NCBI RefSeq assembly: GCF_003751265.1 | Contig: NZ_RJKN01000001.1 | Span: 372,001-436,000 of the forward strand | From: Pseudokineococcus lusitanus | Lineage (GTDB): Bacteria; Actinomycetota; Actinomycetes; Actinomycetales; Quadrisphaeraceae | Length of the DNA stretch: 64,000 nucleotides | Direction of reading: 5' to 3' | Part shown: piece by piece, positions 1 to 64,000 of the stretch | Numbering within the stretch: position 1 is the first letter of the stretch | Layout of the letters: each line of letters begins with the position of its first letter | The notes under the pieces: model-generated | Database searches by the model: none | Seen by the model: only the letters and a program-made list of their open reading frames with translations | What the model was told of the DNA's origin: nothing | Program-made: the position numbers and the translations under genes

Positions 1-1406
1 TGCCGCGGGCCCTGCGCTGGCTGCCCGGCTCTCTCGCGTCGCTCGGCGTCACGGGCGCGGCCGACGAGGTCGTCAAGGTCGCCTCCGCCGGCGGCGCCTC
101 CGCCGGGGTCCTCGTGCTGACGGGCGTCGGCAAGATCACCGGCGACGTCCCCGACCACGAGCGCCTGCGCCGCGCGGCCGGTGCCGCGGCCCGCGCCGCC
201 GCCGGCCTCGGGACCCTCGCGCTGGCCCTGCCGTCGGCGGGCGTCGAGGACGGCGTCGCCGCCGTCGAGGGCGCCCTCCTCGGCGCCTACGCCTACTCCA
301 CCTACAAGGAGAAGAGCGCGAAGGCGCAGAAGGCGCCGGTGGGCGAGGTCGTCCTCCTCACCTCCGCGACCCGCGACAAGAAGCTCAAGGCCGGCGTGGA
401 GCGCGCGGGCGTCCTCGCCGACGCCGTGGCCGCCACGCGCGACCTCGTCAACGCGCCGCCCTCGGACCTCTACCCCGAGGCCTTCGCCGGCATCGCCTCG
501 CGCGCCGCCAAGGAGCACGGGCTCAAGATCACCGTCCTCGACGACCAGCAGCTCCGCGACGGCGGCTACGGCGGCCTCACCGGCGTCGGCCAGGGCTCGG
601 TGCGCGGCCCCCGCCTCGTCAGCGTGCGGTACTCCCCGCGCGGCGCCACCGCCGACGTCGCCCTCGTCGGCAAGGGCATCACCTTCGACTCCGGCGGCCT
701 CTCCCTCAAGCCCGCCGCGTCGATGGAGACGATGAAGTGCGACATGGCCGGCGCCGCGGCGGTGCTGCAGACGGTCGTCGCCGCCGCCCGCCTCAAGCTG
801 CCCGTGGCCGTCACCGGCTGGCTCTGCCTGGCCGAGAACATGCCGTCGGGCACGGCCATGCGGCCGTCGGACGTCATCTCGATCTACGGCGGCCGCACGG
901 TCGAGGTGCTCAACACCGACGCCGAGGGCCGGCTCGTCATGGCCGACGGCCTCGTGGCCGCCTCCGAGACCAAGCCCGACCTGCTCCTCGACGTCGCCAC
1001 CCTCACGGGCGCGCAGATGGTCGCGCTCGGCGCCCGCGTGTCGGCCGTCATGGCCGACGACGAGGCCGTCGGCCGCCGCGTCGTCGCCGCGGCGGACCGC
1101 TCGGGCGAGCAGTTCTGGCCCATGCCGCTGCCCGAGGAGCTGCGCGCCGGCCTCGACAGCCAGGTGGCCGACATCAGCAACATGGGCGAGCGCTTCGGCG
1201 GCATGCTCGTCGCCGGCCTCTTCCTGCGGGAGTTCGTCGGCCGCACCGGCGGGGAGGGCAGTCCCCGCATCCCGTGGGCGCACCTCGACATCGCCGGCCC
1301 GGCCTTCAACGAGCGCGGCCCCTGGGGCTACACGGGCAAGGGCGGCACGGGTGTCGCCGTCCGCACGCTCGTCCAGCTCCTCGAGGACACGGGCGCCGGT
1401 CGCTGA
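1..1406 (+). CDS. pepA: Leucyl aminopeptidase PepA (M17), 5' end outside window
   Basis: Cytosolic two-metal M17 aminopeptidase that removes N-terminal residues from peptides. The reading frame is open from base 3, so the start codon lies upstream; about 467 of the usual ~500 residues are visible. The metal/active-site stretch with GKGITFDSGG then MKCDMAGAAAV and the family signature NTDAEGRL are intact. The N-terminal macro-like domain is the truncated part. Start of the pepA-lpdA-sucB-lipB-lipA-glnA block that is common in actinobacteria. It ends just before a strong hairpin terminator. Assignment is secure; only the N-terminus is unknown. Confidence 0.95.
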   Translation, partial: PRALRWLPGSLASLGVTGAADEVVKVASAGGASAGVLVLTGVGKITGDVPDHERLRRAAGAAARAAAGLGTLALALPSAGVEDGVAAVEGALLGAYAYSTYKEKSAKAQKAPVGEVVLLTSATRDKKLKAGVERAGVLADAVAATRDLVNAPPSDLYPEAFAGIASRAAKEHGLKITVLDDQQLRDGGYGGLTGVGQGSVRGPRLVSVRYSPRGATADVALVGKGITFDSGGLSLKPAASMETMKCDMAGAAAVLQTVVAAARLKLPVAVTGWLCLAENMPSGTAMRPSDVISIYGGRTVEVLNTDAEGRLVMADGLVAASETKPDLLLDVATLTGAQMVALGARVSAVMADDEAVGRRVVAAADRSGEQFWPMPLPEELRAGLDSQVADISNMGERFGGMLVAGLFLREFVGRTGGEGSPRIPWAHLDIAGPAFNERGPWGYTGKGGTGVAVRTLVQLLEDTGAGR

Positions 1407-1419
1407 CCGACCCACCGCC

Positions 1420-1459
1420 GACGACGGCCGCCGCCCCGCCCGGGACGGCGGCCGTCGTC
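1420..1459 (+). terminator. Intrinsic-type hairpin terminator after pepA
   Basis: Perfect 14-bp inverted repeat (1420-1433 with 1446-1459) around a 12-nt loop, 14 nt after the pepA stop. There is no U tract, as is usual for terminators in very GC-rich actinobacteria. Confidence 0.75.
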
Positions 1460-1483
1460 GTGCCAGGCTCGTGCGGGGGCACG

Positions 1484-1576
1484 CCGACCGGGGAACGCCC
1501 GGACCGGCCGCGCACCGACCGGGGAACGCCCGGACCGGCCGCGCACCGACCGGGGAACGCCCGGACCGGCCGGGAG
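1484..1576. repeat. Three tandem copies of a 31-bp repeat
   Basis: Three consecutive near-identical 31-bp units begin at 1484, 1515 and 1546 with core CCGACCGGGGAACGCCCGG. The last copy diverges at its end. A 12-nt inverted copy of the core (GTTCCCCGGTCG) follows at 1596-1607, so the transcript could also fold. The array fills the space between pepA and the convergent GntR gene. Only three units and no spacers, so not a CRISPR. Confidence 0.85.
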
Positions 1577-1667
1577 GCCCTGCACCGGTCAGCCCGTTCC
1601 CCGGTCGCCCGTCGACCGGGCAGGACGCTCCCCGGTCGAGGTGCAGGCCGCCCTCCCGGCTGCCCCG

Positions 1668-2027
1668 TCAGGCGGGGCCGAGGGCGGCGCGGACCAGCGC
1701 CACCGCGCGCTCGGGGTCGAGCCCGAGCCGGCGGACCCGCTCGGCGTAGGCGCCGGCGGCCGCGACGGCCTCGGCCTCGGCGTCGCCGCGCGGGGCGACG
1801 ACGGTCCCGGCCCGGCCGCGCGTCTCGACGACGCCGTCCGCCTCGAGCTCCTTGTAGGCGCGGGCCACGGTGCCCGCCGCCACGCCGAGGTCGGCGGCGA
1901 GACGCCGCACCGGCGGCAGCCGCTCCCCCGGTGCGAGGTCGCCGGCGTCGACGGCGGCGACGACCTGGGACCGCAGCTGCTCGTACGGCGGGACGGGTGA
2001 GCCGGCGTCGACGGACAGGAGGTTCAC
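1668..2027 (-). CDS. GntR family (YtrA type) transcriptional regulator
   Basis: A 119-residue regulator with an N-terminal winged helix of GntR type: the stretch PPYEQLRSQVVAAVDAG, then LPPVRRLAADLGVAAGTVAR (recognition helix) and YKELEADGVVETRGRAGT. It ends in a short helical tail rather than a large effector domain, which is the YtrA subfamily layout. Start chosen as GTG at 2027, four bases overlapping the TGA of the upstream membrane-protein gene (GTGA). The pair is therefore translationally coupled. YtrA regulators usually repress their own operon; the direct repeat in the promoter at 3071-3088 is the obvious candidate operator. No ABC ATPase gene is present, unlike many YtrA operons. Confidence 0.85.
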   Translation of the reverse strand: MNLLSVDAGSPVPPYEQLRSQVVAAVDAGDLAPGERLPPVRRLAADLGVAAGTVARAYKELEADGVVETRGRAGTVVAPRGDAEAEAVAAAGAYAERVRRLGLDPERAVALVRAALGPA

Positions 2028-3025
2028 GGCGTCGGCCCCGCCGCCATGCCGGTCCCCGGACGGATGCCGTGGACGTCCTCGCCGACGAGCAGCGCCTCGG
2101 TGTCCGGCCAGAGCCGCTCGCGCGAGCGCCGCTCGGCGGGGCGGACGAGCGCGGAGACGAGGACGGCCACGGCCAGGCCCATGACCAGCAGCGGGAGCCA
2201 GGTCACCGGCGCGCTGCCGCCGAGCCCCCAGGCGGTGGCCGCGGTGGGCCAGGTCTGGAGGCAGGTCACGAGCGCCAGCAGGAGCGGCAAGGACACGAGG
2301 TCCCGGAGGAGCTGCCCGCGCAGCACGTCGTCCCACGCCAGCTCGAGCGCGCTGCCGGCCGGCTGCTGCTGCGCCAGCACCCGGCGGCAGACGAGCTCCA
2401 GGGCGACGAGGGCGACGACCAGCACGGCTGCGGCGGCGGCCGGGGCGACGACGACCGACCAGGCCACCCGTCCCACGGAGGCGGCGACGGCGAGGCCGGC
2501 GGCCGCCGCCGCGGACAGGCCGACGACCAGGCGCACGGCCCCGGTCTCCGGGTGAGGGACGTAGTCGGCGAGGTGCGGCGACCTGACCCGCGCCACCCGT
2601 GGGGCCCCCAGCACCGGCTGCTGCAGCGCCTGGTGGCCCGCGACGAGGGCGGAGGCCGTGGCACGCCCGGCGAGGAGCAGGGCCACCGCGAGGAGCAGGG
2701 GCAGCCAGTCGGCTCCGTCCGGCACGGCCACGGGCGAGCCGTCCGGGACGCCGGTCGCGCGGGCGACGAGCACGACGGCCAGGACGAGGACGGCGACGAC
2801 GAGGCCGCCGCAGGCCGCGGCGAGGTCCCTCCGCAGCATCCGCTCGACGACGCGCTCCTGCAGGGCAGCCCCTCTGGCGCCGCTCGACGCCGGCATGGGG
2901 AGCCCGGCCCTCAGGGCCAGGGGCTCGACGACCCGCTCCCCGGACGGCGGCCGACGGACGGCCACCAGCCGCCGGACGACCTGGAGCAGGGACAGACCGG
3001 TGAGGACGGACCAGACGACGACCAC
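2024..3025 (-). CDS. Multi-pass membrane protein cotranscribed with the GntR regulator
   Basis: A 333-residue protein with several hydrophobic segments (for example VVVVWSVLTGLSLLQVV at the N-terminus, then leucine/valine-rich spans around residues 75, 110, 175 and 205, and a pair near 255-300) separated by Arg-rich loops, so an integral membrane protein. I do not recognise a family. GTG at 3025 is chosen because GAGGGG (3033-3038) sits 7 nt before it and a good promoter lies just upstream at 3068-3096. An in-frame ATG further upstream would overlap that promoter. It precedes and overlaps the GntR gene, so it is probably the membrane target or permease-like partner that the regulator controls. 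Confidence 0.7.
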   Translation of the reverse strand: MVVVWSVLTGLSLLQVVRRLVAVRRPPSGERVVEPLALRAGLPMPASSGARGAALQERVVERMLRRDLAAACGGLVVAVLVLAVVLVARATGVPDGSPVAVPDGADWLPLLLAVALLLAGRATASALVAGHQALQQPVLGAPRVARVRSPHLADYVPHPETGAVRLVVGLSAAAAAGLAVAASVGRVAWSVVVAPAAAAAVLVVALVALELVCRRVLAQQQPAGSALELAWDDVLRGQLLRDLVSLPLLLALVTCLQTWPTAATAWGLGGSAPVTWLPLLVMGLAVAVLVSALVRPAERRSRERLWPDTEALLVGEDVHGIRPGTGMAAGPTP

Positions 3026-3067
3026 GGCGGGACCCCTCGGAGACCGACGACGGCTGGGACGTCGATC

Positions 3068-3096
3068 AACGTATCGACCCATGTATCGCCGGTCAA
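3068..3096 (-). promoter_or_regulatory. Promoter with direct-repeat operator candidate for the GntR operon
   Basis: On the minus strand, TTGACC (3091-3096) and TACGTT (3068-3073) are separated by exactly 17 nt, a near-consensus housekeeping promoter that is rare in such GC-rich DNA. The spacer and -10 contain two copies of CGATAC 12 bp apart (plus-strand GTATCG at 3071-3076 and 3083-3088), a plausible site for autorepression by the GntR protein. Confidence 0.65.
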
Positions 3097-3119
3097 GGAC
3101 AACGGCCGGTACGAAGTGC

Positions 3120-3485
3120 TCAGGGACGCCGGCGTGCGGCCTTCTCGGCCGCCCGCTTCTTGGCGTTCCAGTCCCGCATCCGCTGCGGGTAGCCGGTGAA
3201 GTTGACGTCGTAGAAGGGCATCGCGAGGTCCTGCGCGAAGCGGCGGGCCGTGGCGGCGTCGGGGACGCGGCGCCGCGTCCACTCGCCGTCCGTCGCGATG
3301 AGCAGGAGCGTGAGGCCGGTGTCGTGCGTGGCCGGCTCGAGGTAGGCCTCCACGCCGACGCGGGTCCGCGCGAAGTCGGTGAGGTGCGCGGAGGACTCGC
3401 CCTTCTGGGCGCGGCTGGGCTCGGCCGTCGCGCCGCCCTCGGCACCGGCGGTCGCCCGCCCGAGCACCCGGGACCACCAGCCCAT
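3120..3485 (-). CDS. Conserved actinobacterial protein of unknown function
   Basis: A 121-residue soluble protein starting with MGWWSRVLGR and containing a conserved-looking core: HLTDFARTRVGVEAYLEP, then a hydrophobic strand LTLLLIATDGEWTRRRVP, then FAQDLAMPFYDVNFTGYP and a Lys/Arg-rich tail. I recognise the pattern as an actinobacterial hypothetical found next to lpdA but know no function. It is divergent from lpdA with about 260 bp between starts. ATG at 3485 gives the natural N-terminus. No signal peptide or membrane segment. Confidence 0.7.
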   Translation of the reverse strand: MGWWSRVLGRATAGAEGGATAEPSRAQKGESSAHLTDFARTRVGVEAYLEPATHDTGLTLLLIATDGEWTRRRVPDAATARRFAQDLAMPFYDVNFTGYPQRMRDWNAKKRAAEKAARRRP

Positions 3486-3746
3486 GCCGACCTCCGTACC
3501 GCCGTCGTCGCGCCGGGGTGGCCCCCGGTCGCCCGCCACGGTAGCCGCGCGCAGCTCGCCGGGACCCCCGTGCGGCCTGGGAGCCACCTGTGGAGCAGCG
3601 CTGCCGCCCCGCCGCGGCGGGCCCGGCGGCGTCCCGTTCCCCGCCCCGGACGGGGTAGTGCCAGGATGGGCCCGCCTCCGGCCCGGGCGCGCAGACCGCG
3701 GCGACCGGCGGGGGCAGGTCCGTCCAGCGAGCCCGAGGAGCCACGC

Positions 3747-5144
3747 GTGCCCGAGTCCACCGCCGACTTCGACGTCGTCGTCCTGGGGGGTGGCAGCGGG
3801 GGGTACTCCGCCGCCTTCCGCGCCGCCGAGCTGGGCCTGTCGGTCTGCCTCGTCGAGAAGGCCGAGCTGGGGGGCACCTGCCTGCACCGCGGCTGCATCC
3901 CCACCAAGGCGCTCCTGCACACGGCCGAGGTGGCCGACGCCGCCCGCCACGCGGAGAGCTTCGGCGTGCAGGCGTCCTACCAGGGCATCGACATCGCCAC
4001 GGTCAACAAGTACAAGGACGGCATCATCAGCCGCCTGTACAAGGGCCTGCAGGGCCTCGCCAAGGCCCACAAGATCACGCTGGTCGCCGGCACCGGCCGT
4101 CTCGTGTCCCCGGGCACCGTCGAGGTCGACGGGCAGCGCTACACCGGCAAGGACGTCGTCCTCGCCACCGGCTCCTACTCTAAGAGCCTGCCCGGCCTGG
4201 AGATCGGCGGCCGCGTCATCACGAGCGAGCAGGCCATCAAGCTGGACGTCGTGCCCGAGCGCGTCGTCGTCCTCGGCGGCGGCGTCATCGGCTGCGAGTT
4301 CGCCAGCGTCTGGAAGTCCTTCGGCGTCGACGTGACCATCGTCGAGGCGCTCCCCCGCCTGGTCGCCGTCGAGGACGAGGCCGCCAGCAAGGCGCTCGAG
4401 CGGGCCTTCAAGAAGCGCAAGATCAACTTCTCCACCGGCGTCCGCTTCAAGGGCGTCACCCAGGACGACAGCGGCGTCCACGTCGAGCTGGAGGACGGCA
4501 AGACCTTCGACGCCGACCTCATGCTCGTCGCCGTGGGCCGCGGCCCCTCGACGCAGGGGCTCGGCTACGAGGAGGCCGGCGTCACGGTCGACCGTGGCTT
4601 CGTCATCACCGACGAGCGGCTCCGCACGGGCGTCGAGACCGGCAACGGCGGGCACGTCTACGCCGTCGGCGACATCGTCCCGGGCCTCCAGCTCGCCCAC
4701 CGCGGCTTCGCGCACGGCGTCTTCGTCGCCGAGGAGATCGCCGGCCAGCAGCCGGCCCCCGTCGTCGACGCGCTCATCCCCCGGGTCACGTACTCCAACC
4801 CCGAGATCGCCTCCGTCGGCCTCACCGAGCGCCAGGCGCGCGAGCTGCACGGCGACGACGCCGTGGAGGTCCTCGAGTACAACCTCGGCGGCAACGGCAA
4901 GAGCCAGATCATCGGCACGCAGGGCTTCGTCAAGCTCGTGCGGCAGAAGGACGGGCCGGTCGTCGGCTTCGTGGCCGTCGGCGAGCGCATGAGCGAGCAG
5001 ATCGGCGAGGCGCAGCTCATCGTCAGCTGGGAGGCCTTCCCCGAGGAGGTCGCCGCCCTCGTGCACGCGCACCCCACCCAGAACGAGGCGCTCGGCGAGG
5101 CCCACATGGCCCTCGCCGGCAAGCCCCTGCACAGCCACGCCTGA
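3747..5144 (+). CDS. lpdA: Dihydrolipoyl dehydrogenase (E3)
   Basis: The E3 flavoprotein of pyruvate and 2-oxoglutarate dehydrogenase complexes. It reoxidises dihydrolipoamide on the E2 subunit and reduces NAD+. 465 residues. FAD-binding GGGSGG at 14-19; redox disulfide Cys45 and Cys50 in [12 protein letters not shown]-binding GGGVIG; FAD-contact YAVGDI; catalytic His442-Glu447 pair in HAHPTQNE. Start is GTG at 3747 with GAGGAG (3735-3740) 6 nt upstream. It lies 83 bp before sucB, its E2 partner, and the two are probably cotranscribed. Assignment is secure. Confidence 0.96.
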
Positions 5145-5227
5145 CCGACCGCCCGAGGCACCGTCCCGCCGTCACGACGTCCGCCCCAGCCGCAGCGCGA
5201 GCGGTGGGCACCAGAACAGGAGACCCC

Positions 5228-7165
5228 ATGTCCCAGTCCGTGCAGATGCCCGCCCTCGGCGAGAGCGTCACGGAGGGCACCGTCACCCGCTGGCTCAAGC
5301 AGGTGGGCGAGTCCGTCGAGGTCGACGAGCCGCTGCTCGAGGTGTCCACCGACAAGGTCGACACCGAGGTGCCCTCGCCCTTCGCGGGGACGCTGCAGAA
5401 GATCCTCGTCGAGGAGGACGAGACGGTCGAGGTCGGCGCCGACCTCGCCGTCATCGGCGACGGCGAGGCCTCCGGCGACGACTCCTCCGACGGCGGCCAG
5501 GAGCAGGCGTCCACGCCCGAGCAGCCGTCCGAGCCCGAGCCGGCCCCCGCCGCGCAGGAGCCCGCGCCGCAGGCGTCGGGCGACCAGGGCGGCGACCAGG
5601 GCGGCGAGGGCACGCCCGTCGTCATGCCGGCGCTCGGCGAGAGCGTCACCGAGGGCACCGTCACCCGCTGGCTGAAGTCCGAGGGCGAGACCGTCGAGCT
5701 CGACGAGCCGCTGCTCGAGGTGTCCACCGACAAGGTCGACACCGAGATCCCTTCTCCCGTGGCGGGCCTCATCACGAAGATCCTCGTCGGCGAGGACGAG
5801 ACGGTCGCCGTCGGCACCGACCTCGCGATCGTCGGCGGCTCCGCCGACGGCGGCAGCGGCCAGGGCGGGCAGGCCGAGGAGGCCGCCGCCCCCGCCCCGG
5901 GCGGCACGGACGACGTCCAGGACCTCGGGGACGAGGCGCAGGCCCGCGAGGCCGCGAAGGACGAGGCGGAGCAGAAGGCCGAGCAGGGCACCGACACGCC
6001 CTCCGAGGACCGGCAGACCTCGTCCGCGCCCGAGCCCGACGACCGCCAGGCCCCCCCGGCCGGCCAGTCGGAGCCGGAGCAGGCGAAGGAGCAGGACTAC
6101 TCGAGCGCCCCGCAGGTGGCCACGGGCACCGCGCAGCCGGAGGCGACGCCCGCCCCCGGTGCCGCCGGCAGCACCGCGCAGCCCCCCACGGGCGGCGCCG
6201 GCTACGTCACCCCGCTCGTGCGCCGGCTGGCGCAGCAGCACGGCGTCGACCTCTCGACGCTGACCGGCACAGGGGTCGGCGGGCGCCTGCGCAAGCAGGA
6301 CGTCCTCGCCGCCGCCGAGAAGGCGCAGCAGGCCCCCGAGCCCGCCGCCGCGCCCGCCGCCCCGGCGCCCGCGCCCGCCGCGGCCCCGGCGTCGTCCGGC
6401 CCGTCGGTGGTCCAGAAGACCCGCGAGACGGCGGCGTCCGTCGCCTCCAAGCGCGGCACGACCGAGAAGATGTCGCGCCTGCGCAAGGTCATCGCGCAGC
6501 GCATGGTCGAGTCGCTCCAGGTCTCGGCGCAGCTCACGAGCGTCGTCGAGGTGGACCTCACCCGCGTGGCCCGGCTCCGGGCGCGCGCCAAGTCCTCCTT
6601 CGAGCAGCGCGAGGGCGGCAAGCTCTCGTTCATGCCGTTCTTCGCGCTGGCGGTGACGGAGGCGCTCAAGGCGTACCCGCAGGTCAACGCGAGCGTCGAG
6701 GGCGACTCGGTCGTCTACCACGCGCAGGAGAACATCGGCATCGCCGTCGACACCGAGCGCGGGCTGCTCGTCCCCGTCATCAAGGACGCGGGCGACCTCA
6801 ACCTCGCGGGGCTCAACAAGCGCATCGCCGACCTGGCGGAGCGCACCCGCACCAACAAGGTGACGCCCGACGACCTGGCCGGCGGCACGTTCACCATCAC
6901 GAACACCGGCAGCCGCGGCGCCCTGTTCGACACGCCGATCATCAACCAGCCGCAGGTGGCCATCCTCGGCACCGGGGCCATCGTCAAGCGTCCCGTCGTC
7001 GTCTCCGACGGCGAGGGCGGCGAGACGATCGCGATCCGCTCGATGATGTACCTGGCCCTGTCGTACGACCACCGCATCGTCGACGGCGCGGACGCGGCCC
7101 GCTTCCTGTCGACGCTCAAGGCGCGGCTGGAGGAGGGCGACTTCGCCTCCGAGCTCGGCCTCTGA
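5228..7165 (+). CDS. sucB: Dihydrolipoamide acyltransferase (E2) with two lipoyl domains
   Basis: The E2 core of 2-oxoacid dehydrogenase. In actinobacteria one SucB-type E2 commonly serves both the AceE and Kgd E1 enzymes. 645 residues: lipoyl domain 1 (3-77, lipoyl Lys43 in STDKVDTE), an acidic Pro/Ala linker, lipoyl domain 2 (130-204, Lys169), a second long linker, the E3-binding domain (about 327-362, [20 protein letters not shown]), an Ala/Pro hinge, and the catalytic domain (from about 412) ending with DHRIVDG (His615, Asp619). ATG at 5228 follows AGGAGA. An in-frame ATG 24 nt earlier has no better ribosome site. The gene ends in a strong terminator. It works with lpdA upstream, aceE at 51.7 kb, and LipB/LipA, which supply the lipoyl groups. 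Confidence 0.95.
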
Positions 7166-7177
7166 CGCACGGCTCCT

Positions 7178-7218
7178 CCCGAGGGCCCCGACGCCACCAC
7201 GGCGTCGGGGCCCTCGGG
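7178..7218 (+). terminator. Strong hairpin terminator after sucB
   Basis: Perfect 18-bp stem (7178-7195 with 7201-7218) with a 5-nt loop, 12 nt downstream of the sucB stop. No U tract. Confidence 0.85.
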
Positions 7219-7282
7219 CGTCCGGGCCCGGCCGGCGACGCCACCGCTGGCCGAGGCCCGCCGCCTGGGGTCCCATGGGCCC

Positions 7283-7363
7283 ATGACCGCCGCACCCGCC
7301 GCCACCCCGGGGCCCGGCCTCCCCGCCGCGCCCGCCGACGTCCGTGCGGGGGGCCTGCGGTGA
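7283..7363 (+). CDS. Possible 26-residue leader ORF coupled to the next gene
   Basis: ATG at 7283 opens a 26-codon Ala/Pro-rich frame (begins MTAAPAATPG) whose TGA overlaps the GTG start of the downstream epimerase gene as GTGA. That exact stop-start overlap is what translational coupling looks like elsewhere in this window. No recognisable ribosome site and no homologue known to me, and Ala/Pro-rich frames arise easily by chance at this GC content. Could be a coupling leader peptide or noise. Confidence 0.25.
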   Translation: MTAAPAATPGPGLPAAPADVRAGGLR

Positions 7364-8259
7364 GGGTCGTCGTCGCCGGCGCGTCCGGCCTCATCGGCAC
7401 GGCGCTCCGCGAGCGGCTGGCCGGGCTGGGGCACGACGTCGTCCGGCTCGTGCGGCGCGAGGTCGAGGGACCGGGCGAGGTCCGGTGGGACCCCTCGCGC
7501 GGCCGGCTCGACGAGGCCGACCTCGAGGGCGTCGACGCGGCGGTGTGCCTCTCGGGGGCCGGGGTCGGGGACAAGCGCTGGACCCCCGCCTACCAGCGGG
7601 AGATCCTCTCGTCCCGCACGGAGACGACGCGGACGCTCGCCGAGGCCCTCGCCCGCACGCGGCCGCGCCCGGCCGTCCTCGTCCAGGGCTCGGCCGTCGG
7701 CGTCTACGGCCACCGCGGCGAGGAGGTCCTCACGGAGACCTCGCCGCCCGGGTCGTCCTTCCTCGCCGACGTCGTCGTCGACTGGGAGGCCGCCGCACGG
7801 CCGGCCCAGGACGCCGGCATCCGGACCGCCTTCGCCCGGACCGGCCTCGTCATGGCTCCCGGGGCGGGTGCCTTCGGGCGGCTGCTCCCCCTCGTCAGGC
7901 TCGGCGTCGGCGGCCCGCTGGGCGACGGCCGCCAGTGGTGGCCGTGGATCACGCTCGTCGACGAGGTGGACGCCATCGTCCACCTGCTGACGACCGAGGT
8001 GGAGGGCCCGGTCAACCTCGCCTCGCCCCAGCCGGTCCGCAACGTCGAGCTGACACGGGCGCTGGGGAAGGCCGCCGGGCGCCCCACCGTCGTCCCGGCG
8101 CCGCGGCTCGCCCTCCGTCTGGCGCTGGGCGGCTTCGCCGACGAGATCCTCGCCAGCCAGCGGGTGGTCCCGGAGGTGCTGGCCGCCTCCGGCTTCACCT
8201 TCACGCACCCGGACGTCGTGTCCGCCTCGCGGTGGCTGCTGGAGCAGTCCTCGTCCTGA
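7360..8259 (+). CDS. TIGR01777 family NAD(P)-binding epimerase-like protein
   Basis: A 299-residue extended short-chain dehydrogenase-like protein of the TIGR01777 (YfcH/SulA-like) family. Rossmann motif GASGLIG at 7-13, the family hallmark KRWTPAYQREILSSR (about 72-86), a YGHRGEE segment in the usual active-site position, and the C-terminal DUF1731-like part (GGFADEILASQRVVPEVL). Substrate is unknown for this family. GTG at 7360 gives a Rossmann start at residue 3. In actinobacteria this gene often sits between sucB and lipB, as here, but no direct link to lipoate is proven. It is convergent with the kinase gene. Confidence 0.88.
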   Translation: MRVVVAGASGLIGTALRERLAGLGHDVVRLVRREVEGPGEVRWDPSRGRLDEADLEGVDAAVCLSGAGVGDKRWTPAYQREILSSRTETTRTLAEALARTRPRPAVLVQGSAVGVYGHRGEEVLTETSPPGSSFLADVVVDWEAAARPAQDAGIRTAFARTGLVMAPGAGAFGRLLPLVRLGVGGPLGDGRQWWPWITLVDEVDAIVHLLTTEVEGPVNLASPQPVRNVELTRALGKAAGRPTVVPAPRLALRLALGGFADEILASQRVVPEVLAASGFTFTHPDVVSASRWLLEQSSS

Positions 8260-8292
8260 CGTCGCGGCGGCGCCCGCCGGACGGAGGGGCCG

Positions 8293-10044
8293 TCACGACG
8301 GCGCCGGCGCTGCCGTGACCTCGGCGACGCGCCACGAGGCGCCCCACCGCTCGAGGAGGAGACGGGCCGCCACGTCCGCCGCCGCCGGCACCTCCGCGAG
8401 CACGGTGCCGTCCTCGGCCACGAGCCGGTGGGCCGACGTCGTGGTCCGGACGTCGACCGGGACGCGGCCGTCGTCGTCGGCCTCCGCCGCCGACGCGACG
8501 AGCACCGTCACGTCGAGACCGTCCAGCCGGGCCCCTCGGCGCTCGAGGTCCTCGACGAGCGCCGTGTCCCGCTCCTCCGCGGGCGACCCCGGGACGACGA
8601 CGTCCGCCAGCAGCGCGCGGTCCGCCACGGCGAGCGCCCGGGCCCGGAGGTCGGCGAGCGCGGCGACGGCCGTCGCGGGCGGGACCGCCGCCGCGGCCGG
8701 CGACGGCGTCGCCCCAGCCGGTGGTGCGGCGGACGGCGGGACGGTGGTCGCCGAGGGGGCCGCGGTCGGCGCCGCCGCGGGCACGGCCTCCGGCGGCGGC
8801 ACCGGTCCCGGGGCGACGAGGACCGGGACGAGCAGCGCCAGCAGGAGGGCGAGCACGACGACGACGCCCGCCGCGAGGAGGGACCGGCGTCCGCCCACGC
8901 CGCGCAGGACCCGACGCCGCCGGCGCGCGCCGACCTCAGGCGGCGGCACCGCCCGGGCGGCCTGCCGCACGCGGTGGGTCACCACCTCGTCCGCCGGCGC
9001 GTCGGGGTCGACCCGCACGAGACGCACCGGCTCCGGCGCCGCGGCGTCGAACGCCCGGCTCGCGAGCTCCCGTGGCGCGGGACGCCGTCCCTCGTCCTCC
9101 TCGAGGCAGTCCTCGACCAGGTCGACGAGGGCCCGCGGCAGGTCCGGCCGCAGGACGACGAGCGGTGCGCGCTCCGTCGGCGGGCCGGGCACCCGGCCGG
9201 TGAGGGCGTGCCAGGCGCAGGCGCCCAGCGCGTGCACGTCGCCCGCCGGGGTCGCCGGGCCGCCCCCGGCGCGGCGGGCGTCGGCGTAGCCCGCGGTCAC
9301 CTCGACGTCGTCGTCGCCCGGCCGCCCGGCGGTCCGGGCGCCGCAGCCCTCGAGCGCCGCCGTCCCGAGGTCGGCGAGCAGCGGGCGGCCGTCCTCGGCG
9401 AGCAGGACGTTGCCGGGGCTCACGTCCCCGTGCACGAGGCCGCCGTCGTGGAGGTCCGCCAGGAGACCGGCCAGCGGCACGAGGAGGGTCGTCACCTCCG
9501 CCGGCCCGAGCGGGCCGCGCGCGGCCACGAGCGCCCCGAGGCTGCCGCCCGCCGCGTGGTCGAGGACGAGGACCGGGCGGGGCCGGGGCTCGTCCGTCGC
9601 CGTGAGGTGGCGGAGGCGGACGAGGTGGGGGTGGTCGAGCGCGGTGAGCAGCGCGGCCTCCCCCTCGAGGCGCCGTCGCGCCGCGGCGTCGCCGGCCACG
9701 GACGTCCGGAGCACCTTGAGGACCGCGGGCGACCCGTCGGCGCCGGCGACCGGGTCGACCGGGTCGGCCCGCCAGACCTCCCCGGTCCCGCCGCGCCCCA
9801 GCGGGCGCAGCAGCCGCCAGCCCGGCACGACGGGCGCGCCGGGCGGCGCCGCCGCGGTCCCCCCGTCGGACGCCGCCGGTGCCCGTCCGGCCGCCGCCGC
9901 AGGCGGGGACGACGTCGGCCCGAGCGGCCAGGCGGCGGGGACCGCCGTCGGCCCGACGGCCCCCAGCTCGCGCCACCAGGCGTCGTCCCCCGCGACCGCG
10001 CGCCGTCGTCGCCCGTCCCTGCCCGCTGCGTGCCGTCCGCCCAC
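8293..10044 (-). CDS. Membrane-anchored Ser/Thr protein kinase, atypical catalytic motifs
   Basis: Kinase domain at about 72-330: glycine loop GRGGTGEVW, ATP-binding Lys110 in AVLKVLR, catalytic HGDVSPGN (Asp207) in place of HRDLKPxN, and DLG (Asp225) in place of DFG. An Arg-rich juxtamembrane stretch is followed by one transmembrane segment (about 397-420), a Pro/Ala/Thr-rich extracellular linker and a C-terminal extracytoplasmic domain (about 465-583) with no PASTA repeats. The HGD form lacks the Arg that reads activation-loop phosphorylation. The start is uncertain: GTG at 10044 is preferred, but an in-frame ATG exists 75 nt upstream. Likely a receptor-type kinase; ligand unknown. It is transcribed away from the peptidase E gene. 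Confidence 0.85.
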   Translation of the reverse strand: MGGRHAAGRDGRRRRAVAGDDAWWRELGAVGPTAVPAAWPLGPTSSPPAAAAGRAPAASDGGTAAAPPGAPVVPGWRLLRPLGRGGTGEVWRADPVDPVAGADGSPAVLKVLRTSVAGDAAARRRLEGEAALLTALDHPHLVRLRHLTATDEPRPRPVLVLDHAAGGSLGALVAARGPLGPAEVTTLLVPLAGLLADLHDGGLVHGDVSPGNVLLAEDGRPLLADLGTAALEGCGARTAGRPGDDDVEVTAGYADARRAGGGPATPAGDVHALGACAWHALTGRVPGPPTERAPLVVLRPDLPRALVDLVEDCLEEDEGRRPAPRELASRAFDAAAPEPVRLVRVDPDAPADEVVTHRVRQAARAVPPPEVGARRRRRVLRGVGGRRSLLAAGVVVVLALLLALLVPVLVAPGPVPPPEAVPAAAPTAAPSATTVPPSAAPPAGATPSPAAAAVPPATAVAALADLRARALAVADRALLADVVVPGSPAEERDTALVEDLERRGARLDGLDVTVLVASAAEADDDGRVPVDVRTTTSAHRLVAEDGTVLAEVPAAADVAARLLLERWGASWRVAEVTAAPAPS

Positions 10045-10170
10045 GGGCGCATCCCACCGCCTCCGGGGCCGGTCCCGCAGACGTCGTCCACAGGCCCGCG
10101 GACGTCGGGACGTGCGCACCGGGACGGCCCTCCGTCACCGCGCCGGCGGTGCGCGGAGCAGGATGAGCGG

Positions 10171-10917
10171 GTGCCTGCCGACGCGCCCACCGTCCTCGCG
10201 ACCTCCGGCGGTCTCCGCGAGGGGGACCGCACCCGCTACGCGTGGGGGCCGCTCGTCCACCACGCGGTCGGGCTGTCCGGCGTGACGGGGCGGGCGCCGC
10301 GGCTCGTCCACGTCGGCACCGCGGGCGGTGACCAGCGGGCCTTCGCCGCGGAGCTGACCGACGCGTCCCGCGTCGCGGGCTTCTCCCTGCAGCACCTGTC
10401 GCTGCTGCCCATGCCCTCGCACGAGGACGTCCGGGGGCTGCTGCTGGGGGCCGACGTCGTCTGGGTCGGAGGCGGCAGCGTGGCCGGGCTGCTGGCCCTG
10501 TGGCGCCTGCACGACCTCGGCCCGGCCCTCGAGGAGGCCTGGCGGGCGGGCGTCGTCCTCGCCGGCGTCAGCGCGGGGTCGCTGTGCTGGCACGTCGGCG
10601 GGCCGACGGACTCCTTCGGGCCGGACCTCCGCCTCGTCACCGACGGCCTGGCGCTGCTGCCGTACGGCAACGGCGTCCACTACGACTCCGAGGCGCAGCG
10701 CCGCCCGCTCGTGCAGCGCTCCGTCGCCGCCGGGGACCTGCCGCTGACGTACTGCACGGACGACGGCGTGGGCCTGCACTACCGGGGCACGGACCTCGTC
10801 GAGGTCGTCTCCGAGCGCCGCGGCGCCGCCGGGTGGCGGGTCGGGCGGGAGGAGAACGGCGCCGTGCCGCGGGCGGTCGAGGAGCGCCTCGAGCCGCGGC
10901 TGCTGCCGGGCGCCTGA
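10171..10917 (+). CDS. Peptidase E family (S51) dipeptidase-like protein
   Basis: 248 residues with the S51 fold signatures: strand LATSGG near the N-terminus, VVWVGGGSVAGLLALW, and the nucleophile elbow GVSAGSLCWH (Ser in SAGS), followed by LPYGNGVHYD (a conserved His region) and YCTDDGVGLHYRG. Peptidase E cleaves Asp-X dipeptides; this branch could have another specificity, since cyanophycinases share the fold. GTG at 10171 is the first start compatible with the fold. Cytosolic, no signal peptide. Convergent with the oxidoreductase gene that ends 41 bp downstream. Confidence 0.85.
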   Translation: MPADAPTVLATSGGLREGDRTRYAWGPLVHHAVGLSGVTGRAPRLVHVGTAGGDQRAFAAELTDASRVAGFSLQHLSLLPMPSHEDVRGLLLGADVVWVGGGSVAGLLALWRLHDLGPALEEAWRAGVVLAGVSAGSLCWHVGGPTDSFGPDLRLVTDGLALLPYGNGVHYDSEAQRRPLVQRSVAAGDLPLTYCTDDGVGLHYRGTDLVEVVSERRGAAGWRVGREENGAVPRAVEERLEPRLLPGA

Positions 10918-10957
10918 GCGCACCCGCGCCGGGCGGCCCGGGCGACGCGGGCCGAGG

Positions 10958-12055
10958 TCAGGCGAGGTCGGGCACGACGACCGCCTCCACCGTCCCGTCG
11001 CGCGCGCTGCGGCGGGCGGCGTCGAGCACCGCGAGCACGGCGACGGCGTCCGCCGGGTCCACCGGCCACGGGCCCCGGCCGCGCACCGCGAGCGCCGCGG
11101 CGCGGTAGAGGTCGGCGTGGGACCCGGGCGCCGTCGGCACCGGCGTCCGCTCCTCGCCGCGGACGACCCACCCCGTCGCGCCGGGGGCGTCGTCGAGCAC
11201 GCCGGCGAAGCCGGTGACCTCCTCCTCGAAGGGGACGACGACGTACGCCCCGCGCGTGCCGAGCACCCGCGTGCGCGGCCCCGGCGCGCCCGCCGCGCTG
11301 ACCGCCGACAGGTGGCTGCGGGCGCCGGACGCGTGGCGCAGGGCGAGGAAGGTCGTGTCCTCCGCCGGGGTCGTCACCGCCGAGACCTCCGCGTAGACCG
11401 CCTCGACGGGGCCGAGGAGCTGCGTCGCGCCGTCGACGAGGTGGCTGTGGAGGTCGAGCAGGAGCCCGCCGCCCTCGGACGCGGGGGCGTTCTCGCGCCA
11501 CCGGTCCTTCGGCACCGGCCGCCAGCGCTCCCACCGGCGCTCGAGGCGGAGGACCTCGCCGACCTCCCCGGTGCCGAGGAGGGCGGCGAGGGTCCGCTGC
11601 TCGTCGTCCCAGCGGCGGTTCTGGAAGACGGTCAGCGGGACGCCGGCCGCGCGGGCGGCCCGCACGCAGCGGGCCGCGCCGGCCGCGTCGACGGCCAGCG
11701 GCTTGTCGACGAGCACGGGGGCGCCGGCGGCCACGCAGGCGAGCACCTGCTCCTCGTGCACGCCCGTCGGCGAGGCGAGCACGACGAGCTCCACGCCCGC
11801 CTCCTCCCGGCCCGCGAGGACGGCGTCGAGGTCGGGCACCACGCGCGCCCGCGGGAGGTCCTCGGCCACGGCGGCCGCACGCTCGGCGGACGACGTCGCC
11901 ACCACCGCGACCTCGACCCCCGCCTCGCGCAGCAGCGGCAGGTGGATGGTGCGGCCGGAGCTGCCGTAGCCGACGAGGGCGACCCGGACCGGGTCCTGCG
12001 GCGAGCGGACGGGCCCGGGGGCGGACGCGGCGCGGGGACGGGGCGCGGTCGGCAT
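10958..12055 (-). CDS. Gfo/Idh/MocA family oxidoreductase
   Basis: 365 residues. N-terminal NAD(P)-binding fold with GYGSSG, the ASPTGVHEE stretch and the hallmark VDKPLA (catalytic-site Lys). C-terminal substrate domain with FQNRRWDDE and [21 protein letters not shown], typical of sugar or inositol dehydrogenase-like members. Substrate cannot be told from sequence. ATG at 12055 is preceded by GGGAGG 8 nt upstream. It starts back-to-back with lipB (69 bp between starts). No neighbouring sugar-utilisation genes, so it may act alone. Confidence 0.9.
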
Positions 12056-12123
12056 GGCCGCATCCTCCCGCCCCGGCCCGAGCCCGGCACGGGCCCCCGC
12101 CCGGCCGGGCGTACCGTCGTGGC

Positions 12124-12801
12124 ATGCGCTTCGAGCACGTCGGGTTCGGCCAGGACGCGGTGGAGTACCGGCGGGGGTGGGCGCTGCAGCGGGAGCGGCA
12201 CGCCGACGTCGTCGCCGGCGGCGAGGACCACGTCCTCCTCCTCGAGCACGAGGCGGTCTACACCGCCGGCAAGCGCACGCTCGACCGCGAGCGCCCCGTC
12301 GACGGCACGCCCGTCGTCGACGTCGACCGCGGCGGCAAGATCACCTGGCACGGGCCCGGCCAGCTCGTCGGCTACCCGCTCGTCCGGCTCCCCGACCCCG
12401 TGGACGTCGTCGCCTACGTGCGCCGGCTCGAGCAGGTGCTCATGGACGCGTGCGCGGAGCTCGGGCTGGCGACGGCGCGGGTCGAGGGCCGCAGCGGCGT
12501 CTGGGTGCTGGCCGACCCGCCCTCGGCCGACGGGCTGCCCGGCCGGCGCGACCGCAAGGTCGGCGCCATCGGCATCCGCGTCGCGCAGGGCGTGACGATG
12601 CACGGCTTCGCGCTCAACTGCGACAACACCCTCGACGGCTTCGGCGGCATCGTGCCGTGCGGCATCCCCGACGCCGACGTGACGACGCTGTCGGCCGAGC
12701 TCGGCCGCCACGTCACCGTCGCCGAGGCGCTTCCCGTCGTCGAGCGGCACCTGCGCGCCACGCTGCCGGCGGCCGCGCCGGCCACCACCGCCGCCGTCTG
12801 A
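12124..12801 (+). CDS. lipB: Octanoyl-ACP:protein octanoyltransferase LipB
   Basis: Transfers octanoate from acyl carrier protein to lipoyl domains, the first step of lipoate synthesis; its acceptors here include SucB. 225 residues with [18 protein letters not shown], catalytic Lys145 in [10 protein letters not shown] and nucleophile Cys179 in GIVPCGIPD, all intact. ATG at 12124 lies 6 nt after TACCGT (12112-12117) with no ribosome site, so the mRNA is probably leaderless. It precedes a serine hydrolase and lipA on the same strand. Assignment is secure. Confidence 0.95.
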
Positions 12802-12844
12802 CCCGGACGCCGCCCGGCGCCGCCGGGGGGCCATCCTGGGGCCC

Positions 12845-14278
12845 GTGCCCGACGACGCCCCCGCCGCCCCGCCCGCCGACGCCGTGCTCCTCCCGAGCAC
12901 GACGACGCGGCTCACCTCCCTGCTGGCCCGCGAGCAGGTCGAGCGGCGCCTGCCCTCGGTCGTCGCCGGCCTCGTCCGCGACGGGCGGCTCGTGTGGTGG
13001 GGCGCCCGGGGCGACGCCGCGGGCCCCGGCGCGCCGGCCGCTCCCCCGGCGCCGACGACGCGCTACCGCATCGGCTCCATCACGAAGTCGCTCGTCGCCA
13101 CCGCCGTCCTGCGGGCGCACGACGACGACCTCGTCGACCTCGAGGACCCGGTCGGCCGGCACCTGCCCGAGCTGGGGACGGCGCGCGAGGACGTCGGCGC
13201 CCTCACCGTCGGGCAGCTGCTCGGCCAGGCCTCCGGCCTGCAGGCGGAGAACGACGGGGCGGGCCCCTGGTGGGAGCGCACGCCGGGCGGCGACTGGGCG
13301 GCCCTGGCGCCCGCGCTGACGGCCGACGCCCGCCGGCACCGCCCCGGCGTCCGGTTCCACTACTCCAACACCGGGTACGCCGTCCTCGGCGAGCTCCTCG
13401 CGCGGCTGCGCGGGCGCCCGTGGGCCGACGTCCTGCGGACGGACGTGCTCGAGCCGCTCGGGATGGACCGCGCCGGGCTGCGGCGCGACGACGACTCCGC
13501 CGCCGGGCTCGCCGTGCACCCGTGGGCCGACGTCGTCCTGCCGGAGCCCGAGCACGACGCCGGGGCCATGGCGCCGGCCGGCCAGGTGTGGGCCACCGTC
13601 CCGGACCTCGCCCGCTTCGCCGCCCTGCTCGCGGGGACGGCGGGGGTCGAGGTCGTCCGGCCGTCGACGCTCGCCCTCATGACGCAGCCCCAGGTGGTCG
13701 ACGACCCGCGCACGGGGCCGTGGGCGGGCGGCTACGGGCTCGGGCTCCAGCTGTGGAACGCCGGCGGGCGACGGCTCGTCGGCCACAGCGGCTCGATGCC
13801 CGGCTTCGTCGCGATGCTGCAGGTGGACGCCGCGACGGGCGACGGCGTCGTCGCGATGACCAACTCGACGACGGGCTTCGGCGACCTCGCCACGCGGCTC
13901 CTCGACGTCCTCGGCGAGGCCGAGCCCCGGCTGCCCGCCGCGTGGGCGCCGCGGCCGGTCGCCGACGACGTGCTCGAGCTCGTCGGCCCCTGGTACTGGG
14001 GCCCCTCGCCGCTCGTCGTCCGCGCCGAGGCGGACGGCCTCCTGCTCGAGGGGCTCGGGCGCCCGGCCCGCGCCTCCCGCTTCCGTCGCTCCCCCGCCGA
14101 CGACGGCACGTGGGTCGGGCTCGACGCCTACTACGCCGGCGAGCGGCTGCGCGTGCGGCGCGGAGCCGACGGGGCGCCGTCGCACCTCGACCTCGCGACC
14201 TTCCGCCTCACCCGCACCCCGTACGACCCGGCCGGGGACGTCCCCGGCGGCGTCGACGACGGCGGCTGGCGCGCCTGA
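12845..14278 (+). CDS. Serine hydrolase of the beta-lactamase/DD-peptidase fold
   Basis: 477 residues with the three class C-like catalytic motifs: SITK (SxxK), YSNTGY (YxN) and GHSGS (HxG in place of KTG). No signal peptide or lipobox at this start, so probably cytosolic. This differs from typical penicillin-binding relatives and suggests an esterase or peptidase role. C-terminal ~110 residues form the small beta domain often present in this family. GTG at 12845 is chosen. It is inserted between lipB and lipA with a 43-bp gap on one side and 64 bp on the other, so readthrough from lipB is likely although its function has no obvious lipoate link. Confidence 0.88.
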
Positions 14279-14342
14279 CCGCCCGGGCCGCCCCGCCCCG
14301 GGTCGGCCCGGGACGGGCGCGGCGCGCGCGTACGCTGGTGCG

Positions 14343-15347
14343 GTGACGGTCGCACCCGAGGGACGCAAGATGCTGCGCGTCGAGGCGCGCAACGCCGAGA
14401 CCCCCATCGAGAAGAAGCCCTCGTGGATCCGCACGAAGGCGAAGATGGGCCCGGAGTACTCCGAGCTGAAGAGCCTCGTGAAGCGCGAGGGGCTCCACAC
14501 GGTGTGCGAGGAGGCGGGCTGCCCCAACATCTTCGAGTGCTGGGAGGACCGCGAGGCCACCTTCCTCATCGGCGGCGAGCAGTGCTCGCGCCGCTGCGAC
14601 TTCTGCCAGATCGACACCGGGCGCCCCTCGCCGCTGGACCGCGACGAGCCCCGCCGCGTCGCCGAGAGCGTCCAGGCCATGGGCCTGCGCTACGCCACGG
14701 TCACCGGGGTCGCCCGTGACGACCTGCCCGACCAGGGCGCCTGGCTCTACGCCGAGACCATCCGCGCCATCCGGACCCTCAACCCGGGCACCGGCGTCGA
14801 GATCCTCGTCCCCGACTTCAACGCGGTGCCCGAGCTCGTCGGGCAGGTGCTCGACGCCGGCCCGCAGGTCTTCGCGCACAACGTCGAGACGGTGCCGCGC
14901 ATCTTCAAGCGCATCCGCCCCGCCTTCCGGTACGAGCGCTCCCTCGACGTCATCACCCAGGGCCGCGACGCCGGGCACGTGACGAAGTCCAACCTCATCC
15001 TCGGCATGGGCGAGACGATCGAGGAGGTGCTGGAGGCGCTGCGCGACCTGCACGGCGCCGGCTGCGACCTCGTCACCATCACCCAGTACCTGCGCCCGAG
15101 CCCCCGCCACCACCCCGTCGAGCGGTGGGTCCGGCCGGAGGAGTTCGTCGAGCTGCGCGACGCCGCCGAGGAGATGGGCTTCGCCGGCGTCATGAGCGGG
15201 CCGCTCGTGCGCTCGTCGTACCGTGCCGGCCGGCTCTGGGCCGGGGCGATGAAGCGCCGCGGCGCCGTCATCCCCGCGGAGCTGGCCCACCTCGACGTCG
15301 AGCAGCCCGCGCGCCAGGAGGCCTCGAGCCTGCTGTCCCGCTCGTGA
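14343..15347 (+). CDS. lipA: Lipoyl synthase LipA (radical SAM)
   Basis: Inserts two sulfurs into protein-bound octanoate to give lipoate. 334 residues. Auxiliary cluster Cys55, Cys60, Cys66 ([13 protein letters not shown]), radical SAM Cys81, Cys85, Cys88 (CSRRCDFC), and the C-terminal RSSYR motif that completes the auxiliary cluster. GTG at 14343 lies 6 nt after TACGCT (14331-14336), implying a leaderless transcript of its own in addition to any readthrough from lipB. Followed by a hairpin terminator. Assignment is secure. Confidence 0.96.
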
Positions 15348-15353
15348 CGCGGA

Positions 15354-15387
15354 GCACCCGGGCGGGCGGCCGGAGCCGCCCGGGTGC
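15354..15387 (+). terminator. Hairpin terminator after lipA
   Basis: Perfect 12-bp stem (15354-15365 with 15376-15387), 10-nt loop, 6 nt after the lipA stop and just before the -10 box of the next gene. Confidence 0.75.
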
Positions 15388-15405
15388 CGCCGTATCCTGA
15401 GCGGC

Positions 15406-16194
15406 ATGGCACGCCGCGCAACCCCTCCGCCCCCGCCCGCCGCCCCTGCCGGGACCACGGGCAAGGGGCCGCTCGCCGCCATCCGGCGTCGTCGTGCGCG
15501 GCCGAAGTTCGGCCCGGACGGCCGCCCCACCGGCCGCATCGCCCAGATGCGCCAGGTCTACTCGATGACCCGGCGGGAGGACCCGTCGGTCCGCTGGTGG
15601 ATGCTAGGCGTCGTCGTCGCGGTCTTCGCCGTGGCGGTGCCGGTCGGCTTCCTCGTCGGCCACCCGATCTACCTCACCGTCATCGCGCTCCCGCTGGCCG
15701 TCCTCGGCGCGATGGTCGTCCTCGCCCGCAAGGCCGAGGCCGCCGCCTACAAGCAGATCGAGGGGCGCCCCGGCGCCGCCGGCGCGGCGCTGCGCTCCAT
15801 CCGCCGCGGCTGGGACATCACCGAGGAGCCGGTCGCCGTCGACCCGCGCACCCAGGACTCCGTCTTCCGCGGCGTCGGCCGGGCCGGTGTCGTCCTCGTC
15901 GGCGACGGCCCGCCCCACCGCGTCGGCAAGCTGCTCGAGGCCGAGCGCCGCAAGGTGACCCGCGTCCTGCCGAGCGTCCCCGTCCACGTCCTGCAGGCCG
16001 GGACGGGCGAGGACCAGGTGCCGCTGGCCAAGCTGCCGCGCAAGGTCCAGCGCCTCAAGCCGGTCATGACGAAGAACGAGCTCTCCGAGGTGAACCGCCG
16101 CCTCAAGGCCATCGGCGGCATGCGCCTGCCGGTGCCCAAGGGCATCGACCCGATGCGCGCCCGCCCGGACCGCAAGGCCGTCCGCGGGCGCTGA
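15406..16194 (+). CDS. DUF4191 membrane protein
   Basis: 262 residues; conserved actinobacterial family found directly after lipA. Basic N-terminus (RRRARPKFGPDGRPTGRIAQ), then two adjacent transmembrane helices (about 66-106: VVVAVFAVAVPVGFLVG and YLTVIALPLAVLGAMVV), then a long cytosolic part with AAALRSIRRGWDI and VFRGVGRAGVVLVGDGP. Function unknown. ATG at 15406 sits 7 nt after TATCCT (15393-15398), so leaderless transcription is likely. Ends in a terminator shared with the convergent RDD gene. Confidence 0.88.
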   Translation: MARRATPPPPPAAPAGTTGKGPLAAIRRRRARPKFGPDGRPTGRIAQMRQVYSMTRREDPSVRWWMLGVVVAVFAVAVPVGFLVGHPIYLTVIALPLAVLGAMVVLARKAEAAAYKQIEGRPGAAGAALRSIRRGWDITEEPVAVDPRTQDSVFRGVGRAGVVLVGDGPPHRVGKLLEAERRKVTRVLPSVPVHVLQAGTGEDQVPLAKLPRKVQRLKPVMTKNELSEVNRRLKAIGGMRLPVPKGIDPMRARPDRKAVRGR

Positions 16195-16209
16195 CGCCGG
16201 CCGGTCGAC

Positions 16210-16238
16210 GAGGGGGTACCGCGACGCGGTGCCCCCTC
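16210..16238. terminator. Hairpin terminator after the DUF4191 gene
   Basis: 13-bp stem with one G-T pair (16210-16222 with 16226-16238) and a 3-nt loop, between convergent genes; may act in both directions. Confidence 0.7.
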
Positions 16239-16322
16239 TCGCCGTCCCACCCCGCGACGTGCGGCCATGACGCGCGCGCAGCAGCACCACCACCCCCGAC
16301 GTGTGACCTCGTCGGGCGCGGG

Positions 16323-16739
16323 TCAGCGGCGGAGCAGCACCGTGCCGACGAGCCGGTCGTGCAGGCCCCGGGAGTCGGTGTCCCAGATGACCGCGGGGAC
16401 GACGAGGCACAGCAGGACGGCGCGACCGAGCGCGCGAAGCGGGCCCGCCCACCCGAGGTCGGCGCGGACCACGCGCATCCCCAGCAGCAGGTGACCAGGG
16501 CTCCCGCCGAGCGTCGCGACGCCGACGGCGTGCAGGACGCCGAAGACGAGCAGGACCACCCACGGGTCGCCGCCCAGCAGCGCCTCGGTGACGAGCAGCG
16601 CCAGCAGCCAGTCGACGACGACGCCGGCCACCCGCCGTCCGACCCTGGCCAGCGAGCGGGTCCCCGCCTTCGGGAGACCGAGGCCGGACCCCGGCCAGTC
16701 GGCGCCGTCGGCGGGGGGCAGGGGCGGGCTGGACGGCAC
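16323..16739 (-). CDS. RDD family membrane protein
   Basis: 138 residues. The RDD hallmark is [14 protein letters not shown] (Arg and Asp of the first helix); further helices are [16 protein letters not shown] and [17 protein letters not shown], and the family closes with [15 protein letters not shown] proteins are small multi-pass proteins, some linked to Na+/H+ exchange, but the role here is not known. GTG at 16739 is chosen because it gives the short Pro-rich N-terminus typical of these proteins; no clear ribosome site. It is divergent from glnA, and the GlnR-like box lies between them. Confidence 0.82.
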
Positions 16740-16798
16740 GCCGCCACGGTATCCGGCAGGCTCGTGGGCCTCCTCGGCATGTCGGTCCCGGCGCGGAC

Positions 16799-16836
16799 GC
16801 AACACGCCGGAAACATGGCGGTCACGGAGGAGCAAC
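16799..16836 (+). promoter_or_regulatory. Four-part GlnR-type operator upstream of glnA
   Basis: Four 5-mers spaced by exactly 6 nt: GCAAC (16799), GAAAC (16810), GTCAC (16821), GCAAC (16832). This matches the actinobacterial GlnR arrangement GTnAC-n6-GAAAC-n6-GTnAC-n6-GAAAC, with one mismatch in each outer element and none in the two inner ones. A TAGCGT box (16847-16852) lies just downstream. It indicates nitrogen-dependent control of glnA and possibly of the divergent RDD gene. Confidence 0.7.
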
Positions 16837-16938
16837 GACGCGTCCCTAGCGTCCGCCCCAGGTCAGCCCCTCGCCCGACCCCTGCGGGGACCGACGGCAC
16901 GTCCGTCGCCCCGCGGTCCCGAGCCCACAGGAGAGTGG

Positions 16939-18363
16939 ATGTTCACCAACGCCGACGAGGTCATCGCGTACATCAAGGACAACGACGTCAAGTTCGTCGA
17001 CGTCCGGTTCTGCGACCTCCCCGGGGTGATGCAGCACTTCACCGTCCCCGCCAAGAGCGTGGACGAGGACTTCTTCACCACGGGCCAGATGTTCGACGGC
17101 TCCTCGATCCGTGGCTTCCAGGCCATCCACGAGTCGGACATGAAGCTCGTCCCCGACGTCGAGACGGCGTTCGTCGACCCCTTCCGCACGGAGAAGACGC
17201 TCGTCGTCAACTTCGGCATCGTCGACCCCTTCACGGACGAGGCCTACTCGCGCGACCCGCGCCAGATCGCCCGCCGCGCCGAGCAGTACCTCGCGTCGAC
17301 CGGCATCGCCGACACCGCCTTCTTCGCGCCCGAGGCCGAGTTCTACGTCTTCGACGACGTGCGGTTCGAGACCAACCAGCACGAGAGCTACTACCACATC
17401 GACTCCATCGAGGGCGCCTGGAACACCGGTCGCAAGGAGGAGGGCGGCAACCTCGGGCACAAGACGCCCTACAAGGGCGGCTACTTCCCCGTCCCGCCGG
17501 TCGACCACTTCGCCGACCTGCGCGACCAGATGGTCCTGGCCCTGGACGCCCTCGGCCTCGAGGTCGAGCGCGCCCACCACGAGGTCGGCACCGCCGGCCA
17601 GGCCGAGATCAACTACAAGTTCGACACGCTGTTCAAGTCGGCCGACAAGGTCATGCTGTTCAAGTACGTCATCAAGAACGTGGCGCACCAGCACGGCAAG
17701 ACGGCCACCTTCATGCCGAAGCCCCTCTTCGGCGACAACGGCTCGGGCATGCACGTGCACCAGTCGCTGTGGAAGGACGGCTCGCCGCTGTTCTACGACG
17801 AGCGCGGCTACGGCGGCCTCTCGGACATGGCCCGCTGGTACATCGGCGGCCTCCTCAAGCACGCGCCGTCGCTGCTGGCCTTCACCAACCCGACGGTGAA
17901 CAGCTTCCACCGCCTGGTCCCGGGCTACGAGGCGCCGGTCAACCTCGTGTACTCGGCCCGGAACCGCTCGGCGTGCGTCCGCATCCCGATCACGGGCAGC
18001 AACCCCAAGGCCAAGCGCATCGAGTTCCGCGTGCCGGACCCGTCGAGCAACCCGTACCTCGCCTTCGCGGCGATGCTCATGGCGGGCCTCGACGGCATCC
18101 AGAACCGCATCGAGCCCCCGGCCCCGGTCGACAAGGACCTCTACGAGCTCCCGCCCGAGGAGCACGCGGCCATCGACCAGGTCCCCGGCTCGCTGAGCGA
18201 GGTCCTCGACGCCCTCGAGGCCGACCACGAGTACCTCACCCGCGGCGGGGTCTTCACCGAGGACCTCATCGAGACCTGGATCGACTACAAGCGGACCAAC
18301 GAGATCGACCCGATCCGCTTCCGTCCGCACCCCCACGAGTTCGAGATGTACTTCGATATCTGA
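16939..18363 (+). CDS. glnA: Glutamine synthetase type I-beta
   Basis: ATP-dependent ammonia assimilation (glutamate + NH3 to glutamine), dodecameric cytosolic enzyme. 474 residues. Substrate and metal motifs: [55 protein letters not shown] and [13 protein letters not shown]. Tyr402 in DLYELPPEE is the adenylylation tyrosine of the I-beta class, so activity is probably also set by GlnE. ATG at 16939 follows AGGAGAG. Transcription is probably governed by GlnR through the box at 16799-16836. Assignment is secure. Confidence 0.97.
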
Positions 18364-18377
18364 GTCCTCGTCCCGTC

Positions 18378-18415
18378 ACCGCAGCCCCCGCCGGTCCGCC
18401 GGCGGGGGCTGCGGT
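18378..18415 (+). terminator. Strong hairpin terminator after glnA
   Basis: Perfect 17-bp stem (18378-18394 with 18399-18415), 4-nt loop, 14 nt after the glnA stop. Confidence 0.85.
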
Positions 18416-18469
18416 GCGTCCGGGCACGACCGCAGGCCCTCCGGCGGGGTGGTCCCTAAGGTGCCCGCC

Positions 18470-19609
18470 ATGGCGGCGAAGCGGACCCTCGAGCAGCAGA
18501 TCGCCGTCTTCGGCGAGAGCGGGAGCGGCAAGACCGTGCTGCTGTCGTCCTTCTACGGCGCCCTGCAGGAGCCGGCCTTCCTCGACCGCAGCGTCTACCG
18601 CGTCTCGGCCGACGACGTCGGCCAGGGCATCCGGCTCCACAGCAACTACCTCGGCATGCGCGACGACGGCCGGCGCCCCGCGCTGACCGCCTTCGCCTCC
18701 ACCGCGTACCGCTTCTCCGCAACCTTCCGCGGCACGTCGCCGAAGAAGGCCGCCGTCGACGCGCTGCGGCTCGTGTGGCACGACTACCCCGGCGAGTGGT
18801 TCGCCGAGAGCCCCAGCAGCCCGACGGAGCAGCGGCGGAGGGCCGACACCTTCCGGTCCATGCTCGGGGCCGACGTCGCCCTCCTCCTCGTGGACGCCCA
18901 GCGGCTGATCGACGAGGCGGGTCAGGAGGAGAAGTACCTGAGGCTCCTGCTGACGAACATCCGGAACGGCATGCTCTCGCTCCGGGACGAGCTCCTCCCG
19001 GACGGCAAGCCGCTGCAGGACTTCCCGCGCATCTGGGTCCTCGCGCTGTCCAAGTCCGACCTCCTCCCGGACATGGACGTCTACGCCTTCCGCGACCTCG
19101 TCGTCGGGAAGGCCGGCAGCGACCTCGACGCCCTGCGCCGGGCCGTCGAGGAGCTCGTCGAGAGCACCGAGGCACTCTCCCTGGGCCAGGACTTCGTGCT
19201 GCTCTCGTCGGCTCGCTTCGACGCCGGGACCATCCGGGTCTCCGACCGCGTGGGCGTCGACCTCGTCCACCCGATGGCCGCCGTCCTCCCCCTGGAGACC
19301 CACGTGCGGTGGGCCTCCCTCAAGACGTTGCCCTCCAAGGTCGCCGACGCCCTCCTCGGGAGCGTCGACGGCATGGCCGGTGTCCTCGCCGGGCACAAGC
19401 TCCCGCTGCCCGGGCCCCTCGGCCTGCTCGTCGGGCTCCTCGGCCCCGACGTGGCCAAGGCGGCCGCCGAGCTCGCGGGCGGGAAGCTCAAGGACGCGCA
19501 TGCGACCGCCCTGCGGAGGAAGGAGTACGCGGCCGCGACGCTGGCGGCCTTCAAGATGGCCCTCGAGCGGGCGGAGAAGGACAAGGTCCTGCTGCGGAGC
19601 CCCCGGTGA
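18470..19609 (+). CDS. P-loop GTPase-like protein of unknown role
   Basis: 379 residues. G1/Walker A GESGSGKT at 15-22; G3-like HDYPG (Asp105, Gly108); G4-like SKSD (194-197) in place of NKxD. This set supports a GTPase of the TRAFAC-like class rather than an AAA or kinase fold. The C-terminal third (about 295-345) is Gly/Leu-rich with a hydrophobic stretch LPLPGPLGLLVGLLGP, possibly membrane-interacting. ATG at 18470 lies 7 nt after TAAGGT (18457-18462), so probably leaderless. It overlaps the next gene by GTGA, so the two are coupled. Large single-domain GTPases with small coupled partners occur in predicted conflict systems, but I cannot name this one. Confidence 0.7.
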   Translation: MAAKRTLEQQIAVFGESGSGKTVLLSSFYGALQEPAFLDRSVYRVSADDVGQGIRLHSNYLGMRDDGRRPALTAFASTAYRFSATFRGTSPKKAAVDALRLVWHDYPGEWFAESPSSPTEQRRRADTFRSMLGADVALLLVDAQRLIDEAGQEEKYLRLLLTNIRNGMLSLRDELLPDGKPLQDFPRIWVLALSKSDLLPDMDVYAFRDLVVGKAGSDLDALRRAVEELVESTEALSLGQDFVLLSSARFDAGTIRVSDRVGVDLVHPMAAVLPLETHVRWASLKTLPSKVADALLGSVDGMAGVLAGHKLPLPGPLGLLVGLLGPDVAKAAAELAGGKLKDAHATALRRKEYAAATLAAFKMALERAEKDKVLLRSPR

Positions 19610-19950
19610 CCTACCTGTGGGCCACGCGCGGGCGGAGCTGGGGCTTCCGGCTGCTCCGCACCGGCGGCCTCGACGACCCGTTGCCCACCTACGAGGCCGC
19701 CTTCGCCGCGGCGGCGGACGACGTCGAGGTGTGGCAGGTGACGGCTGCGGGCGGTGCGCTCCGCTTCCCCGACCCCCTGGGCCGCCGCGACCGCTCGGGT
19801 CGCGTGATCCCGCACGACTTCGTCCTGCTCGGGGGTGACGCCGCGGGGATCACCTCCGTCGAGGAGGGCCGTCGACGGCTCTGGCCCCAGGTCGAACGGG
19901 TCTTCGCCGCGGCCTACGACAGCCCGGCGCCCCCCACGCCCCGCCCGTGA
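19606..19950 (+). CDS. Small protein translationally coupled to the GTPase
   Basis: 114 residues, GTG at 19606 overlapping the TGA of the GTPase gene. Features: YLWATRGRSWGFRLLRTGG at the start, then an acidic segment, then ALRFPDPLGRRDRSGRVIPHDFVLL and a short helix VEEGRRRLWPQVERVF, ending in a Pro-rich tail. No membrane segment or catalytic motif that I recognise. Because the stop and start overlap, it is almost certainly a dedicated partner of the upstream GTPase, for example an effector, activator or adaptor. It converges on the NERD-helicase gene with a 16-bp gap. Confidence 0.65.
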   Translation: MTYLWATRGRSWGFRLLRTGGLDDPLPTYEAAFAAAADDVEVWQVTAAGGALRFPDPLGRRDRSGRVIPHDFVLLGGDAAGITSVEEGRRRLWPQVERVFAAAYDSPAPPTPRP

Positions 19951-19966
19951 CCGGGGTCGCCACCGG

Positions 19967-21619
19967 CTAGCCCCGGTGCAGCCTCCGCACCACGCTCTCG
20001 CCGCCCACGCGGCGCACCTCCTCGACGTCACCGCACACCACGAGCAGGTCCCGTGCTCGCGACAACCCGACGTAGAGCATCTCCCGTGCCCTGGCGTCGT
20101 CCCGGAAGCCGTTGAGCGCCAGGACCACCGCCGGCCTCTCGAGTCCTTTGAAGCCGAGCACGTGGCCGTAGAAGACGTCGGCGTCCTCGGAGTCGTCCCA
20201 GAAGGAGGCCCAGTACGCGTCCTGGCCCTGTGCCTGGAGCTCCACCTGGACGTTGTGCCGGTGGTGCGTCGTCAGCAGCGCCACCGCCGACGCCGGCCAC
20301 CCCTCCTCCTCGACCAGCCGCACCACCTCGTCGTCCGCCGCGGACACGGCGTCCTCCGTGGCGCACACGACGAGACGGGCGGGGACGCCGTCGCCGCCTC
20401 GCGACGTCATCCGCGTCCTCGTGAGGGTGTCGAAGGTCCCGGCGATCTGACGGGTGTTGCGGAGGTTCTCGCCGAGCGGGAACGACGGGAGGTCGACCGC
20501 AGGGCGTCCTTGCCGTGCGAAGACGCGTTGCCCCTCGTCGGTGAAGACGTAGAGGTGCCCGTGGTCCGGCGACCGGAGAGCCGCCAGGACCGCCGGCCAC
20601 CAGCTGTCGGCGAAGTCCTGCGCCTCGTCGACGATGACCGCGTCGAAACGCTCGGCGAGAGGCAGCGCCTCGGCGACCTCGACCATGCGGGCGGGGAGGT
20701 GCACCTCCCAGTAGCGGCTGTCGTCGTCGGTCCCCGACGGCACCCCCCACCCGAGACCCATGCCGTGGAAGGTGCCGACGTACGCCGGCCGGTGGCGACG
20801 GGGGAAGCCCACGACGGACCGCCGCAGGTGCTCGGCCAGCCCCCGCGAGTAGCAGATGAGGGCGACGCGGTGGCCGTCCCGTGTCATCCGCCGGGCCTTC
20901 TCCAGCGCGAGCCACGTCTTGCCGCTGCCTGCTCCGCCCCGGATCTCGACCCTGGGGTGGTCAACCAGGAGGTCGAGCATCCGTCCCTGGTCCTTGGTGA
21001 GCAGGTCGCAGAAGCTCTCCCGCTCGCGGAGGGACGCCACGAGGTCCCGCTGAGGCACCGACGGTCCCTCGAGGACGTCGACCATGAGCTCGACGTCCTC
21101 GGCGGTCGGCACGACGCCGTCGGTCCGTGCGCGGTCGAGCGCGTCGCGCACACGCTCCGCGACCCACGGGAGGTCGGTGCGGTCCAGCACCATCCACCGT
21201 GGGGCATCGGTCGTGTCGTGGTCGGGCGGCAACGTTGTGGCCGGCAGCGCGACCAGGTGGACGGAGCGGAGGTCCTCGGCAAGCGGCCACCGTGGGTGCC
21301 GGCGCAGCGCCTCGCGGAGGAGGTACTTGCACGTCCGTGCCTGGTCGACGGGGTGCACGACCTTGACCCCGTCGCCGCTCGACTGACGCCACCGGCCGTC
21401 ACGCCGGAACACGCTGCCGCCCTTGACCTCCATGACCGCGACGCCCACGCCCGGCCACGCGACGATGACGTCCGCCTCGCGGTCCTGCTCGCGGTCGCTG
21501 AAGCGTTGCCCGCAGACGATCACCGCGTCGTCGGGAAGCCCGTCCCTGAGGCGGTGCACGACGTCACGCTCGCTCGCGTGGGCGAAGTCCGGCTCCGCCG
21601 GCACCAGCCGCGCGGTCAC
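19967..21619 (-). CDS. NERD nuclease-SF1 helicase fusion
   Basis: 550 residues. N-terminal NERD (nuclease-related) domain, about 15-130, with READVIV (Asp50) and VMEVKGG (Glu64, Lys66) forming a D-ExK nuclease core. SF1 helicase follows: Walker A GGAGSGKT (228-235), VGTFHGMG (about 281-288), Walker B VDEAQD (330-335), ENLRNTRQIAG, and GLSRARDLLVV near the C-terminus. About 550 residues is compact for a UvrD-like enzyme, so accessory subdomains are short. GTG at 21619 follows GAGGGA. NERD-helicases are suspected of DNA processing or defence, but no function is established for this one. It converges with the GTPase pair. Confidence 0.85.
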   Translation of the reverse strand: MTARLVPAEPDFAHASERDVVHRLRDGLPDDAVIVCGQRFSDREQDREADVIVAWPGVGVAVMEVKGGSVFRRDGRWRQSSGDGVKVVHPVDQARTCKYLLREALRRHPRWPLAEDLRSVHLVALPATTLPPDHDTTDAPRWMVLDRTDLPWVAERVRDALDRARTDGVVPTAEDVELMVDVLEGPSVPQRDLVASLRERESFCDLLTKDQGRMLDLLVDHPRVEIRGGAGSGKTWLALEKARRMTRDGHRVALICYSRGLAEHLRRSVVGFPRRHRPAYVGTFHGMGLGWGVPSGTDDDSRYWEVHLPARMVEVAEALPLAERFDAVIVDEAQDFADSWWPAVLAALRSPDHGHLYVFTDEGQRVFARQGRPAVDLPSFPLGENLRNTRQIAGTFDTLTRTRMTSRGGDGVPARLVVCATEDAVSAADDEVVRLVEEEGWPASAVALLTTHHRHNVQVELQAQGQDAYWASFWDDSEDADVFYGHVLGFKGLERPAVVLALNGFRDDARAREMLYVGLSRARDLLVVCGDVEEVRRVGGESVVRRLHRG

Positions 21620-21743
21620 GCGCGTCCCTCGGTCGTCGTCGCTGCTGCCATGGCTCCCCCGAGGCCGTCGGACGTGGTGCGCGACATCCTGCCCCGGCAG
21701 GCGGGTCGGCTGCGTCCGTCCGTGGCCGCCGGTCGGCCGCCGG

Positions 21744-22409
21744 TCAGGAGGCGCCGTCCGCGCGCTGCGGAGGGCACGTGCCCCCGGGCGTCGTCAGCAG
21801 CTCGTAGTGCCAGACCTCGTTGGCGTACACCTGGCACAGGCCGTGGCGGGCGCCGTGCTGCGAAATCCAGTACGCGGCGTCGGTGGGGCCGACGTCGACC
21901 GCGTCGCCGCCGACGTGCGCGGAGGTGCCCGGCGTCGCGACCCAGCGCAGCGCCTCCTCCTCGCTGCCGTACGTGCGGACGGCGTCGTCGAGCAGGTGCT
22001 CCTGGTACCCGACGCTGCGCCACCCGCTCGTGAGGAGCACCTCCACGCCGTCCTGCGCGGCGTCCGCCGTAGCCGCCCGCACCGCGGCGAGCAGCGCCGG
22101 GTCCAGGCCGGCGACGGCGGGGTGGTCGGTGTCCGCCGCCGTCACCCGTTCCCCGCCCACCCGTCCGTCCGCCCGGCCCGGCTCGCCGCGCAGCCCGGGC
22201 GGCACCGCGCCGGCCACGGCGTCGCGGACGCCGGTCCCCTCGCCCCCGGGCAGCGACGTCGCGGCGGCGACCGCCCCGGCGCCGAGCAGTGCCACGAGCA
22301 CCCCGGCGACGACCGCGCGACGGCGGCCCCACGGCGGACGGCGCCCCTCCGGCGGGACGTCGGCGACGGGCACGGGACGGTCGGCACGGGGTCGGGCGTG
22401 GCTGCTCAC
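21744..22409 (-). CDS. VanY-type D,D-carboxypeptidase/endopeptidase (M15)
   Basis: 221 residues. N-terminal cytosolic tail (~30), one membrane anchor (about 31-52, RAVVAGVLVALLGAGAVAAA), then an extracytoplasmic M15 zinc peptidase: LLTSGWRS, TSAHVGGDAVD (SxHxxGxAxD; His165, Asp172) and EVWHYE (His201). Acts on the D-Ala-containing peptides of peptidoglycan. The domain is intact. GTG at 22409; the ribosome site is weak. Divergent from a VanR/VanS-like two-component pair, with a palindromic hairpin between them. This suggests cell-wall-responsive control, but ligand and target are unknown. Confidence 0.85.
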   Translation of the reverse strand: MSSHARPRADRPVPVADVPPEGRRPPWGRRRAVVAGVLVALLGAGAVAAATSLPGGEGTGVRDAVAGAVPPGLRGEPGRADGRVGGERVTAADTDHPAVAGLDPALLAAVRAATADAAQDGVEVLLTSGWRSVGYQEHLLDDAVRTYGSEEEALRWVATPGTSAHVGGDAVDVGPTDAAYWISQHGARHGLCQVYANEVWHYELLTTPGGTCPPQRADGAS

Positions 22410-22429
22410 GACGGCAGGTCACCGCACCG

Positions 22430-22489
22430 GGTGTTGCGCGGGCGTCTGCCCGGCAGCAGACACGGGCGCAACACCGGGCTGCCTACCGT
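22430..22489 (+). promoter_or_regulatory. Nested inverted repeat and leaderless promoter of the two-component operon
   Basis: A perfect 10-bp inverted repeat (GGTGTTGCGC at 22430-22439, GCGCAACACC at 22466-22475) encloses a second 6-bp one (GTCTGC at 22444-22449, GCAGAC at 22456-22461). It occupies the -35 region upstream of TACCGT (22484-22489), which is 6 nt before the GTG of the response regulator. Probable binding site between the divergent vanY-like gene and the regulator. Confidence 0.55.
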
Positions 22490-22495
22490 GGGCCC

Positions 22496-23173
22496 GTGCG
22501 GGTGCTGGTGGTCGAGGACGAGCCCTACCTGGCGGAGGCGGTGCGCGACGGGCTCCGCCTGGCGGCCGTCCCGGCGGACGTCGCCCCCGACGGCGCGCGC
22601 GCCCTGGAGATGCTGCGGGAGAACCGGTACGACGTCGTCGTGCTCGACCGCGACCTGCCGGTCGTCCCGGGCGACGAGGTCGCCCGCGTCGTCGCCGCGA
22701 CGCCGGACGGGCCCCGGGTGCTCATGCTCACCGCGGCGGACCGCCTGGACGACAAGGCCTCCGGCTTCGCCCTCGGGGCGGACGACTACCTCGTCAAGCC
22801 CTTCGCGATGCGCGAGCTCGTCCTCCGGGTGCGGGCGGTGGCCCGGCGCGCCGGCCCCGGGCGGCCGCCGGTCCTCGAGGCGGAGGGCGTCCGCCTCGAC
22901 CCCTTCCGCCGCGAGGTCCACCGCGAGGGCCACCACGTCCCGCTGACCCGCAAGCAGTTCGCCGTCCTCGAGGTCCTCATGGCCGCGGACGGCGGCGTCG
23001 TCAGCGCCGAGGACCTCCTCGAGCAGGCCTGGGACGCGCACGCCGACCCCTTCACCGGGGCCGTCCGCGTGACCATGTCGACGTTGCGCTCGCGGCTGGG
23101 CGCCCCCGCCGTCATCCACACCGTCACGGGCGTCGGCTACCGCTTCGGCGGCCCCGCCGCGCCGGCACCGTGA
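22496..23173 (+). CDS. OmpR/VanR-type response regulator
   Basis: 225 residues. Receiver domain (1-115) with acidic pocket VEDE, phospho-acceptor Asp in VVVLDRDLP, Thr in LMLTAAD and Lys in DDYLVKPF. C-terminal OmpR winged helix (about 128-220) with LTRKQFAVLEVLM, and HTVTGVGYRF at the end. GTG at 22496 is 6 nt after a TACCGT box, so leaderless. Overlaps the histidine kinase gene by GTGA. Likely target is the divergent VanY-like gene through the hairpin at 22430-22475, and possibly itself. Confidence 0.92.
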   Translation: MRVLVVEDEPYLAEAVRDGLRLAAVPADVAPDGARALEMLRENRYDVVVLDRDLPVVPGDEVARVVAATPDGPRVLMLTAADRLDDKASGFALGADDYLVKPFAMRELVLRVRAVARRAGPGRPPVLEAEGVRLDPFRREVHREGHHVPLTRKQFAVLEVLMAADGGVVSAEDLLEQAWDAHADPFTGAVRVTMSTLRSRLGAPAVIHTVTGVGYRFGGPAAPAP

Positions 23174-24267
23174 CGACCTGCGCGGCGGCGCGGCCGGTCC
23201 GACGTCGAGCACCCGGGCTCCGCGCCCGACTGGCGCTCAGCTACGCGGGCGTCGCCCTCGTCGCCGGCCTGGTCCTCGCCGGCGTCCTCCTCGTCGTCCT
23301 GCGGTACGTCCCGGACGAGCACCTCGCCGTGCTCGACGGCGGCGGCTTCGCGCCCAGCCGGGGCGACCTCGTCACCGCGGCGCTCCCCCTCGTCGGGGCG
23401 GGCCTCGCCGGGCTCGTCGTCCTCGGGCTCGCGTGCGGCTGGGTCGTCGCCGGCCGGGTCCTGCGACCGCTCGAGGCGGTGGCGCTCGCGGCACGGCGGG
23501 CCGCCGACGGGTCCCTCTCCCACCGGGTGCGCCTGCCCGGGCCCGACGACGAGCTGCGGCGCCTCGCCGACGACGTCGACCAGATGCTCGAGCGGCTCGA
23601 GACGGCCTTCGAGGAGCAACGCCGCTTCACCGCCAACGCCTCCCACGAGCTCCGGACGCCGACCGCCGCGGTGCGGGCCGTCGTCGAGGTGGCGCGGGCC
23701 GACCCGGCGGGCCGTGACGTCGACGAGGTGCTGGCCAGGGTCGCCGAGCTCACCGACCGCTCGGCGGCGACGCTGGAGGCCCTGCTGCAGCTGGCCCGCG
23801 CCGAGCGGGGCGTGGTGGGCCGCGAGCCGTGCGACCTCGTCGAGGTCCTCGAGGACGCGCTCGTCGAGGCCGGCGGCGACCTCGAGGTGCTCGTCGACGT
23901 CCCGCCCGGGCCCGTCCGCGTCCTCGGTGACCGCGCCCTGCTGGACCGGCTCGCGGGCAACCTCGTCCGCAACGCCCGGGTCCACAACCTGCCGACCGGC
24001 GGGACGGTGTGGGCGGCCGTCGAGACCGGGCCAGCGGGGGTCGTCCTCCGTGTCGCCAGCACCGGGGCGCCGCTCGACCCGGTCACGGTCGACGGGCTCG
24101 CGCGGCCCTTCGTCCGTGGTGCGGGCCGCGTCGCGGGGGACGGCGGCAGCGGGCTCGGCCTCGCCGTCGTCGCGTCGGTGGCGCGGGCCCACGGCGCCCG
24201 CCTGGCGCTCGCGGCCAGGCCCGGCGGCGGGCTCGACGTGCGCGTCACGTTCCCCTCCACCGGCTGA
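23170..24267 (+). CDS. Sensor histidine kinase (VanS-like)
   Basis: 365 residues, GTG at 23170 overlapping the regulator stop. Two transmembrane helices (about 22-45 and 70-95) flank a very short extracytoplasmic loop of ~25 residues (begins VPDEHLAVLDGGG). Then HAMP (PLEAVALAARRAADGSLSHR), dimerisation/phospho-acceptor box NASHELRTPTAAV, N box NLVRNARVHN and G box GGSGLGLAVV. The tiny outer loop means it senses within the membrane or at its surface, or through a partner such as the nearby peptidase. The MFS gene follows 36 bp downstream and might be cotranscribed. Confidence 0.92.
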   Translation: MTTCAAARPVRRRAPGLRARLALSYAGVALVAGLVLAGVLLVVLRYVPDEHLAVLDGGGFAPSRGDLVTAALPLVGAGLAGLVVLGLACGWVVAGRVLRPLEAVALAARRAADGSLSHRVRLPGPDDELRRLADDVDQMLERLETAFEEQRRFTANASHELRTPTAAVRAVVEVARADPAGRDVDEVLARVAELTDRSAATLEALLQLARAERGVVGREPCDLVEVLEDALVEAGGDLEVLVDVPPGPVRVLGDRALLDRLAGNLVRNARVHNLPTGGTVWAAVETGPAGVVLRVASTGAPLDPVTVDGLARPFVRGAGRVAGDGGSGLGLAVVASVARAHGARLALAARPGGGLDVRVTFPSTG

Positions 24268-24303
24268 GGCCCCGCCCGGGGCGGCGTGCGGCACCATGCC
24301 GCC

Positions 24304-25518
24304 GTGACGACCCGGGAGGCACGCAGGCCGCTCGTCGTCCTCGCCGCCGCCACCGCGCTGGCCATGGGCGTGTGGTTCTCGACGTCGGCCGTCGTCCCCC
24401 AGCTCGTCGCCGCCTGGGACCTGCGCCCCACCGGCGCCGCGCTGCTCACGGTCGCCGTCCAGCTCGGCTTCGTCGCCGGGGCGCTCCTGTCGGCCGGCAC
24501 GGGCCTCGCCGACGCGGTGCCGGCCCGCCGGCTCGTCGCCGTCGGCGCCCTCGGCGCCGGGGCGGCCAACGCCGCGCTGCTCCTCGCCGACGGCCTCGGC
24601 GTCGCCCTCGCCGCGCGGGCGGTCACCGGGGCCCTCCTCGCCCTCGTCTACCCCTCCGCCCTCAAGGAGGTCGCCACGTGGTCGCGGCGGCGGCGCGGGA
24701 GGGCGATGGGCGCCATGGTCGGCGCCCTCACCCTCGGCACCGCGCTGCCGCACGTCGTGGCCGGGGTGGCCGCGCTCGGCGGCGGGACGACGCCGTCCCC
24801 CGCCGTCCCGTGGCAGGGGGTCGTCGTCGGCACGAGCGTCCTGGCCCTCGTCGGGGGGCTGCTCGCCCTCACGCTGCGGCGCTCCGGCCCCCACGCCCGA
24901 CCCCCCGCGGCCTTCGACCGCCGGGCGGCGCTGGCCGCGCTGCGACGCCGTCCGGTGGTCCTCGCCGTCGCCGCCTACGCCGGTCACATGTGGGAGCTGT
25001 ACGCGATGTGGGCATGGGTCGGGGCCCTCGTCGGGACGCTCGGCGTCGTCGGCGCGGGCGGCACCCCGTGGCTCACGGCCGCCGCCGTCGCGGCCGGTGC
25101 GCCGGGGTGCCTCCTCGTCGGCGCCCTCGGCGACCGCGTCGGGCGGCCCCGCGCCGTCCTCGTCTGCGTCGCCGGCTCCGTCACGGCCGCGGTCGCCCTC
25201 GCCGTCCTGCGGGGCGGGCCGGGGTGGCTCCTCGTCGCCCTCCTGCTGGCGTGGGGCTTCTGGGTCGTGGCCGACTCCGCGCAGCTGTCGGCGCTCGTCA
25301 CCGAGCGGGCCGACCCCGACCTCGTCGGCGGCGCCGTCGCCGTCCAGATGGCCGTCGGCTACCTCACGACCGCCGTCACGGTGTGGCTCGTCCCCGTCGT
25401 CGTCGCGGCCGCCTCGTGGTCGGCCGCCCTCGTCGTGCTCGCGGCCGGCTCGGTCCTGGGCGGCGCCGCCCTCGTCGTCCTCCTGCGGGACGAGCGGCGG
25501 GCCGCCGTCGCCGCCTGA
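24304..25518 (+). CDS. Major facilitator superfamily transporter
   Basis: 404 residues with about twelve hydrophobic segments. The N-half has WFSTSAVVPQLVAAW in helix 1 and YPSALKEVATWSRRRRGRAMG in the loop after helix 4. The C-half has YAGHMWELYAMWAWVG in helix 7 and GDRVGRPRAVLV as the second Arg-rich cytosolic loop. Pattern resembles nitrate/cyanate or drug-type MFS (YcaD/CynX-like) members; substrate not known. GTG at 24304 removes an implausible 6-residue extension. Lies 36 bp after the histidine kinase; the stop is 3 bp from the convergent small membrane gene. Confidence 0.85.
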   Translation: MTTREARRPLVVLAAATALAMGVWFSTSAVVPQLVAAWDLRPTGAALLTVAVQLGFVAGALLSAGTGLADAVPARRLVAVGALGAGAANAALLLADGLGVALAARAVTGALLALVYPSALKEVATWSRRRRGRAMGAMVGALTLGTALPHVVAGVAALGGGTTPSPAVPWQGVVVGTSVLALVGGLLALTLRRSGPHARPPAAFDRRAALAALRRRPVVLAVAAYAGHMWELYAMWAWVGALVGTLGVVGAGGTPWLTAAAVAAGAPGCLLVGALGDRVGRPRAVLVCVAGSVTAAVALAVLRGGPGWLLVALLLAWGFWVVADSAQLSALVTERADPDLVGGAVAVQMAVGYLTTAVTVWLVPVVVAAASWSAALVVLAAGSVLGGAALVVLLRDERRAAVAA

Positions 25519-25521
25519 GCC

Positions 25522-25827
25522 TCAGGCCGCCGCGAGCCAGAGCAGCGGGACGACGACGAGGAGCCCGACGACGAGCGCCCCCAGCGCGAGGACGCCGAGC
25601 AGGCACCAGCCCAGCACCTCGCCCGCGCGCGCCACCTCGGCGCCGGGCAGCCCCTCCGAGAGGCAGCGGCGCCGGGCGGAGCGGCCGAGGACGACGCCGA
25701 GGACGGGCCCGACGACGGGCAGCACCAGCGGCAGCACGACCGCGAGCAGCGCCTCGGCCGGCGTCCCCGCCGGCGCGCGCGAGACCACGAGCGCCGCGAC
25801 GGGCGCGCGCAGCAGCGGGGTGGGCAT
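25522..25827 (-). CDS. Small DUF4190-like membrane protein
   Basis: 101 residues with two hydrophobic hairpins: AEALLAVVLPLVLPVVGPVLGVVLG (about 25-50) and VLGWCLLGVLALGALVVGLLVVVPLLWL (about 70-97), separated by a short Arg/Cys loop. The layout, a Gly/Pro-kinked first helix pair and a G-x-V-L-G second pair, matches DUF4190-type proteins, whose role is unknown. ATG at 25827 chosen; ribosome site weak and a longer N-terminus is possible. Convergent with the MFS gene, 3 bp apart. Confidence 0.6.
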   Translation of the reverse strand: MPTPLLRAPVAALVVSRAPAGTPAEALLAVVLPLVLPVVGPVLGVVLGRSARRRCLSEGLPGAEVARAGEVLGWCLLGVLALGALVVGLLVVVPLLWLAAA

Positions 25828-25969
25828 GCCCCAGGGTGCGCCGAGCGCCCGGGTCGTCGTGCCCCGCAGCGGGTCCGCGGGCGGCGGCTCACCCGTCCGG
25901 CCCAGCCCGGGCGGCGGCGCCCGTCCCCGCGCGGGTCGCCGGACGGGCCCCGCGCGGCGACGATGCGGT

Positions 25970-27907
25970 GTGACCCCCGACGACCGGTCGAGCAGCGGCC
26001 GCCCCTCCCCCACGACCGCCCGGCTCGAGAGCGGGCGGGCGGACCTCTCCCGAGCCGGCGCCGGGCGCAGCGAGGCCCTCTTCTGGCGGAACCGGGGCGG
26101 CGGGGCGAGCGCCGTCACCGAGCGGGACGACGCGGGGTACGCGGACCTGCGCAGCTACGCGGCCATCGGCGACGGGCGCACCGTGGCCCTCGTGGCCCGG
26201 GACGGCTGCGTCGACTGGATGCCGCTGCCGGACATGGACTCCCCGCCCGCCTTCGCGGCGCTCCTCGACGCCGAGGGCGGTGGGCGCGTGAGCCTCGCCC
26301 CCGTCGAGGACTTCACCGTCGAGCGCGCGTACGTCGAGCACACCAACGTCCTCACGACGACGTTCCGCACGGCCTCCGGCGTCGTCCGCGTCACCGACGC
26401 CCTCAACACGGGCATGGCCGGCCGGCTGCCCTGGGCCGAGCTGGCGCGCCGGGTCGAGGGCCTCGAGGGCTCGGTGCGCCTGCGCGCCGAGGTGCGTCCC
26501 GGCACCTGCCTGGGCACGGCCTCCCCGTGGGTGCAGCGGACGGCGCACGGCGCGGTCCTGCGCGTCGACGGGCTCACCCTGGCGGTCGTCACGGGCGGCG
26601 AGGACGGCCGCGAGGACGACGAGCGGCACATCGCCGTCGACTACGTCACCTCGCCCGGGTCGCGCCACGTCCTCGGCGTCGTCGCCACCGAGCGCGAGCC
26701 GCTGTACCTGCCGCGCGCCGACGACGTCGACGCGGGCCTCGACCGCACCGTCGAGAACTGGACGCGCTGGACGCACGACTTCTACTGGGACGGGCCGTGG
26801 GACGAGGCGGTGCGCCGCAGCGCCCTCGCGCTCAAGCTGCTCCTGTACTCGCCGACGGGCGCCGTCGTCGCTGCCCCGACCACGTCGCTGCCGGAGGACC
26901 CGGGCGGGGGCAAGAACTGGGACTACCGCTACGCGTGGGTCCGCGACATGGCGTACACGCTGCGAGCGCTGTTCCGCTTCGGCCTGCGCGAGGAGGTCCA
27001 CGGCGCCATCAGCTGGCTGCTCGGGACCATCCGCGACCACGGCCCCGAGCCGCAGGTCTTCTACACGCTGTGCGGCGAGCTCCCGGGCGGGCACTCCGAG
27101 CGCGACGTCCCCGGCTACCGCGGCGTCGGGCCGGTCACGAGCGGCAACGCGGCGGCGGACCAGCTCCAGCTCGGCGTCTACGGCGACCTCTTCACCGTCG
27201 TCCGGCTCTACGTCGAGCACGGCAACGTCCTCGACGCCGACACGGGCCGGATGCTCGCCGGGGTCGCCGACATCGCCTGCGACCGGTGGCAGCAGAAGGA
27301 CGCCGGCATGTGGGAGCTCCACGACGAGCAGCACTACACGACGAGCAAGCTCGGCTGCTGGGAGGCGCTGACCGGCGCCGTGCGCCTCGCCGAGCTGGGC
27401 CAGGTCCCCGGCGACCCGGCCCGGTGGCGTGCCGAGGCCGACCGGATCCGCGCGTGGGTCGACGAGCACTGCTGGTCGGAGGAGAAGGGCGCCTACCTCT
27501 GGTACCCGGGCAGCGACGGGCTCGACGCCTCGATCCTGCTCCACGCCATCAGCGGCTTCGACCGCGGCGAGCGCATGAGCCGCACCCTCGACGCGCTGCG
27601 CGCCGAGCTGGGCCACGGGCCGCACCTCTACCGCTACAGCGGGATGGCCGGCGAGGAGGGCACCTTCGTCGCCTGCTCGTTCTGGATGGCCTCGGCGCTG
27701 CACCTCGTCGGCCGCCGGGACGAGGCCCGGGCCCTCATGGACGAGCTCGTCGGCGAGGCCAACGACGTCGGGATCATGGCCGAGATGGTCGACCCGGTGA
27801 CGGGCGACTTCCTCGGGAACCTCCCGCAGGCGCTGAGCCACCTCGCCCTCGTCGGGACGGCGATCACGCTCGCCGACGGCGAGGACGCCATCCCGCGCGT
27901 CGGCTGA
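25970..27907 (+). CDS. Glycoside hydrolase family 15 (glucoamylase/trehalase-like)
   Basis: 645 residues. An unusual ~55-residue Ser/Arg-rich N-terminal extension precedes the GH15 N-domain (LRSYAAIGDGRTVALVARDGCVDWMPLPDMDS). Catalytic (alpha/alpha)6 domain with NWDYRYAWVRDMAYTLRAL, and GEEGTFVACSFWMASALHLVG near the C-terminus carrying the conserved Glu region. No signal peptide, so cytosolic. Actinobacterial members of this kind include trehalases and glucoamylases acting on trehalose, maltose or glucans; specificity cannot be read here. GTG at 25970 is the most upstream plausible start. No trehalose-synthesis genes adjoin it. Confidence 0.9.
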   Translation: MTPDDRSSSGRPSPTTARLESGRADLSRAGAGRSEALFWRNRGGGASAVTERDDAGYADLRSYAAIGDGRTVALVARDGCVDWMPLPDMDSPPAFAALLDAEGGGRVSLAPVEDFTVERAYVEHTNVLTTTFRTASGVVRVTDALNTGMAGRLPWAELARRVEGLEGSVRLRAEVRPGTCLGTASPWVQRTAHGAVLRVDGLTLAVVTGGEDGREDDERHIAVDYVTSPGSRHVLGVVATEREPLYLPRADDVDAGLDRTVENWTRWTHDFYWDGPWDEAVRRSALALKLLLYSPTGAVVAAPTTSLPEDPGGGKNWDYRYAWVRDMAYTLRALFRFGLREEVHGAISWLLGTIRDHGPEPQVFYTLCGELPGGHSERDVPGYRGVGPVTSGNAAADQLQLGVYGDLFTVVRLYVEHGNVLDADTGRMLAGVADIACDRWQQKDAGMWELHDEQHYTTSKLGCWEALTGAVRLAELGQVPGDPARWRAEADRIRAWVDEHCWSEEKGAYLWYPGSDGLDASILLHAISGFDRGERMSRTLDALRAELGHGPHLYRYSGMAGEEGTFVACSFWMASALHLVGRRDEARALMDELVGEANDVGIMAEMVDPVTGDFLGNLPQALSHLALVGTAITLADGEDAIPRVG

Positions 27908-27925
27908 CGGGCGCGGCCGTCGGCG

Positions 27926-28408
27926 TCAGACCAGCGCGGCCGCCGTCGCGACGGCGAGCGCGCCGCCGACGACGACGAGCGCCGCCCCCACGAGGGCGGT
28001 GCGCAGCGGCGACGGGTCGGCGTCCACCCCGGCCGGCGGCCCCAGGACGCGCGCGTGCTCGGGGTCGTCCGGGTCGTGCACCAGCCGGACGGGCGTGCGC
28101 TCGACCCAGCGGCCCGTCGTCGTCGGCCCGGCGACGGTCTCGACCCGACGGCCCTGCGCGGTCGTGAAGGCGACGACCGGCCGGTAGGCCGAGGGGGCGT
28201 CGGGCCCCCGCCCGCGGCGGTGGATCTGCACGTCGACGACGACGCCCGGCACCTCCGCCCCCCGGGCGTCGAGGTCCGCCCGGCGGCGGCGCGCCCGGGC
28301 CGCCCGCGCGAGGCGCAGGACGCCGACCGCGACGACCGCGAGCCCCGCGAGGAGCCCGAGGAGGGGGACGGCGAGCGCGAGGGCGCCACCGCCCGAGGAG
28401 GTCTCCAC
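27926..28408 (-). CDS. DUF3592-like two-helix membrane protein
   Basis: 160 residues. N-terminal helix (about 10-33, LAVPLLGLLAGLAVVAVGVL), an Arg-rich turn, an extracytoplasmic or cytosolic beta domain (VPGVVVDVQIHRRGRG, YRPVVAFTTAQGRRVETVAG, then VRLVHDPDDPEHARVLG) and a C-terminal helix (138-158). The combination of two helices with the vVvFtTaqGr...v.v.Y/H-DP-P pattern is DUF3592. Function unknown. GTG at 28408; weak GAGG upstream. Convergent with the GH15 gene (18 bp) and divergent from the GGDEF-EAL gene. Confidence 0.72.
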   Translation of the reverse strand: METSSGGGALALAVPLLGLLAGLAVVAVGVLRLARAARARRRRADLDARGAEVPGVVVDVQIHRRGRGPDAPSAYRPVVAFTTAQGRRVETVAGPTTTGRWVERTPVRLVHDPDDPEHARVLGPPAGVDADPSPLRTALVGAALVVVGGALAVATAAALV

Positions 28409-28499
28409 GCCGCCAGCCTCGCACGCCGTCGGGTGACGGCCCTCCGCCGTTCGGGGGCGGTGCCTCAGACCCCGTCCTCCCCCCGCCGACAGGGCAGAG

Positions 28500-30323
28500 G
28501 TGGAGGCAGGAGCGTGGCGCCGGGTGCCCGAGGTGGCGACCCCGCACGCGGTCGGGAGCGCCATCGGCGTGCTCTTCGGCGCGGGCGGCCTCGCGGGCCT
28601 CGTCGTCGCCGCCGGCCTCGACCCGGCCGCGGTCCTGCCGCGCGCCGTCGTCGGCGTCGTCAGCGCCGCGGCGGTGGTCGTCGGGGCCGTCGTGTGGCGC
28701 CTGCGCGCCGACTTCCCCGTCCGCGCCTCGCACCCGCTCGTCCTCGCCGGCGTCGCCCTCATCACGACCGCGGTCGTCGTCGCCCCGACGGGGGCGGACG
28801 CACTGGCGCTGGCGGCGGTCTACACCTTCCTCGCGGTCGACGCCTTCGTCTTCTTCGCGCCCCGGACCGCGGTGGCCCACCTCGCGGTCTGCCTGGCGGC
28901 CGCGACGGGCGCGGTCGTCGTGCACCCCGACCTCACGCCCGGCCACGCGCTGGCGCTCGACGTCGTCCTCGTGGCGATCGCCGTCGTCGTGGGCGTCCTC
29001 GCGAGGAAGGCCTCCCGCGCCAGCGTCGACGCCCTGACCGGACTGCCGAACCGGCGCGGGGTCGACCAGGCGCTCGAGCGCCTCGCCCGCGCCGCCGAGC
29101 GGTCCGGCGGCACCCTCGCGGTGGCGCTGCTCGACCTCGACCACTTCAAGGAGGTCAACGACGGCGGCGGGCACGCGGCCGGCGACGCGCTCCTGCGCGA
29201 GACGGCGACCCGCTGGCGCCGCCTGCTGCCCGAGGCCGCCGTCCTCGGCCGCACGGGCGGCGACGAGTTCGCCGTCGTGCTGCCCGGCGCGCCGACGGCG
29301 GAGCTGGCGCTGCTCCTCGCCGCCCTCGTCCGCGACGAGCGCAGCCCGGCGTCCGCGGGGATCGCCCTCTGGTCCCCGCCGGAGAGCCCGTGGGACGCGG
29401 TGCGCCGCGCCGACGGGGCGCTGTACCGCGCCAAGCGCGCCGGCCGCGGCCGCTGCGAGACGGCCGTCGTCGACCCGCTGGAGGAGTCGATGGCCGAGGA
29501 CCTGCTCGTGGCGGTCCGCACGGGCGGGCTCGCGGTGCACTACCAGCCGGTCGTGGCCGCCGAGGACGGCCGGCTCGTCGGCGTCGAGGCCCTCGCCCGC
29601 TGGACGCACCCGGTGCGCGGGCGGGTCGGCCCTGACGTCTTCGTCGCCGTCGCGGAGCGGCACGGCTTCGTCGGCGAGCTCGGCACCGCCGTGCTCCGGC
29701 AGGCGTGCCGCGAGCTGGCGGCCCTGCCGGGGGCCGTCGACGCCGGGGTCTCCCTCGCCGTCAACGTCTCGGGGCTCGAGCTCGTCGAGACGGGCTACGT
29801 GCGTCGTCTCGGCGAGGTGCTGCGCGGGACCGGCTGGCCCGCCCACCTGCTCGTCCTCGAGGTCACCGAGTCGGTCGTCGAGGGCGACGCGGCGCGGGCG
29901 CTCTCGACGCTCGCGGACGCCCGGGCGCTCGGCGTGCGGGTCGCCGTCGACGACTTCGGCACCGGGTACTCGGCCCTCAGCCGTCTCGACCACCTCCGCG
30001 CGGCCTACCTCAAGCTCGACGCCACCTTCACGGCCACCGTCCACACGAGCGAGCGCCGCACCCAGCTGGTGCGGGCCGTCACGGCGCTGAGCCGGACCCT
30101 CGGGCTCGGCGTCGTCGCCGAGGGCGTCGAGACGCCCGACCAGGCACGGCTCCTCGCCGACCTCGGGTGCGACTACCTCCAGGGCTACCACCTCGGCCGC
30201 CCGGAGCCGGTGGCCGCGCTCGCGGCCCGGATGGCCGGCGCGGCCGCGCCCCGGGTGCCCGACCAGCGCACGGGCACCGCCCGCGCGACGGCGGGGTCGT
30301 CGGGCGCTCCCGCGGAGGTCTAG
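28500..30323 (+). CDS. Membrane GGDEF-EAL protein (cyclic di-GMP turnover)
   Basis: 607 residues. Six transmembrane helices (about 18-168) followed by GGDEF (about 173-325) with DALTGLPNRRG and intact GGDEF at 253-257, then EAL (about 332-575) with EAL at 363-365, NVSG, and DDFGTGYS. Both catalytic signatures are present, so it could be a cyclase, a phosphodiesterase or both. The RxxD inhibitory site expected five residues before GGDEF is absent, so product feedback is probably lost. GTG at 28500 chosen; GTG at 28524 or 28533 is possible after AGGAG. The TAG stop forms part of the rnpB -10 box. Confidence 0.92.
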   Translation: MEAGAWRRVPEVATPHAVGSAIGVLFGAGGLAGLVVAAGLDPAAVLPRAVVGVVSAAAVVVGAVVWRLRADFPVRASHPLVLAGVALITTAVVVAPTGADALALAAVYTFLAVDAFVFFAPRTAVAHLAVCLAAATGAVVVHPDLTPGHALALDVVLVAIAVVVGVLARKASRASVDALTGLPNRRGVDQALERLARAAERSGGTLAVALLDLDHFKEVNDGGGHAAGDALLRETATRWRRLLPEAAVLGRTGGDEFAVVLPGAPTAELALLLAALVRDERSPASAGIALWSPPESPWDAVRRADGALYRAKRAGRGRCETAVVDPLEESMAEDLLVAVRTGGLAVHYQPVVAAEDGRLVGVEALARWTHPVRGRVGPDVFVAVAERHGFVGELGTAVLRQACRELAALPGAVDAGVSLAVNVSGLELVETGYVRRLGEVLRGTGWPAHLLVLEVTESVVEGDAARALSTLADARALGVRVAVDDFGTGYSALSRLDHLRAAYLKLDATFTATVHTSERRTQLVRAVTALSRTLGLGVVAEGVETPDQARLLADLGCDYLQGYHLGRPEPVAALAARMAGAAAPRVPDQRTGTARATAGSSGAPAEV

Positions 30324-30326
30324 CCT
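30321..30326 (+). promoter_or_regulatory. -10 box of rnpB overlapping a stop codon
   Basis: TAGCCT (30321-30326) lies 7 nt before the first paired base of the RNase P RNA and begins with the TAG stop codon of the upstream GGDEF-EAL gene. No convincing -35 seen. Confidence 0.5.
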
Positions 30327-30333
30327 TTCCCCC

Positions 30334-30731
30334 GCGGACGAGTCGGCTGGGCGGCCGCGTCGTCGTCCTCCGGGACGGCGCCGAGGAACGTCCGGGCTCC
30401 GCAGGGCAGGGTGGTGGGTAACGCCCACCCGGGGTGACCCGCGGGACAGTGCCACAGAGAGAAGACCGCCACGGACCGTCCTCGGACGGCCCGCGGTAAG
30501 GGTGAAACGGTGGTGCAAGAGACCACCAGCACCCCCGGTGACGGGGGTGGCTCGGCAAACCCCACCCGGAGCAAGACCAGACAGGCAGCGTCCGAGGGCG
30601 GCCCGCCCGAGCTGCCGGGTAGGTCGCTGGAGGCGTGCGGCGACGTACGCCCGAGATGGATGGTCGCCCCCTCGCCAGTGCCGGTGACGGCGGCGGGGGA
30701 CAGAACCCGGCGTACAGGCCGGCTCGTCCGC
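30334..30731 (+). ncRNA. rnpB: RNase P RNA, bacterial type A
   Basis: Catalytic RNA that matures tRNA 5' ends. Ends are defined by the P1 helix: GCGGACGAG (30334-30342) pairs with CTCGTCCGC (30723-30731), giving about 398 nt. Internal hallmarks in the right order: GAGGAACGTCCGGGCT (P3/P4 side), CACAGAGAGAAGACCGCC, GGTAAGGGTGAAACGGTG, GTGCAAGAGACCACCAGC, CTCGGCAAACCCCACC, GAGCAAGACCAGACAGG, and GACAGAACCCGGCGTACAGG near the 3' end. Recognition is by these conserved blocks. The stretch 30732-30880 between rnpB and the next gene holds GC-rich inverted repeats but no gene that I can support. Confidence 0.95.
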
Positions 30732-30880
30732 ACACGAGCCCCCGGCGGGCGCAGGGCCGCAGGAGCGAGCGCGGTCGCCGCTGCGCGGCGAGCCGCCGAC
30801 CTGCGGTCACGCGGCGTGCCCGAGACTTGCCCCTGCGTCCTTGCGCACCCGCCGTCGTCGTCGCCCCGAGGAGCTCTCAC

Positions 30881-32029
30881 GTGCCCCCGACCTCCCCCCG
30901 CGTGGTCGTCGTCGGCGCGGGCGTCGGCGGCCTCGCCGCCGCCGTCGCGCTGGCGGCCCACGGCCACGAGGTCCGGGTCGTCGAGGAGGCGCCCGCCGTG
31001 CGGGCGGGCGGCGGCGCCGTGACGCTCTGGCCGGGCGCCGTCGCCGTCCTGGCCGGCCTCGGGGTCGACGTCGTGCCGCTCGGCCGGCCGCTCACCGCGA
31101 TGGAGCGCCACGCCGCCGACGGGTCGCCCCAGCTCCGGCTCGACCTCGCCCGCGCCGCGCGGCGCGCCGGCTCCCCCGTCGTCACGGTGCCCCGCGGCCG
31201 GCTCGTCGAGGCGCTCGCCGCGGCCGCGACGGAGGCGGGCGTCGTCGTCCGCACGGGCGCCGGCGTCGCCGCCCTCACCGGCCGCCAGGGCGAGGGCGCC
31301 GGCGTCGCCCTCGCCGACGGGGACGTCGAGGTGGCGGACGTCGTCGTCGGCGCCGACGGCGCCCGATCCGCGGTCCGGCGGGTGCTGCACGGCGACCCGA
31401 TCGTCCTCGGCCCCGGCACCACGTGGCAGCCGCCGCCCGCGCCCACCGGCACGGCGGTCGACGACGGCGCCACGTGCGTGCTCGTCGTGGGCCCCGCGGG
31501 CATGGTCGGTCTCAACCCGTGCGGCGGCGGACGCACCCAGGTGTGGTGGGACGTCCGCACCCCGCTGCCCGGCGACGACGACCCCCGCGCCGCCCTGCGC
31601 GAGCGCTTCGGCGGGTACCGCTCCCCCGCCGCCCGGGCCGCCCTCGACCTGCTCGACGACCCCCACCTGCCCCTGCTGCCCTACCCGCGGGCGGCCTACC
31701 GGGTGCACCGGCCCTGGGGGCGGGGCGCTGTCACCCTCCTCGGCGACGCCGCCCACGCCGTCCCCCCGTCGCTGGCGCAGGGCACCAACCAGGCGCTGCT
31801 CGACGCCGCGGCCCTCGCCCGCCACCTGCCGCACCCCGACGGTCCCGTGGCCGGGCTGCGGGCGTACGAGCACGACGCCGGGCGGCGCGCCCGCGTCGTC
31901 AGCGCCCTCTCGCGCGCCGAGCTGACGGGCCGCGACGCCCCGACCCCGCTCCTGCGGGCCGTGCCGGGCGCCGCCGTCCGCGCGGGGCTCGGCGCGTGGA
32001 TGCGGGCCTCGGGCAGCCGCGCCTCCTGA
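30881..32029 (+). CDS. FAD-dependent monooxygenase (PHBH-like)
   Basis: 382 residues. FAD-binding GAGVGG at the N-terminus, second FAD/NAD(P)H motif VVGADGARSAVR, and LLGDAAHAVPPSLAQGTNQAL binding the FAD ribityl. These define a class A flavoprotein hydroxylase; the substrate, probably an aromatic compound, is unknown. GTG at 30881 follows GAGGAG (30868-30873) by 7 nt. Cytosolic. Convergent with the metallo-hydrolase gene (7 bp gap). Confidence 0.9.
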   Translation: MPPTSPRVVVVGAGVGGLAAAVALAAHGHEVRVVEEAPAVRAGGGAVTLWPGAVAVLAGLGVDVVPLGRPLTAMERHAADGSPQLRLDLARAARRAGSPVVTVPRGRLVEALAAAATEAGVVVRTGAGVAALTGRQGEGAGVALADGDVEVADVVVGADGARSAVRRVLHGDPIVLGPGTTWQPPPAPTGTAVDDGATCVLVVGPAGMVGLNPCGGGRTQVWWDVRTPLPGDDDPRAALRERFGGYRSPAARAALDLLDDPHLPLLPYPRAAYRVHRPWGRGAVTLLGDAAHAVPPSLAQGTNQALLDAAALARHLPHPDGPVAGLRAYEHDAGRRARVVSALSRAELTGRDAPTPLLRAVPGAAVRAGLGAWMRASGSRAS

Positions 32030-32036
32030 GCCTCCC

Positions 32037-32933
32037 TCACGGCACGAGCGAGACCGTCTCCCCCCGCCCGACGACCCGCAGCTGCCCGGGCATCCCTCCG
32101 CGCGAGGCCCGCAGCCCCCACTCGTCGGTGAAGTGCCCGAGGGCGGAGCGGAAGACGGTGTAGTCGTCGTGGTGGACGGGCACGGTCACGCGCGGCTCGA
32201 GCATCTGGACGACGTCGGCGCCCTGCTTGGCGTCCATCGTCACGAGCAGCCCCAGCACCCGCGTCCCGCCCAGGTGGAGCACCGCGGCGTCGAGCGGCCC
32301 GCAGCGGCCCGTCACCTGCCGGAGGAACTCGCGGCGGAGGGTGTCGCCGCTGACCCAGAGCCGGTGGACGAGCTCGTCGCCGCGGAAGAGCTCGTGGACG
32401 GTCCCCATGACGTCGGGCAGCAGGCGCGCCACGGGACCGGGCCCGTGGGTGCCGGGCGTGCTCGTGATCCGCAACGTCCAGCCGTCCCGGTGCATCTCGG
32501 TGCTCGTCCACGTCGCGAGCTCGGCCGCTCCCCCGAAGCCCCAGCGCTGCAGGCGGTCCGCCGCCGGCCCGGTCGTCACGACGGGGAGGTCGCGCGCCAG
32601 GCCGCGGCGCGCGACCCGGTCGAAGTGGTCGCCGTGGAGGTGGCTCAGCACGACGGCGTCGAGCGGCGGCAGCTCGTCGACCTGCAGCGCCGGCTCGGAG
32701 AGGCGCTTGCTGACGAGGCCGTGGCCGAGCCAGGCGCGCTGGCCGCGGTGGAGGAAGTTCGGGTCGGTGAGCAGGGTGAAGGGGCCGAGCTCGAGCAGCG
32801 TCGTCGCCGTCCCGACGAAGGTCAGCCGGGCCACCGGCTCGTCCCCGCCCTCGGTCCACGGGCGCGGCAGCACCGCCCGGCCCCGCGTCGTGCCCTGCGC
32901 GCCGTCCCTGCCGTGCCCCGCCGTCGACGTCAT
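32037..32933 (-). CDS. MBL-fold metal-dependent hydrolase (UlaG-like)
   Basis: 298 residues. Zinc ligands in SHLHGDHFD (His98, His100, Asp102, His103), then TPGTHGPGP, SGDTL and PVHHDDYTVF for the remaining ligands. The lack of a nearby lactam or ribonuclease helper domain and the Asp-rich pattern place it with UlaG-like lactonase/phosphodiesterase members; substrate unknown. ATG at 32933 follows GAGGGG by 5 nt. A long Gly/Arg-rich N-terminal stretch of ~30 residues precedes the fold. Separated from the upstream secreted hydrolase gene by a strong terminator. Confidence 0.88.
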   Translation of the reverse strand: MTSTAGHGRDGAQGTTRGRAVLPRPWTEGGDEPVARLTFVGTATTLLELGPFTLLTDPNFLHRGQRAWLGHGLVSKRLSEPALQVDELPPLDAVVLSHLHGDHFDRVARRGLARDLPVVTTGPAADRLQRWGFGGAAELATWTSTEMHRDGWTLRITSTPGTHGPGPVARLLPDVMGTVHELFRGDELVHRLWVSGDTLRREFLRQVTGRCGPLDAAVLHLGGTRVLGLLVTMDAKQGADVVQMLEPRVTVPVHHDDYTVFRSALGHFTDEWGLRASRGGMPGQLRVVGRGETVSLVP

Positions 32934-33021
32934 GACGTCCCCTCGCTGGCGCGAGGACGCCGTGGCTCCACGTCCCGCACCGCCCACGCTGGGCGACGCG
33001 GCCGCCCGCGGCAACCGCGCG

Positions 33022-33063
33022 CGACGACGCCCCCGGTCCGCGGCGGGACCGGGGGCGTCGTCG
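33022..33063 (-). terminator. Strong hairpin terminator after the secreted hydrolase gene
   Basis: Perfect 18-bp stem (33022-33039 with 33046-33063) and 6-nt loop, 15 nt past the stop of the minus-strand hydrolase gene. Confidence 0.85.
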
Positions 33064-33078
33064 GGACGTGCGCGCGGG

Positions 33079-34908
33079 TCAGCGGCTGCCGGTGAGGACG
33101 GCCGTGCGCGCGAGCGCCTCCCGCGCGGCGGCGGCGACGGCGTCGTCGTCCGCCGCGAGCGCGCGGGCCTGCAGCGGGGCGACGGCCAGCGGCGGGAAGG
33201 CCGGGACGTCCTGCCCGCAGACCGCGCCGCTCGCGGGCGCCTCGACGTCGACGAGGTAGCGGGTGACGAGCGCGTCGGCGCAGGCGCTGAGCCCGATCGT
33301 CGTGTGCCCGACGCCCTCGACGGTGAGCAGCCGGCCGTCGGGGAAGGACGCCGCGTACGGGGCGGTGAAGTCGTACGCCGTGGCCGGGTCCGACGTCGTG
33401 CCCGCGACGAGGACGGGGATCTCGGTGTCCTGGTCCCACGGGCCGAGGTAGGCGTCCGGGTCCTCCGCGCCGAGGCCCTCGCACTGCACGCCCACCCAGG
33501 CGCGGAAGCGGCCGAAGTGGGGCGCGACCTCGTCCTGGGCCTCGGCGAGGGGGGCGTAGGCGGCGCGGCTGCCCGGGCGCGCCGTCTCGGCGCAGAGGCT
33601 CGCGTAGGCACCGCCGATGGAGGGGTACTCCTCGCCGACCCGACCGGCGAGCGAGGGGGCGGCACCGCGGGTCGCCGTCAGGCCGGCGTCCTCGAGCGCC
33701 GCCAGCACGGCGCCGGTGCGGACGAGGGCCCGCTCGCGCTCCTCGGGCGTGGTGCCTGCCTGCTGCAGGACGAAGACCTCGGCGAGGGTCTGGTCGACGA
33801 GCGTGAAGGTCGCGGGGTTGTAGAGCAGCGTGAAGACCGTCGCCACGGTCGTCGCGTAGTCGAGCACGACGGGCTCGCCCTCGACCGGGATGGTCAGCGG
33901 CTCCTCGCGCAGGCCCTGCAGCGCCGCCTCGGCGACCTCGGCCGGGTCGCCGAGCTGCGCGAGGTAGCAGCCCTCGGGGCCGGCCTCGGCGCAGAGGCGC
34001 AGCAGCTCGTCGAAGGTCTCGCTCGCGGCGACGCCCTGGCCGGTACGGACGCCGACGGAGAGCGGGTCGCGGCCGCTCGGGTCGCCGACCCACGTGGCCG
34101 GGTCGAGGGTCCCGTCGATGAAGAGGGCTCGCGCCCGGGTCGGGAAGAGCTTGGCGTAGGTCGCCCCGAGGACGGAGCCGTAGCTGTAGCCGGCGTAGGT
34201 GAGGCCCTCGTCGCCGACGGCCTGGCGCAGCAGGTCCATGTCACGCGCGACGTTGGCCGTGGAGCTGGAGTCGAGGCGCTCGGACGACGTGGCACCGCAG
34301 CGCGACGTCAGGCGTGCGTTCGACGCGAGGAAGGGGGCGACCTCGGCGTCGGCGACCGGGAAGGCGATCGGTGCCTGCTGGAGGAGGAAGTCGGTCTCGG
34401 CCTGCGCCGTGCGGAAGCACGTGGCGGGCGTCGACCGGCCGACCCCCCGCGGGTCGAAGCCGAGGACGTCGAAGCGGGCGCGGACCTCGGGGGTGTACGC
34501 GACCGCCGCGCTCTGCTGGACGAAGTCGACGCCCGAGCCACCGGGACCACCAGGGTTCGTGAAGAGGGTGCCGATGCGCTGCGCGGGGTCGGACGCCGGC
34601 AGGCGGGTCAGCGCGACGGTGCTCGTGAGCCCGTCCGGACGGTCGTAGTCCTCGGGCACCTCGACGGTGGCGCACTCGAAAGCCGCGAGCGCGGGGACCG
34701 GCGCCCCGTCGGGGCCGGTGCAGGCGGCCCAGTCGATCTCGGGCACCGGCGCGCTGACACCCCCGGTGGCGAGGTCGGCGGCGGGCGCGGACGGGGCGGC
34801 CGGCGTCGTGGCGGCCGTGGTCGGCGACGCGACCACGAGCGAGACGACGACCGCGGCCACACCCCCGGCGGCGGCGGCGCGACGGCGCGGGCTGGGCTGA
34901 CGGGACAT
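33079..34908 (-). CDS. Secreted alpha/beta-hydrolase, tripeptidyl aminopeptidase-like (S33)
   Basis: 609 residues. Signal peptide: basic MSRQPSPRRR, hydrophobic core GGVAAVVVSLVV, cleavage near ASPTTAA. Mature enzyme has FTNPGGPGGSG (oxyanion region), FDPRGVG, nucleophile elbow GYSYGS (Ser242), and a C-terminal TAP-like segment with VLVAGTTSDPATAY (Asp) and GVGHTTIG (His). Homologous to Streptomyces secreted tripeptidyl aminopeptidases SlpD/SlpE/Tap, so probably an exported peptidase. ATG at 34908 with AGGAG 7 nt upstream. Ends at a strong terminator; the upstream intergenic region (34909-35260) holds a 41-bp repeat array. Confidence 0.9.
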   Translation of the reverse strand: MSRQPSPRRRAAAAGGVAAVVVSLVVASPTTAATTPAAPSAPAADLATGGVSAPVPEIDWAACTGPDGAPVPALAAFECATVEVPEDYDRPDGLTSTVALTRLPASDPAQRIGTLFTNPGGPGGSGVDFVQQSAAVAYTPEVRARFDVLGFDPRGVGRSTPATCFRTAQAETDFLLQQAPIAFPVADAEVAPFLASNARLTSRCGATSSERLDSSSTANVARDMDLLRQAVGDEGLTYAGYSYGSVLGATYAKLFPTRARALFIDGTLDPATWVGDPSGRDPLSVGVRTGQGVAASETFDELLRLCAEAGPEGCYLAQLGDPAEVAEAALQGLREEPLTIPVEGEPVVLDYATTVATVFTLLYNPATFTLVDQTLAEVFVLQQAGTTPEERERALVRTGAVLAALEDAGLTATRGAAPSLAGRVGEEYPSIGGAYASLCAETARPGSRAAYAPLAEAQDEVAPHFGRFRAWVGVQCEGLGAEDPDAYLGPWDQDTEIPVLVAGTTSDPATAYDFTAPYAASFPDGRLLTVEGVGHTTIGLSACADALVTRYLVDVEAPASGAVCGQDVPAFPPLAVAPLQARALAADDDAVAAAAREALARTAVLTGSR

Positions 34909-35062
34909 GCGGGTCTCCTCGGGACGGGGACGACGGCGCCCGCGACGCTAGGGCCGCCGTCGTGCCCGGTGCGTCCCCTTGTGGGGGGACCCGCGCCTCC
35001 GCCCGGAGGGGGACCCGACCCGCCGCCCGTGGCCGTGCGGCGTCCTTCCGGGGCGTCCAGTC

Positions 35063-35184
35063 GGCACTTCGGCGCCCATCTGCCGCCCGAGCGGCACTCT
35101 GACGGCACTTCGGCGCCCATCTGCCACCTGATCGGCACCCTGACGGCACTTCGGCGCACATCTGCCGCCCGGGGGCGGCACCCT
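35063..35184. repeat. Three tandem copies of a 41-bp repeat
   Basis: Units start at 35063, 35104 and 35145, each beginning GGCACTTCGGCGC and containing CATCTGCC and ending near CTGAC. They fill much of the 352-bp divergent gap between the secreted hydrolase and yaaA, which otherwise shows no gene. The leading 13-nt core reappears in the array at 60927-61020 with the same period. No CRISPR-like spacers. Confidence 0.85.
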
Positions 35185-35260
35185 GTCGACACCTCGCCGC
35201 CACGGGGACGCCGCGCGGCCGCGCACGGCGTCACTCCTCGGACTCCCTACGCTGCCCCGC

Positions 35261-36085
35261 GTGCTCGTGCTGCTCCCGCCCTCGCAGGGCAAGGCCCCCG
35301 CGGAGCAGGGCGACCCCGTCGACCTCGCCGCGCTCTCGTGGCCGTCGCTGACCGCGACCCGCCGCCGCGTCCTCGTCGCCGCCTCCCGCCTGGCCCGCAC
35401 CCGGGCCGGCCGCGAGGCCCTCGGCGCCGGCAGCGAGCAGCTCCGTCCCGAGGCCGAGCGCACGACGCGCTGGCGCACCGAGCCCGCGCGCCCCGCCGCC
35501 GAGCTCTACACCGGCGTCCTCTTCGACGCCCTCGACCTCCCCTCGCTCGACGACGCCGCGACGGCGCGCGCGCACGAGCGCGTCGTCGTCGCCTCCGCCG
35601 CGTGGGGCGCGGTGCGCCTGCCCGACCGCGTGCCGGGCTACCGCCTGTCCATGGGCGTGCCGCTGCCGGACCTCCCCCGCCTCGCGACGCTCTGGCGCGA
35701 CCCGCTGCGCGCGGCGCTCGACCCGGTCGCGGAGCACGGGCTCGTCGTCGACGGGCGCTCCGCCGACTACGCCGCCGCCTGGACGCCGCGGGGCGACGCC
35801 GCCGCGCGCACCGTCTCCGTCCGCGTCCTGCGCGAGGTCGACGGGCGCCGGTCGGTCGTCTCCCACATGGCCAAGCACACCCGCGGGCTCGTCGCGCGGG
35901 CGCTCGCCGTCGAGCCCGCCGAGCCGACGACGCCGGAGGACCTCCGCGACCTCCTCGCCGCCGCCCTCCCCCCGCTCGTCCGCGACGCGACCGCCGTCTC
36001 CGTGCGCGGCGCCGAGGGCGTCGCCGTCGAGCTCGGCGAGCCGGCCCGGGACGGGCGCCGCGTGCTCGACGTCGTCCTCCGGTGA
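35261..36085 (+). CDS. yaaA: YaaA family peroxide-stress protein (DUF328/UPF0246)
   Basis: 274 residues. The family start LVLLPPSQGKA is followed by LYTGVLFDALD, VVVASAAWGAVRLPD, Y-x-LSMGVPLP and the closing SHMAKHTRGLVAR. In E. coli YaaA lowers free iron during peroxide stress and binds DNA; here function is inferred from the family only. GTG at 35261 lies 7 nt after TACGCT (35248-35253), so probably leaderless. It overlaps the next gene by GTGA, linking it to an ion transporter. Confidence 0.88.
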   Translation: MLVLLPPSQGKAPAEQGDPVDLAALSWPSLTATRRRVLVAASRLARTRAGREALGAGSEQLRPEAERTTRWRTEPARPAAELYTGVLFDALDLPSLDDAATARAHERVVVASAAWGAVRLPDRVPGYRLSMGVPLPDLPRLATLWRDPLRAALDPVAEHGLVVDGRSADYAAAWTPRGDAAARTVSVRVLREVDGRRSVVSHMAKHTRGLVARALAVEPAEPTTPEDLRDLLAAALPPLVRDATAVSVRGAEGVAVELGEPARDGRRVLDVVLR

Positions 36086-37332
36086 GCGCTCCCCTGCCCG
36101 AGGGCCGCGGCGCCGACCTCGTCGCCCGCGCCCGTGACCTCGCGCGGTCCCGCGCCGGGCTGTGGCTGGCCCTGGCGCTCGTCGGCGGCGTCGTCGCCGC
36201 GACAGGCCTGCTGCCCGCCGACGGGACGGTCGAGGTCGTCGGCCGCACCGCGCCGGTCCTCCTCTTCGTCCTCGGCATCACCGTCGTGGCGACGCTCGCC
36301 GACCGCGCGGGCGTCTTCGCCGTCGCCGCCGCGCGGCTGGCCGTCCTCGCCGGCGGGCGTCGCTGGGTCCTGTGGCTGGCCGTCGTGGCGCTCGCGACCG
36401 CCTGCACGGCCGTCCTCTCCCTCGACACGACGGCGGTCCTGCTGACGCCCGTCGTCCTCGCGCTCGCGCGACGGACGGGCACGTCCGGCCTGCTCCTGGC
36501 GACGACGACCGTCTGGCTCGCGAGCACCGCCTCGCTCCTGCTGCCGGTCGCCAACCTCACCAACCTGCTCGCCGTCGCGGGCCCGGAGCTGCCCGGCGGC
36601 GAGGCGCAGTTCATCGGCCTGGCGCTGCTGCCCGGCCTCGTCGCCGTCCTCGTCACCGTGGCCGTCCTGGCGGTCCTCGGCCGGTCCGCGCTGCGCGGCC
36701 GGTACGACGTCGGCGCGCTCGCCCCGCCGGAGGTCGCCGACCGCGGCCTCCTCCTGCTCGCCGCGGGCGTCTGCGTCGCCCTGGCCCCGGCGCTCGCGCT
36801 GCTCCCCCTCGTCGGCGTCCCCGTCGAGGTCCCCGCGCTCGTGGGCGCCGTCGTCCTCGTGGCCGGCGTGCTGCTGCGGCGGGGCGGGCCCACGACGACG
36901 TCGCTGCGCGGGCTCACCGACGTCCCGCTGCTGCTGGGCGTCCTCGGCCTCTTCCTCCTCGTCGCCGCCGCCACCGAGCACGGCCTCACGCAGCCGCTCG
37001 CCGCGCTCGCCGGCGAGGGGGGCGGCCTCGGCGACCTGCTGCGCCTGGCGGGCGTCGGTGTCCTCGCCGCCAACGCCGTCGACAACCTGCCCGCCTACCT
37101 CGCGCTCGAGCCCGTCGCGGGCTCGCCGGAGCGCGTCGTCGCCCTCCTCGCCGGCGTCAACCTCGGACCGCTGATCACCCCGTGGGCCTGCCTGGCGACG
37201 CTGCTGTGGGCGCGGGCGTGCCGCGAGGCCGGCGTCGCCGTCGACTGGTGGCGCTTCGCCGCCCGCGGGCTGGTGCTCGTGCCGCTCGTCGTCGTCGCCG
37301 CGACGGTGACGCTCTGGCTCGTCGCCCGCTGA
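36082..37332 (+). CDS. ArsB/SLC13-type ion transporter
   Basis: 416 residues with about eleven transmembrane helices from residue 28 to the end. Two repeated hairpin-like motifs typical of the ion transporter superfamily: SLDTTAVLLTPVVLALARR with LLPVANLTNLLAV in the first half, and AANAVDNLPAYLALEP with GVNLGPLITPWACLATLLW in the second. Closest in style to ArsB and Na+/H+ (NhaD) or SLC13 members; the ion cannot be told. GTG at 36082 overlaps the yaaA stop, so translation is coupled; arsenic-resistance genes are absent nearby. Confidence 0.85.
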   Translation: MSAPLPEGRGADLVARARDLARSRAGLWLALALVGGVVAATGLLPADGTVEVVGRTAPVLLFVLGITVVATLADRAGVFAVAAARLAVLAGGRRWVLWLAVVALATACTAVLSLDTTAVLLTPVVLALARRTGTSGLLLATTTVWLASTASLLLPVANLTNLLAVAGPELPGGEAQFIGLALLPGLVAVLVTVAVLAVLGRSALRGRYDVGALAPPEVADRGLLLLAAGVCVALAPALALLPLVGVPVEVPALVGAVVLVAGVLLRRGGPTTTSLRGLTDVPLLLGVLGLFLLVAAATEHGLTQPLAALAGEGGGLGDLLRLAGVGVLAANAVDNLPAYLALEPVAGSPERVVALLAGVNLGPLITPWACLATLLWARACREAGVAVDWWRFAARGLVLVPLVVVAATVTLWLVAR

Positions 37333-37347
37333 GCGTCGGCCGGTCGG

Positions 37348-38235
37348 TCAGCCCGCGTACCGCTTGTTGCCCTCGTCCGGGTACCACCCGCGGTCGATGA
37401 TCTGCCGCGACCAGCGCCCGAGCCTCTCCACGTGCCGGTCGACGTCGTCCAGCCGGTCGGTGACCACCTCCTCCGCCGCGTCGGTGAAGGCCTCGAGCGC
37501 CTCCCGGAGCGAGCGGCCGTCGTCGGTCAGCTCCTCGCCGTCGACGAGGCCGCGGTGACGGAGCCGCTCGAGCCCGGCGTCCATCTGCGCCTGCGTCCAG
37601 AAACGGGTGGCGGTGAAGGAGAACTGGTCGAAGCCGTGCCACAGCTCGTTGAGCAGGTTGGCCCCGACGCCGTCGACGCCGGCCCCGGCGAGCGCGGCGA
37701 GGTGTGCGTCGCCGCGCCGCTCGCGGACCTCGTTCGTCACGTGCCACAGCCGACCGAGGAGGTCCGGCGGCTCGGGGTGCCCGGTGAGGCCGGCGAAGAG
37801 CGGGCGCGCGACCGTCGACGTCCCGGCCACCGCCCGCTCGAGGGCGACGACGGTGTCCTCGAGCCCGTCGACCTCCTCGGGGTCGCCGAGCACCGCCCGC
37901 ACGGCGTCCGTGGCACCGCGCAGGCGCACCCGACGCACCTCGGCGAGACCGACGGCGGCGCGGCCGGACTCGTACGCCGCCGTGACCGCCTCGGGCTGCC
38001 ACACGCCGAAGGCGGAGACGACGACCGCCGCCGAGGGCTCCCCGAGGCTGCTCGCGCGCGGCCAGACGTAGCTCGCCGGGTGCTCGAGCCCGACGGTGGC
38101 GAGCAGGTCGAGCGCGTCGGGTGCGTGGTAGCCGAGCGTGGCGAGCGGCTCGACCGCGTCGCGCAACCGGCGCGAGGGGTGGGCGCGCCCGTCGGGCTGC
38201 GGCCGGGGGGCGAAGGCGGTGTCCGCGGTGCTCAC
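37348..38235 (-). CDS. SCO6745-like helix-rich protein
   Basis: 295 residues. Conserved Ser/Arg-rich start then LATLGYHAPDALDLLATVGL, YVWPRASSLGEPSAAVVVSAFGVW, AGLTGHPEPPDLLGRLWHVTNEVRERRGDAHLAAL and GLVDGEELTDDGRSLREALEAFTD, which resembles a winged-helix C-terminal part. This is the actinobacterial SCO6745 family; biochemical role unknown. GTG at 38235. Convergent with the transporter gene (15 bp gap). A CACCAT box lies 6 nt upstream of the start, a weak leaderless signal. Confidence 0.78.
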   Translation of the reverse strand: MSTADTAFAPRPQPDGRAHPSRRLRDAVEPLATLGYHAPDALDLLATVGLEHPASYVWPRASSLGEPSAAVVVSAFGVWQPEAVTAAYESGRAAVGLAEVRRVRLRGATDAVRAVLGDPEEVDGLEDTVVALERAVAGTSTVARPLFAGLTGHPEPPDLLGRLWHVTNEVRERRGDAHLAALAGAGVDGVGANLLNELWHGFDQFSFTATRFWTQAQMDAGLERLRHRGLVDGEELTDDGRSLREALEAFTDAAEEVVTDRLDDVDRHVERLGRWSRQIIDRGWYPDEGNKRYAG

Positions 38236-38282
38236 GCGCGGATGGTGTCCCGTGCCGTCCGACGACGCCCGTCGGACGCCGG

Positions 38283-39077
38283 TCAGGCCATCCTGATGAC
38301 GTTGCCGGTCACGCGGTCCGCTGCCTCCGAGGCGAGCCACGCGATGAGGCGCGCGGGCTCGTCCGGCTCGGCGACGCCCATCCACCGGTCGTCCGCCGCG
38401 ACCGCCGCGCGCACCTCGTCGGTCACCCAGCCCGTGTCGGTGACCGGCGGGTGGACGGCGTTGGCGGTGACGCCGAAGCGCGAGAGCTCGAGCGCCGCCG
38501 ACAGCGTGTAGCTGACGAGCGCGGCCTTCGCGGCGCCGTAGGAGACCTCGCCGGGGAAGCCCTCGACGCCCCCGGACGTCAGGGTGACGACACGCCCCCA
38601 CGTCGCCCCTCGCCGCTGGAGGCGGAGGGCGTGCTCGGCGATGAGCAGCGCACCGGCCCGGGCGTCGACGGCGAACTGGCGGTCGACGGTCTCCGCTGTC
38701 AGCCCGTGCTGGGGCCGCCCGGCCCAGTCGTGCTCCTGCGGGCGGAAGGTGTCGAGCAGGGACGCCGTCGCGTTGTGCACGAGGACGTCGACCGGGCCCA
38801 GCTCGGCCTCGGCACGGTCGAACAGCGCGGGGACGACGGAGGCGTCGGCGAGGTCGGCGGCGACCGCGAGCGCGGTGCCGCCGTCGGCCCGGACGGCGGC
38901 GACGACGTCGTCGGCGTCCGACGCGTGCGCCCGCCGCGACCCCTCCTCGGCCTCGGGGTCGTCGAAGGCGTGGAAGGTGAGGAGGACGGCGCACCCGTCG
39001 GCGGCGAGCCGGCGGGCGGTGGCGGCGCCGATCCCGTGGTTGGCACCGGTGACGAGGGCGACGCGGCGGTGGGTCAT
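38283..39077 (-). CDS. Short-chain dehydrogenase/reductase
   Basis: 264 residues. Cofactor motif TGANHGIG at 10-17, NAT in the NNAG position (LVHNATASLLD), catalytic Ser (TLTSGGVEG) and YxxxK (SYGAAKAAL). The insertion HAFDDPEAEEGSRRA after strand 2 suggests NADPH use. Substrate unknown. ATG at 39077 lies 6 nt downstream of TAGCGT on the minus strand (plus 39084-39089), so probably leaderless. It follows a terminator and a 38-bp palindrome that isolate it from the next upstream gene. Confidence 0.88.
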   Translation of the reverse strand: MTHRRVALVTGANHGIGAATARRLAADGCAVLLTFHAFDDPEAEEGSRRAHASDADDVVAAVRADGGTALAVAADLADASVVPALFDRAEAELGPVDVLVHNATASLLDTFRPQEHDWAGRPQHGLTAETVDRQFAVDARAGALLIAEHALRLQRRGATWGRVVTLTSGGVEGFPGEVSYGAAKAALVSYTLSAALELSRFGVTANAVHPPVTDTGWVTDEVRAAVAADDRWMGVAEPDEPARLIAWLASEAADRVTGNVIRMA

Positions 39078-39153
39078 GGGCGGACGCTAGGCGCGGGGTC
39101 GGCGACGACGCACGGGACTTCTCCGCCACGTCGGCCGAGCCCCTGGCGAGCTC

Positions 39154-39191
39154 GTGCGCCCAGGTCGCGGTGCACCGCGACCTGGGCGCAC
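39154..39191. repeat. 38-bp perfect palindrome
   Basis: Bases 39154-39191 are their own reverse complement around a TGCA centre (left arm begins GTGCGCCCAGGTCGCGG). It lies in the 196-bp gap between two minus-strand genes, next to a separate terminator-like hairpin. Could extrude as a cruciform, act as a bidirectional terminator, or bind a dimeric protein. Confidence 0.8.
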
Positions 39192-39204
39192 ACACCTCGG
39201 CGCC

Positions 39205-39264
39205 GGAGGAGGTGGCTGCACGAGGACGCGCTCTACCGCGTTCTCGCGCAGCCACCTCCGGCGG
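39205..39264 (-). terminator. Long hairpin terminator after the reductase gene
   Basis: A 12-bp stem (GGAGGTGGCTGC at 39208-39219 with GCAGCCACCTCC at 39248-39259) continues into a 9-bp inner stem (GAGGACGCG with CGCGTTCTC, one G-T pair), 10 nt after the stop of the minus-strand gene at 39274. Confidence 0.75.
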
Positions 39265-39273
39265 CCGTGCCGA

Positions 39274-39981
39274 TCAGCTGGGCGGCGCGGCCTGCGACGC
39301 GGGCTGGACGTCGCTGCGGTCGGCCTGCGCGAGGAGCTCGCGCACCGTGGCGGCGTCGCCCCGCGACGGGGAGTTGACGTCGCCGTCGCTCGCGTACGGC
39401 ATGACGTAGACGGGTCGGCCGTTCTCCGAGCGCCAGCTCTCGTCGAGGGTGCCGCCGTCGTGGGCGTCGTAGCCGAGGGCGTCGAGGAAGGCCGTCACCT
39501 CGGCCTTGGCGCCCTCGTCGTCGCCGAAGAGCGGCAGCGTGGACCGCTCGTCGCCCTGCGGCCGGGCCAGCGCCGCCAGCGCGACGAAGAAGATGTTGTT
39601 GAAGACCTTGACCACGTGCGACTGCGGCAGGTGCGCCTGCAGCAGACCGCTCGTCGTGGCCGTGCCGTCCTCGAGGGCGTCGATGCGGCCGTCGCGCTCG
39701 GGGTAGTAGTTGTTCGTGTCGATGACGGTCTTGCCGGCGAGCGGCTCGACGGGCACCTGCCGGTAGGCGTGCAGCGGGACGGTGACGACGACGAGGTCGC
39801 CCGCCTCCGCGGCCTCGGCCGCCGTGGCCGCGCGCGCCCGGTCGCCCAGCTGCTCGACGAGGTCGACGAGCGTCTCGGGGCCGCGCGAGTTGGAGACGAC
39901 GACGTCGTAGCCGGCGTCGATAGCCAGCCTCGCGACGGTGCTGCCGATGTTGCCGCTGCCGATGAGTCCGATGGTGGTCAT
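39274..39981 (-). CDS. NADPH-dependent reductase of the F420-dependent NADP reductase-like fold
   Basis: 235 residues. Rossmann GSGNIG at 8-13 with NSRGPETL binding the NADP phosphate region, VVTVPLHAYRQV, TVIDTNNYYPERDG, and VKVFNNIFFVAL; typical of the short KARI/F420-reductase-like NAD(P)-binding proteins. The F420 site is not verifiable from sequence. Substrate unknown. ATG at 39981. Lies 38 bp after metZ in the same direction, so readthrough is possible. Confidence 0.82.
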   Translation of the reverse strand: MTTIGLIGSGNIGSTVARLAIDAGYDVVVSNSRGPETLVDLVEQLGDRARAATAAEAAEAGDLVVVTVPLHAYRQVPVEPLAGKTVIDTNNYYPERDGRIDALEDGTATTSGLLQAHLPQSHVVKVFNNIFFVALAALARPQGDERSTLPLFGDDEGAKAEVTAFLDALGYDAHDGGTLDESWRSENGRPVYVMPYASDGDVNSPSRGDAATVRELLAQADRSDVQPASQAAPPS

Positions 39982-40019
39982 GCCCGTCGAACACCCCGAC
40001 GGGGCAGCACCTTCCGCCC

Positions 40020-41276
40020 TCAGCCCGGGAGCGCCCGCGCCAGGTCCTCGAGCAGGTCATCGACGTCCTCCAGCCCCACCGACAGCCGCACGAGCCCGTC
40101 GGTGATCCCGACGCGTGCGCGACCCTCCGTCCCGAGGCGGCGGTGCGTCGTCGTCGCCGGGTGCGTGATGAGGGACTTCGAGTCGCCGAGGTTGTTGGAG
40201 ATGTCGACGACGCGCAGGGCGTCAAGCAGGCGGAAGGCCGCGTCCTTGCCGCCGTCGAGCGTCAGCGTCACGACCGTCCCGCCGGCGGTCATCTGCGCGC
40301 GGGCGAGGTCGGCCTGCGGGTGGCTGTCGAGGAAGGGGTAGACGACGCCCGTCACGCCCGGCTGGCCCTCGAGCCACTGGGCGATCCGCTCGGCCGACGC
40401 CGCCTGGCGCTGCACGCGCATCGACAGCGTCTCGAGGCCCTTGGTGAGCGTCCAGGCGTTGAAGGGCGACAGCGACGGGCCCGTGTGCCGGATGAGCGTC
40501 TCGACGCCGCCGGTCAGCAGGTCGACCGGCCCGAGGATGGCGCCGCCCATCGTCCGGCCCTGGCCGTCGATGTGCTTCGTCGCCGAGTACACGACGACGT
40601 CGGCGCCGAGCTCGAGCGGCTTCTGCAGCACCGGGGTGGCGAAGACGTTGTCGACGACGACGGTCGCGCCGGCGGCGTGCGCCATCTCGCTGACGCGGCG
40701 GACGTCGACGATCTCCTGCATGGGGTTCGACGGCGTCTCGAAGAAGACCGCCGTCGTCGGCTGCGCGAGCGCCGCCTCCCACTGGTCGAGGTCGGAGCCG
40801 TCCACGAAGACCGTCTCCACGCCCCAGCGCGGGAGGATCTCGTCGAGGATGACGAAGCACGAGCCGAAGAGGCTGCGGGCGGCGACGACGCGGTCGCCCT
40901 TCCCCAGCAGCGCCGCCAGCGCGGTGAAGACGGCCGACATGCCGGACGCCGTCGCGACGCAGGCGGGGGCGCCCTCGAGCAGGCGCAGACGCTCCTCGAA
41001 GGTGGCCACCGTCGGGTTGCCGTAGCGGGAGTAGACGAAGCGGTCGATCTCCCCGGAGAACGCCGCCTCCGCCTCGGCCGCCGACCCGTACACGTAGCCG
41101 GAGGTCAGGTACAGCGCCTCGGCGGTCTCGGAGAAGCCCGAGCGCGCGAGACCACCTCGGACGGCGAGGGTGTCAGGGCGCAGCGACCCGCCGTCGGGCC
41201 CCTCGGGCGTCGCCGTGACGTCCGCGGGGTCGAGGGGGAAGACGGCGTCGTCGGCCCCGTGGTCGGCCGGGGTCAC
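40020..41276 (-). CDS. metZ: O-succinylhomoserine sulfhydrylase (MetZ-type PLP enzyme)
   Basis: Direct sulfhydrylation of O-succinylhomoserine to homocysteine in methionine synthesis. 418 residues with the Cys/Met-metabolism PLP signature: YSRYGNPT, ATASGMSAVF, VVVDNVFATP and PLP-Lys in YSATKHIDGQGR. The DNVFATP/IDGQGR combination is typical of MetZ rather than cystathionine synthase, but MetB or MetY activity cannot be excluded. GTG at 41276 overlaps the stop of the rhodanese gene. A rhodanese as immediate upstream partner fits a sulfur-delivery role. Confidence 0.9.
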   Translation of the reverse strand: MTPADHGADDAVFPLDPADVTATPEGPDGGSLRPDTLAVRGGLARSGFSETAEALYLTSGYVYGSAAEAEAAFSGEIDRFVYSRYGNPTVATFEERLRLLEGAPACVATASGMSAVFTALAALLGKGDRVVAARSLFGSCFVILDEILPRWGVETVFVDGSDLDQWEAALAQPTTAVFFETPSNPMQEIVDVRRVSEMAHAAGATVVVDNVFATPVLQKPLELGADVVVYSATKHIDGQGRTMGGAILGPVDLLTGGVETLIRHTGPSLSPFNAWTLTKGLETLSMRVQRQAASAERIAQWLEGQPGVTGVVYPFLDSHPQADLARAQMTAGGTVVTLTLDGGKDAAFRLLDALRVVDISNNLGDSKSLITHPATTTHRRLGTEGRARVGITDGLVRLSVGLEDVDDLLEDLARALPG

Positions 41277-41797
41277 CCCTGCCGCCAGGGCAGCCCGTCG
41301 GCCCGCCAGCCTCGCGAGCCCCGGTGGCCGGCCTCGTCGGTCGGGCCCTCGAAGCCGTCGAGCACGTTGTACGCCGGGCCGAGGCCCGCCGTCGTCGCGG
41401 CCTGGGCGGCTCCGACCGAGCGCACGCCCGAGCGGCAGAGGAAGACGAGCGGCGCGCCCTCCGCCACACCGGCGTCCACGAGCTCGGCGAGGAAGGACGG
41501 GTTCCGCTCCCCCGTCGGGAAGTGCTGCCACTCGACCGTCAGCAGGGGGCGGCCGACCGACGAGGGGTCCGGCACGCCGACGTACGCCCACTCGGCGTCC
41601 GTGCGGACGTCGACGAGCACCGCCCGCTCGTCCGCGCCGAGCAGCTCCCAGGCCTCGGTGGGCGTGAGGTCGCCGGCGTACGAGCCGTCGGCGGGCGGAC
41701 GTCCGGCGGCCCCGGCCGGGGCGGCGTGCGGCGACGCCTCGGGCGCCACCTCGCCCCGGCCCGCGGCGTCGGGCGCGGTCCCGTCGGGGGCGCTCAC
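41273..41797 (-). CDS. Rhodanese-like sulfurtransferase
   Basis: 174 residues. An Ala/Gly/Pro-rich N-terminal ~40 residues precede a single rhodanese domain: LLGADERAVLVDVRTDAEW, active-site Cys121 in FLCRSGVRS and YNVLDGFEG. The six-residue loop CRSGVR favours sulfur transfer. It overlaps by four bases both the upstream RNase H gene and the downstream metZ, so it is tightly coupled. Likely role: moving or sequestering sulfide/persulfide for homocysteine synthesis. The metZ-rhodanese pair is commonly seen in actinobacteria. Confidence 0.88.
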   Translation of the reverse strand: MSAPDGTAPDAAGRGEVAPEASPHAAPAGAAGRPPADGSYAGDLTPTEAWELLGADERAVLVDVRTDAEWAYVGVPDPSSVGRPLLTVEWQHFPTGERNPSFLAELVDAGVAEGAPLVFLCRSGVRSVGAAQAATTAGLGPAYNVLDGFEGPTDEAGHRGSRGWRADGLPWRQG

Positions 41798-42621
41798 CGC
41801 TGGTCCTCCGGCAGCACCACGGCCTGGGCGCAGTGCAGCTCGCCACCGCCCAGCGCGGTGATCACCGGCGGCCCGTGGAGGACGTAGCCCTCGTCGAGGT
41901 GGTCGCTGACCTTCTGGCAGAACGCCGACGTGTCCGGGCCGGTGAGGAGCTTGTAGCTCTTGCGGCGGGGCTTCTCGTCGGTCGGGGCGGCCGAGGCCGC
42001 GGGCAGCGCCGTCGACGCCGTTCCCACGTCCGCGGTTGCGCCTGTCTCCGTGCTCGTCACCGGGTCCTCCTCACGGGGCGACGCCGCGGCGTCGCCGTCC
42101 AGGTCCAGCAGCAGGTCGCCGAGGTGCTCGAGCTGGGCGTCGACGCCCTGCTTTACGCCGCCGGGCACCTCGTCCCGCGTCCACGTCCGCCCCGCGGCCG
42201 CGGCGTCCATCGCCTCGTTGGCGAGCCGGTCCGCGTGGCTGTTGAGCGCGCGCGGGATCCACTCGAAGCGGACCGCACCGCGCGGCCACACGGCCTGCGC
42301 CTCCTGCCAGAGGCGCTGCATGTCCGCGTGCTTGACCTTCCAGCGCCCGGACATCTGCTCGACGACGAGCTTGGAGTCCATCCGCACGAGCACCGTCGCG
42401 CCCGGGTCGATCGCCCGGGCCGCCTGGAGGCCGGCGAGCAGCCCGCCGTACTCGGCGACGTTGTTCGTCGCCCGCCCGATGGACTTGGCGACCTCCGCGA
42501 GCACCGGCCCGCCGGGCTCGCCGTCCAGCACGACGGCGCCGTAGCCCGCCGGGCCGGGGTTGCCCCGCGACCCGCCGTCGGCCTCGACGACGAGCCGGCG
42601 CCCGGAGGAGGCGGGGCTCAC
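41794..42621 (-). CDS. RNase H-like protein fused to a DUF1737 domain
   Basis: 275 residues. N-terminal RNase HI domain (8-140): Asp15 in EADGGSRGNPG, Glu57 in NNVAEYGGL, Asp82 in VRMDSKLVVEQ and Asp131 in LNSHADRLAN, so all four catalytic acidic residues are present. A ~75-residue acidic linker follows, then a C-terminal DUF1737 domain (about 222-275: KSYKLLTGPDTSAFCQKV ... LHGPPVITALGGG ... CAQAVVLPE). Mycobacterial and streptomycete homologues in this position usually carry a CobC-type phosphatase instead. It degrades the RNA of RNA-DNA hybrids. GTG at 42621 overlaps the stop of the zinc-ribbon gene. Confidence 0.88.
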   Translation of the reverse strand: MSPASSGRRLVVEADGGSRGNPGPAGYGAVVLDGEPGGPVLAEVAKSIGRATNNVAEYGGLLAGLQAARAIDPGATVLVRMDSKLVVEQMSGRWKVKHADMQRLWQEAQAVWPRGAVRFEWIPRALNSHADRLANEAMDAAAAGRTWTRDEVPGGVKQGVDAQLEHLGDLLLDLDGDAAASPREEDPVTSTETGATADVGTASTALPAASAAPTDEKPRRKSYKLLTGPDTSAFCQKVSDHLDEGYVLHGPPVITALGGGELHCAQAVVLPEDQR

Positions 42622-43388
42622 AGGCCGGACTCCGGCGTCCTGACGAGGATCCGGTCGCACTCCTCGCACCGCAGGACGGCGTCCTCCGGCGCGGCGCGGA
42701 TACGACCGATCTCGACGTTGTTGAGCTCCATGCGGCAGCCCTCGCAGCGGCGGGCCCGCAGCGGGGCGGCGCCGAGCCCGCGGAAGTCCCGACGCGCCTG
42801 CTCGTAGATCTCCAGCAGGGCCGCGTCGACCGTGCCCGCCGTCCGCTCGCGGTCGGCGGTGACGGACTCCACGTCCGCGTCGACGGAGGCGATCGCCGCG
42901 TCCCGGGCGGTGACGGCCTCGGCCATCTCGGACTCCACGTCGGCGAGCAGCGTCTCCAGGCCGGCGAGGGCGGCCTGCGCCTGCTCCTGCCGCTCCATCA
43001 CCTCGAGCTCGACGTCCTCGAGGACGGCCTGCCGGCGGGCGAGCGACTCCAGCTCGGCGACGAGGGCGGTCGCGTCCTTCGCCGAGACGGCACCCGAGTC
43101 CAGGCGCTGCTGGTTGCGCGTGGCGCGGCTGCGGACGAGCTCGACCTCCTGCTCCGCCTTCGCGACCTCACGGCCGACGTCGGTGGCGACCGTCCGGGCG
43201 CGCACCACCTCGTCGCGCAGGGACGCGTACCGCTCCTGGCGCTCGGTGACGGCCGCGCGCTCGGGGAGCGTGGCGCGGCGGTGCGCGAGCTGCGCGAGCC
43301 GCGTGTCGAGGGCCTGGACGTCGAGCAGCCGCAGCTGGTCTCGGGCGGGGGCGGTGGTGGTCAGCGCGGTCTCCCGGGTCGTCGGCAC
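42618..43388 (-). CDS. Coiled-coil zinc-ribbon protein (CdsZ/Rv2229c-like)
   Basis: 256 residues. A long antiparallel coiled coil (about 20-190, heptads rich in Ala, Leu, Glu, Arg) then a C4 zinc ribbon with CEGC and CEEC. This is the actinobacterial family normally between a NIF3-like gene and the RNase H gene (as in mycobacterial Rv2230c-Rv2229c-Rv2228c). A role in DNA or RNA transactions is suspected but not proven. GTG at 43388 is used; the exact N-terminus is uncertain. It starts the four-gene overlapping operon that ends in metZ. Confidence 0.88.
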   Translation of the reverse strand: MPTTRETALTTTAPARDQLRLLDVQALDTRLAQLAHRRATLPERAAVTERQERYASLRDEVVRARTVATDVGREVAKAEQEVELVRSRATRNQQRLDSGAVSAKDATALVAELESLARRQAVLEDVELEVMERQEQAQAALAGLETLLADVESEMAEAVTARDAAIASVDADVESVTADRERTAGTVDAALLEIYEQARRDFRGLGAAPLRARRCEGCRMELNNVEIGRIRAAPEDAVLRCEECDRILVRTPESGL

Positions 43389-43571
43389 CGCTGCGGGGCA
43401 GGGCGCCGGGTGGGGCGTGCGGCGCCGCGGCGGGGTCCCCGCCGGACGGCGTCGTGCGTGCGCGGCGCGGGGCCGGCGCGCGAGGTCGTCACGCTACCGC
43501 CGGAGCCGCGGGCGCCGTGCGCGGACGGGCGGCGTCCCGGCCCGCGGACGGGGCGAGAGCGCTCCCCGGCG

Positions 43572-43651
43572 GACCTGCACAACTCGTGGTTCGTCGGCGG
43601 ACCCGCTGGTCAGGGACGCGGCGCCGTCGGGCGTCAGGTCTTGTGCAGGTC
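43572..43651. repeat. 11-bp inverted repeat downstream of the flavin-enzyme gene
   Basis: GACCTGCACAA (43572-43582) is exactly inverted at 43641-43651 (TTGTGCAGGTC), 58 bp apart. The pair lies in the 271-bp gap 43389-43659, immediately after the stop of the minus-strand flavin-enzyme gene; nothing else gene-like was seen there. Possible terminator or protein site. Confidence 0.45.
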
Positions 43652-43659
43652 GGCAGGGG

Positions 43660-44085
43660 TCAGGACCCGCGCGGCCGCAGGCGCAGGACGACCTGCCCCT
43701 CGTCGGCCCCGCGCCGTCGCAGCCGGGCCGCGGCATGAGCCAGCCCGATGAGCCGGAAGGCCACGGGGTGCTTGCGGCGCAGCAGCTCGTCGACCCGCGA
43801 CCGCGCGGCGTCGTCGTCCAGCACCTCGACGGAGACCGGCGTCGTCGGCGCGCCGTCGCGCGTCCGGCCCCGCGCGTCGCACGGGGTGACCGTGCCGGTC
43901 GGTTCCCGCCGCGCGCGGCGGACCTTGGCCGACGCCGCCCCCGTCGTCACGAGCAGCGCGTCGCCGTCGCGGACCAGCCAGACCGGCGTCGGGCGCGGCG
44001 TCCCGTCGCGGCGGTACGTCACGAGGCTGACGTAGGTCTCCCCGCCGAGGTCGGCGAGGAGACGGTCACGGGCGGCGGCGTCCAC
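43660..44085 (-). CDS. PPOX-class F420-dependent flavin/deazaflavin oxidoreductase
   Basis: 141 residues with the split-barrel pattern ETYVSLVTYRRDGTPRPTPVW, a DALLVTT strand, SAKVRRARREPTGTVTPCDARG (the phosphate-binding loop typical of Rv1155/Rv2061-like proteins), and ending in a basic tail. Uses F420 or FMN; substrate unknown. GTG at 44085 lies 6 nt after TACCGT (plus-strand complement 44092-44097), a leaderless arrangement. It separates the zinc-ribbon gene from its usual NIF3-like neighbour. Confidence 0.83.
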   Translation of the reverse strand: MDAAARDRLLADLGGETYVSLVTYRRDGTPRPTPVWLVRDGDALLVTTGAASAKVRRARREPTGTVTPCDARGRTRDGAPTTPVSVEVLDDDAARSRVDELLRRKHPVAFRLIGLAHAAARLRRRGADEGQVVLRLRPRGS

Positions 44086-44244
44086 GGCCGGACGGTAGCC
44101 CCGGGAGGGCGTCCGGCGGCAGGGGCCATCTGCCGGCCGGGTGCGGCCGACCCCGCCTCGGGACGGCAGGGTGCCGGCAGGGTGCGCCACCGAGGCCCTC
44201 ACGGCGACGAGGTGCCGACGGGGTGCGGGTGGGGACGGTCCGCG

Positions 44245-45435
44245 TCAGCGGACCGGGCCGCCCGGCGCCGCGAGGCGGGTCGTCCACGGGTCGGTGCGGC
44301 GGGTGCTGACGGCCACCTCGACGGGCGCGACGCCGTCCCGCGTCGCCGCGAGGTCGGCGACGAGCCGGGAGGCCGCGCCCTGCAGCCACGGCCACTCGCT
44401 CGCCCAGTGCGAGACGTCGACGAGCGCCGGCGCCCCGCCGCGGGCGCGCTCGCGGGCCTCGGACGCCGGGTGGTGACGGAGGTCGGCCGTGACGTAGACG
44501 TCGGCGCCGCTGGCGCGGACGGCGTCGAAGAGGCTGTCGCCGCTGCCGCCGCACACGGCGACCCGCTGGACCGGCGCCGAGAGGTCGCCGGCCACGCGGA
44601 CGCCGTGGTGGGTGAAGGGCAGGGCCGCCGCGACGAGGCCGGCGAAGGTCTCCAGCGGCAGCGGCCGGGCCAGGGTCCCGACCCGCCCGAGCCCGCGCGG
44701 CGAGGACCACGGCGCCAGCTCGAGGACGTCGACCGCCGGCTCCTCGTACGGGTGCGCCGCCCGGACGGCGGCGAGCACCCGCTCGCGGACCGCGCGCGGC
44801 GCGACCATCTCGACGCGCGCCTCCGTCCCGGTGTGCCGCTCCCCCGGCGTCCCGACGGCGGGGGTCGCCCGAGCACCCGGCGTGAAGGTCTGCTCACCGG
44901 TGCCCGTGAAGGCGCACCGCGCGTAGTCACCGATCTCCCCCGCGCCGGCGGCCGCCATGACGTCGACGAGCCGCTCGGCGTCCTCCGTCGGCACGAAGAC
45001 GACGTGCTTGTCGAGCGGGTCGGCCGGCGAGGCCGACAGCGGCACGAGGTCGTCGAGGCCGAGCACCCGGGCCAGGGCGTCGGAGACGCCGGGCCGGGCT
45101 GCGTCCGCGTTGGTGTGCAGGACGTGCAGGGCGATGCCCGCCCTCAGGAGGCGGTGCACGACAGCACCCTTGGGGTCGTCCGCGCGCACGCTGCGGACGG
45201 GGCGCAGCAGCAGCGGGTGGTGGACGAGGAGGAGGTCCGCCCCTGTCTCCACCGCCTCGTCCACCACCTCGGCCACCGGGTCGACGGCGAGGAGGACCTT
45301 GCGCACCCGCTGCGTCGGGTCCCCGCAGACGAGGCCGACGGCGTCCCACTCCTGCGCGGACGCGGCCGGGTAGCGCCGTTCGAGGACCTCCAGGACGTCC
45401 GCGAGAGGCACGCCGTCCAGGCCCTGGGAGATCAT
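44245..45435 (-). CDS. NIF3-like (DUF34) dinuclear-metal protein
   Basis: 396 residues. Metal-binding hallmarks LLVHHPLLL, VLHTNADAARPGVSD and the C-terminal VYVTADLRHHPASEA and VDVSHWASEWP. A ~110-residue central insertion (YqfO/PII-like domain, about 150-245, ending in AHPYEEPAVDV) is present, so this is the long form. DUF34 proteins are linked to GTP cyclohydrolase-like activity and metal or stress roles, but no single function is agreed. ATG at 45435, 6 nt after TACGGT, is probably leaderless. Next in the normal synteny would be the zinc-ribbon gene. Confidence 0.88.
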   Translation of the reverse strand: MISQGLDGVPLADVLEVLERRYPAASAQEWDAVGLVCGDPTQRVRKVLLAVDPVAEVVDEAVETGADLLLVHHPLLLRPVRSVRADDPKGAVVHRLLRAGIALHVLHTNADAARPGVSDALARVLGLDDLVPLSASPADPLDKHVVFVPTEDAERLVDVMAAAGAGEIGDYARCAFTGTGEQTFTPGARATPAVGTPGERHTGTEARVEMVAPRAVRERVLAAVRAAHPYEEPAVDVLELAPWSSPRGLGRVGTLARPLPLETFAGLVAAALPFTHHGVRVAGDLSAPVQRVAVCGGSGDSLFDAVRASGADVYVTADLRHHPASEARERARGGAPALVDVSHWASEWPWLQGAASRLVADLAATRDGVAPVEVAVSTRRTDPWTTRLAAPGGPVR

Positions 45436-45547
45436 GACGGCACCGTATCCGTCAGCGACGCTGAGTTACGTCAACTCCGGGACGGAACCAGTGGTCCACA
45501 CCCGGACGGACCAGGACGACCACGCACGGATCACCACCGCGAGGTCC

Positions 45548-46342
45548 TCAGATCGTCTGGACGGACCCCGCGTCGACGCGCAGCGTGGCGCCGTTGACGA
45601 AGCTCGCGCGCTCCGAGCAGAGGAAGACGATCGCCGCGGCGACCTCCTCGGGCTCGCCACGACGGCCGAGCTCCATGCCCGGGCGCTCCTCCTCGAGGAA
45701 GCTGCGGATGGCCTCGTCGACGTCGGTCCCGTTCTCGTCGGCGCGCTTGGTCATCATCGCGTCGGTCATCGGGGTGGAGATGAAGGCCGGCGCCACGGAG
45801 TTCACGAGGATCCCCTCGGACGCGTACGTCTTGGACAGCCCCTTCATGAGCGCGAGGACGCCCGCCTTCGCGGCGCAGTAGGGGATCTCGTCGGCGTAGG
45901 GCTGGAAGGCGTCCTCGCTCGTGAGCAGGACGATCCGGCCCCAGCCCTTCGGCCGCATGCCGTCGATGAAGGCCTTGACCGTGCGGACGGGGCCCATGAG
46001 GTCGACCTCGACGGTCGACGTCCAGCCCTCGTCGTCGATCTCGTGGAACATGCCCTGCGCGCCGGTGATGCCGGCCGCCGCGACGATGATGTCCGGCGCG
46101 CCGCCGAGCCCCTCCTCGACGCCCCGCTTGAGGGCGGCGACGTCGTCGCGCGACGTCAGGTCGGCCGCGACCGTGACGACCTCGCCGGGCAGCCGCGCCG
46201 CGGACTCGCGCAGCGCGTCGGCGTCCTTGTCGGAGACGGCCACGCGCACGCCCTCCTCGAGCAGCAGGCGGGCGGTGTGCCAGCCGATGCCCGAGTCCGC
46301 GCCGGTGACGAGGGCGGTCTTCCCGCTGATGCCGAGGTCCAT
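45548..46342 (-). CDS. Short-chain dehydrogenase/reductase
   Basis: 264 residues. TGADSGIG cofactor loop, VAAAG in the NNAG position, catalytic YCAAK (Tyr/Lys) and a C-terminal FVNGATLRVDAG that is typical of SDR. Asp after strand 2 (VSDKDADA) suggests NAD+ preference. The pattern SEDAFQPYADEIPYCAAKAG is like 3-oxoacyl or polyol dehydrogenases; substrate unknown. ATG at 46342 follows GAAGGA. Divergent from the histidine kinase gene, with a GC-rich hairpin (GCCTGCCGG at 46368, CCGGCAGGC at 46410) in the 262-bp gap. Confidence 0.88.
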   Translation of the reverse strand: MDLGISGKTALVTGADSGIGWHTARLLLEEGVRVAVSDKDADALRESAARLPGEVVTVAADLTSRDDVAALKRGVEEGLGGAPDIIVAAAGITGAQGMFHEIDDEGWTSTVEVDLMGPVRTVKAFIDGMRPKGWGRIVLLTSEDAFQPYADEIPYCAAKAGVLALMKGLSKTYASEGILVNSVAPAFISTPMTDAMMTKRADENGTDVDEAIRSFLEEERPGMELGRRGEPEEVAAAIVFLCSERASFVNGATLRVDAGSVQTI

Positions 46343-46604
46343 GGGTGTCCTTCCCGAGGTCTGGGGTGCCTGCCGGTGGCGGGGGCGCGGCCCCCGGCGC
46401 AGCACCGCCCCGGCAGGCGCCGGGGCGAGCAGGGCGGTCGCGCGGTGCGCGGTCCGGCCCCTGCGGGACGGTAGGCGCGCTCCACGCCGCCCGCCCGGCG
46501 AGACGGGAGCGGACCCGGCGGGCGCCTGGGGTCGGGTTTTCCCTCCCCGGGAGGAGGGCTGCCTCGGCAGCCACGGCCCCCCGCCCGTCCCTACCGTCCT
46601 CGGC

Positions 46605-47936
46605 ATGACCTCGCCCACCGCCCCGCTCCCCGCCCGGGACGGCGCCGCGCCACCCGCGCCGGCCGCCCCCGCCGGCGCGACGCCCGCCGCCCGTCCCGGG
46701 GCGGACCGGCGCCGTCGCCCCGCGACCGTCCTGCTGGCCCTCGCCCACCTCGGCGCGCTCGGGACCCTCGGCGCCGGCGTGGGCGGCGTCCTCGTCGCCC
46801 TCCTCGGGACGGCCCTCGGGCTCGTGCCCGTCCTGGGCCTGGGGCTCGTGCTGCTCGTCGGCCTCGTCTACGTGCTCTTCGGCGTCGCCTGGCTCGAGAC
46901 GGCGCGCGTGGACGGCCTGTACCGCCTGGGCCTCCCGCCGCTGCAGCTCCGGCGACGCACCGGCCCCGGCTTCTCCGGGGCCCTGCGCACGGTCGGGCGC
47001 CAGACCGTCGACGGCGCGATGTGGCGGGCCCTGGCGAGCGCCGCCGTCGCCACGCTCCTCGGGCTCCTGCTCCTCGCGCTCGCCGGGGCCGCCGCCTCGT
47101 CGCTCGCCCTCCTCGCCGCCCCGCTGTACGCCCGCGGCAGCACGGTCGACGTCCTGTGGACCGAGGTCGGCCTCGGCACCGCGCCCGTCGTCGGCCTGGT
47201 CGGCCTCGTCCTGTCCCTCGGCGGGGCGCTCGGCCTCGCCCTGCTCCACGGCGTCGTCGCCCCCGCGCTGCTGCTCCCCTCCCGCGAGGCGCAGCTCGAG
47301 GCCCGCGCCTCGGCGGCCGACGCCCGCAGCGCCGGCGCGGTCCACGCCGCGGACGTCGAGCGCACCCGGATCGAGCGCGACCTCCACGACGGCGTCCAGC
47401 CCCGCCTCGTGTCCGTGGGCATGACCCTCGGGATGGCCCGCGCCAAGATCGACGACGACCCGGCCGCCGCGCGCGCCCTCGTCGAAGAGGCCCACGTCTC
47501 CACGAAGGCCGCCATCACCGAGCTCCGGCAGCTCGCGCGGGGCATCCACGCGTCGGTGCTCGAAGACCGTGGCCTCGACGCCGCCCTGTCCGCGGTGGCC
47601 GCCCGCTCGCACGTCCCCGTGGACCTCGACGTCCGCGTCGACGGGCGCTGCTCCCGCACGGCCGAGGCGGCCGTCTACTTCGCCGTCGCGGAGTCCCTCA
47701 CCAACGCCGCCAAGCACTCCCGGGCCCGCGCCTGCCGCGTCGTCGTCCGGCGGCGGCCCGACGGCGTCCTCTGGGCCCGGGTCGAGGACGACGGCGTCGG
47801 CGGCGCCCGGGTGCTGCCCGGCGGCGGGCTCGACGGCGTGACGAGCCGGGCGGCCGCGGCCGGCGGGTCCGTCCGCCTCGACAGCCCGGCCGGCGGCCCC
47901 ACGGCCCTGGAGGTGGTCGTCCCGTGCGCGTCCTGA
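46605..47936 (+). CDS. NarL-type sensor histidine kinase
   Basis: 443 residues. About four transmembrane helices at 40-100 and 145-225 frame a small sensor module with no large outer domain. Cytosolic part: HisKA_3 dimerisation/phospho-acceptor ERTRIERDLHDGVQPRL, ALVEEAHVSTKAAITELRQLARGIHASVLEDRGLDAAL, then HATPase with ESLTNAAKHSRA and DDGVGGARVLPGGGLDGV. ATG at 46605 lies 7 nt after TACCGT (46592-46597), so leaderless. Overlaps the response regulator gene by 13 bases. Signal unknown. Confidence 0.9.
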   Translation: MTSPTAPLPARDGAAPPAPAAPAGATPAARPGADRRRRPATVLLALAHLGALGTLGAGVGGVLVALLGTALGLVPVLGLGLVLLVGLVYVLFGVAWLETARVDGLYRLGLPPLQLRRRTGPGFSGALRTVGRQTVDGAMWRALASAAVATLLGLLLLALAGAAASSLALLAAPLYARGSTVDVLWTEVGLGTAPVVGLVGLVLSLGGALGLALLHGVVAPALLLPSREAQLEARASAADARSAGAVHAADVERTRIERDLHDGVQPRLVSVGMTLGMARAKIDDDPAAARALVEEAHVSTKAAITELRQLARGIHASVLEDRGLDAALSAVAARSHVPVDLDVRVDGRCSRTAEAAVYFAVAESLTNAAKHSRARACRVVVRRRPDGVLWARVEDDGVGGARVLPGGGLDGVTSRAAAAGGSVRLDSPAGGPTALEVVVPCAS

Positions 47937-48601
47937 TCTGCGAGGACTCCGTCCTCCTGCGCGAGGGGCTCGTCCGCCTGCTCGGCGACGCCGGCCACGA
48001 GGTGGTCGCCGCCCTCCCCGACGCCGCCGAGCTCCTGCCCGCGGTGGCCCGCACGACGCCGGACCTGTGCCTGCTCGACGTGCGGCTCCCGCCCACGTGG
48101 ACCGACGAGGGCGTGCGCGCGGCGGTGGCCCTGCGGTCCTCGCACCCGGACCTGCCGGTCCTCGTCCTCTCGCAGTACGTCGAGGAGCGCTACGCCACCG
48201 AGCTCTTCACCGGGGCGGCCGGAGGGCTCGGGTACCTCCTCAAGGACCGGGTGGTCGACGTGCCGGACTTCCTCGAGGCGCTCGACCGGGTCGCCGGGGG
48301 CGGCGTCGTCCTCGACCCCGAGGTCGTCGCCCAGCTCCTCGGGCGCCGCGCGCACGACGAGCGCATGGCCTCGCTGACCGACCGCGAGCGCACCGTCCTC
48401 GGCCTCGTGGCCGAGGGGCGGTCCAACCAGGCGGTCGCGGGGCTGCTCTTCCTCTCCCCCGCGAGCGTCGAGAAGCACATCACCTCGATCTTCACCAAGC
48501 TCGGCCTCGAGCGCGACGAGCAGGGCAACCGCCGCGTGCTCGCGGCCCTGGCCCACCACCGACTGGGCGGCGAGCAGCCGCAGCGAGGAGCACCCCGATG
48601 A
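47924..48601 (+). CDS. LuxR/NarL-type response regulator
   Basis: 225 residues. Receiver domain with CEDS at the N-terminus, phospho-acceptor Asp in CLLDVRLPP, and LLKDRVVD after the conserved Lys. The C-terminal LuxR helix-turn-helix is SLTDRERTVLGLVAEGRSNQ ... SPASVEKHITSIFTKLGL. GTG at 47924 overlaps the kinase gene end by 13 nt and the stop overlaps the ATG of the DUF4097 gene (ATGA), so the three genes form one translationally linked operon. Confidence 0.92.
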   Translation: MRVLICEDSVLLREGLVRLLGDAGHEVVAALPDAAELLPAVARTTPDLCLLDVRLPPTWTDEGVRAAVALRSSHPDLPVLVLSQYVEERYATELFTGAAGGLGYLLKDRVVDVPDFLEALDRVAGGGVVLDPEVVAQLLGRRAHDERMASLTDRERTVLGLVAEGRSNQAVAGLLFLSPASVEKHITSIFTKLGLERDEQGNRRVLAALAHHRLGGEQPQRGAPR

Positions 48602-49449
48602 GCACGACCCGCCCCGCCCCCGGCGTCGCCCGCGGCGACGACCCGCGCCCTCCGTCCGCCCGGGTCGTCCACGTCGTCGTGGCGGCCGTCGGCGCCGTCG
48701 CCCTCGTCGGCGCGGGCGCCTCGGCCGCCGCGGGGACGGTCGGCGGCGCCCTGCGCCAGGACACCGCCCTCACCGCGGACGCGGCCGGCGTCACGGCGGT
48801 CGACGTCGACGTGGCCGCCGCCGAGGTCCGCGTCGTCACCGGCGGGCCCGGCACCGACGTCGGGCTCGACGTCCGCGGCGCCCGCGGCGACTGGGTCCTC
48901 GAGCGCGACGGCGGGACCCTCGTCGTCTCCTCGCCCGCGCGCTCGTCCGGCTGGGGGCTCGGGTGGGTCGGCGCCCGCGGCGAGGGCGTCGCGACCCTGA
49001 CCCTGCCCCCGGACCTGGCGGGCGGGGCCCCCGACGCCGAGGTCGACGTGGCCGGCGGGGCCGTGGACGTCGACGGCACCTTCGGCTCGCTCCGCGTGGG
49101 CGCCACGGGCGGCGCCGTCGACCTCACGGGCTCGGTGGCCGACCTCGTCGTCGAGGTGACCGGCGGCGGCGTCGACGCGACGCTGCAGGACGTCGCCACG
49201 GCCGACGTGCGGACGACGGCCGGCTCCGCCGTCGTCTCGCTCGACGGCACGCCCCCCGACGCCGTGGCGGTGGACGCCACCGCGGGCTCGGTGGACCTCA
49301 CGCTCCCGCCCGCCACCTACGACGTCCGGGCGGACGCGGCGGCCGGCGGGGTCGACGACCGGCTGCGGTCCTCGGCGACCTCGCCGCGGACGGTCGACGT
49401 CACCCTCTCCGCGGGCTCGGCGACGCTGCGGGAGCAGGGCGGCCGCTGA
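48598..49449 (+). CDS. DUF4097-type membrane-anchored beta-repeat protein
   Basis: 283 residues. Short cytosolic N-terminus, one transmembrane helix (about 22-46, VVHVVVAAVGAVALVGAGAS), then an outer beta-rich domain of the DUF4097 type with repeating VDVDVAAAEVRV, AEVDVAGGAVDVDGTFGSL, VTGGGVDA and AVDATAGSVDLTLP segments. Such adhesin-like sheets often sit next to two-component systems and are thought to be their output or co-sensor. ATG at 48598 overlaps the regulator stop. The last gene before tRNA-Val (opposite strand). Confidence 0.83.
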   Translation: MSTTRPAPGVARGDDPRPPSARVVHVVVAAVGAVALVGAGASAAAGTVGGALRQDTALTADAAGVTAVDVDVAAAEVRVVTGGPGTDVGLDVRGARGDWVLERDGGTLVVSSPARSSGWGLGWVGARGEGVATLTLPPDLAGGAPDAEVDVAGGAVDVDGTFGSLRVGATGGAVDLTGSVADLVVEVTGGGVDATLQDVATADVRTTAGSAVVSLDGTPPDAVAVDATAGSVDLTLPPATYDVRADAAAGGVDDRLRSSATSPRTVDVTLSAGSATLREQGGR

Positions 49450-49464
49450 GGGCGGTGCCCGGGG

Positions 49465-49537
49465 TGGGCCCGGCCGGTCTCGAACCGACGACATCCGCGG
49501 TGTAAGCGCGGCGCTCTACCAGCTGAGCTACGGGCCC
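49465..49537 (-). tRNA. tRNA-Val (anticodon TAC)
   Basis: 73 nt. Acceptor GGGCCCG/CGGGCCC with discriminator A, D arm GCTC-AGCTGGTA-GAGC, anticodon arm CCGCG-CTTACAC-CGCGG (anticodon TAC, reads GUA/GUG), T arm GTCGG-TTCGAGA-CCGGC. All stems pair. CCA is not encoded. The 5' end overlaps the stop codon of the upstream peroxiredoxin gene. Confidence 0.96.
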
Positions 49538-50016
49538 CCGCCGCCGTGCGTCCCCGGGAGGAGGCGCGCGGCGGCGTCGAGCGCATCATCCAGGCTGCGG
49601 GCCCGCCCGGGCGGCTGGTCGTCCCTCCACCGGACGACCAGCCCGTCGTCGAGCAGGAAGCTCGTGCGCCGCGGGGCGCCCGTCACCGGGTCGAGGACGC
49701 GCCACGCGGAGGCCAGCGCCCCGTGGGGCCAGAAGTCGGACAGCACCGGGTGGACGAGCCGCTCGGCCCGGACCCACGCCGCGAGCGCGGGGAGCGCGTC
49801 GCACGTGACGGCGACGACGTCGAGCCCCGCCGCGGAGAGGTCGCCGGCCCGGTCGCGCAGGGCACCGGCCTCCTCGCCGCAGACGGGCGAGGCGGCGAAG
49901 GGCAGGAAGACGAGCAGACGCCCGCGCCGCCCCGGGGGGAGGTCGTCCGTGACGTCGACCGACGAGCCGTCGGCCCCCACGAGGGACGGGCCGGACGGCG
50001 CGCAGGAACCCACCAC
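49528..50016 (-). CDS. AhpE-like peroxiredoxin, 3' end overlapping tRNA-Val
   Basis: 162 residues with a thioredoxin fold. Peroxidatic motif PFAASPVCGEE (PxxxS/TxxC, with Ser where Thr is usual), then RAGDLSAAGLDVVAVTCDAL, VLSDFWPHGALASAWRVLDP and RRTSFLLDDGLVVRWRDDQP. No clear resolving Cys near the end, as in 1-Cys AhpE. Reduces peroxides in the cytosol. GTG at 50016 (or 50013) is the best start. The TAG stop (49528-49530) is nucleotides 8-10 of the tRNA-Val gene on the same strand, so the mRNA end and tRNA 5' end share ten bases. DUF3052 and aceE nearby reproduce the Streptomyces order. Confidence 0.85.
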   Translation of the reverse strand: MVGSCAPSGPSLVGADGSSVDVTDDLPPGRRGRLLVFLPFAASPVCGEEAGALRDRAGDLSAAGLDVVAVTCDALPALAAWVRAERLVHPVLSDFWPHGALASAWRVLDPVTGAPRRTSFLLDDGLVVRWRDDQPPGRARSLDDALDAAARLLPGTHGGGGP

Positions 50017-50060
50017 GACGGCACCGGCGGGACGCCGGCGCCGCAGGGACGGCCGGGGCG

Positions 50061-50480
50061 TCAGCCCGCGCGGCCGCGCGAGACGAGGCGGGTGCCCGCC
50101 CAGTCGGCCGTCGCGGCGATGGAGGACGTGGAGTGCAGGCCCGCGATGGGCGCGGCGTCCTCGATGTCGGCGGGCGCCACGTGGCCGGGCCGGCCGCTCT
50201 TGGGGCTCAGCAGCCACACCACGCCGTTGTCGCCGAGCGAGGTGAGGGAGTCGACGAGGGCGTCGACGAGGTCGCCGTCGCCGTCCCGCCACCACAGCAC
50301 GACGACGTCGACGGCCTCGACCGCGTCCTCGTCGAGCATCTCCTCGCCGGTGAGCGCCTCGACGTCGTCGCGGAGCTGGTGGTCGACGTCGTCGTCGTAG
50401 CCCAGCTCCTGGACGACCTGGCCGGGCTGCAGGGACAGCCGCTGCGCGGCCCCGCCCTCCGCGCTCGTGCTCTGACCCAC
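50061..50480 (-). CDS. DUF3052 protein
   Basis: 139 residues. Actinobacterial DUF3052: SLQPGQVVQELGYDDDVDHQLRDDVEALTGEEMLDEDA, VDVVVLWWRDGDGDLVDALVD and VVWLLSPKSGRPGHVAPADIEDAAPIAGLHSTSSI. Very acidic first half. Function unknown. GTG at 50480 with a weak GGAGG. Lies 44 bp before the peroxiredoxin gene and between it and aceE, which is its usual position. Confidence 0.88.
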   Translation of the reverse strand: MGQSTSAEGGAAQRLSLQPGQVVQELGYDDDVDHQLRDDVEALTGEEMLDEDAVEAVDVVVLWWRDGDGDLVDALVDSLTSLGDNGVVWLLSPKSGRPGHVAPADIEDAAPIAGLHSTSSIAATADWAGTRLVSRGRAG

Positions 50481-50615
50481 CGTCCTGGCCTCCCCCTGCT
50501 GCTGTACCGGTCGTCACGGCGTCTCCGTGGCGCTGCCTCGTGCAGTCGCCGACCGTAGTGCACGGGTGCCGCCCCGGGCCCGGCCACCGCGACGACGGGT
50601 GCCTACGCTCGCCCG

Positions 50616-51530
50616 GTGAGGGCCGAGGAGCGCACGCCCGCGGACGTCGGCACGCCGCCCCCGGCGGGCTCCGGCGCCGTCGAGGTGCTGCGGGTCGACC
50701 TCTCCGACGCCGCGGCGCCGGAGGGGGTCCGCCGCGACGACGCCGTCGCCGTCGAGGAGCCGCTCGAGGTCCGCGTGGGGGGCGCGCCCGTCGTCGTGAC
50801 GATGCGGACGCCCGGCGCCGGCGCCGACCACGCCGACGACGACGACCTGGCCCTCGGCTTCCTCCTCACCGAGGGGCTCCTGCCCGGGCCGGACGCGGTC
50901 CGCCGCACGACGGCGTGCCTCGACACCGACCTGCAGGGACGGCCGACGGTCGGGACGGTCGACCTCGAGCTCGTGCCCGGCGTCCCCGCCCCCGACCTCG
51001 AGGGACGCCGCACCTTCGGCATGACGTCGGCCTGCGGCGTCTGCGGCTCGGCGAGCATCGACGCCGTCCGGGCGCGCACCGGCGCGGACCTGTGGCGGGA
51101 CCGCACGCAGGTCGACGCCGCCGTCCTCGCGGCGCTGCCGGACCGCCTCCGGGAGGCGCAGCGCGTCTTCTCCCGCACGGGCGGCCTCCACGCCGCGGGC
51201 CTCGCCACGCCGGACGGCGAGCTGCTCGTCGTCCGCGAGGACGTGGGGCGGCACAACGCCGTCGACAAGGTGCTGGGCCGCGCCGCCCGCGACGTCGGGT
51301 GGCCGCTGACCGGCCACGTCCTCGTCGTCAGCAGCCGCGCGTCCTTCGAGCTGGCGCAGAAGGCGTGGACGGCGGGCGTGCCCGTGCTGGCGGCCGTCTC
51401 GGCGCCGTCGTCGCTCGCGGTGCGGCTCGCGCACGAGTCCGGCATGACGCTCGCCGGGTTCGTCCGCGCGCCGCGGCTCAACGTCTACGCCGGCGCCCAC
51501 CGCGTGCGGCTCCCCGCCGGCACCACCTGA
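50616..51530 (+). CDS. fdhD: FdhD sulfurtransferase for formate dehydrogenase
   Basis: 304 residues. Delivers sulfur to the molybdenum cofactor of formate dehydrogenase. The essential CGVCG (Cys140, Cys143) is intact, along with EEPLEVRV, DLALGFLLTEG, RTGGLHAAGLA, VREDVGRHNAVDKVLG and SSRASFELAQKAW. No formate dehydrogenase gene in the window, so its client is elsewhere. GTG at 50616 lies 6 nt after TACGCT (50604-50609), a leaderless start. A short hairpin terminator separates it from aceE. Confidence 0.94.
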   Translation: MRAEERTPADVGTPPPAGSGAVEVLRVDLSDAAAPEGVRRDDAVAVEEPLEVRVGGAPVVVTMRTPGAGADHADDDDLALGFLLTEGLLPGPDAVRRTTACLDTDLQGRPTVGTVDLELVPGVPAPDLEGRRTFGMTSACGVCGSASIDAVRARTGADLWRDRTQVDAAVLAALPDRLREAQRVFSRTGGLHAAGLATPDGELLVVREDVGRHNAVDKVLGRAARDVGWPLTGHVLVVSSRASFELAQKAWTAGVPVLAAVSAPSSLAVRLAHESGMTLAGFVRAPRLNVYAGAHRVRLPAGTT

Positions 51531-51535
51531 TGTGA

Positions 51536-51556
51536 CGCGCGCCCCCCCGGCGCGCG
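51536..51556 (+). terminator. Hairpin terminator after fdhD
   Basis: 8-bp stem CGCGCGCC/GGCGCGCG (51536-51543 with 51549-51556) around a C5 loop, 6 nt past the stop. Confidence 0.55.
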
Positions 51557-51664
51557 AGGATGAGCCCCGTCGCGGGGACGACCCTGCCCGCGACGTGCGG
51601 CCGACCCGGCCGCGACCGACGACGGACCGGTGCCGCACGCGCCGGCGGGCGAGACGGAGACGCA

Positions 51665-54430
51665 GTGGCAGCAGGCAAGAACGCGATGCCCGGCCAGATC
51701 CCGGACGTCGACCCGGAGGAGACCGCCGAGTGGCTCGACTCCTTCGACGGCGCGGTCGAGGAGCGCGGTCGCACCCGGGCGCGCCACCTCATGCTCGCCC
51801 TGCAGCAGCGGGCCGCCGAGCGCGGCGTGGGCCTGCCCGTGCCCACGACGACGGACTACGTCAACACGATCGTCCCCGAGGAGGAGCCCTGGTTCCCCGG
51901 TGACGAGGAGGTCGAGCGCCGCTACCGCGCGTGGCTGCGCTGGAACGCCGCCATCACGGTGCACCGCGCCCAGCGCCCCGAGATCTCCGTCGGCGGCCAC
52001 ATCTCCAGCTACGCCTCCTCGGCGACGCTGTACGAGGTCGGCTTCAACCACTTCTTCAAGGGCCACGACGGCGGCACGCCGGACCAGGTCTACATCCAGG
52101 GCCACGCCTCCCCCGGCGTCTACGCCCGCGCCTTCCTCGAGGGCCGGCTCTCCGAGACCGACCTCGACGGCTTCCGCCAGGAGCTGACGGCCAAGGGCCG
52201 TGGGCTGCCGAGCTACCCGCACCCGCGCCTCATGAAGGACTTCTGGGAGTTCCCCACGGTGTCCATGGGGCTCGGCCCGATGAACGCCATCTACCAGGCG
52301 CAGTCGAACAAGTACCTCACCGCGCGCGGCATCAAGGACGTCGCCGCGAGCCACGTCTGGGCCTTCCTCGGCGACGGCGAGATGGACGAGCCGGAGAGCC
52401 GCGGCCTCCTGCAGGTGGCGGCCAACGAGGGCCTCGACAACCTCACCTTCGTCGTCAACTGCAACCTCCAGCGCCTCGACGGCCCGGTGCGCGGCAACGG
52501 CAAGATCGTCCAGGAGCTCGAGTCCTTCTTCCGGGGCGCGGGCTGGAACGTCATCAAGGTCCTCTGGGGCCGCGAGTGGGACCCGTTGCTGGCGGCCGAC
52601 CGCGACGGCGCCCTGGTCCAGGTCATGAACCAGACGCTGGACGGCGACTACCAGACCTTCAAGGCCGAGTCGGGCGCCTACGTCCGCGAGCACTTCTTCG
52701 GCCAGGACCCGCGCACCCGCAAGCTGGTCGAGGGCTACACCGACGACCAGGTGTGGGGCCTCAAGCGCGGCGGGCACGACTACCGCAAGGTCTACGCGGC
52801 GTACAAGGCCGCTGTGGAGCACCAGGGCCAGCCGACCGTCATCCTCGCGAAGACCGTCAAGGGCTACGGGCTCGGCTCCCACTTCGAGGCGCGCAACGCG
52901 ACGCACCAGATGAAGAAGCTGACGATGGAGGACCTCAAGGCCTTCCGCGACAGCCTCCGCATCCCCATCACGGACAAGCAGCTCGAGGCGGACCTCTACC
53001 ACCCGCCCTACTACCACCCGGGCGAGGACGCCGAGGAGATCCGCTACCTCCGCGAGCGGCGCCAGAAGCTCGGCGGCGCCCTCCCCTCCCGCCGGACGAC
53101 GCCGCACACGCGCATCGAGATGCCGGGCGACGACGCCTACAAGGTGGTCAAGCGCGGGTCGGGCAAGCAGACGATCGCCACGACGATGGCCTTCGTCCGC
53201 CTGCTGAAGGACCTCATGCGGGACAAGGAGCTCGGCCGCCGCGTCGTGCCGATCATCCCGGACGAGGCGCGCACCTTCGGCATGGACTCGTTCTTCCCGA
53301 CCGCGAAGATCTACAACCCCAAGGGCCAGAAGTACCAGTCGGTCGACCGCGAGCTCATGCTGAGCTACAAGGAGTCCGAGTCCGGCCAGATCCTCCACGT
53401 CGGCATCAACGAGGCCGGCTCGGTCGCGGCCTTCACGGCCGCGGGGACCTCGTACGCCACGCACGGCGAGGCGCTCATCCCGGTCTACGTCTTCTACTCG
53501 ATGTTCGGCTTCCAGCGCACGGGCGACAGCCTGTGGGCGGCGGGCGACCAGATGGCCCGGGGCTTCCTCCTCGGCGCCACCGCCGGACGGACGACGCTGA
53601 CCGGCGAGGGCCTGCAGCACGCGGACGGCCACTCGCCGCTGCTCGCCTCGACCAACCCGGCGGTCGTCTCCTACGACCCCGCCTACGGCTACGAGATCGG
53701 CCACATCGTCCGGGCCGGCCTCGAGCGCATGTACGGCGACGGCCCGCAGGGCACCGACGCGGCCGGCCACGACGTCGACCCGAACGTCATGTACTACGTG
53801 ACCGTCTACAACGAGCCCATGGTCCAGCCGGCCGAGCCGGAGGACGTGGACGCCGAGGGCATCGTCCGCGGCATGCACCTCGTCTCGGCCGGGCACGAGG
53901 GCGACCGCCCGCGAGTGCAGCTCCTCGCCTCCGGCGTCGGCGTGCCGTGGGCGCTCGAGGCGCAGGAGCTCCTCGGCACGGAGTTCGGCGTCGACGCCGA
54001 CGTCTGGTCGGTGACGTCGTGGGGCGAGCTGCGCCGTGACGCGCTGGCCTGCGACGCCTGGGCCTTCGAGCGGCCCGGCGCCGCGGCCGACGAGGCGCCG
54101 GTCCCGTACGTCACGCAGCGCCTGCAGGGCCGCCGCGGCCCCGTCGTCGCCGTGAGCGACTACATGCGCTCCGTCCAGGAGCAGATCCGCCCGTGGGTGC
54201 CCGGCGGCGACTACACCGCCCTCGGCACGGACGGCTTCGGCCTCTCCGACACCCGCGCGGCGACCCGTCGCCACTTCCGGGTCGACGGCCCGTCGACGGC
54301 CTACGCCGCCCTGCGGCGCCTCGCTGCGCTCGGCGAGGTCGACGCGGACGCGCCGAGGCGGGCGTACGACCTGTGGAGGATCGACGACGCGAGCGCGGGC
54401 ACGTCGGGCTCCGCGGGCGGGGACGCCTGA
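51665..54430 (+). CDS. aceE: Pyruvate dehydrogenase E1 component, homodimeric AceE
   Basis: ThDP-dependent decarboxylation of pyruvate and transfer of acetyl to lipoyl-E2 (SucB). 921 residues. ThDP/Mg2+ motif [10 protein letters not shown] ... [16 protein letters not shown], substrate His in the [13 protein letters not shown] region, and the transketolase-like half with [17 protein letters not shown] and GFQRTGDS. This is the single-chain (alpha2) actinobacterial and proteobacterial type. GTG at 51665 follows GGAGA. Ends in a 22-bp terminator. The matching E2/E3 genes are at 3.7-7.2 kb and fatty-acid genes follow downstream, placing acetyl-CoA supply beside its use. Confidence 0.96.
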
Positions 54431-54441
54431 CCGGTCCCCCC

Positions 54442-54489
54442 GACGACGGACGGGCGGCCACCCCTCGGGGTGGCCGCCCGTCCGTCGTC
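54442..54489. terminator. 22-bp bidirectional terminator after aceE
   Basis: Perfect 22-bp stem (54442-54463 with 54468-54489) and 4-nt loop, between convergent aceE and the minus-strand hypothetical gene. Confidence 0.85.
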
Positions 54490-54547
54490 CCGGCCCGGGG
54501 CCGGCGAGGTGCGGTGCCGCGGTGACGGGCGCGGCGGCCCGTACGGC

Positions 54548-55279
54548 TCAGGCGCGCGGGCCGCGCTCGGCGCCCGCGATGACGCGCTCGAGCTCGGCCC
54601 GCACCTGCTCGACCCGGTCGTGGTCGGCGGCGTCGGCCTTGCTGTCCTGGAGCACCTGCAGGTGACGGCGGGCCTCGCCCACGCGCCCCGCCTCGACGGC
54701 CGCGTGCACGAGCTGCACCCCGGCGTCGACGCGGTGGTCGCGCGGGCGCCAGTGACCGACGCCCAGGCCGAGCGCGTCGCCCGGCATGCCGGCCTCGCGC
54801 AGGACGGCGATGCCCTCGGTCAGGGCGCGGCCCGAGGGGTCGCGCTCCGCCGCGGTCGACAGGCGCCGCATCGCGCCGTCGTGGTCGTCGCGCAGGGAGA
54901 GCCGGCCGAGCTCCAGCAGCGGGTACCAGGCGCGGCTGCTGCCGGCCATCTCCTCCGCCAGGGCCCACACGGCGTCGTCCTCGGCCCGGGCGGGCGCGTC
55001 CTCGGCGTGGTTCTCGGACGCGCGGCGGCGGACGATGCCGGCCAGCTCGACGAAGGCGGGCTCGTCGTTCGGGTCCTCGTGCAGCCGGTCGCGCAGGGCC
55101 TGCTCGCGGCGGTCGTCGGGGTGGCCGTGGCCGGAGGCGCGACGCGCCGCGTGGCCGGCGCGGGCCGGCGAGGTCGTGGCGGTTCCGCCCGGGGCGGTGG
55201 AGGAGGCGGGGGCCTCGGGGTCGGGAGCGCCGGGAGCACTGCCGCCGACCCGTCGACGCAGCTTGTCGAGCAGGCTCAT
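54548..55279 (-). CDS. Actinobacterial TPR-like hypothetical protein
   Basis: 243 residues. Begins MSLLDKLRRRVGG, then a ~45-residue low-complexity linker, then helical pairs with TPR-like spacing: DPNDEPAFVELAGIVRRRA, AVWALAEEMAGSSRAWYPLLELGRLSL, DGAMRRLSTAAERDP, LVHAAVEAGRVGEARRHLQVLQ. No membrane segment or catalytic residue is evident. I recognise it only as a conserved actinobacterial protein; role unknown. ATG at 55279. Confidence 0.7.
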   Translation of the reverse strand: MSLLDKLRRRVGGSAPGAPDPEAPASSTAPGGTATTSPARAGHAARRASGHGHPDDRREQALRDRLHEDPNDEPAFVELAGIVRRRASENHAEDAPARAEDDAVWALAEEMAGSSRAWYPLLELGRLSLRDDHDGAMRRLSTAAERDPSGRALTEGIAVLREAGMPGDALGLGVGHWRPRDHRVDAGVQLVHAAVEAGRVGEARRHLQVLQDSKADAADHDRVEQVRAELERVIAGAERGPRA

Positions 55280-55483
55280 GCGGTCCTTCCGTCAAGGGGG
55301 CGGACCGCGCCGTCGTGCTTCGCGCAAGACCTCCGGACGCTTCGACCATAGCGCCCGCCCCCCGGGCCAGCACGCCCCACGAGAGGCCCCCGGCGGCCCT
55401 CCTCGGGCTGGTCGGACGACGGCTCGGGCCGGCTCCCGGCCGCGGGGGCCGCGGGCCGGGAGCGCCTCCGTACGATCCGCCGC

Positions 55484-56779
55484 ATGGAGCCGACGACCCG
55501 CGCCGCCCGTCGCGCGCGGCGGGTCGAGCCCACCGCCGACGACCTCGCGCGGCTGCGGGCCGCGACCGGCCTGCTGTCCACCGCCGCCCTGCGCCACCTC
55601 GACGAGGCCCTCCCCTGGTACTCGTCCATGCCCGCGCAGGACCGCTCGTGGGTCGGGCTGGTCGCGCAGGCCGGCATCGGCGCCTTCGTCACCTGGTACA
55701 GCCACCCCGACGCGCCCCTCACCGTGACGGCGGACGTCTTCGGGTCGGCGCCGCGCGAGCTGACGCGCGCCGTGACGCTGGCGCAGACCCTGGAGCTGGT
55801 GCGCGCGGCCGTCGACGTCGTCGAGGACCACGTCGACGTCGTCGCCGCCCCAGGGCGCGAGCAGCACCTCCGCGAGGCCGTCCTGCGCTACTCCCGGGAG
55901 GTCGCCTTCGCGGCGGCCGAGCTCTACGCGGGCGCCGCCGAGGCCCGCGGCGCGTGGGACGCCCGGCTCGAGGCCCTCGTCGTCGACGCGGTCGTCCGCG
56001 GCGACGTCGACGACGCCGTCCGCTCCCGCGTCGCCGCGCTGGGCTGGGGACGGCCCGCCGCGGTGGCCGTCGTCGTCGGCTCCGCCCCGGCGGGCGACCC
56101 CGAGGACGTCGTCCACCGGCTGCGGCGGGCGGCCCGCTCCGCCGCGGACGACGCCGTCGTCGGCCTCCAGGGCGAGCGGCTCGTCGTCGTCCTCGGCGTC
56201 TCCCCCCGGCCCGACGACGACGGCGCGCAGCCCGCGACGGACGCCGGGCTCGACCCCCGGTCGGTCGACCTCCGGCGTGCGACGACGGCGCTGGCCCGCC
56301 ACTTCGGCCCCGGACCCGTCGTCGTCGGCCCCGCCGTCGCGGACCTCGAGCACGCCGGCACGTCCAGCCGCGCCGCGCTCTCCGGCCTCGCCGCGGCCCG
56401 CGCCTGGCCCGCGGCCCCGCGGCCCGTCCTCGCGGACGAGCTGTGGCCGGAGCGGGTGCTGGCCGGCGACGTCCGTGCGCGCCGCGCCCTGCTCGACGTC
56501 GTCCACCGCCCCCTCGCCGACGCGGGAGGAGCGCTGGCGCAGACGGTCTCGACGTACCTGGAGACCGGGCGGTCGGTGGAGGCCACCGCCCGCCTGCTCT
56601 TCGTGCACCCCAACACCGTGCGCTACCGGCTGCGGAAGGCCCTCGACGTCACCGGGTGGGACGCGACGAGCCCGCGCGACGCGCTCGTCCTGCAGGTCGC
56701 CCTCGTCGTCGGCGCCCTCGCGGACGGGCCACCACGGCCGACCGGCGCGGCCGGGAACGGCGGGAGGCCCTCCGGCTGA
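55484..56779 (+). CDS. fasR: FasR-like PucR family regulator of fatty-acid synthesis
   Basis: 431 residues. N-terminal part with a conserved DEALPWYSSMPAQDRSWVGLVAQAGI segment, a central CdaR/GGDEF-like region (about 180-330), and a C-terminal PucR helix-turn-helix (TVSTYLETGRSVEATARLLFVHPNTVRYRLRKALDVTG). In Streptomyces coelicolor the gene at this position, FasR (SCO2386), activates the fabD-fabH-acpP-fabF operon that follows, so the same role is inferred here. ATG at 55484 lies 7 nt after TACGAT (55471-55476), leaderless. The operon it probably controls starts 247 bp downstream, past the palindrome at 56942-56960. Confidence 0.85.
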   Translation: MEPTTRAARRARRVEPTADDLARLRAATGLLSTAALRHLDEALPWYSSMPAQDRSWVGLVAQAGIGAFVTWYSHPDAPLTVTADVFGSAPRELTRAVTLAQTLELVRAAVDVVEDHVDVVAAPGREQHLREAVLRYSREVAFAAAELYAGAAEARGAWDARLEALVVDAVVRGDVDDAVRSRVAALGWGRPAAVAVVVGSAPAGDPEDVVHRLRRAARSAADDAVVGLQGERLVVVLGVSPRPDDDGAQPATDAGLDPRSVDLRRATTALARHFGPGPVVVGPAVADLEHAGTSSRAALSGLAAARAWPAAPRPVLADELWPERVLAGDVRARRALLDVVHRPLADAGGALAQTVSTYLETGRSVEATARLLFVHPNTVRYRLRKALDVTGWDATSPRDALVLQVALVVGALADGPPRPTGAAGNGGRPSG

Positions 56780-56941
56780 GGCCGTCCCGACCCGGAGCGG
56801 GGAGGGTGCCGAACCCGCCCGACGGCCGACCGGCCCCTGTCGGCGGACCCACGGGCTGTCACACCTGCCACATCCGGCGCACGACGGCCCACCGACCGGC
56901 CGCAGGGGCGTCACGCCACGGACACCGCACCGTCGTCCGCC

Positions 56942-56960
56942 GTTGTAGGACTCCCACAAC
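56942..56960. promoter_or_regulatory. Palindromic operator upstream of fabD (candidate FasR site)
   Basis: GTTGTAGGA-C-TCCCACAAC, a 19-bp near-perfect palindrome (one mismatched pair), AT-rich against the background and 67 bp before the fabD start. It lies between fasR and its expected target operon. Site identity is inferred from position and symmetry. Confidence 0.6.
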
Positions 56961-57026
56961 GTCGACCCCTCGCTGCTGTGCCTGCCCGCACCGCCTCGGC
57001 CCCTCCGCCGGGAGCAAGGTCGCTGG

Positions 57027-57977
57027 GTGCTCGTCATCACGTGCCCCGGGCAGGGGTCCCAGAAGCCCGGCTTCCTCGCCCCCTGGCTCGAGGTCCCCGG
57101 CGTCGCCGACCACCTCCACTGGCTGTCCGCCGTGACCGGCCTCGACCTCGAGGCCCACGGCACCACCTCCGACGCGGAGACCATCCGCGACACCGCCGTC
57201 GCGCAGCCCCTCATCGTGGCCAGCGGCCTCGTGGCGCTGCGGGCGCTGACGGACGGCACGGACGACCTCGACCTCGTCGGGGCCCTGGCCGGCCACAGCG
57301 TCGGCGAGATCACCGCCGCCGCCGCGGCCGGGGTCCTCTCCGAGGAGCAGGCGGCCGTCCTCGTCCGCGAGCGGGGCCGCGCCATGGCGGCCGCGGCCGC
57401 CGCCACGCCCACCGGCATGAGCGCCGTCGTCGGCGGCGACCCCGAGGACGTGGCCGCGGTGCTCGCGCGCCACGGCCTCGTCGCGGCCAACGCCAACGGC
57501 GCGGGCCAGGTGGTCGCCGCCGGCACGACCGAGCAGCTCGAGGCCCTCCGGGCCGACGGCCCCGCCCGCGCCCGCGTCATCCCGCTGCAGGTCGCCGGCG
57601 CCTTCCACACCGAGCACATGGCGCCGGCCGTCCCCGCCCTGGCCCGGCTGGCCGGCGCCGTCGCCCCGCGCGACCCGCGCGTGCCGGTCGTCTCCAACGC
57701 CGACGGGACGGTCGTCGCGGACGGCCGCGAGGTGCTGGACCGGCTCGTGCGCCAGGTGGCGCGCCCGGTGCGCTGGGACCTCTGCGCGGAGACCTTCGCC
57801 GACATGGGCGTCACCGGCCTGCTCGAGGTGCCGCCCGCCGGCACGCTGGCCAACCTCGCCAAGCGGTCGCTGCCGGGCGTCGAGACCTTCGCCCTCACCA
57901 CGCCCGACCAGCTGGACGACGCGCGCGCCTTCGTCGCCCGCCACGGCGAGCGGCGCACCTCGGGCGGTGCCGCGTGA
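57027..57977 (+). CDS. fabD: Malonyl-CoA:ACP transacylase FabD
   Basis: Loads malonyl from CoA onto AcpP. 316 residues. N-terminal CPGQGSQKPG (oxyanion), nucleophile Ser91 in GHSVGE, catalytic His in GAFHTEHM, and LEVPPAGTLANLAKR at the end. GTG at 57027 follows GGGAGCAAGG. Overlaps fabH by GTGA. First gene of fabD-fabH-acpP-fabF, all on one strand with FasR upstream. Confidence 0.95.
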   Translation: MLVITCPGQGSQKPGFLAPWLEVPGVADHLHWLSAVTGLDLEAHGTTSDAETIRDTAVAQPLIVASGLVALRALTDGTDDLDLVGALAGHSVGEITAAAAAGVLSEEQAAVLVRERGRAMAAAAAATPTGMSAVVGGDPEDVAAVLARHGLVAANANGAGQVVAAGTTEQLEALRADGPARARVIPLQVAGAFHTEHMAPAVPALARLAGAVAPRDPRVPVVSNADGTVVADGREVLDRLVRQVARPVRWDLCAETFADMGVTGLLEVPPAGTLANLAKRSLPGVETFALTTPDQLDDARAFVARHGERRTSGGAA

Positions 57978-59044
57978 GCGCTGACGCCGTGGGCACCAGC
58001 GGCACCGGCGGGGCGACCCCGCCGCGCCGCGAGCGCCCCACGCTGGCGACCCGCCGCGGCCCCGAGCACGCGCGGATCATGGGCGTCGGCGCCTGGCGGC
58101 CGACGCGTGTGGTCACCAACGCCGAGGTCTGCGAGCACATCGACTCCACCGACGAGTGGATCCGCCAGCGCACGGGCATCGAGTCCCGCGGGTGGGCGGA
58201 CGCGGAGACGTCGGTGATCGACATGTCGGTGCACGCCGGCGCCGAGGCCCTCGCCGCGGCGGGCGTGGACGCGTCCTCGATCGGCGCCGTCATCGTCGCG
58301 ACGGTGTCCCACCCCTACCAGACCCCGGCCGCCGCGACGCAGGTCGCGGACCGCCTCGGCGCGACACCCGCCGCCGCGTGGGACATCTCGGCGGGGTGCG
58401 CGGCCTTCTGCCACGCCCTCGCGCAGGCCGCCGACCTCGTGCGCGGCGGCACCGCCGAGCACGTGCTCGTCGTCGGCGTCGACAAGCTGAGCGACTTCAC
58501 CGACCTCACCGACCGCTCGACGGCGTTCCTCTTCGCCGACGGCGCGGGCGCCGTCGTCGTCGGACCCTCCGACACGCCGGCCATCGCGCCGACGGTCTGG
58601 GGCTCCGACGGCTCGATGTGGGACGTCATCAAGACCCGCACCTCCTGGCTGGAGCACCGCGGCGTCACCGACCCCGCGGCCGTCGAGTGGCCGGCGCTGC
58701 AGCAGGAGGGCCAGAAGGTCTTCCGCTGGGCCGTCTTCGCCATGGCGCCGCTCGCGCTGCGGGCCATCGAGGCGGCGGGCCTGACGCCGGACGACCTCGA
58801 CGCCTTCATCCCGCACCAGGCCAACATGCGGATCATCGACAAGCTCGCCTCGCAGGTGGGCCTGCCGGATCACGTGGCGATCGCCCGGGACATCCGCACG
58901 ACGGGGAACACCTCCGCCGCGTCGGTCCCCCTGGCGATGCACCGCATGCTCGCCGAGGGCCAGGCGGCCTCGGGCGGCTACGCGCTGCTCGTCGGCTTCG
59001 GCGCCGGCCTGTCCTACGCCGCCCAGGTGGTCGTGCTGCCGTGA
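57974..59044 (+). CDS. fabH: 3-oxoacyl-ACP synthase III FabH
   Basis: Starts fatty-acid chains by condensing an acyl-CoA with malonyl-ACP. 356 residues, ~30 longer at the N-terminus than E. coli FabH (basic Thr/Arg-rich extension). Cys142 in DISAGCAAF, His in IPHQANMRI and Asn in TGNTSAAS form the catalytic triad. Extension STDEWIRQRTGIESR is the substrate loop. GTG at 57974 overlaps the fabD stop. Followed by 136 bp with two hairpins before acpP. Actinobacterial FabH often uses branched-chain starters. Confidence 0.95.
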   Translation: MSADAVGTSGTGGATPPRRERPTLATRRGPEHARIMGVGAWRPTRVVTNAEVCEHIDSTDEWIRQRTGIESRGWADAETSVIDMSVHAGAEALAAAGVDASSIGAVIVATVSHPYQTPAAATQVADRLGATPAAAWDISAGCAAFCHALAQAADLVRGGTAEHVLVVGVDKLSDFTDLTDRSTAFLFADGAGAVVVGPSDTPAIAPTVWGSDGSMWDVIKTRTSWLEHRGVTDPAAVEWPALQQEGQKVFRWAVFAMAPLALRAIEAAGLTPDDLDAFIPHQANMRIIDKLASQVGLPDHVAIARDIRTTGNTSAASVPLAMHRMLAEGQAASGGYALLVGFGAGLSYAAQVVVLP

Positions 59045-59080
59045 CCGCCGCCGGCCGCCGCTGAGACGGCTCCCAGACCT

Positions 59081-59100
59081 CCCGCCGCCACCGCGGCGGG
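59081..59100 (+). other. Intercistronic hairpin between fabH and acpP
   Basis: CCCGCCGC (59081-59088) pairs with GCGGCGGG (59093-59100) with a 4-nt loop; a second 6-bp GCCGGC hairpin follows at about 59105-59122. Probably an mRNA processing or stability element, since acpP is normally the most abundant product. Confidence 0.45.
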
Positions 59101-59180
59101 ACCCGCCGGCCCCGCGGCCGGCACCCCCGACCGAGCACCACCCGAGGGCGCGCACCGCGCGCCGGACACGAGGAGCACCC

Positions 59181-59429
59181 ATGGCCCAGAGCGAGAACGA
59201 GATCCTCGACGGCATCGCCGAGCTCGTCAACGAGGAGACCGGCCTCCCCAAGGAGTCCGTCGAGATGGACAAGTCCTTCACCGACGACCTCGACATCGAC
59301 TCGCTGTCGATGACGTCGATCGTCGTCCACGCCGAGGAGAAGTTCGGCGTGACGATCCCCGACGAGGACAGCAAGAACCTCCGCACGGTGCGCGACGTCG
59401 TCGCCTACATCCAGCAGGCCCAGGGCTGA
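59181..59429 (+). CDS. acpP: Acyl carrier protein
   Basis: 82 residues, acidic. 4'-phosphopantetheine site Ser41 in DLDIDSLSM. Helices 2 and 3 (SLSMTSIVVHAEEKFGVTIPDED) give the usual fold. Carries acyl chains for FabD, FabH, FabF, and also supplies octanoyl-ACP for LipB. ATG at 59181 with GAGGAG 7 nt upstream, the strongest ribosome site in this operon. Hairpins on both sides. Confidence 0.96.
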   Translation: MAQSENEILDGIAELVNEETGLPKESVEMDKSFTDDLDIDSLSMTSIVVHAEEKFGVTIPDEDSKNLRTVRDVVAYIQQAQG

Positions 59430-59501
59430 CCAGCCCTCCGCTGCCCGTCCGGGGCAGCACCTCGGCGCCGTCCGCGCGCTGACCAGCGCGAGGACGCGCC
59501 G

Positions 59502-59534
59502 GGCCCGGCCCGGGCTCCCCGCCCGGGCCGGGCC
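59502..59534 (+). other. Intercistronic hairpin between acpP and fabF
   Basis: Perfect 14-bp stem (59502-59515 with 59521-59534), TCCCC loop, 73 nt after the acpP stop and 50 nt before fabF. A partial terminator or RNase-stop here would raise acpP relative to fabF. Confidence 0.6.
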
Positions 59535-59584
59535 GTCCTGCACACCCGGCACCACCCCCGCACCTCCCCCGAGGAAGGCACGCC

Positions 59585-60877
59585 ATGACCGACCAGACCT
59601 CGACCGCCACGCACGGCCGGGCGACCACCCGCGAGGTCGTCGTCACCGGCATGGGTGCCACGACGCCCCTCGGCGGGGACGTGCCCAGCACCTGGGAGGC
59701 CGCCCTCGCCGGCCGCTCCGGCGCCCGGCCGCTGACGATGCCCTTCGTCGAGGAGCTCAAGCTCCCCGTGACGTTCGGCGGCACGCTCGCCGTCCCGGCC
59801 GCCGACGTGCTGCCCCGGCACGAGATGAAGCGGCTCGACCCGTCCGCGCAGTACGCGCTGGTCGCCGGTCGCGAGGCCTGGGCCCAGGCGGGCTCCCCCG
59901 AGGTCGAGGGCGAGCGCCTGGGCTGCGTCGTCGCCACCGGCATCGGCGGCGTGACGACCCTCATCACCGCGTACGACGTGCTGAAGGAGAAGGGCCCCCG
60001 GCGGGTCCTGCCCCTCACCGTCCCGATGCTCATGCCGAACGGCGCCGCCGGCGCCCTCGCCATCGAGTTCGGGGCGCAGGCGGGCGCGCACAGCCCCGCC
60101 TCGGCCTGCGCCTCCGGCGCCGAGGCCATCGCCTACGGCGCGGAGATGATCCGGACCGGCCGCGCCGACGTCGTCATCGCCGGCGGCACCGAGGCCGCCA
60201 TCCTCGCGCTGCCCATCGCGGCCTTCGCGTCGATGCACGCCCTCTCCACGCGCAACGACACCCCCGAGACCGCCTCCCGCCCCTACGACGTCACGCGCGA
60301 CGGCTTCGTCCTCGCCGAGGGCGCGGGCGTCGTCGTCCTCGAGGCGGCCGAGCACGCCGCCGCCCGCGGGGCGTCCGTGCTCGGTGTCGTGGCCGGCGCG
60401 GGCATCACCTCCGACGCCCACCACATCGCCGCCCCGGACCCCGAGGGCCTCGGCGCCACCCGGGCGGTGCGGGCCGCGCTGCAGCAGGCCGGCGCCCAGC
60501 CGTCGGACGTCGTCCACGTCAACGCCCACGCCACGTCGACGCCCGTCGGCGACGTCGCCGAGGTCGTCGCCCTGCGCGCCTCGCTCGGCAGCGACCTCGA
60601 CCGGGTGTGCGTCTCGGCGACCAAGTCGATGACCGGGCACCTGCTCGGCGGCGCCGGCGCGCTCGAGACGATCTTCTGCCTCAAGGCGCTGGCCGAGGGC
60701 GTGGCCCCGCCCACCATCAACGTCACCGAGCTCGACCCGCAGGTCGACCTCGACGTCGTCCTCGACGAGCCGCGCGTCATGGTCACGGGCCCGGACGCGA
60801 TCGCGCTCAACAACTCCTTCGGGTTCGGCGGCCACAACGCCGCCCTCGCCCTCACCGGCCCGCGCGGTACCGCGTGA
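59585..60877 (+). CDS. fabF: 3-oxoacyl-ACP synthase II FabF
   Basis: Elongation condensing enzyme. 430 residues. Catalytic Cys175 in PASACASGAEA, His in VNAHATSTPVGD and His in KSMTGHLLGGAGALE, plus NNSFGFGGHNAAL near the C-terminus. ATG at 59585 follows GAGGAAGG. Last gene of the fab operon, followed by a 20-bp terminator. No accC/accD genes lie near. Confidence 0.95.
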   Translation: MTDQTSTATHGRATTREVVVTGMGATTPLGGDVPSTWEAALAGRSGARPLTMPFVEELKLPVTFGGTLAVPAADVLPRHEMKRLDPSAQYALVAGREAWAQAGSPEVEGERLGCVVATGIGGVTTLITAYDVLKEKGPRRVLPLTVPMLMPNGAAGALAIEFGAQAGAHSPASACASGAEAIAYGAEMIRTGRADVVIAGGTEAAILALPIAAFASMHALSTRNDTPETASRPYDVTRDGFVLAEGAGVVVLEAAEHAAARGASVLGVVAGAGITSDAHHIAAPDPEGLGATRAVRAALQQAGAQPSDVVHVNAHATSTPVGDVAEVVALRASLGSDLDRVCVSATKSMTGHLLGGAGALETIFCLKALAEGVAPPTINVTELDPQVDLDVVLDEPRVMVTGPDAIALNNSFGFGGHNAALALTGPRGTA

Positions 60878-60882
60878 GCCAG

Positions 60883-60926
60883 GCCGCGCCCGGCGCCGTC
60901 GCGGTCGCGACGGCGCCGGGCGCGGC
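60883..60926 (+). terminator. 20-bp hairpin terminator after fabF
   Basis: Perfect 20-bp stem (60883-60902 with 60907-60926) and 4-nt loop, 5 nt after the fabF stop. It ends where the repeat array begins. Confidence 0.9.
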
Positions 60927-61020
60927 GCATCGGCGCCTTCCTGACGGCACCGGGCCCCACCCCCGGCACATCGGCGCCCTCTTGACGGGACCGGGCCCAC
61001 GCCCGGCACATCGGCGCCGT
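60927..61020. repeat. Tandem repeat array of ~41-bp period, related to the one at 35 kb
   Basis: CATCGGCGCC occurs at 60928, 60969 and 61009 (periods 41 and 40); the second and third copies start GGCACATCGGCGCC. The array fills the gap between the fabF terminator and the convergent DUF3145 gene. It shares the GGCAC-W-TCGGCGC core and the period with 35063-35184. Confidence 0.8.
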
Positions 61021-61113
61021 CCAGCCGTGGGTGCGCGCCTCAGGAGCAGGGGCGCCGCTGCACCGCCGGCTGACGCCTCTGCCGGCCCCCGGAGCGGTGG
61101 GCGGGAAGCCGCG

Positions 61114-61617
61114 TCAGCCGACGCGGTGCAGCCAGCGGACGGGGGCGCCGTCGCCCGCGTAGCGGAAGGGCTCGAGCTCGTCGTCCCACGCGGTCCCGAG
61201 GGCGAGGTCGAGCTCGGCGCGGACCTCGGCGACGGAGCCGACCGCCGCCTCGAGCGCGGCGCGCACCCGGTCCTCGGGGACGAGGACGTTGCCGTGGACG
61301 TCGGTGACGGCGTGGAAGATGCCCAGCTCCGGCGTGTGGCTCCAGCGGCCCCCGTCGACGCCGGGGCTCGGCTCCTCGGTCACCTCGTACCGCAGGTGCG
61401 CCCAGCCGCGGAGCGCCGAGGCGAGACGGGCGCCGGTGCCCTGCTCCGCCTGCCACGACAGCTCGGTGCGGTAGCTGCCGGGCGAGACCGGCTGCTCGAT
61501 CCACTCCAGGGTGGCGGGCACGCCGAGCACCCCGCTGGCGGCCCACTCGACGTGGGGCAGCAGGGCACGGGGCGAGGAGTGCACGAAGAGGACCCCACGC
61601 GTCAGTGCTCCGGGCAT
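61114..61617 (-). CDS. DUF3145 protein
   Basis: 167 residues, the full actinobacterial DUF3145: MPGALTRGVLFVHSSPRALLPHVEWA, YRTELSWQAEQGTGARLASALRGW, RYEVTEEPSPGVDGGRWSHTPELGIFHAVTDVHGN and WDDELEPFRYAGDGAPVRWLHRVG. Strongly conserved, cytosolic, function unknown. ATG at 61617 with GGAGGG 6 nt upstream. Always near the fab operon in actinobacteria, but a link to fatty acids is unproven. Confidence 0.9.
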   Translation of the reverse strand: MPGALTRGVLFVHSSPRALLPHVEWAASGVLGVPATLEWIEQPVSPGSYRTELSWQAEQGTGARLASALRGWAHLRYEVTEEPSPGVDGGRWSHTPELGIFHAVTDVHGNVLVPEDRVRAALEAAVGSVAEVRAELDLALGTAWDDELEPFRYAGDGAPVRWLHRVG

Positions 61618-61812
61618 GTCGACCCTCCAGGTCCGTCTCCGAGGTGCGTCTTCCCCAACGTCCTCGTGGCGGTCCGGCGGTGCCGTCGTGCTCGCGACGG
61701 CACGGGTGCCGTCGGGCGGCATGCTGCCAGACGCCGCCGTGCGGGGCCAGCACCCGCGGGCGCGTCGCCGGTCGCGGCGCCCGTCCGGCGTCGTCGGGCC
61801 CGCAGGAGCACC

Positions 61813-62469
61813 ATGGACGCCGTGAGTGCCGACCACCGCCCCCGCCGCCCGACCTTCCTCGGTCCGCGGGCGATGGACAGCCTCGAGGGCCCCAGCGACC
61901 CCGCGGGCCGTGAGGCCGCCGCCCACGCCACCGCCCGGCTGCTCGTCGAGGGCGCGCAGGCGTCCGGCGACGAGGAGGTGGCGGCACGGCTCGTCCGCCT
62001 CGCCGACGAGCACGGGCTCGAGCTGCTCGCCGCGCTGTGGTCGGACGCCGCGCCGCAGTCGCTGCCCGGCGCCCTGTGGCGCCTCTACGTCCTCCGGCAG
62101 TGGGTGCACGCGGCGCCGGCCGAGGCGTCGCGGCAGTTCGACGAAGGACGCCGACGCGCCCCCGTGCTCGAGGTCGTCGCCGGCGTCGCCGACCCGCCCG
62201 GCCCGGACGAGGTCCGGCGCCAGGTGGACGCCGTGCTGGCCGGGGTGGCCACCGGCGACTTCGCCGACACCCTCGACCGCGCAGCGGCCTTCGCCCGCGT
62301 CGTCGCCGTGGGACGCGCGGACCTCGCCGACGACGTCGAGGGCGGGCCCGCGCCGGTCGGGGCGGGCGCCTCGGCGGACGACCTCACGACGTCGGCCGCC
62401 CGGCTCGTGCGGACGGCGGAGGACCTCGAGGGGTGCGCCGGGCGGTGGCGCTCCGGCGCGCTGCTCTGA
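61813..62469 (+). CDS. Conserved actinobacterial helical protein
   Basis: 218 residues. Begins MDAVSADHRPRRPTFLGPRA, then SDPAGREAAAHATARLLVEGA, EEVAARLVRLADEHGLELLAALWSDAAPQSLPGALWRLYVLRQWV and further helices. Databases sometimes carry misleading names for this family; I see no known catalytic motif and treat it as unknown. ATG at 61813 follows GGAG. Convergent with the GAF-GGDEF gene (7 bp apart). Confidence 0.72.
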   Translation: MDAVSADHRPRRPTFLGPRAMDSLEGPSDPAGREAAAHATARLLVEGAQASGDEEVAARLVRLADEHGLELLAALWSDAAPQSLPGALWRLYVLRQWVHAAPAEASRQFDEGRRRAPVLEVVAGVADPPGPDEVRRQVDAVLAGVATGDFADTLDRAAAFARVVAVGRADLADDVEGGPAPVGAGASADDLTTSAARLVRTAEDLEGCAGRWRSGALL

Positions 62470-62476
62470 GACCCGC

Positions 62477-63568
62477 TCAGCGGGAGCCGGTCACCGCCGC
62501 GTCGGCGGGAGCGGTGCGGGGCGAGGGCAGGGCGGCCGACCAGCTGGCCGCCTCCACCGCGTCGTCGCGGTGGACGACGAGACCCGCTCCGCCCGCGCGC
62601 TTGACGGCGTACATGGCGGCGTCGGCCCGTGCGAGCAGCTGGGCGGGGGTCGGGGTCGGCGCGTCGGCGGCGACGTGCGCCAGACCGACGCTCGCGCTGG
62701 ACGTCACGGCGTGCCCGTCGAGGTCGAGCCGTGTCGTCAGCAGGTCGCCGACGACCGCCGCCACCGTCTCGGGCGGGACACCGGTCTCGACGAGCACCGC
62801 GAACTCGTCCCCGCCGAGACGGGCCAGGGTGTCGCCGTCCTTGACCCGGGTCCGCCAGCCGACGGCGAGCTGCCGGAGCAGCTCGTCGCCCGCGCCGTGC
62901 CCGAGCGTGTCGTTGACGGCCTTGAAGTCGTCGACGTCGACGAGGAGGAGGGACACCGGGCGGCCGTCGGTGCGGTGGAGGTCGAGCGCGTGCTCCAGCC
63001 GGTCCTCGAGCACCCGCCGGGTGGCGAGCCCCGTGAGGCTGTCCTGGGTGGCCAGCCGCTCGAGCTCGGCCTCGCGGACGGCGGCGCTCTCGCGGAGCGT
63101 CTCCGCGGCGAGGATCTGCCCGAGGAGCGCGGCCAGGAGCCGCAGCAGCGGCGCGAGGTGCTCCGCGTGCTCGGCGTCGACCTCGTCGTCGTGGTAGCCG
63201 CAGAGGGTGCCGAAGACCTGGCCGTCGCCCGTGTGGATGGGGGCGCCGAGGTAGGCCCGGACCCCGATGTCCGTGACCGCGACCGTGTCCCGGTAGCCCT
63301 CGACGTCGAGGACCCGCGGCGCGACGGCCGGCCCTCCGGCCGCCATCTGCCGGCAGATCGAGCCCTGCCACGGCATGACCTGGTCGGGCACGAGGCCGAA
63401 GGTGCTGCCGCGCAGGTCGAGGAAGACCTGGTCGTCGTCGTCGCGGCGGGTGACCGCCCACAGGCCGAGCGGCAGCTCCCGCTGCAGGTAGTCGAGCACC
63501 TCGCGGCTGGCCTCCTCGAAGGTCCAGGCGCGTGGAGCCGTGAGGTCGGGCGGTGTCGTGCCGCGCAC
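62477..63568 (-). CDS. GAF-GGDEF diguanylate cyclase
   Basis: 363 residues, soluble. N-terminal GAF (about 15-160: LWAVTRRDDDDQVFLDLRG, PWQGSICRQMAAG, YLGAPIHTGDGQVFGTLCGY), a short linker helix, then GGDEF (about 172-330) with DSLTGLATRRV, LLLVDVDDFKAVND and intact GGDEF at 252-256. The RxxD inhibitory site is missing (a Lys occupies the Arg position). Synthesises cyclic di-GMP under control of an unknown GAF ligand. GTG at 63568 follows GAGGAGGG. The second c-di-GMP enzyme in the window; the other is the membrane GGDEF-EAL at 28.5 kb. Confidence 0.92.
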   Translation of the reverse strand: MRGTTPPDLTAPRAWTFEEASREVLDYLQRELPLGLWAVTRRDDDDQVFLDLRGSTFGLVPDQVMPWQGSICRQMAAGGPAVAPRVLDVEGYRDTVAVTDIGVRAYLGAPIHTGDGQVFGTLCGYHDDEVDAEHAEHLAPLLRLLAALLGQILAAETLRESAAVREAELERLATQDSLTGLATRRVLEDRLEHALDLHRTDGRPVSLLLVDVDDFKAVNDTLGHGAGDELLRQLAVGWRTRVKDGDTLARLGGDEFAVLVETGVPPETVAAVVGDLLTTRLDLDGHAVTSSASVGLAHVAADAPTPTPAQLLARADAAMYAVKRAGGAGLVVHRDDAVEAASWSAALPSPRTAPADAAVTGSR

Positions 63569-63734
63569 GTGCCCTCCTCGGTCGACGTCGGCGGTCGCCC
63601 TCGTATCGGCAGGGGCGGGCCCGACCTGAAGGCGCCGTCGGGCCCCGACCCGGCGGGCGCCGCACGCGCCCCGGACGGGGGACGAGTCCCACCGGCGGGC
63701 GCGACGTGGCGCCCACGGCGTGGTTACAGTTGGC

Positions 63735-63820
63735 GTGCGCCGGGCCGCGGTAGCCCCGGGCTCCACATGAAGCCGCTTCGAGCGGCGCTCGCGCCGAGAG
63801 GCGCTCCCGGCCCGGCGCAC
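63735..63820. other. Structured intergenic element, possible small RNA or complex terminator
   Basis: A 12-bp closing helix (GTGCGCCGGGCC at 63735-63746 with GGCCCGGCGCAC at 63809-63820) encloses three small hairpins, including AGCCC/GGGCT, GCCGCT-TCG-AGCGGC and GCGC/GCGC. A TACAGT box (63725-63730) precedes it on the plus strand; the other arm abuts the stop of the minus-strand NYN gene. I could not match it to a known RNA or tRNA. Bases 63569-63734 show nothing gene-like. Confidence 0.45.
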
Positions 63821-64000
63821 CTACTTGTCCGACGGACCGCCGACGGGGTCGTCGGTGCGGTCGTCGAGCAGCGTGCGGAGCCACCCGGGACCCCAGCTGC
63901 TCACCGGGACGCGGGCCCGCAGGCCGCGGTCCGCCGTGACGAGCACGACCTCCCCGCCGTCGAGGACCGCGCCCAGCTGCTCGACGAGGTCGACGAGCGC
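63821..64000 (-). CDS. NYN/PIN-like nuclease-fold protein, C-terminal fragment
   Basis: The last 59 codons of a minus-strand gene running off the right edge, ending TAG at 63821. Visible: ALVDLVEQLGAVLDGGEVVL, VTADRGLRARV and a WGPGWLRTLLDD segment, which match the C-terminal part of the actinobacterial NYN-type family often labelled NTP pyrophosphohydrolase. VTADRGL carries the acidic residue typical of this fold. Fragment only, so function is not certain. Confidence 0.6.
   Translation of the reverse strand, partial: ALVDLVEQLGAVLDGGEVVLVTADRGLRARVPVSSWGPGWLRTLLDDRTDDPVGGPSDK

Follow-up and report, generated by a model that had tools for sequence, protein, structure and literature searches.

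A structured element beside a convergent reading frame

What is the compact palindromic element near the end of this stretch of the Pseudokineococcus lusitanus genome, and from which strand, if either, is it transcribed? The window (the whole 64,000-nucleotide stretch of DNA that was analysed) had been given a preliminary description, which placed the hexamer TACAGT ahead of an 86-nt element and left that element unassigned. Both are present in the sequence, at 63725-63730 and 63735-63820, and the element consists of two long complementary arms that enclose three short inverted repeats. It also adjoins the stop of a reading frame, as had been claimed: the stop codon of a convergent ORF ends at 63821, directly after the element. 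The label "NYN gene" attached to that ORF remained unconfirmed, as a homologue of the ORF had no Pfam or NCBIfam match. The features discussed below are these.

61813-62469, plus strand: gene c0, encoding an unknown protein predicted to be all-helical; in other genomes, the gene most often found 5' of the RNA
62477-63820, minus strand: longest reading of a GAF-GGDEF ORF (Pfam GGDEF 4.1e-34, GAF 3.2e-07), whose true start is inferred to be probably near 63570
63700-63706, plus strand: weak -35-like CGCGACG, 18-19 nt before the -10 box, inferred by eye from the alignment of relatives
63725-63730, plus strand: -10 box TACAGT; TANNNT recurs 5' of the RNA in homologues
63735-63820, plus strand: core of the structured small RNA, supported by a covariance-model match (63733-63822), DNA matches in relatives and G-U pairs
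63735-63747, plus strand: 5' strand of the closing helix, with changes on both sides at 13 of 13 pairs
63808-63820, plus strand: 3' strand of the closing helix, paired with 63735-63747, 13 of 13 with double changes
63750-63753, plus strand: 5' partners of the covarying inner pairs 63750-63806 and 63753-63804
63804-63806, plus strand: 3' partners of the same two covarying pairs
63754-63765, plus strand: C-rich CCCCGGG-CUCCA segment, partly invariant among 83 homologues
63772-63786, plus strand: hairpin 2, GCCGC-UNCGA-GCGGC; in 9 of 83 homologues one pair is U-A instead of C-G, and the other four are invariant
63792-63803, plus strand: hairpin 3, CGCC, a GNRA-type loop and GGCG, kept in 83 homologues
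63821-64000, minus strand: 3' part of the convergent 308-aa ORF (2821-3747, minus strand, of locus L009, in which base 2821 is 63821)

The plus strand of the element folds with a minimum free energy of -58.0 kcal/mol, compared with -44.4 ± 3.5 kcal/mol for dinucleotide shuffles (z = -3.9), and none of 200 shuffles was as stable. The minus strand is more stable still (-64.3 kcal/mol, z = -4.8). The closing helix of the preliminary description is present but is 13 bp long and not 12. All three of its internal hairpins appear in the fold, and those at 63772-63786 and 63792-63803 are conserved in 83 homologues; the first, at about 63753-63762, is doubtful because 63753 covaries with 63804 and not with its partner in that hairpin.

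Compensatory changes and G-U pairs support a structured plus-strand RNA

We compared homologues in two alignments. Alignment A1 holds 36 sequences from the same order and alone was used to build a covariance model, R1; alignment A3 holds 83 sequences (82 sources, hand-picked for diversity) and was fitted to R1, and therefore leans toward the structure of that model. In A1, 10 of the 13 closing-helix pairs changed on both sides, and the whole structure had 54 double-change cells compared with 14.0 in shuffles. In A3 every one of the 13 pairs did so, and the whole structure had 211 double-change cells, compared with 55.2 ± 6.0 in shuffled alignments and 18-45 for slid structures. A lack of compensatory changes in related genomes would have refuted the preliminary description; the closing helix has them throughout.

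A model-free covariation scan bears on the junction between the closing helix and the core. Columns 28-93, which correspond to 63753-63804, ranked sixth, and this pair is G-C in 70 homologues, A-U in 7, C-G in 1 and unpaired in 5 of the 83. The seven A-U rows represent few lineages (L206/L207, L034, L214/L215 and both copies in L210). Columns 22-98, or 63750-63806, were among the best pairs outside the model, with G-C in 50 homologues, A-U in 8, C-G in 5, G-U in 1 and no pair or a gap in 19. The two pairs lengthen the closing helix inward and weaken the first internal hairpin. Hairpins 2 and 3 are almost invariant, which leaves little for covariation to show: only one pair has double changes. 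The loop of hairpin 3 is GAGA, GUGA or GCGA in 62 of 83 homologues and GACA, GACU or GUCA in another 20. In total, 25 alignment columns, many of them within helices, are identical in all 83 homologues, the most distant of which is 51% identical to the window RNA.

An alternative, rod-like fold was preferred by RNAalifold, and the pair counts fit the branched and rod-like folds equally well; nearest-neighbour energies favored the branched fold in all 83 sequences. Its core comprises hairpin 2, hairpin 3 and a short C-rich turn. The kinds of mismatch in the closing helix are informative about the strand. Its inner 11 pairs contain 69 G-U cells and 1 A-C cell, and all 13 contain 84 and 9, respectively; because G-U cells far outnumber A-C cells, the plus strand is taken to be the RNA. 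The remaining inner pairs have 5 of each and are uninformative, and the strand call therefore rests on the closing helix and on the promoters described below.

The RNA is found across the class Actinomycetes

Strong DNA matches to the element (E 1.4e-10 or better) were present in 36 of 39 genomes, comprising its own and 38 relatives, with 77-95% identity in the relatives. Of the other three genomes, one, which is incomplete, had no more than a 27-bp match (E 0.003), and two lacked any match. Within its own genome the element is single copy; the next match (E = 0.03) covers about a third of its length. Model R1 matched 167 of 296 genomes of the class Actinomycetes, among them the pair of same-order genomes that the DNA search had missed (G017 and G035). 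A sample of 100 genomes from the phylum gave 7 R1 matches, all within the class, and none in the 91 genomes outside it.

A wider model, R2, matched 177 of the 296 class genomes and 17 of 41 genomes in a family sample around G084. Since R2 contains sequences from some of the genomes that were searched, the R1 figures are the independent ones. R2 had no match in 119 of the 296, though it was built partly from that set; covariance searches of more than 40 genomes were run with Infernal's stricter filters, at the cost of weak matches. In named genomes, a pattern scan found at least 120 loci, among them Bifidobacterium, Brevibacterium, Cellulomonas, relatives of Actinomyces, Propionibacteriaceae, Curtobacterium, Ornithinimicrobium, Dermabacteraceae, Pseudokineococcus marinus and others, with Bifidobacterium, Curtobacterium and Cellulomonas over-represented. 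The presence of the RNA in Streptomyces and mycobacteria is an inference from gene context. Most of the genomes listed have one match each and a few have two or three.

Genomes G114 and G295 have three matches each, and locus L210 (3987-4260) carries two tandem copies; they are separated by about 180 nt, and each has a separate GGAAY...GTT promoter-like sequence.

Promoter-like boxes lie directly 5' of the RNA

Flanking sequences were compared at 185 placements, drawn from 26 of the 36 rows of A1 and from 78 of 80, 60 of 64 and 21 of 22 matches in further searches; these omit two truncated matches among the 80 and the window itself among the 22. Removal of 2 placements with short flanks and 13 repeats left 170 homologues for the promoter analysis. 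In 141 of the 170, a TANNNT word lay no more than 24 nt 5' of the RNA, compared with a mean of 10.3 and a maximum of 19 in 200 rounds of shuffling, and 135 of 146 such words began 7-12 nt ahead of the model start. The recurrence of TANNNT at about the same distance bears out the suggestion that the element has its own -10 box. From the position of that box we expect the transcript to begin at about 63735-63738 and to finish a few bases past 63820. A word resembling GCGAC or GAGAC recurs by eye at a -35-like position in the closest relatives, and no -35 signal emerged when all homologues were aligned on TANNNT.

A second type of promoter-like sequence, [CG]GGAAY-N14-18-GTT, was found in 29 of the 170 homologues; shuffled sequences gave a mean of 0.5 and at most 3, and a second run of the shuffle 0.6 and at most 4. 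In 28 of these 29, exactly 18 nt separate [CG]GGAAY from the GTT that follows, and other spacings between 8 and 25 nt are rare; the spacing was counted after the sequences had been viewed. In the available part of PMC3489674, the consensus of Mycobacterium tuberculosis SigH is given as (G/T)GGAA(C/T)A - 16 nt - (C/G)GTT, that of Streptomyces coelicolor SigR as GGGAAT(G/C) - 16 nt - (C/G)GTTG, and the SigA -10 box of Corynebacterium glutamicum as TANANT. The 18-nt spacing in the homologues equals the distance in the SigH/SigR consensus as reported there. One or other promoter type was present in 157 homologues, with both in 13 and neither in 13. A mirror test for promoters on the minus strand found TANNNT in 3 of 170 and the ECF-like sequence in none. 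The promoter of the window RNA itself has no GGGAAY box.

By sequence, the RNA has its own promoter, because TANNNT and/or GGAAY...GTT boxes lie directly 5' of it in homologues: SigA-like in most lineages, ECF-like in some and overlapping in several. Which sigma factor acts, SigA or one like SigR/SigH, is inferred, without a sigma-factor experiment. Immediately past the 3' end of the RNA, 65 of 170 homologues have 8 or more pyrimidines in 10 bases, versus 8 of 170 at bases 51-60, and at one streptomycete-like locus (L204) this region contains a strong terminator-like repeat; both are consistent with a transcript end close by. At six loci (L027, L031, L033, L046, L206 and L207) the promoter-like boxes lie about 30-60 nt farther upstream, and a small extra hairpin (for example, CCCTTCGGGG) stands ahead of the RNA.

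A stand-alone structured small RNA should have a promoter directly 5' and compensatory changes in its helices. Both are met, on sequence evidence alone, and on that footing the element is a plus-strand RNA gene selected for its shape and for an invariant core. That it is an independent RNA gene of some kind we regard as very probable.

Neighboring genes vary and argue against a purely local role

Genes beside the RNA were identified with a purpose-made rough gene caller based on codon GC and not from annotation. No gene is fixed beside the RNA over the 185 placements. The most frequent companion is c0. It was one of the two closest genes on one flank or the other in 88 placements, and lay immediately 5' in the orientation of the RNA in 72 and immediately 3' in the reverse orientation in 13; in the window, the GAF-GGDEF gene sits between c0 and the RNA. 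Matches to c0 occur in 89 of the 296 class genomes, 88 of which also have the RNA. The two are at most 300 bp apart in 67 of the 89 (seven of the 67 in convergent orientation) and within 6 kb in 79. Conversely, 88 of the 177 RNA-bearing genomes have c0 and 89 have no c0 match, and the RNA therefore does not need c0. The protein had no Pfam or NCBIfam match at E 0.01 and no PDB sequence match better than E 0.1. Its predicted fold is all-helical (pLDDT 85.5), and the predicted model matched no PDB chain at E 0.001 or better.

In two streptomycete-like genomes (L204 and L205) the RNA lies between a HelD/HelR-like gene, which it directly follows, and a malic-enzyme-like gene. The HelD/HelR-like label (an RNA polymerase recycling motor; the query was a 362-aa partial sequence) and the malic-enzyme-like label both rest on NCBIfam matches below the curated cut-offs. 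Three mycobacterium-like genomes have on one side of the RNA what we take, judging by its sequence, to be a carboxyltransferase-like gene, and two of the three have, on the same basis, a WhiB-like gene on the other side; the latter had no NCBIfam match.

A cis-acting 5' leader, a riboswitch or attenuator of, for example, a PhoU_div-Pit phosphate operon, would explain why PhoU_div (DUF47) and/or Pit (PHO4) genes are among the two nearest on one side at 59 of 185 loci, mostly downstream and in the same direction as the RNA (together with c0 in 22 placements). At the other loci, however, the next called gene is a different one or, as in the window, points toward the RNA, and the promoter boxes abut the RNA. 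We rejected a riboswitch or leader as the general role on account of these varied neighbors and the convergent ORF, and consider a leader improbable overall, although the 59 loci leave room for a cis role in the lineages concerned. In favor of an element that serves only as a bidirectional terminator at the end of the convergent ORF, the minus strand folds the more stably and the element abuts the stop codon. Yet the gene cluster of that ORF is a called neighbor in only 11 of 185 loci while the inner sequence is invariant, the G-U pairs and promoter boxes are specific to the plus strand, and no T run follows the element on that strand in the window. The RNA may also serve as a terminator; that it is an intrinsic terminator and nothing more we rejected, given the 25 invariant columns and the promoter boxes, and hold to be very improbable. 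Least credible, and given almost no weight, is a mobile palindromic repeat of the REP or MITE kind. The palindromic ends and the few genomes with two or three copies fit such a repeat, but most listed genomes have one match, often beside c0, and the single copy in P. lusitanus refutes the idea for this genome. Given these varying neighbors, a leader, a terminator or a repeat does not by itself account for the RNA, and we return to the independent RNA gene.

No Rfam family accounts for the element

The preliminary description had held that the element is not a tRNA, RNase P RNA (rnpB) or recognizable riboswitch, and searches agreed. At the gathering cut-offs of Rfam 15 (4227 models), no family was found at the window element or at the RNA in ten homologous loci. 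Up to E = 10, three matches at chance level lay near the element, with 16-17 bits compared with cut-offs of 71-94. The two streptomycete-like loci likewise had no family at cut-off; the best was Thr_leader with 29.5 of 55 bits (E 0.046). ARAGORN found no tRNA or tmRNA gene in 63000-64000, and a tRNA-like RNA was rejected on this result together with the lack of an Rfam match at the element. SRP RNA was rejected as well, as the one RF00169 match of the genome is elsewhere (G000:C2:94491-94587). The window contains only two matches at Rfam cut-offs, a class A RNase P RNA at 30339-30730 on the plus strand (270.9 bits) and a tRNA at 49465-49537 on the minus strand.

To our knowledge, few actinobacterial small RNAs are known beyond one genus. 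Literature searches, which did not cover supplements, found no description of a class-wide family of this kind. We take SCO2951 and SCO2952 of S. coelicolor to be malic enzyme and helicase genes. The available part of PMC3765725 has a naming rule for its own sRNAs that would place one called scr2952 beside SCO2952, and hence, on these gene identities, in the same gap between HelD-like and malic-enzyme genes as the streptomycete-like homologues. PMC8388888 reports confirmed expression of scr2952 and its conservation in over half of the Streptomyces tested. The same source describes it as being in Rfam, whereas the two streptomycete-like loci have no Rfam family at cut-off, which weakens the identification, and we found no structure or class-wide range described for it. 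The Streptomyces member of the family may be scr2952; sequence and strand are uncompared, and the original naming rule may differ. RF02826 was considered as scr2952 and rejected, since it is Scr6925.

The 6C RNA resembles the window RNA in being small, actinomycete and cytosine-rich in its conserved parts, but it has two stem-loops with six or more cytosines each (PMC8388888, as far as available), whereas in the window RNA a 13-bp closing helix encloses a branched core, and there is no Rfam call as 6C. PMC4046766 calls sRNA information in Actinobacteria "marginal" as of 2013 and describes sRNAs of C. glutamicum whose promoters are of SigA and SigH type. A term search of the available parts of PMC4803200, PMC9205884, PMC10771440, PMC6344877, PMC11678152 and PMC2864571, supplements excluded, found no passage on this RNA.

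How the RNA may act

Our overall reading is that the element specifies an independently transcribed structured small RNA that acts in trans, under housekeeping and partly ECF stress control. We put its probability at about 0.6, without transcript data. The product would be a compact non-coding RNA of about 90-100 nt transcribed from the plus strand, with RNA polymerase inferred to start where the 5' strand of the closing helix begins. The 13-bp helix and the pyrimidine-rich tail could then help halt transcription and shield both ends, and the multi-branched core, with its sequence-invariant helices, could offer a protein or a second RNA a place to dock. Expression would be housekeeping in most lineages and under ECF (SigR/SigH-like) stress control, or both, in others. 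Action in trans is inferred because the neighboring genes differ.

How the RNA would act in trans is less clear, and we make no firm choice between base pairing and a protein partner. The likeliest contact with a target would be the C-rich CCCCGGG-YYCCA segment, which suits G-rich ribosome-binding sites; regulation by base pairing has a chance that we place a little short of even, with no target identified. The sequence-invariant helices suggest a protein partner too. 6S RNA and mycobacterial Ms1 are stand-alone structured RNAs that act by binding protein, and the window RNA resembles them in being stand-alone and structured, but they are at least twice as long and of another shape, and the window RNA has no Rfam match. 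If it worked mainly in their manner, by binding RNA polymerase, a ribonuclease, the ribosome or an unknown protein and not by pairing with mRNA, this would account for 25 invariant columns in 83 diverse homologues, which exceed the needs of base pairing alone, and for the GNRA-type and UNCGA loops. The proximity of c0 (within 300 bp in 67 of 89 genomes, with the RNA in 88 of the 89) and the position of the RNA after the HelD/HelR-like gene in the two streptomycete-like loci, a match below the curated cut-off, point the same way. About half of the RNA-bearing genomes lack c0, however, its model has no confident fold match, and binding data are lacking; action through a protein is thus a possibility that we entertain only tentatively. 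A more far-reaching proposal is a class-wide ribonucleoprotein RNA that acts on transcription or translation, a counterpart of the Hfq-dependent global sRNAs, with c0 as a lineage-specific partner and several lineages switched to thiol- or envelope-stress sigma control. We think this unlikely and mention it as speculation.

An RNA present in more than half of the sampled class genomes (167 of 296), with a fixed fold and partly stress-type promoters, offers a single deletion target for comparison among harmless laboratory species, and it would form a new Rfam family. Elsewhere in the window, 56978-60877 on the plus strand carries fatty-acid synthesis genes, which from their translations we take to be ketoacyl synthases and acyl carrier protein.
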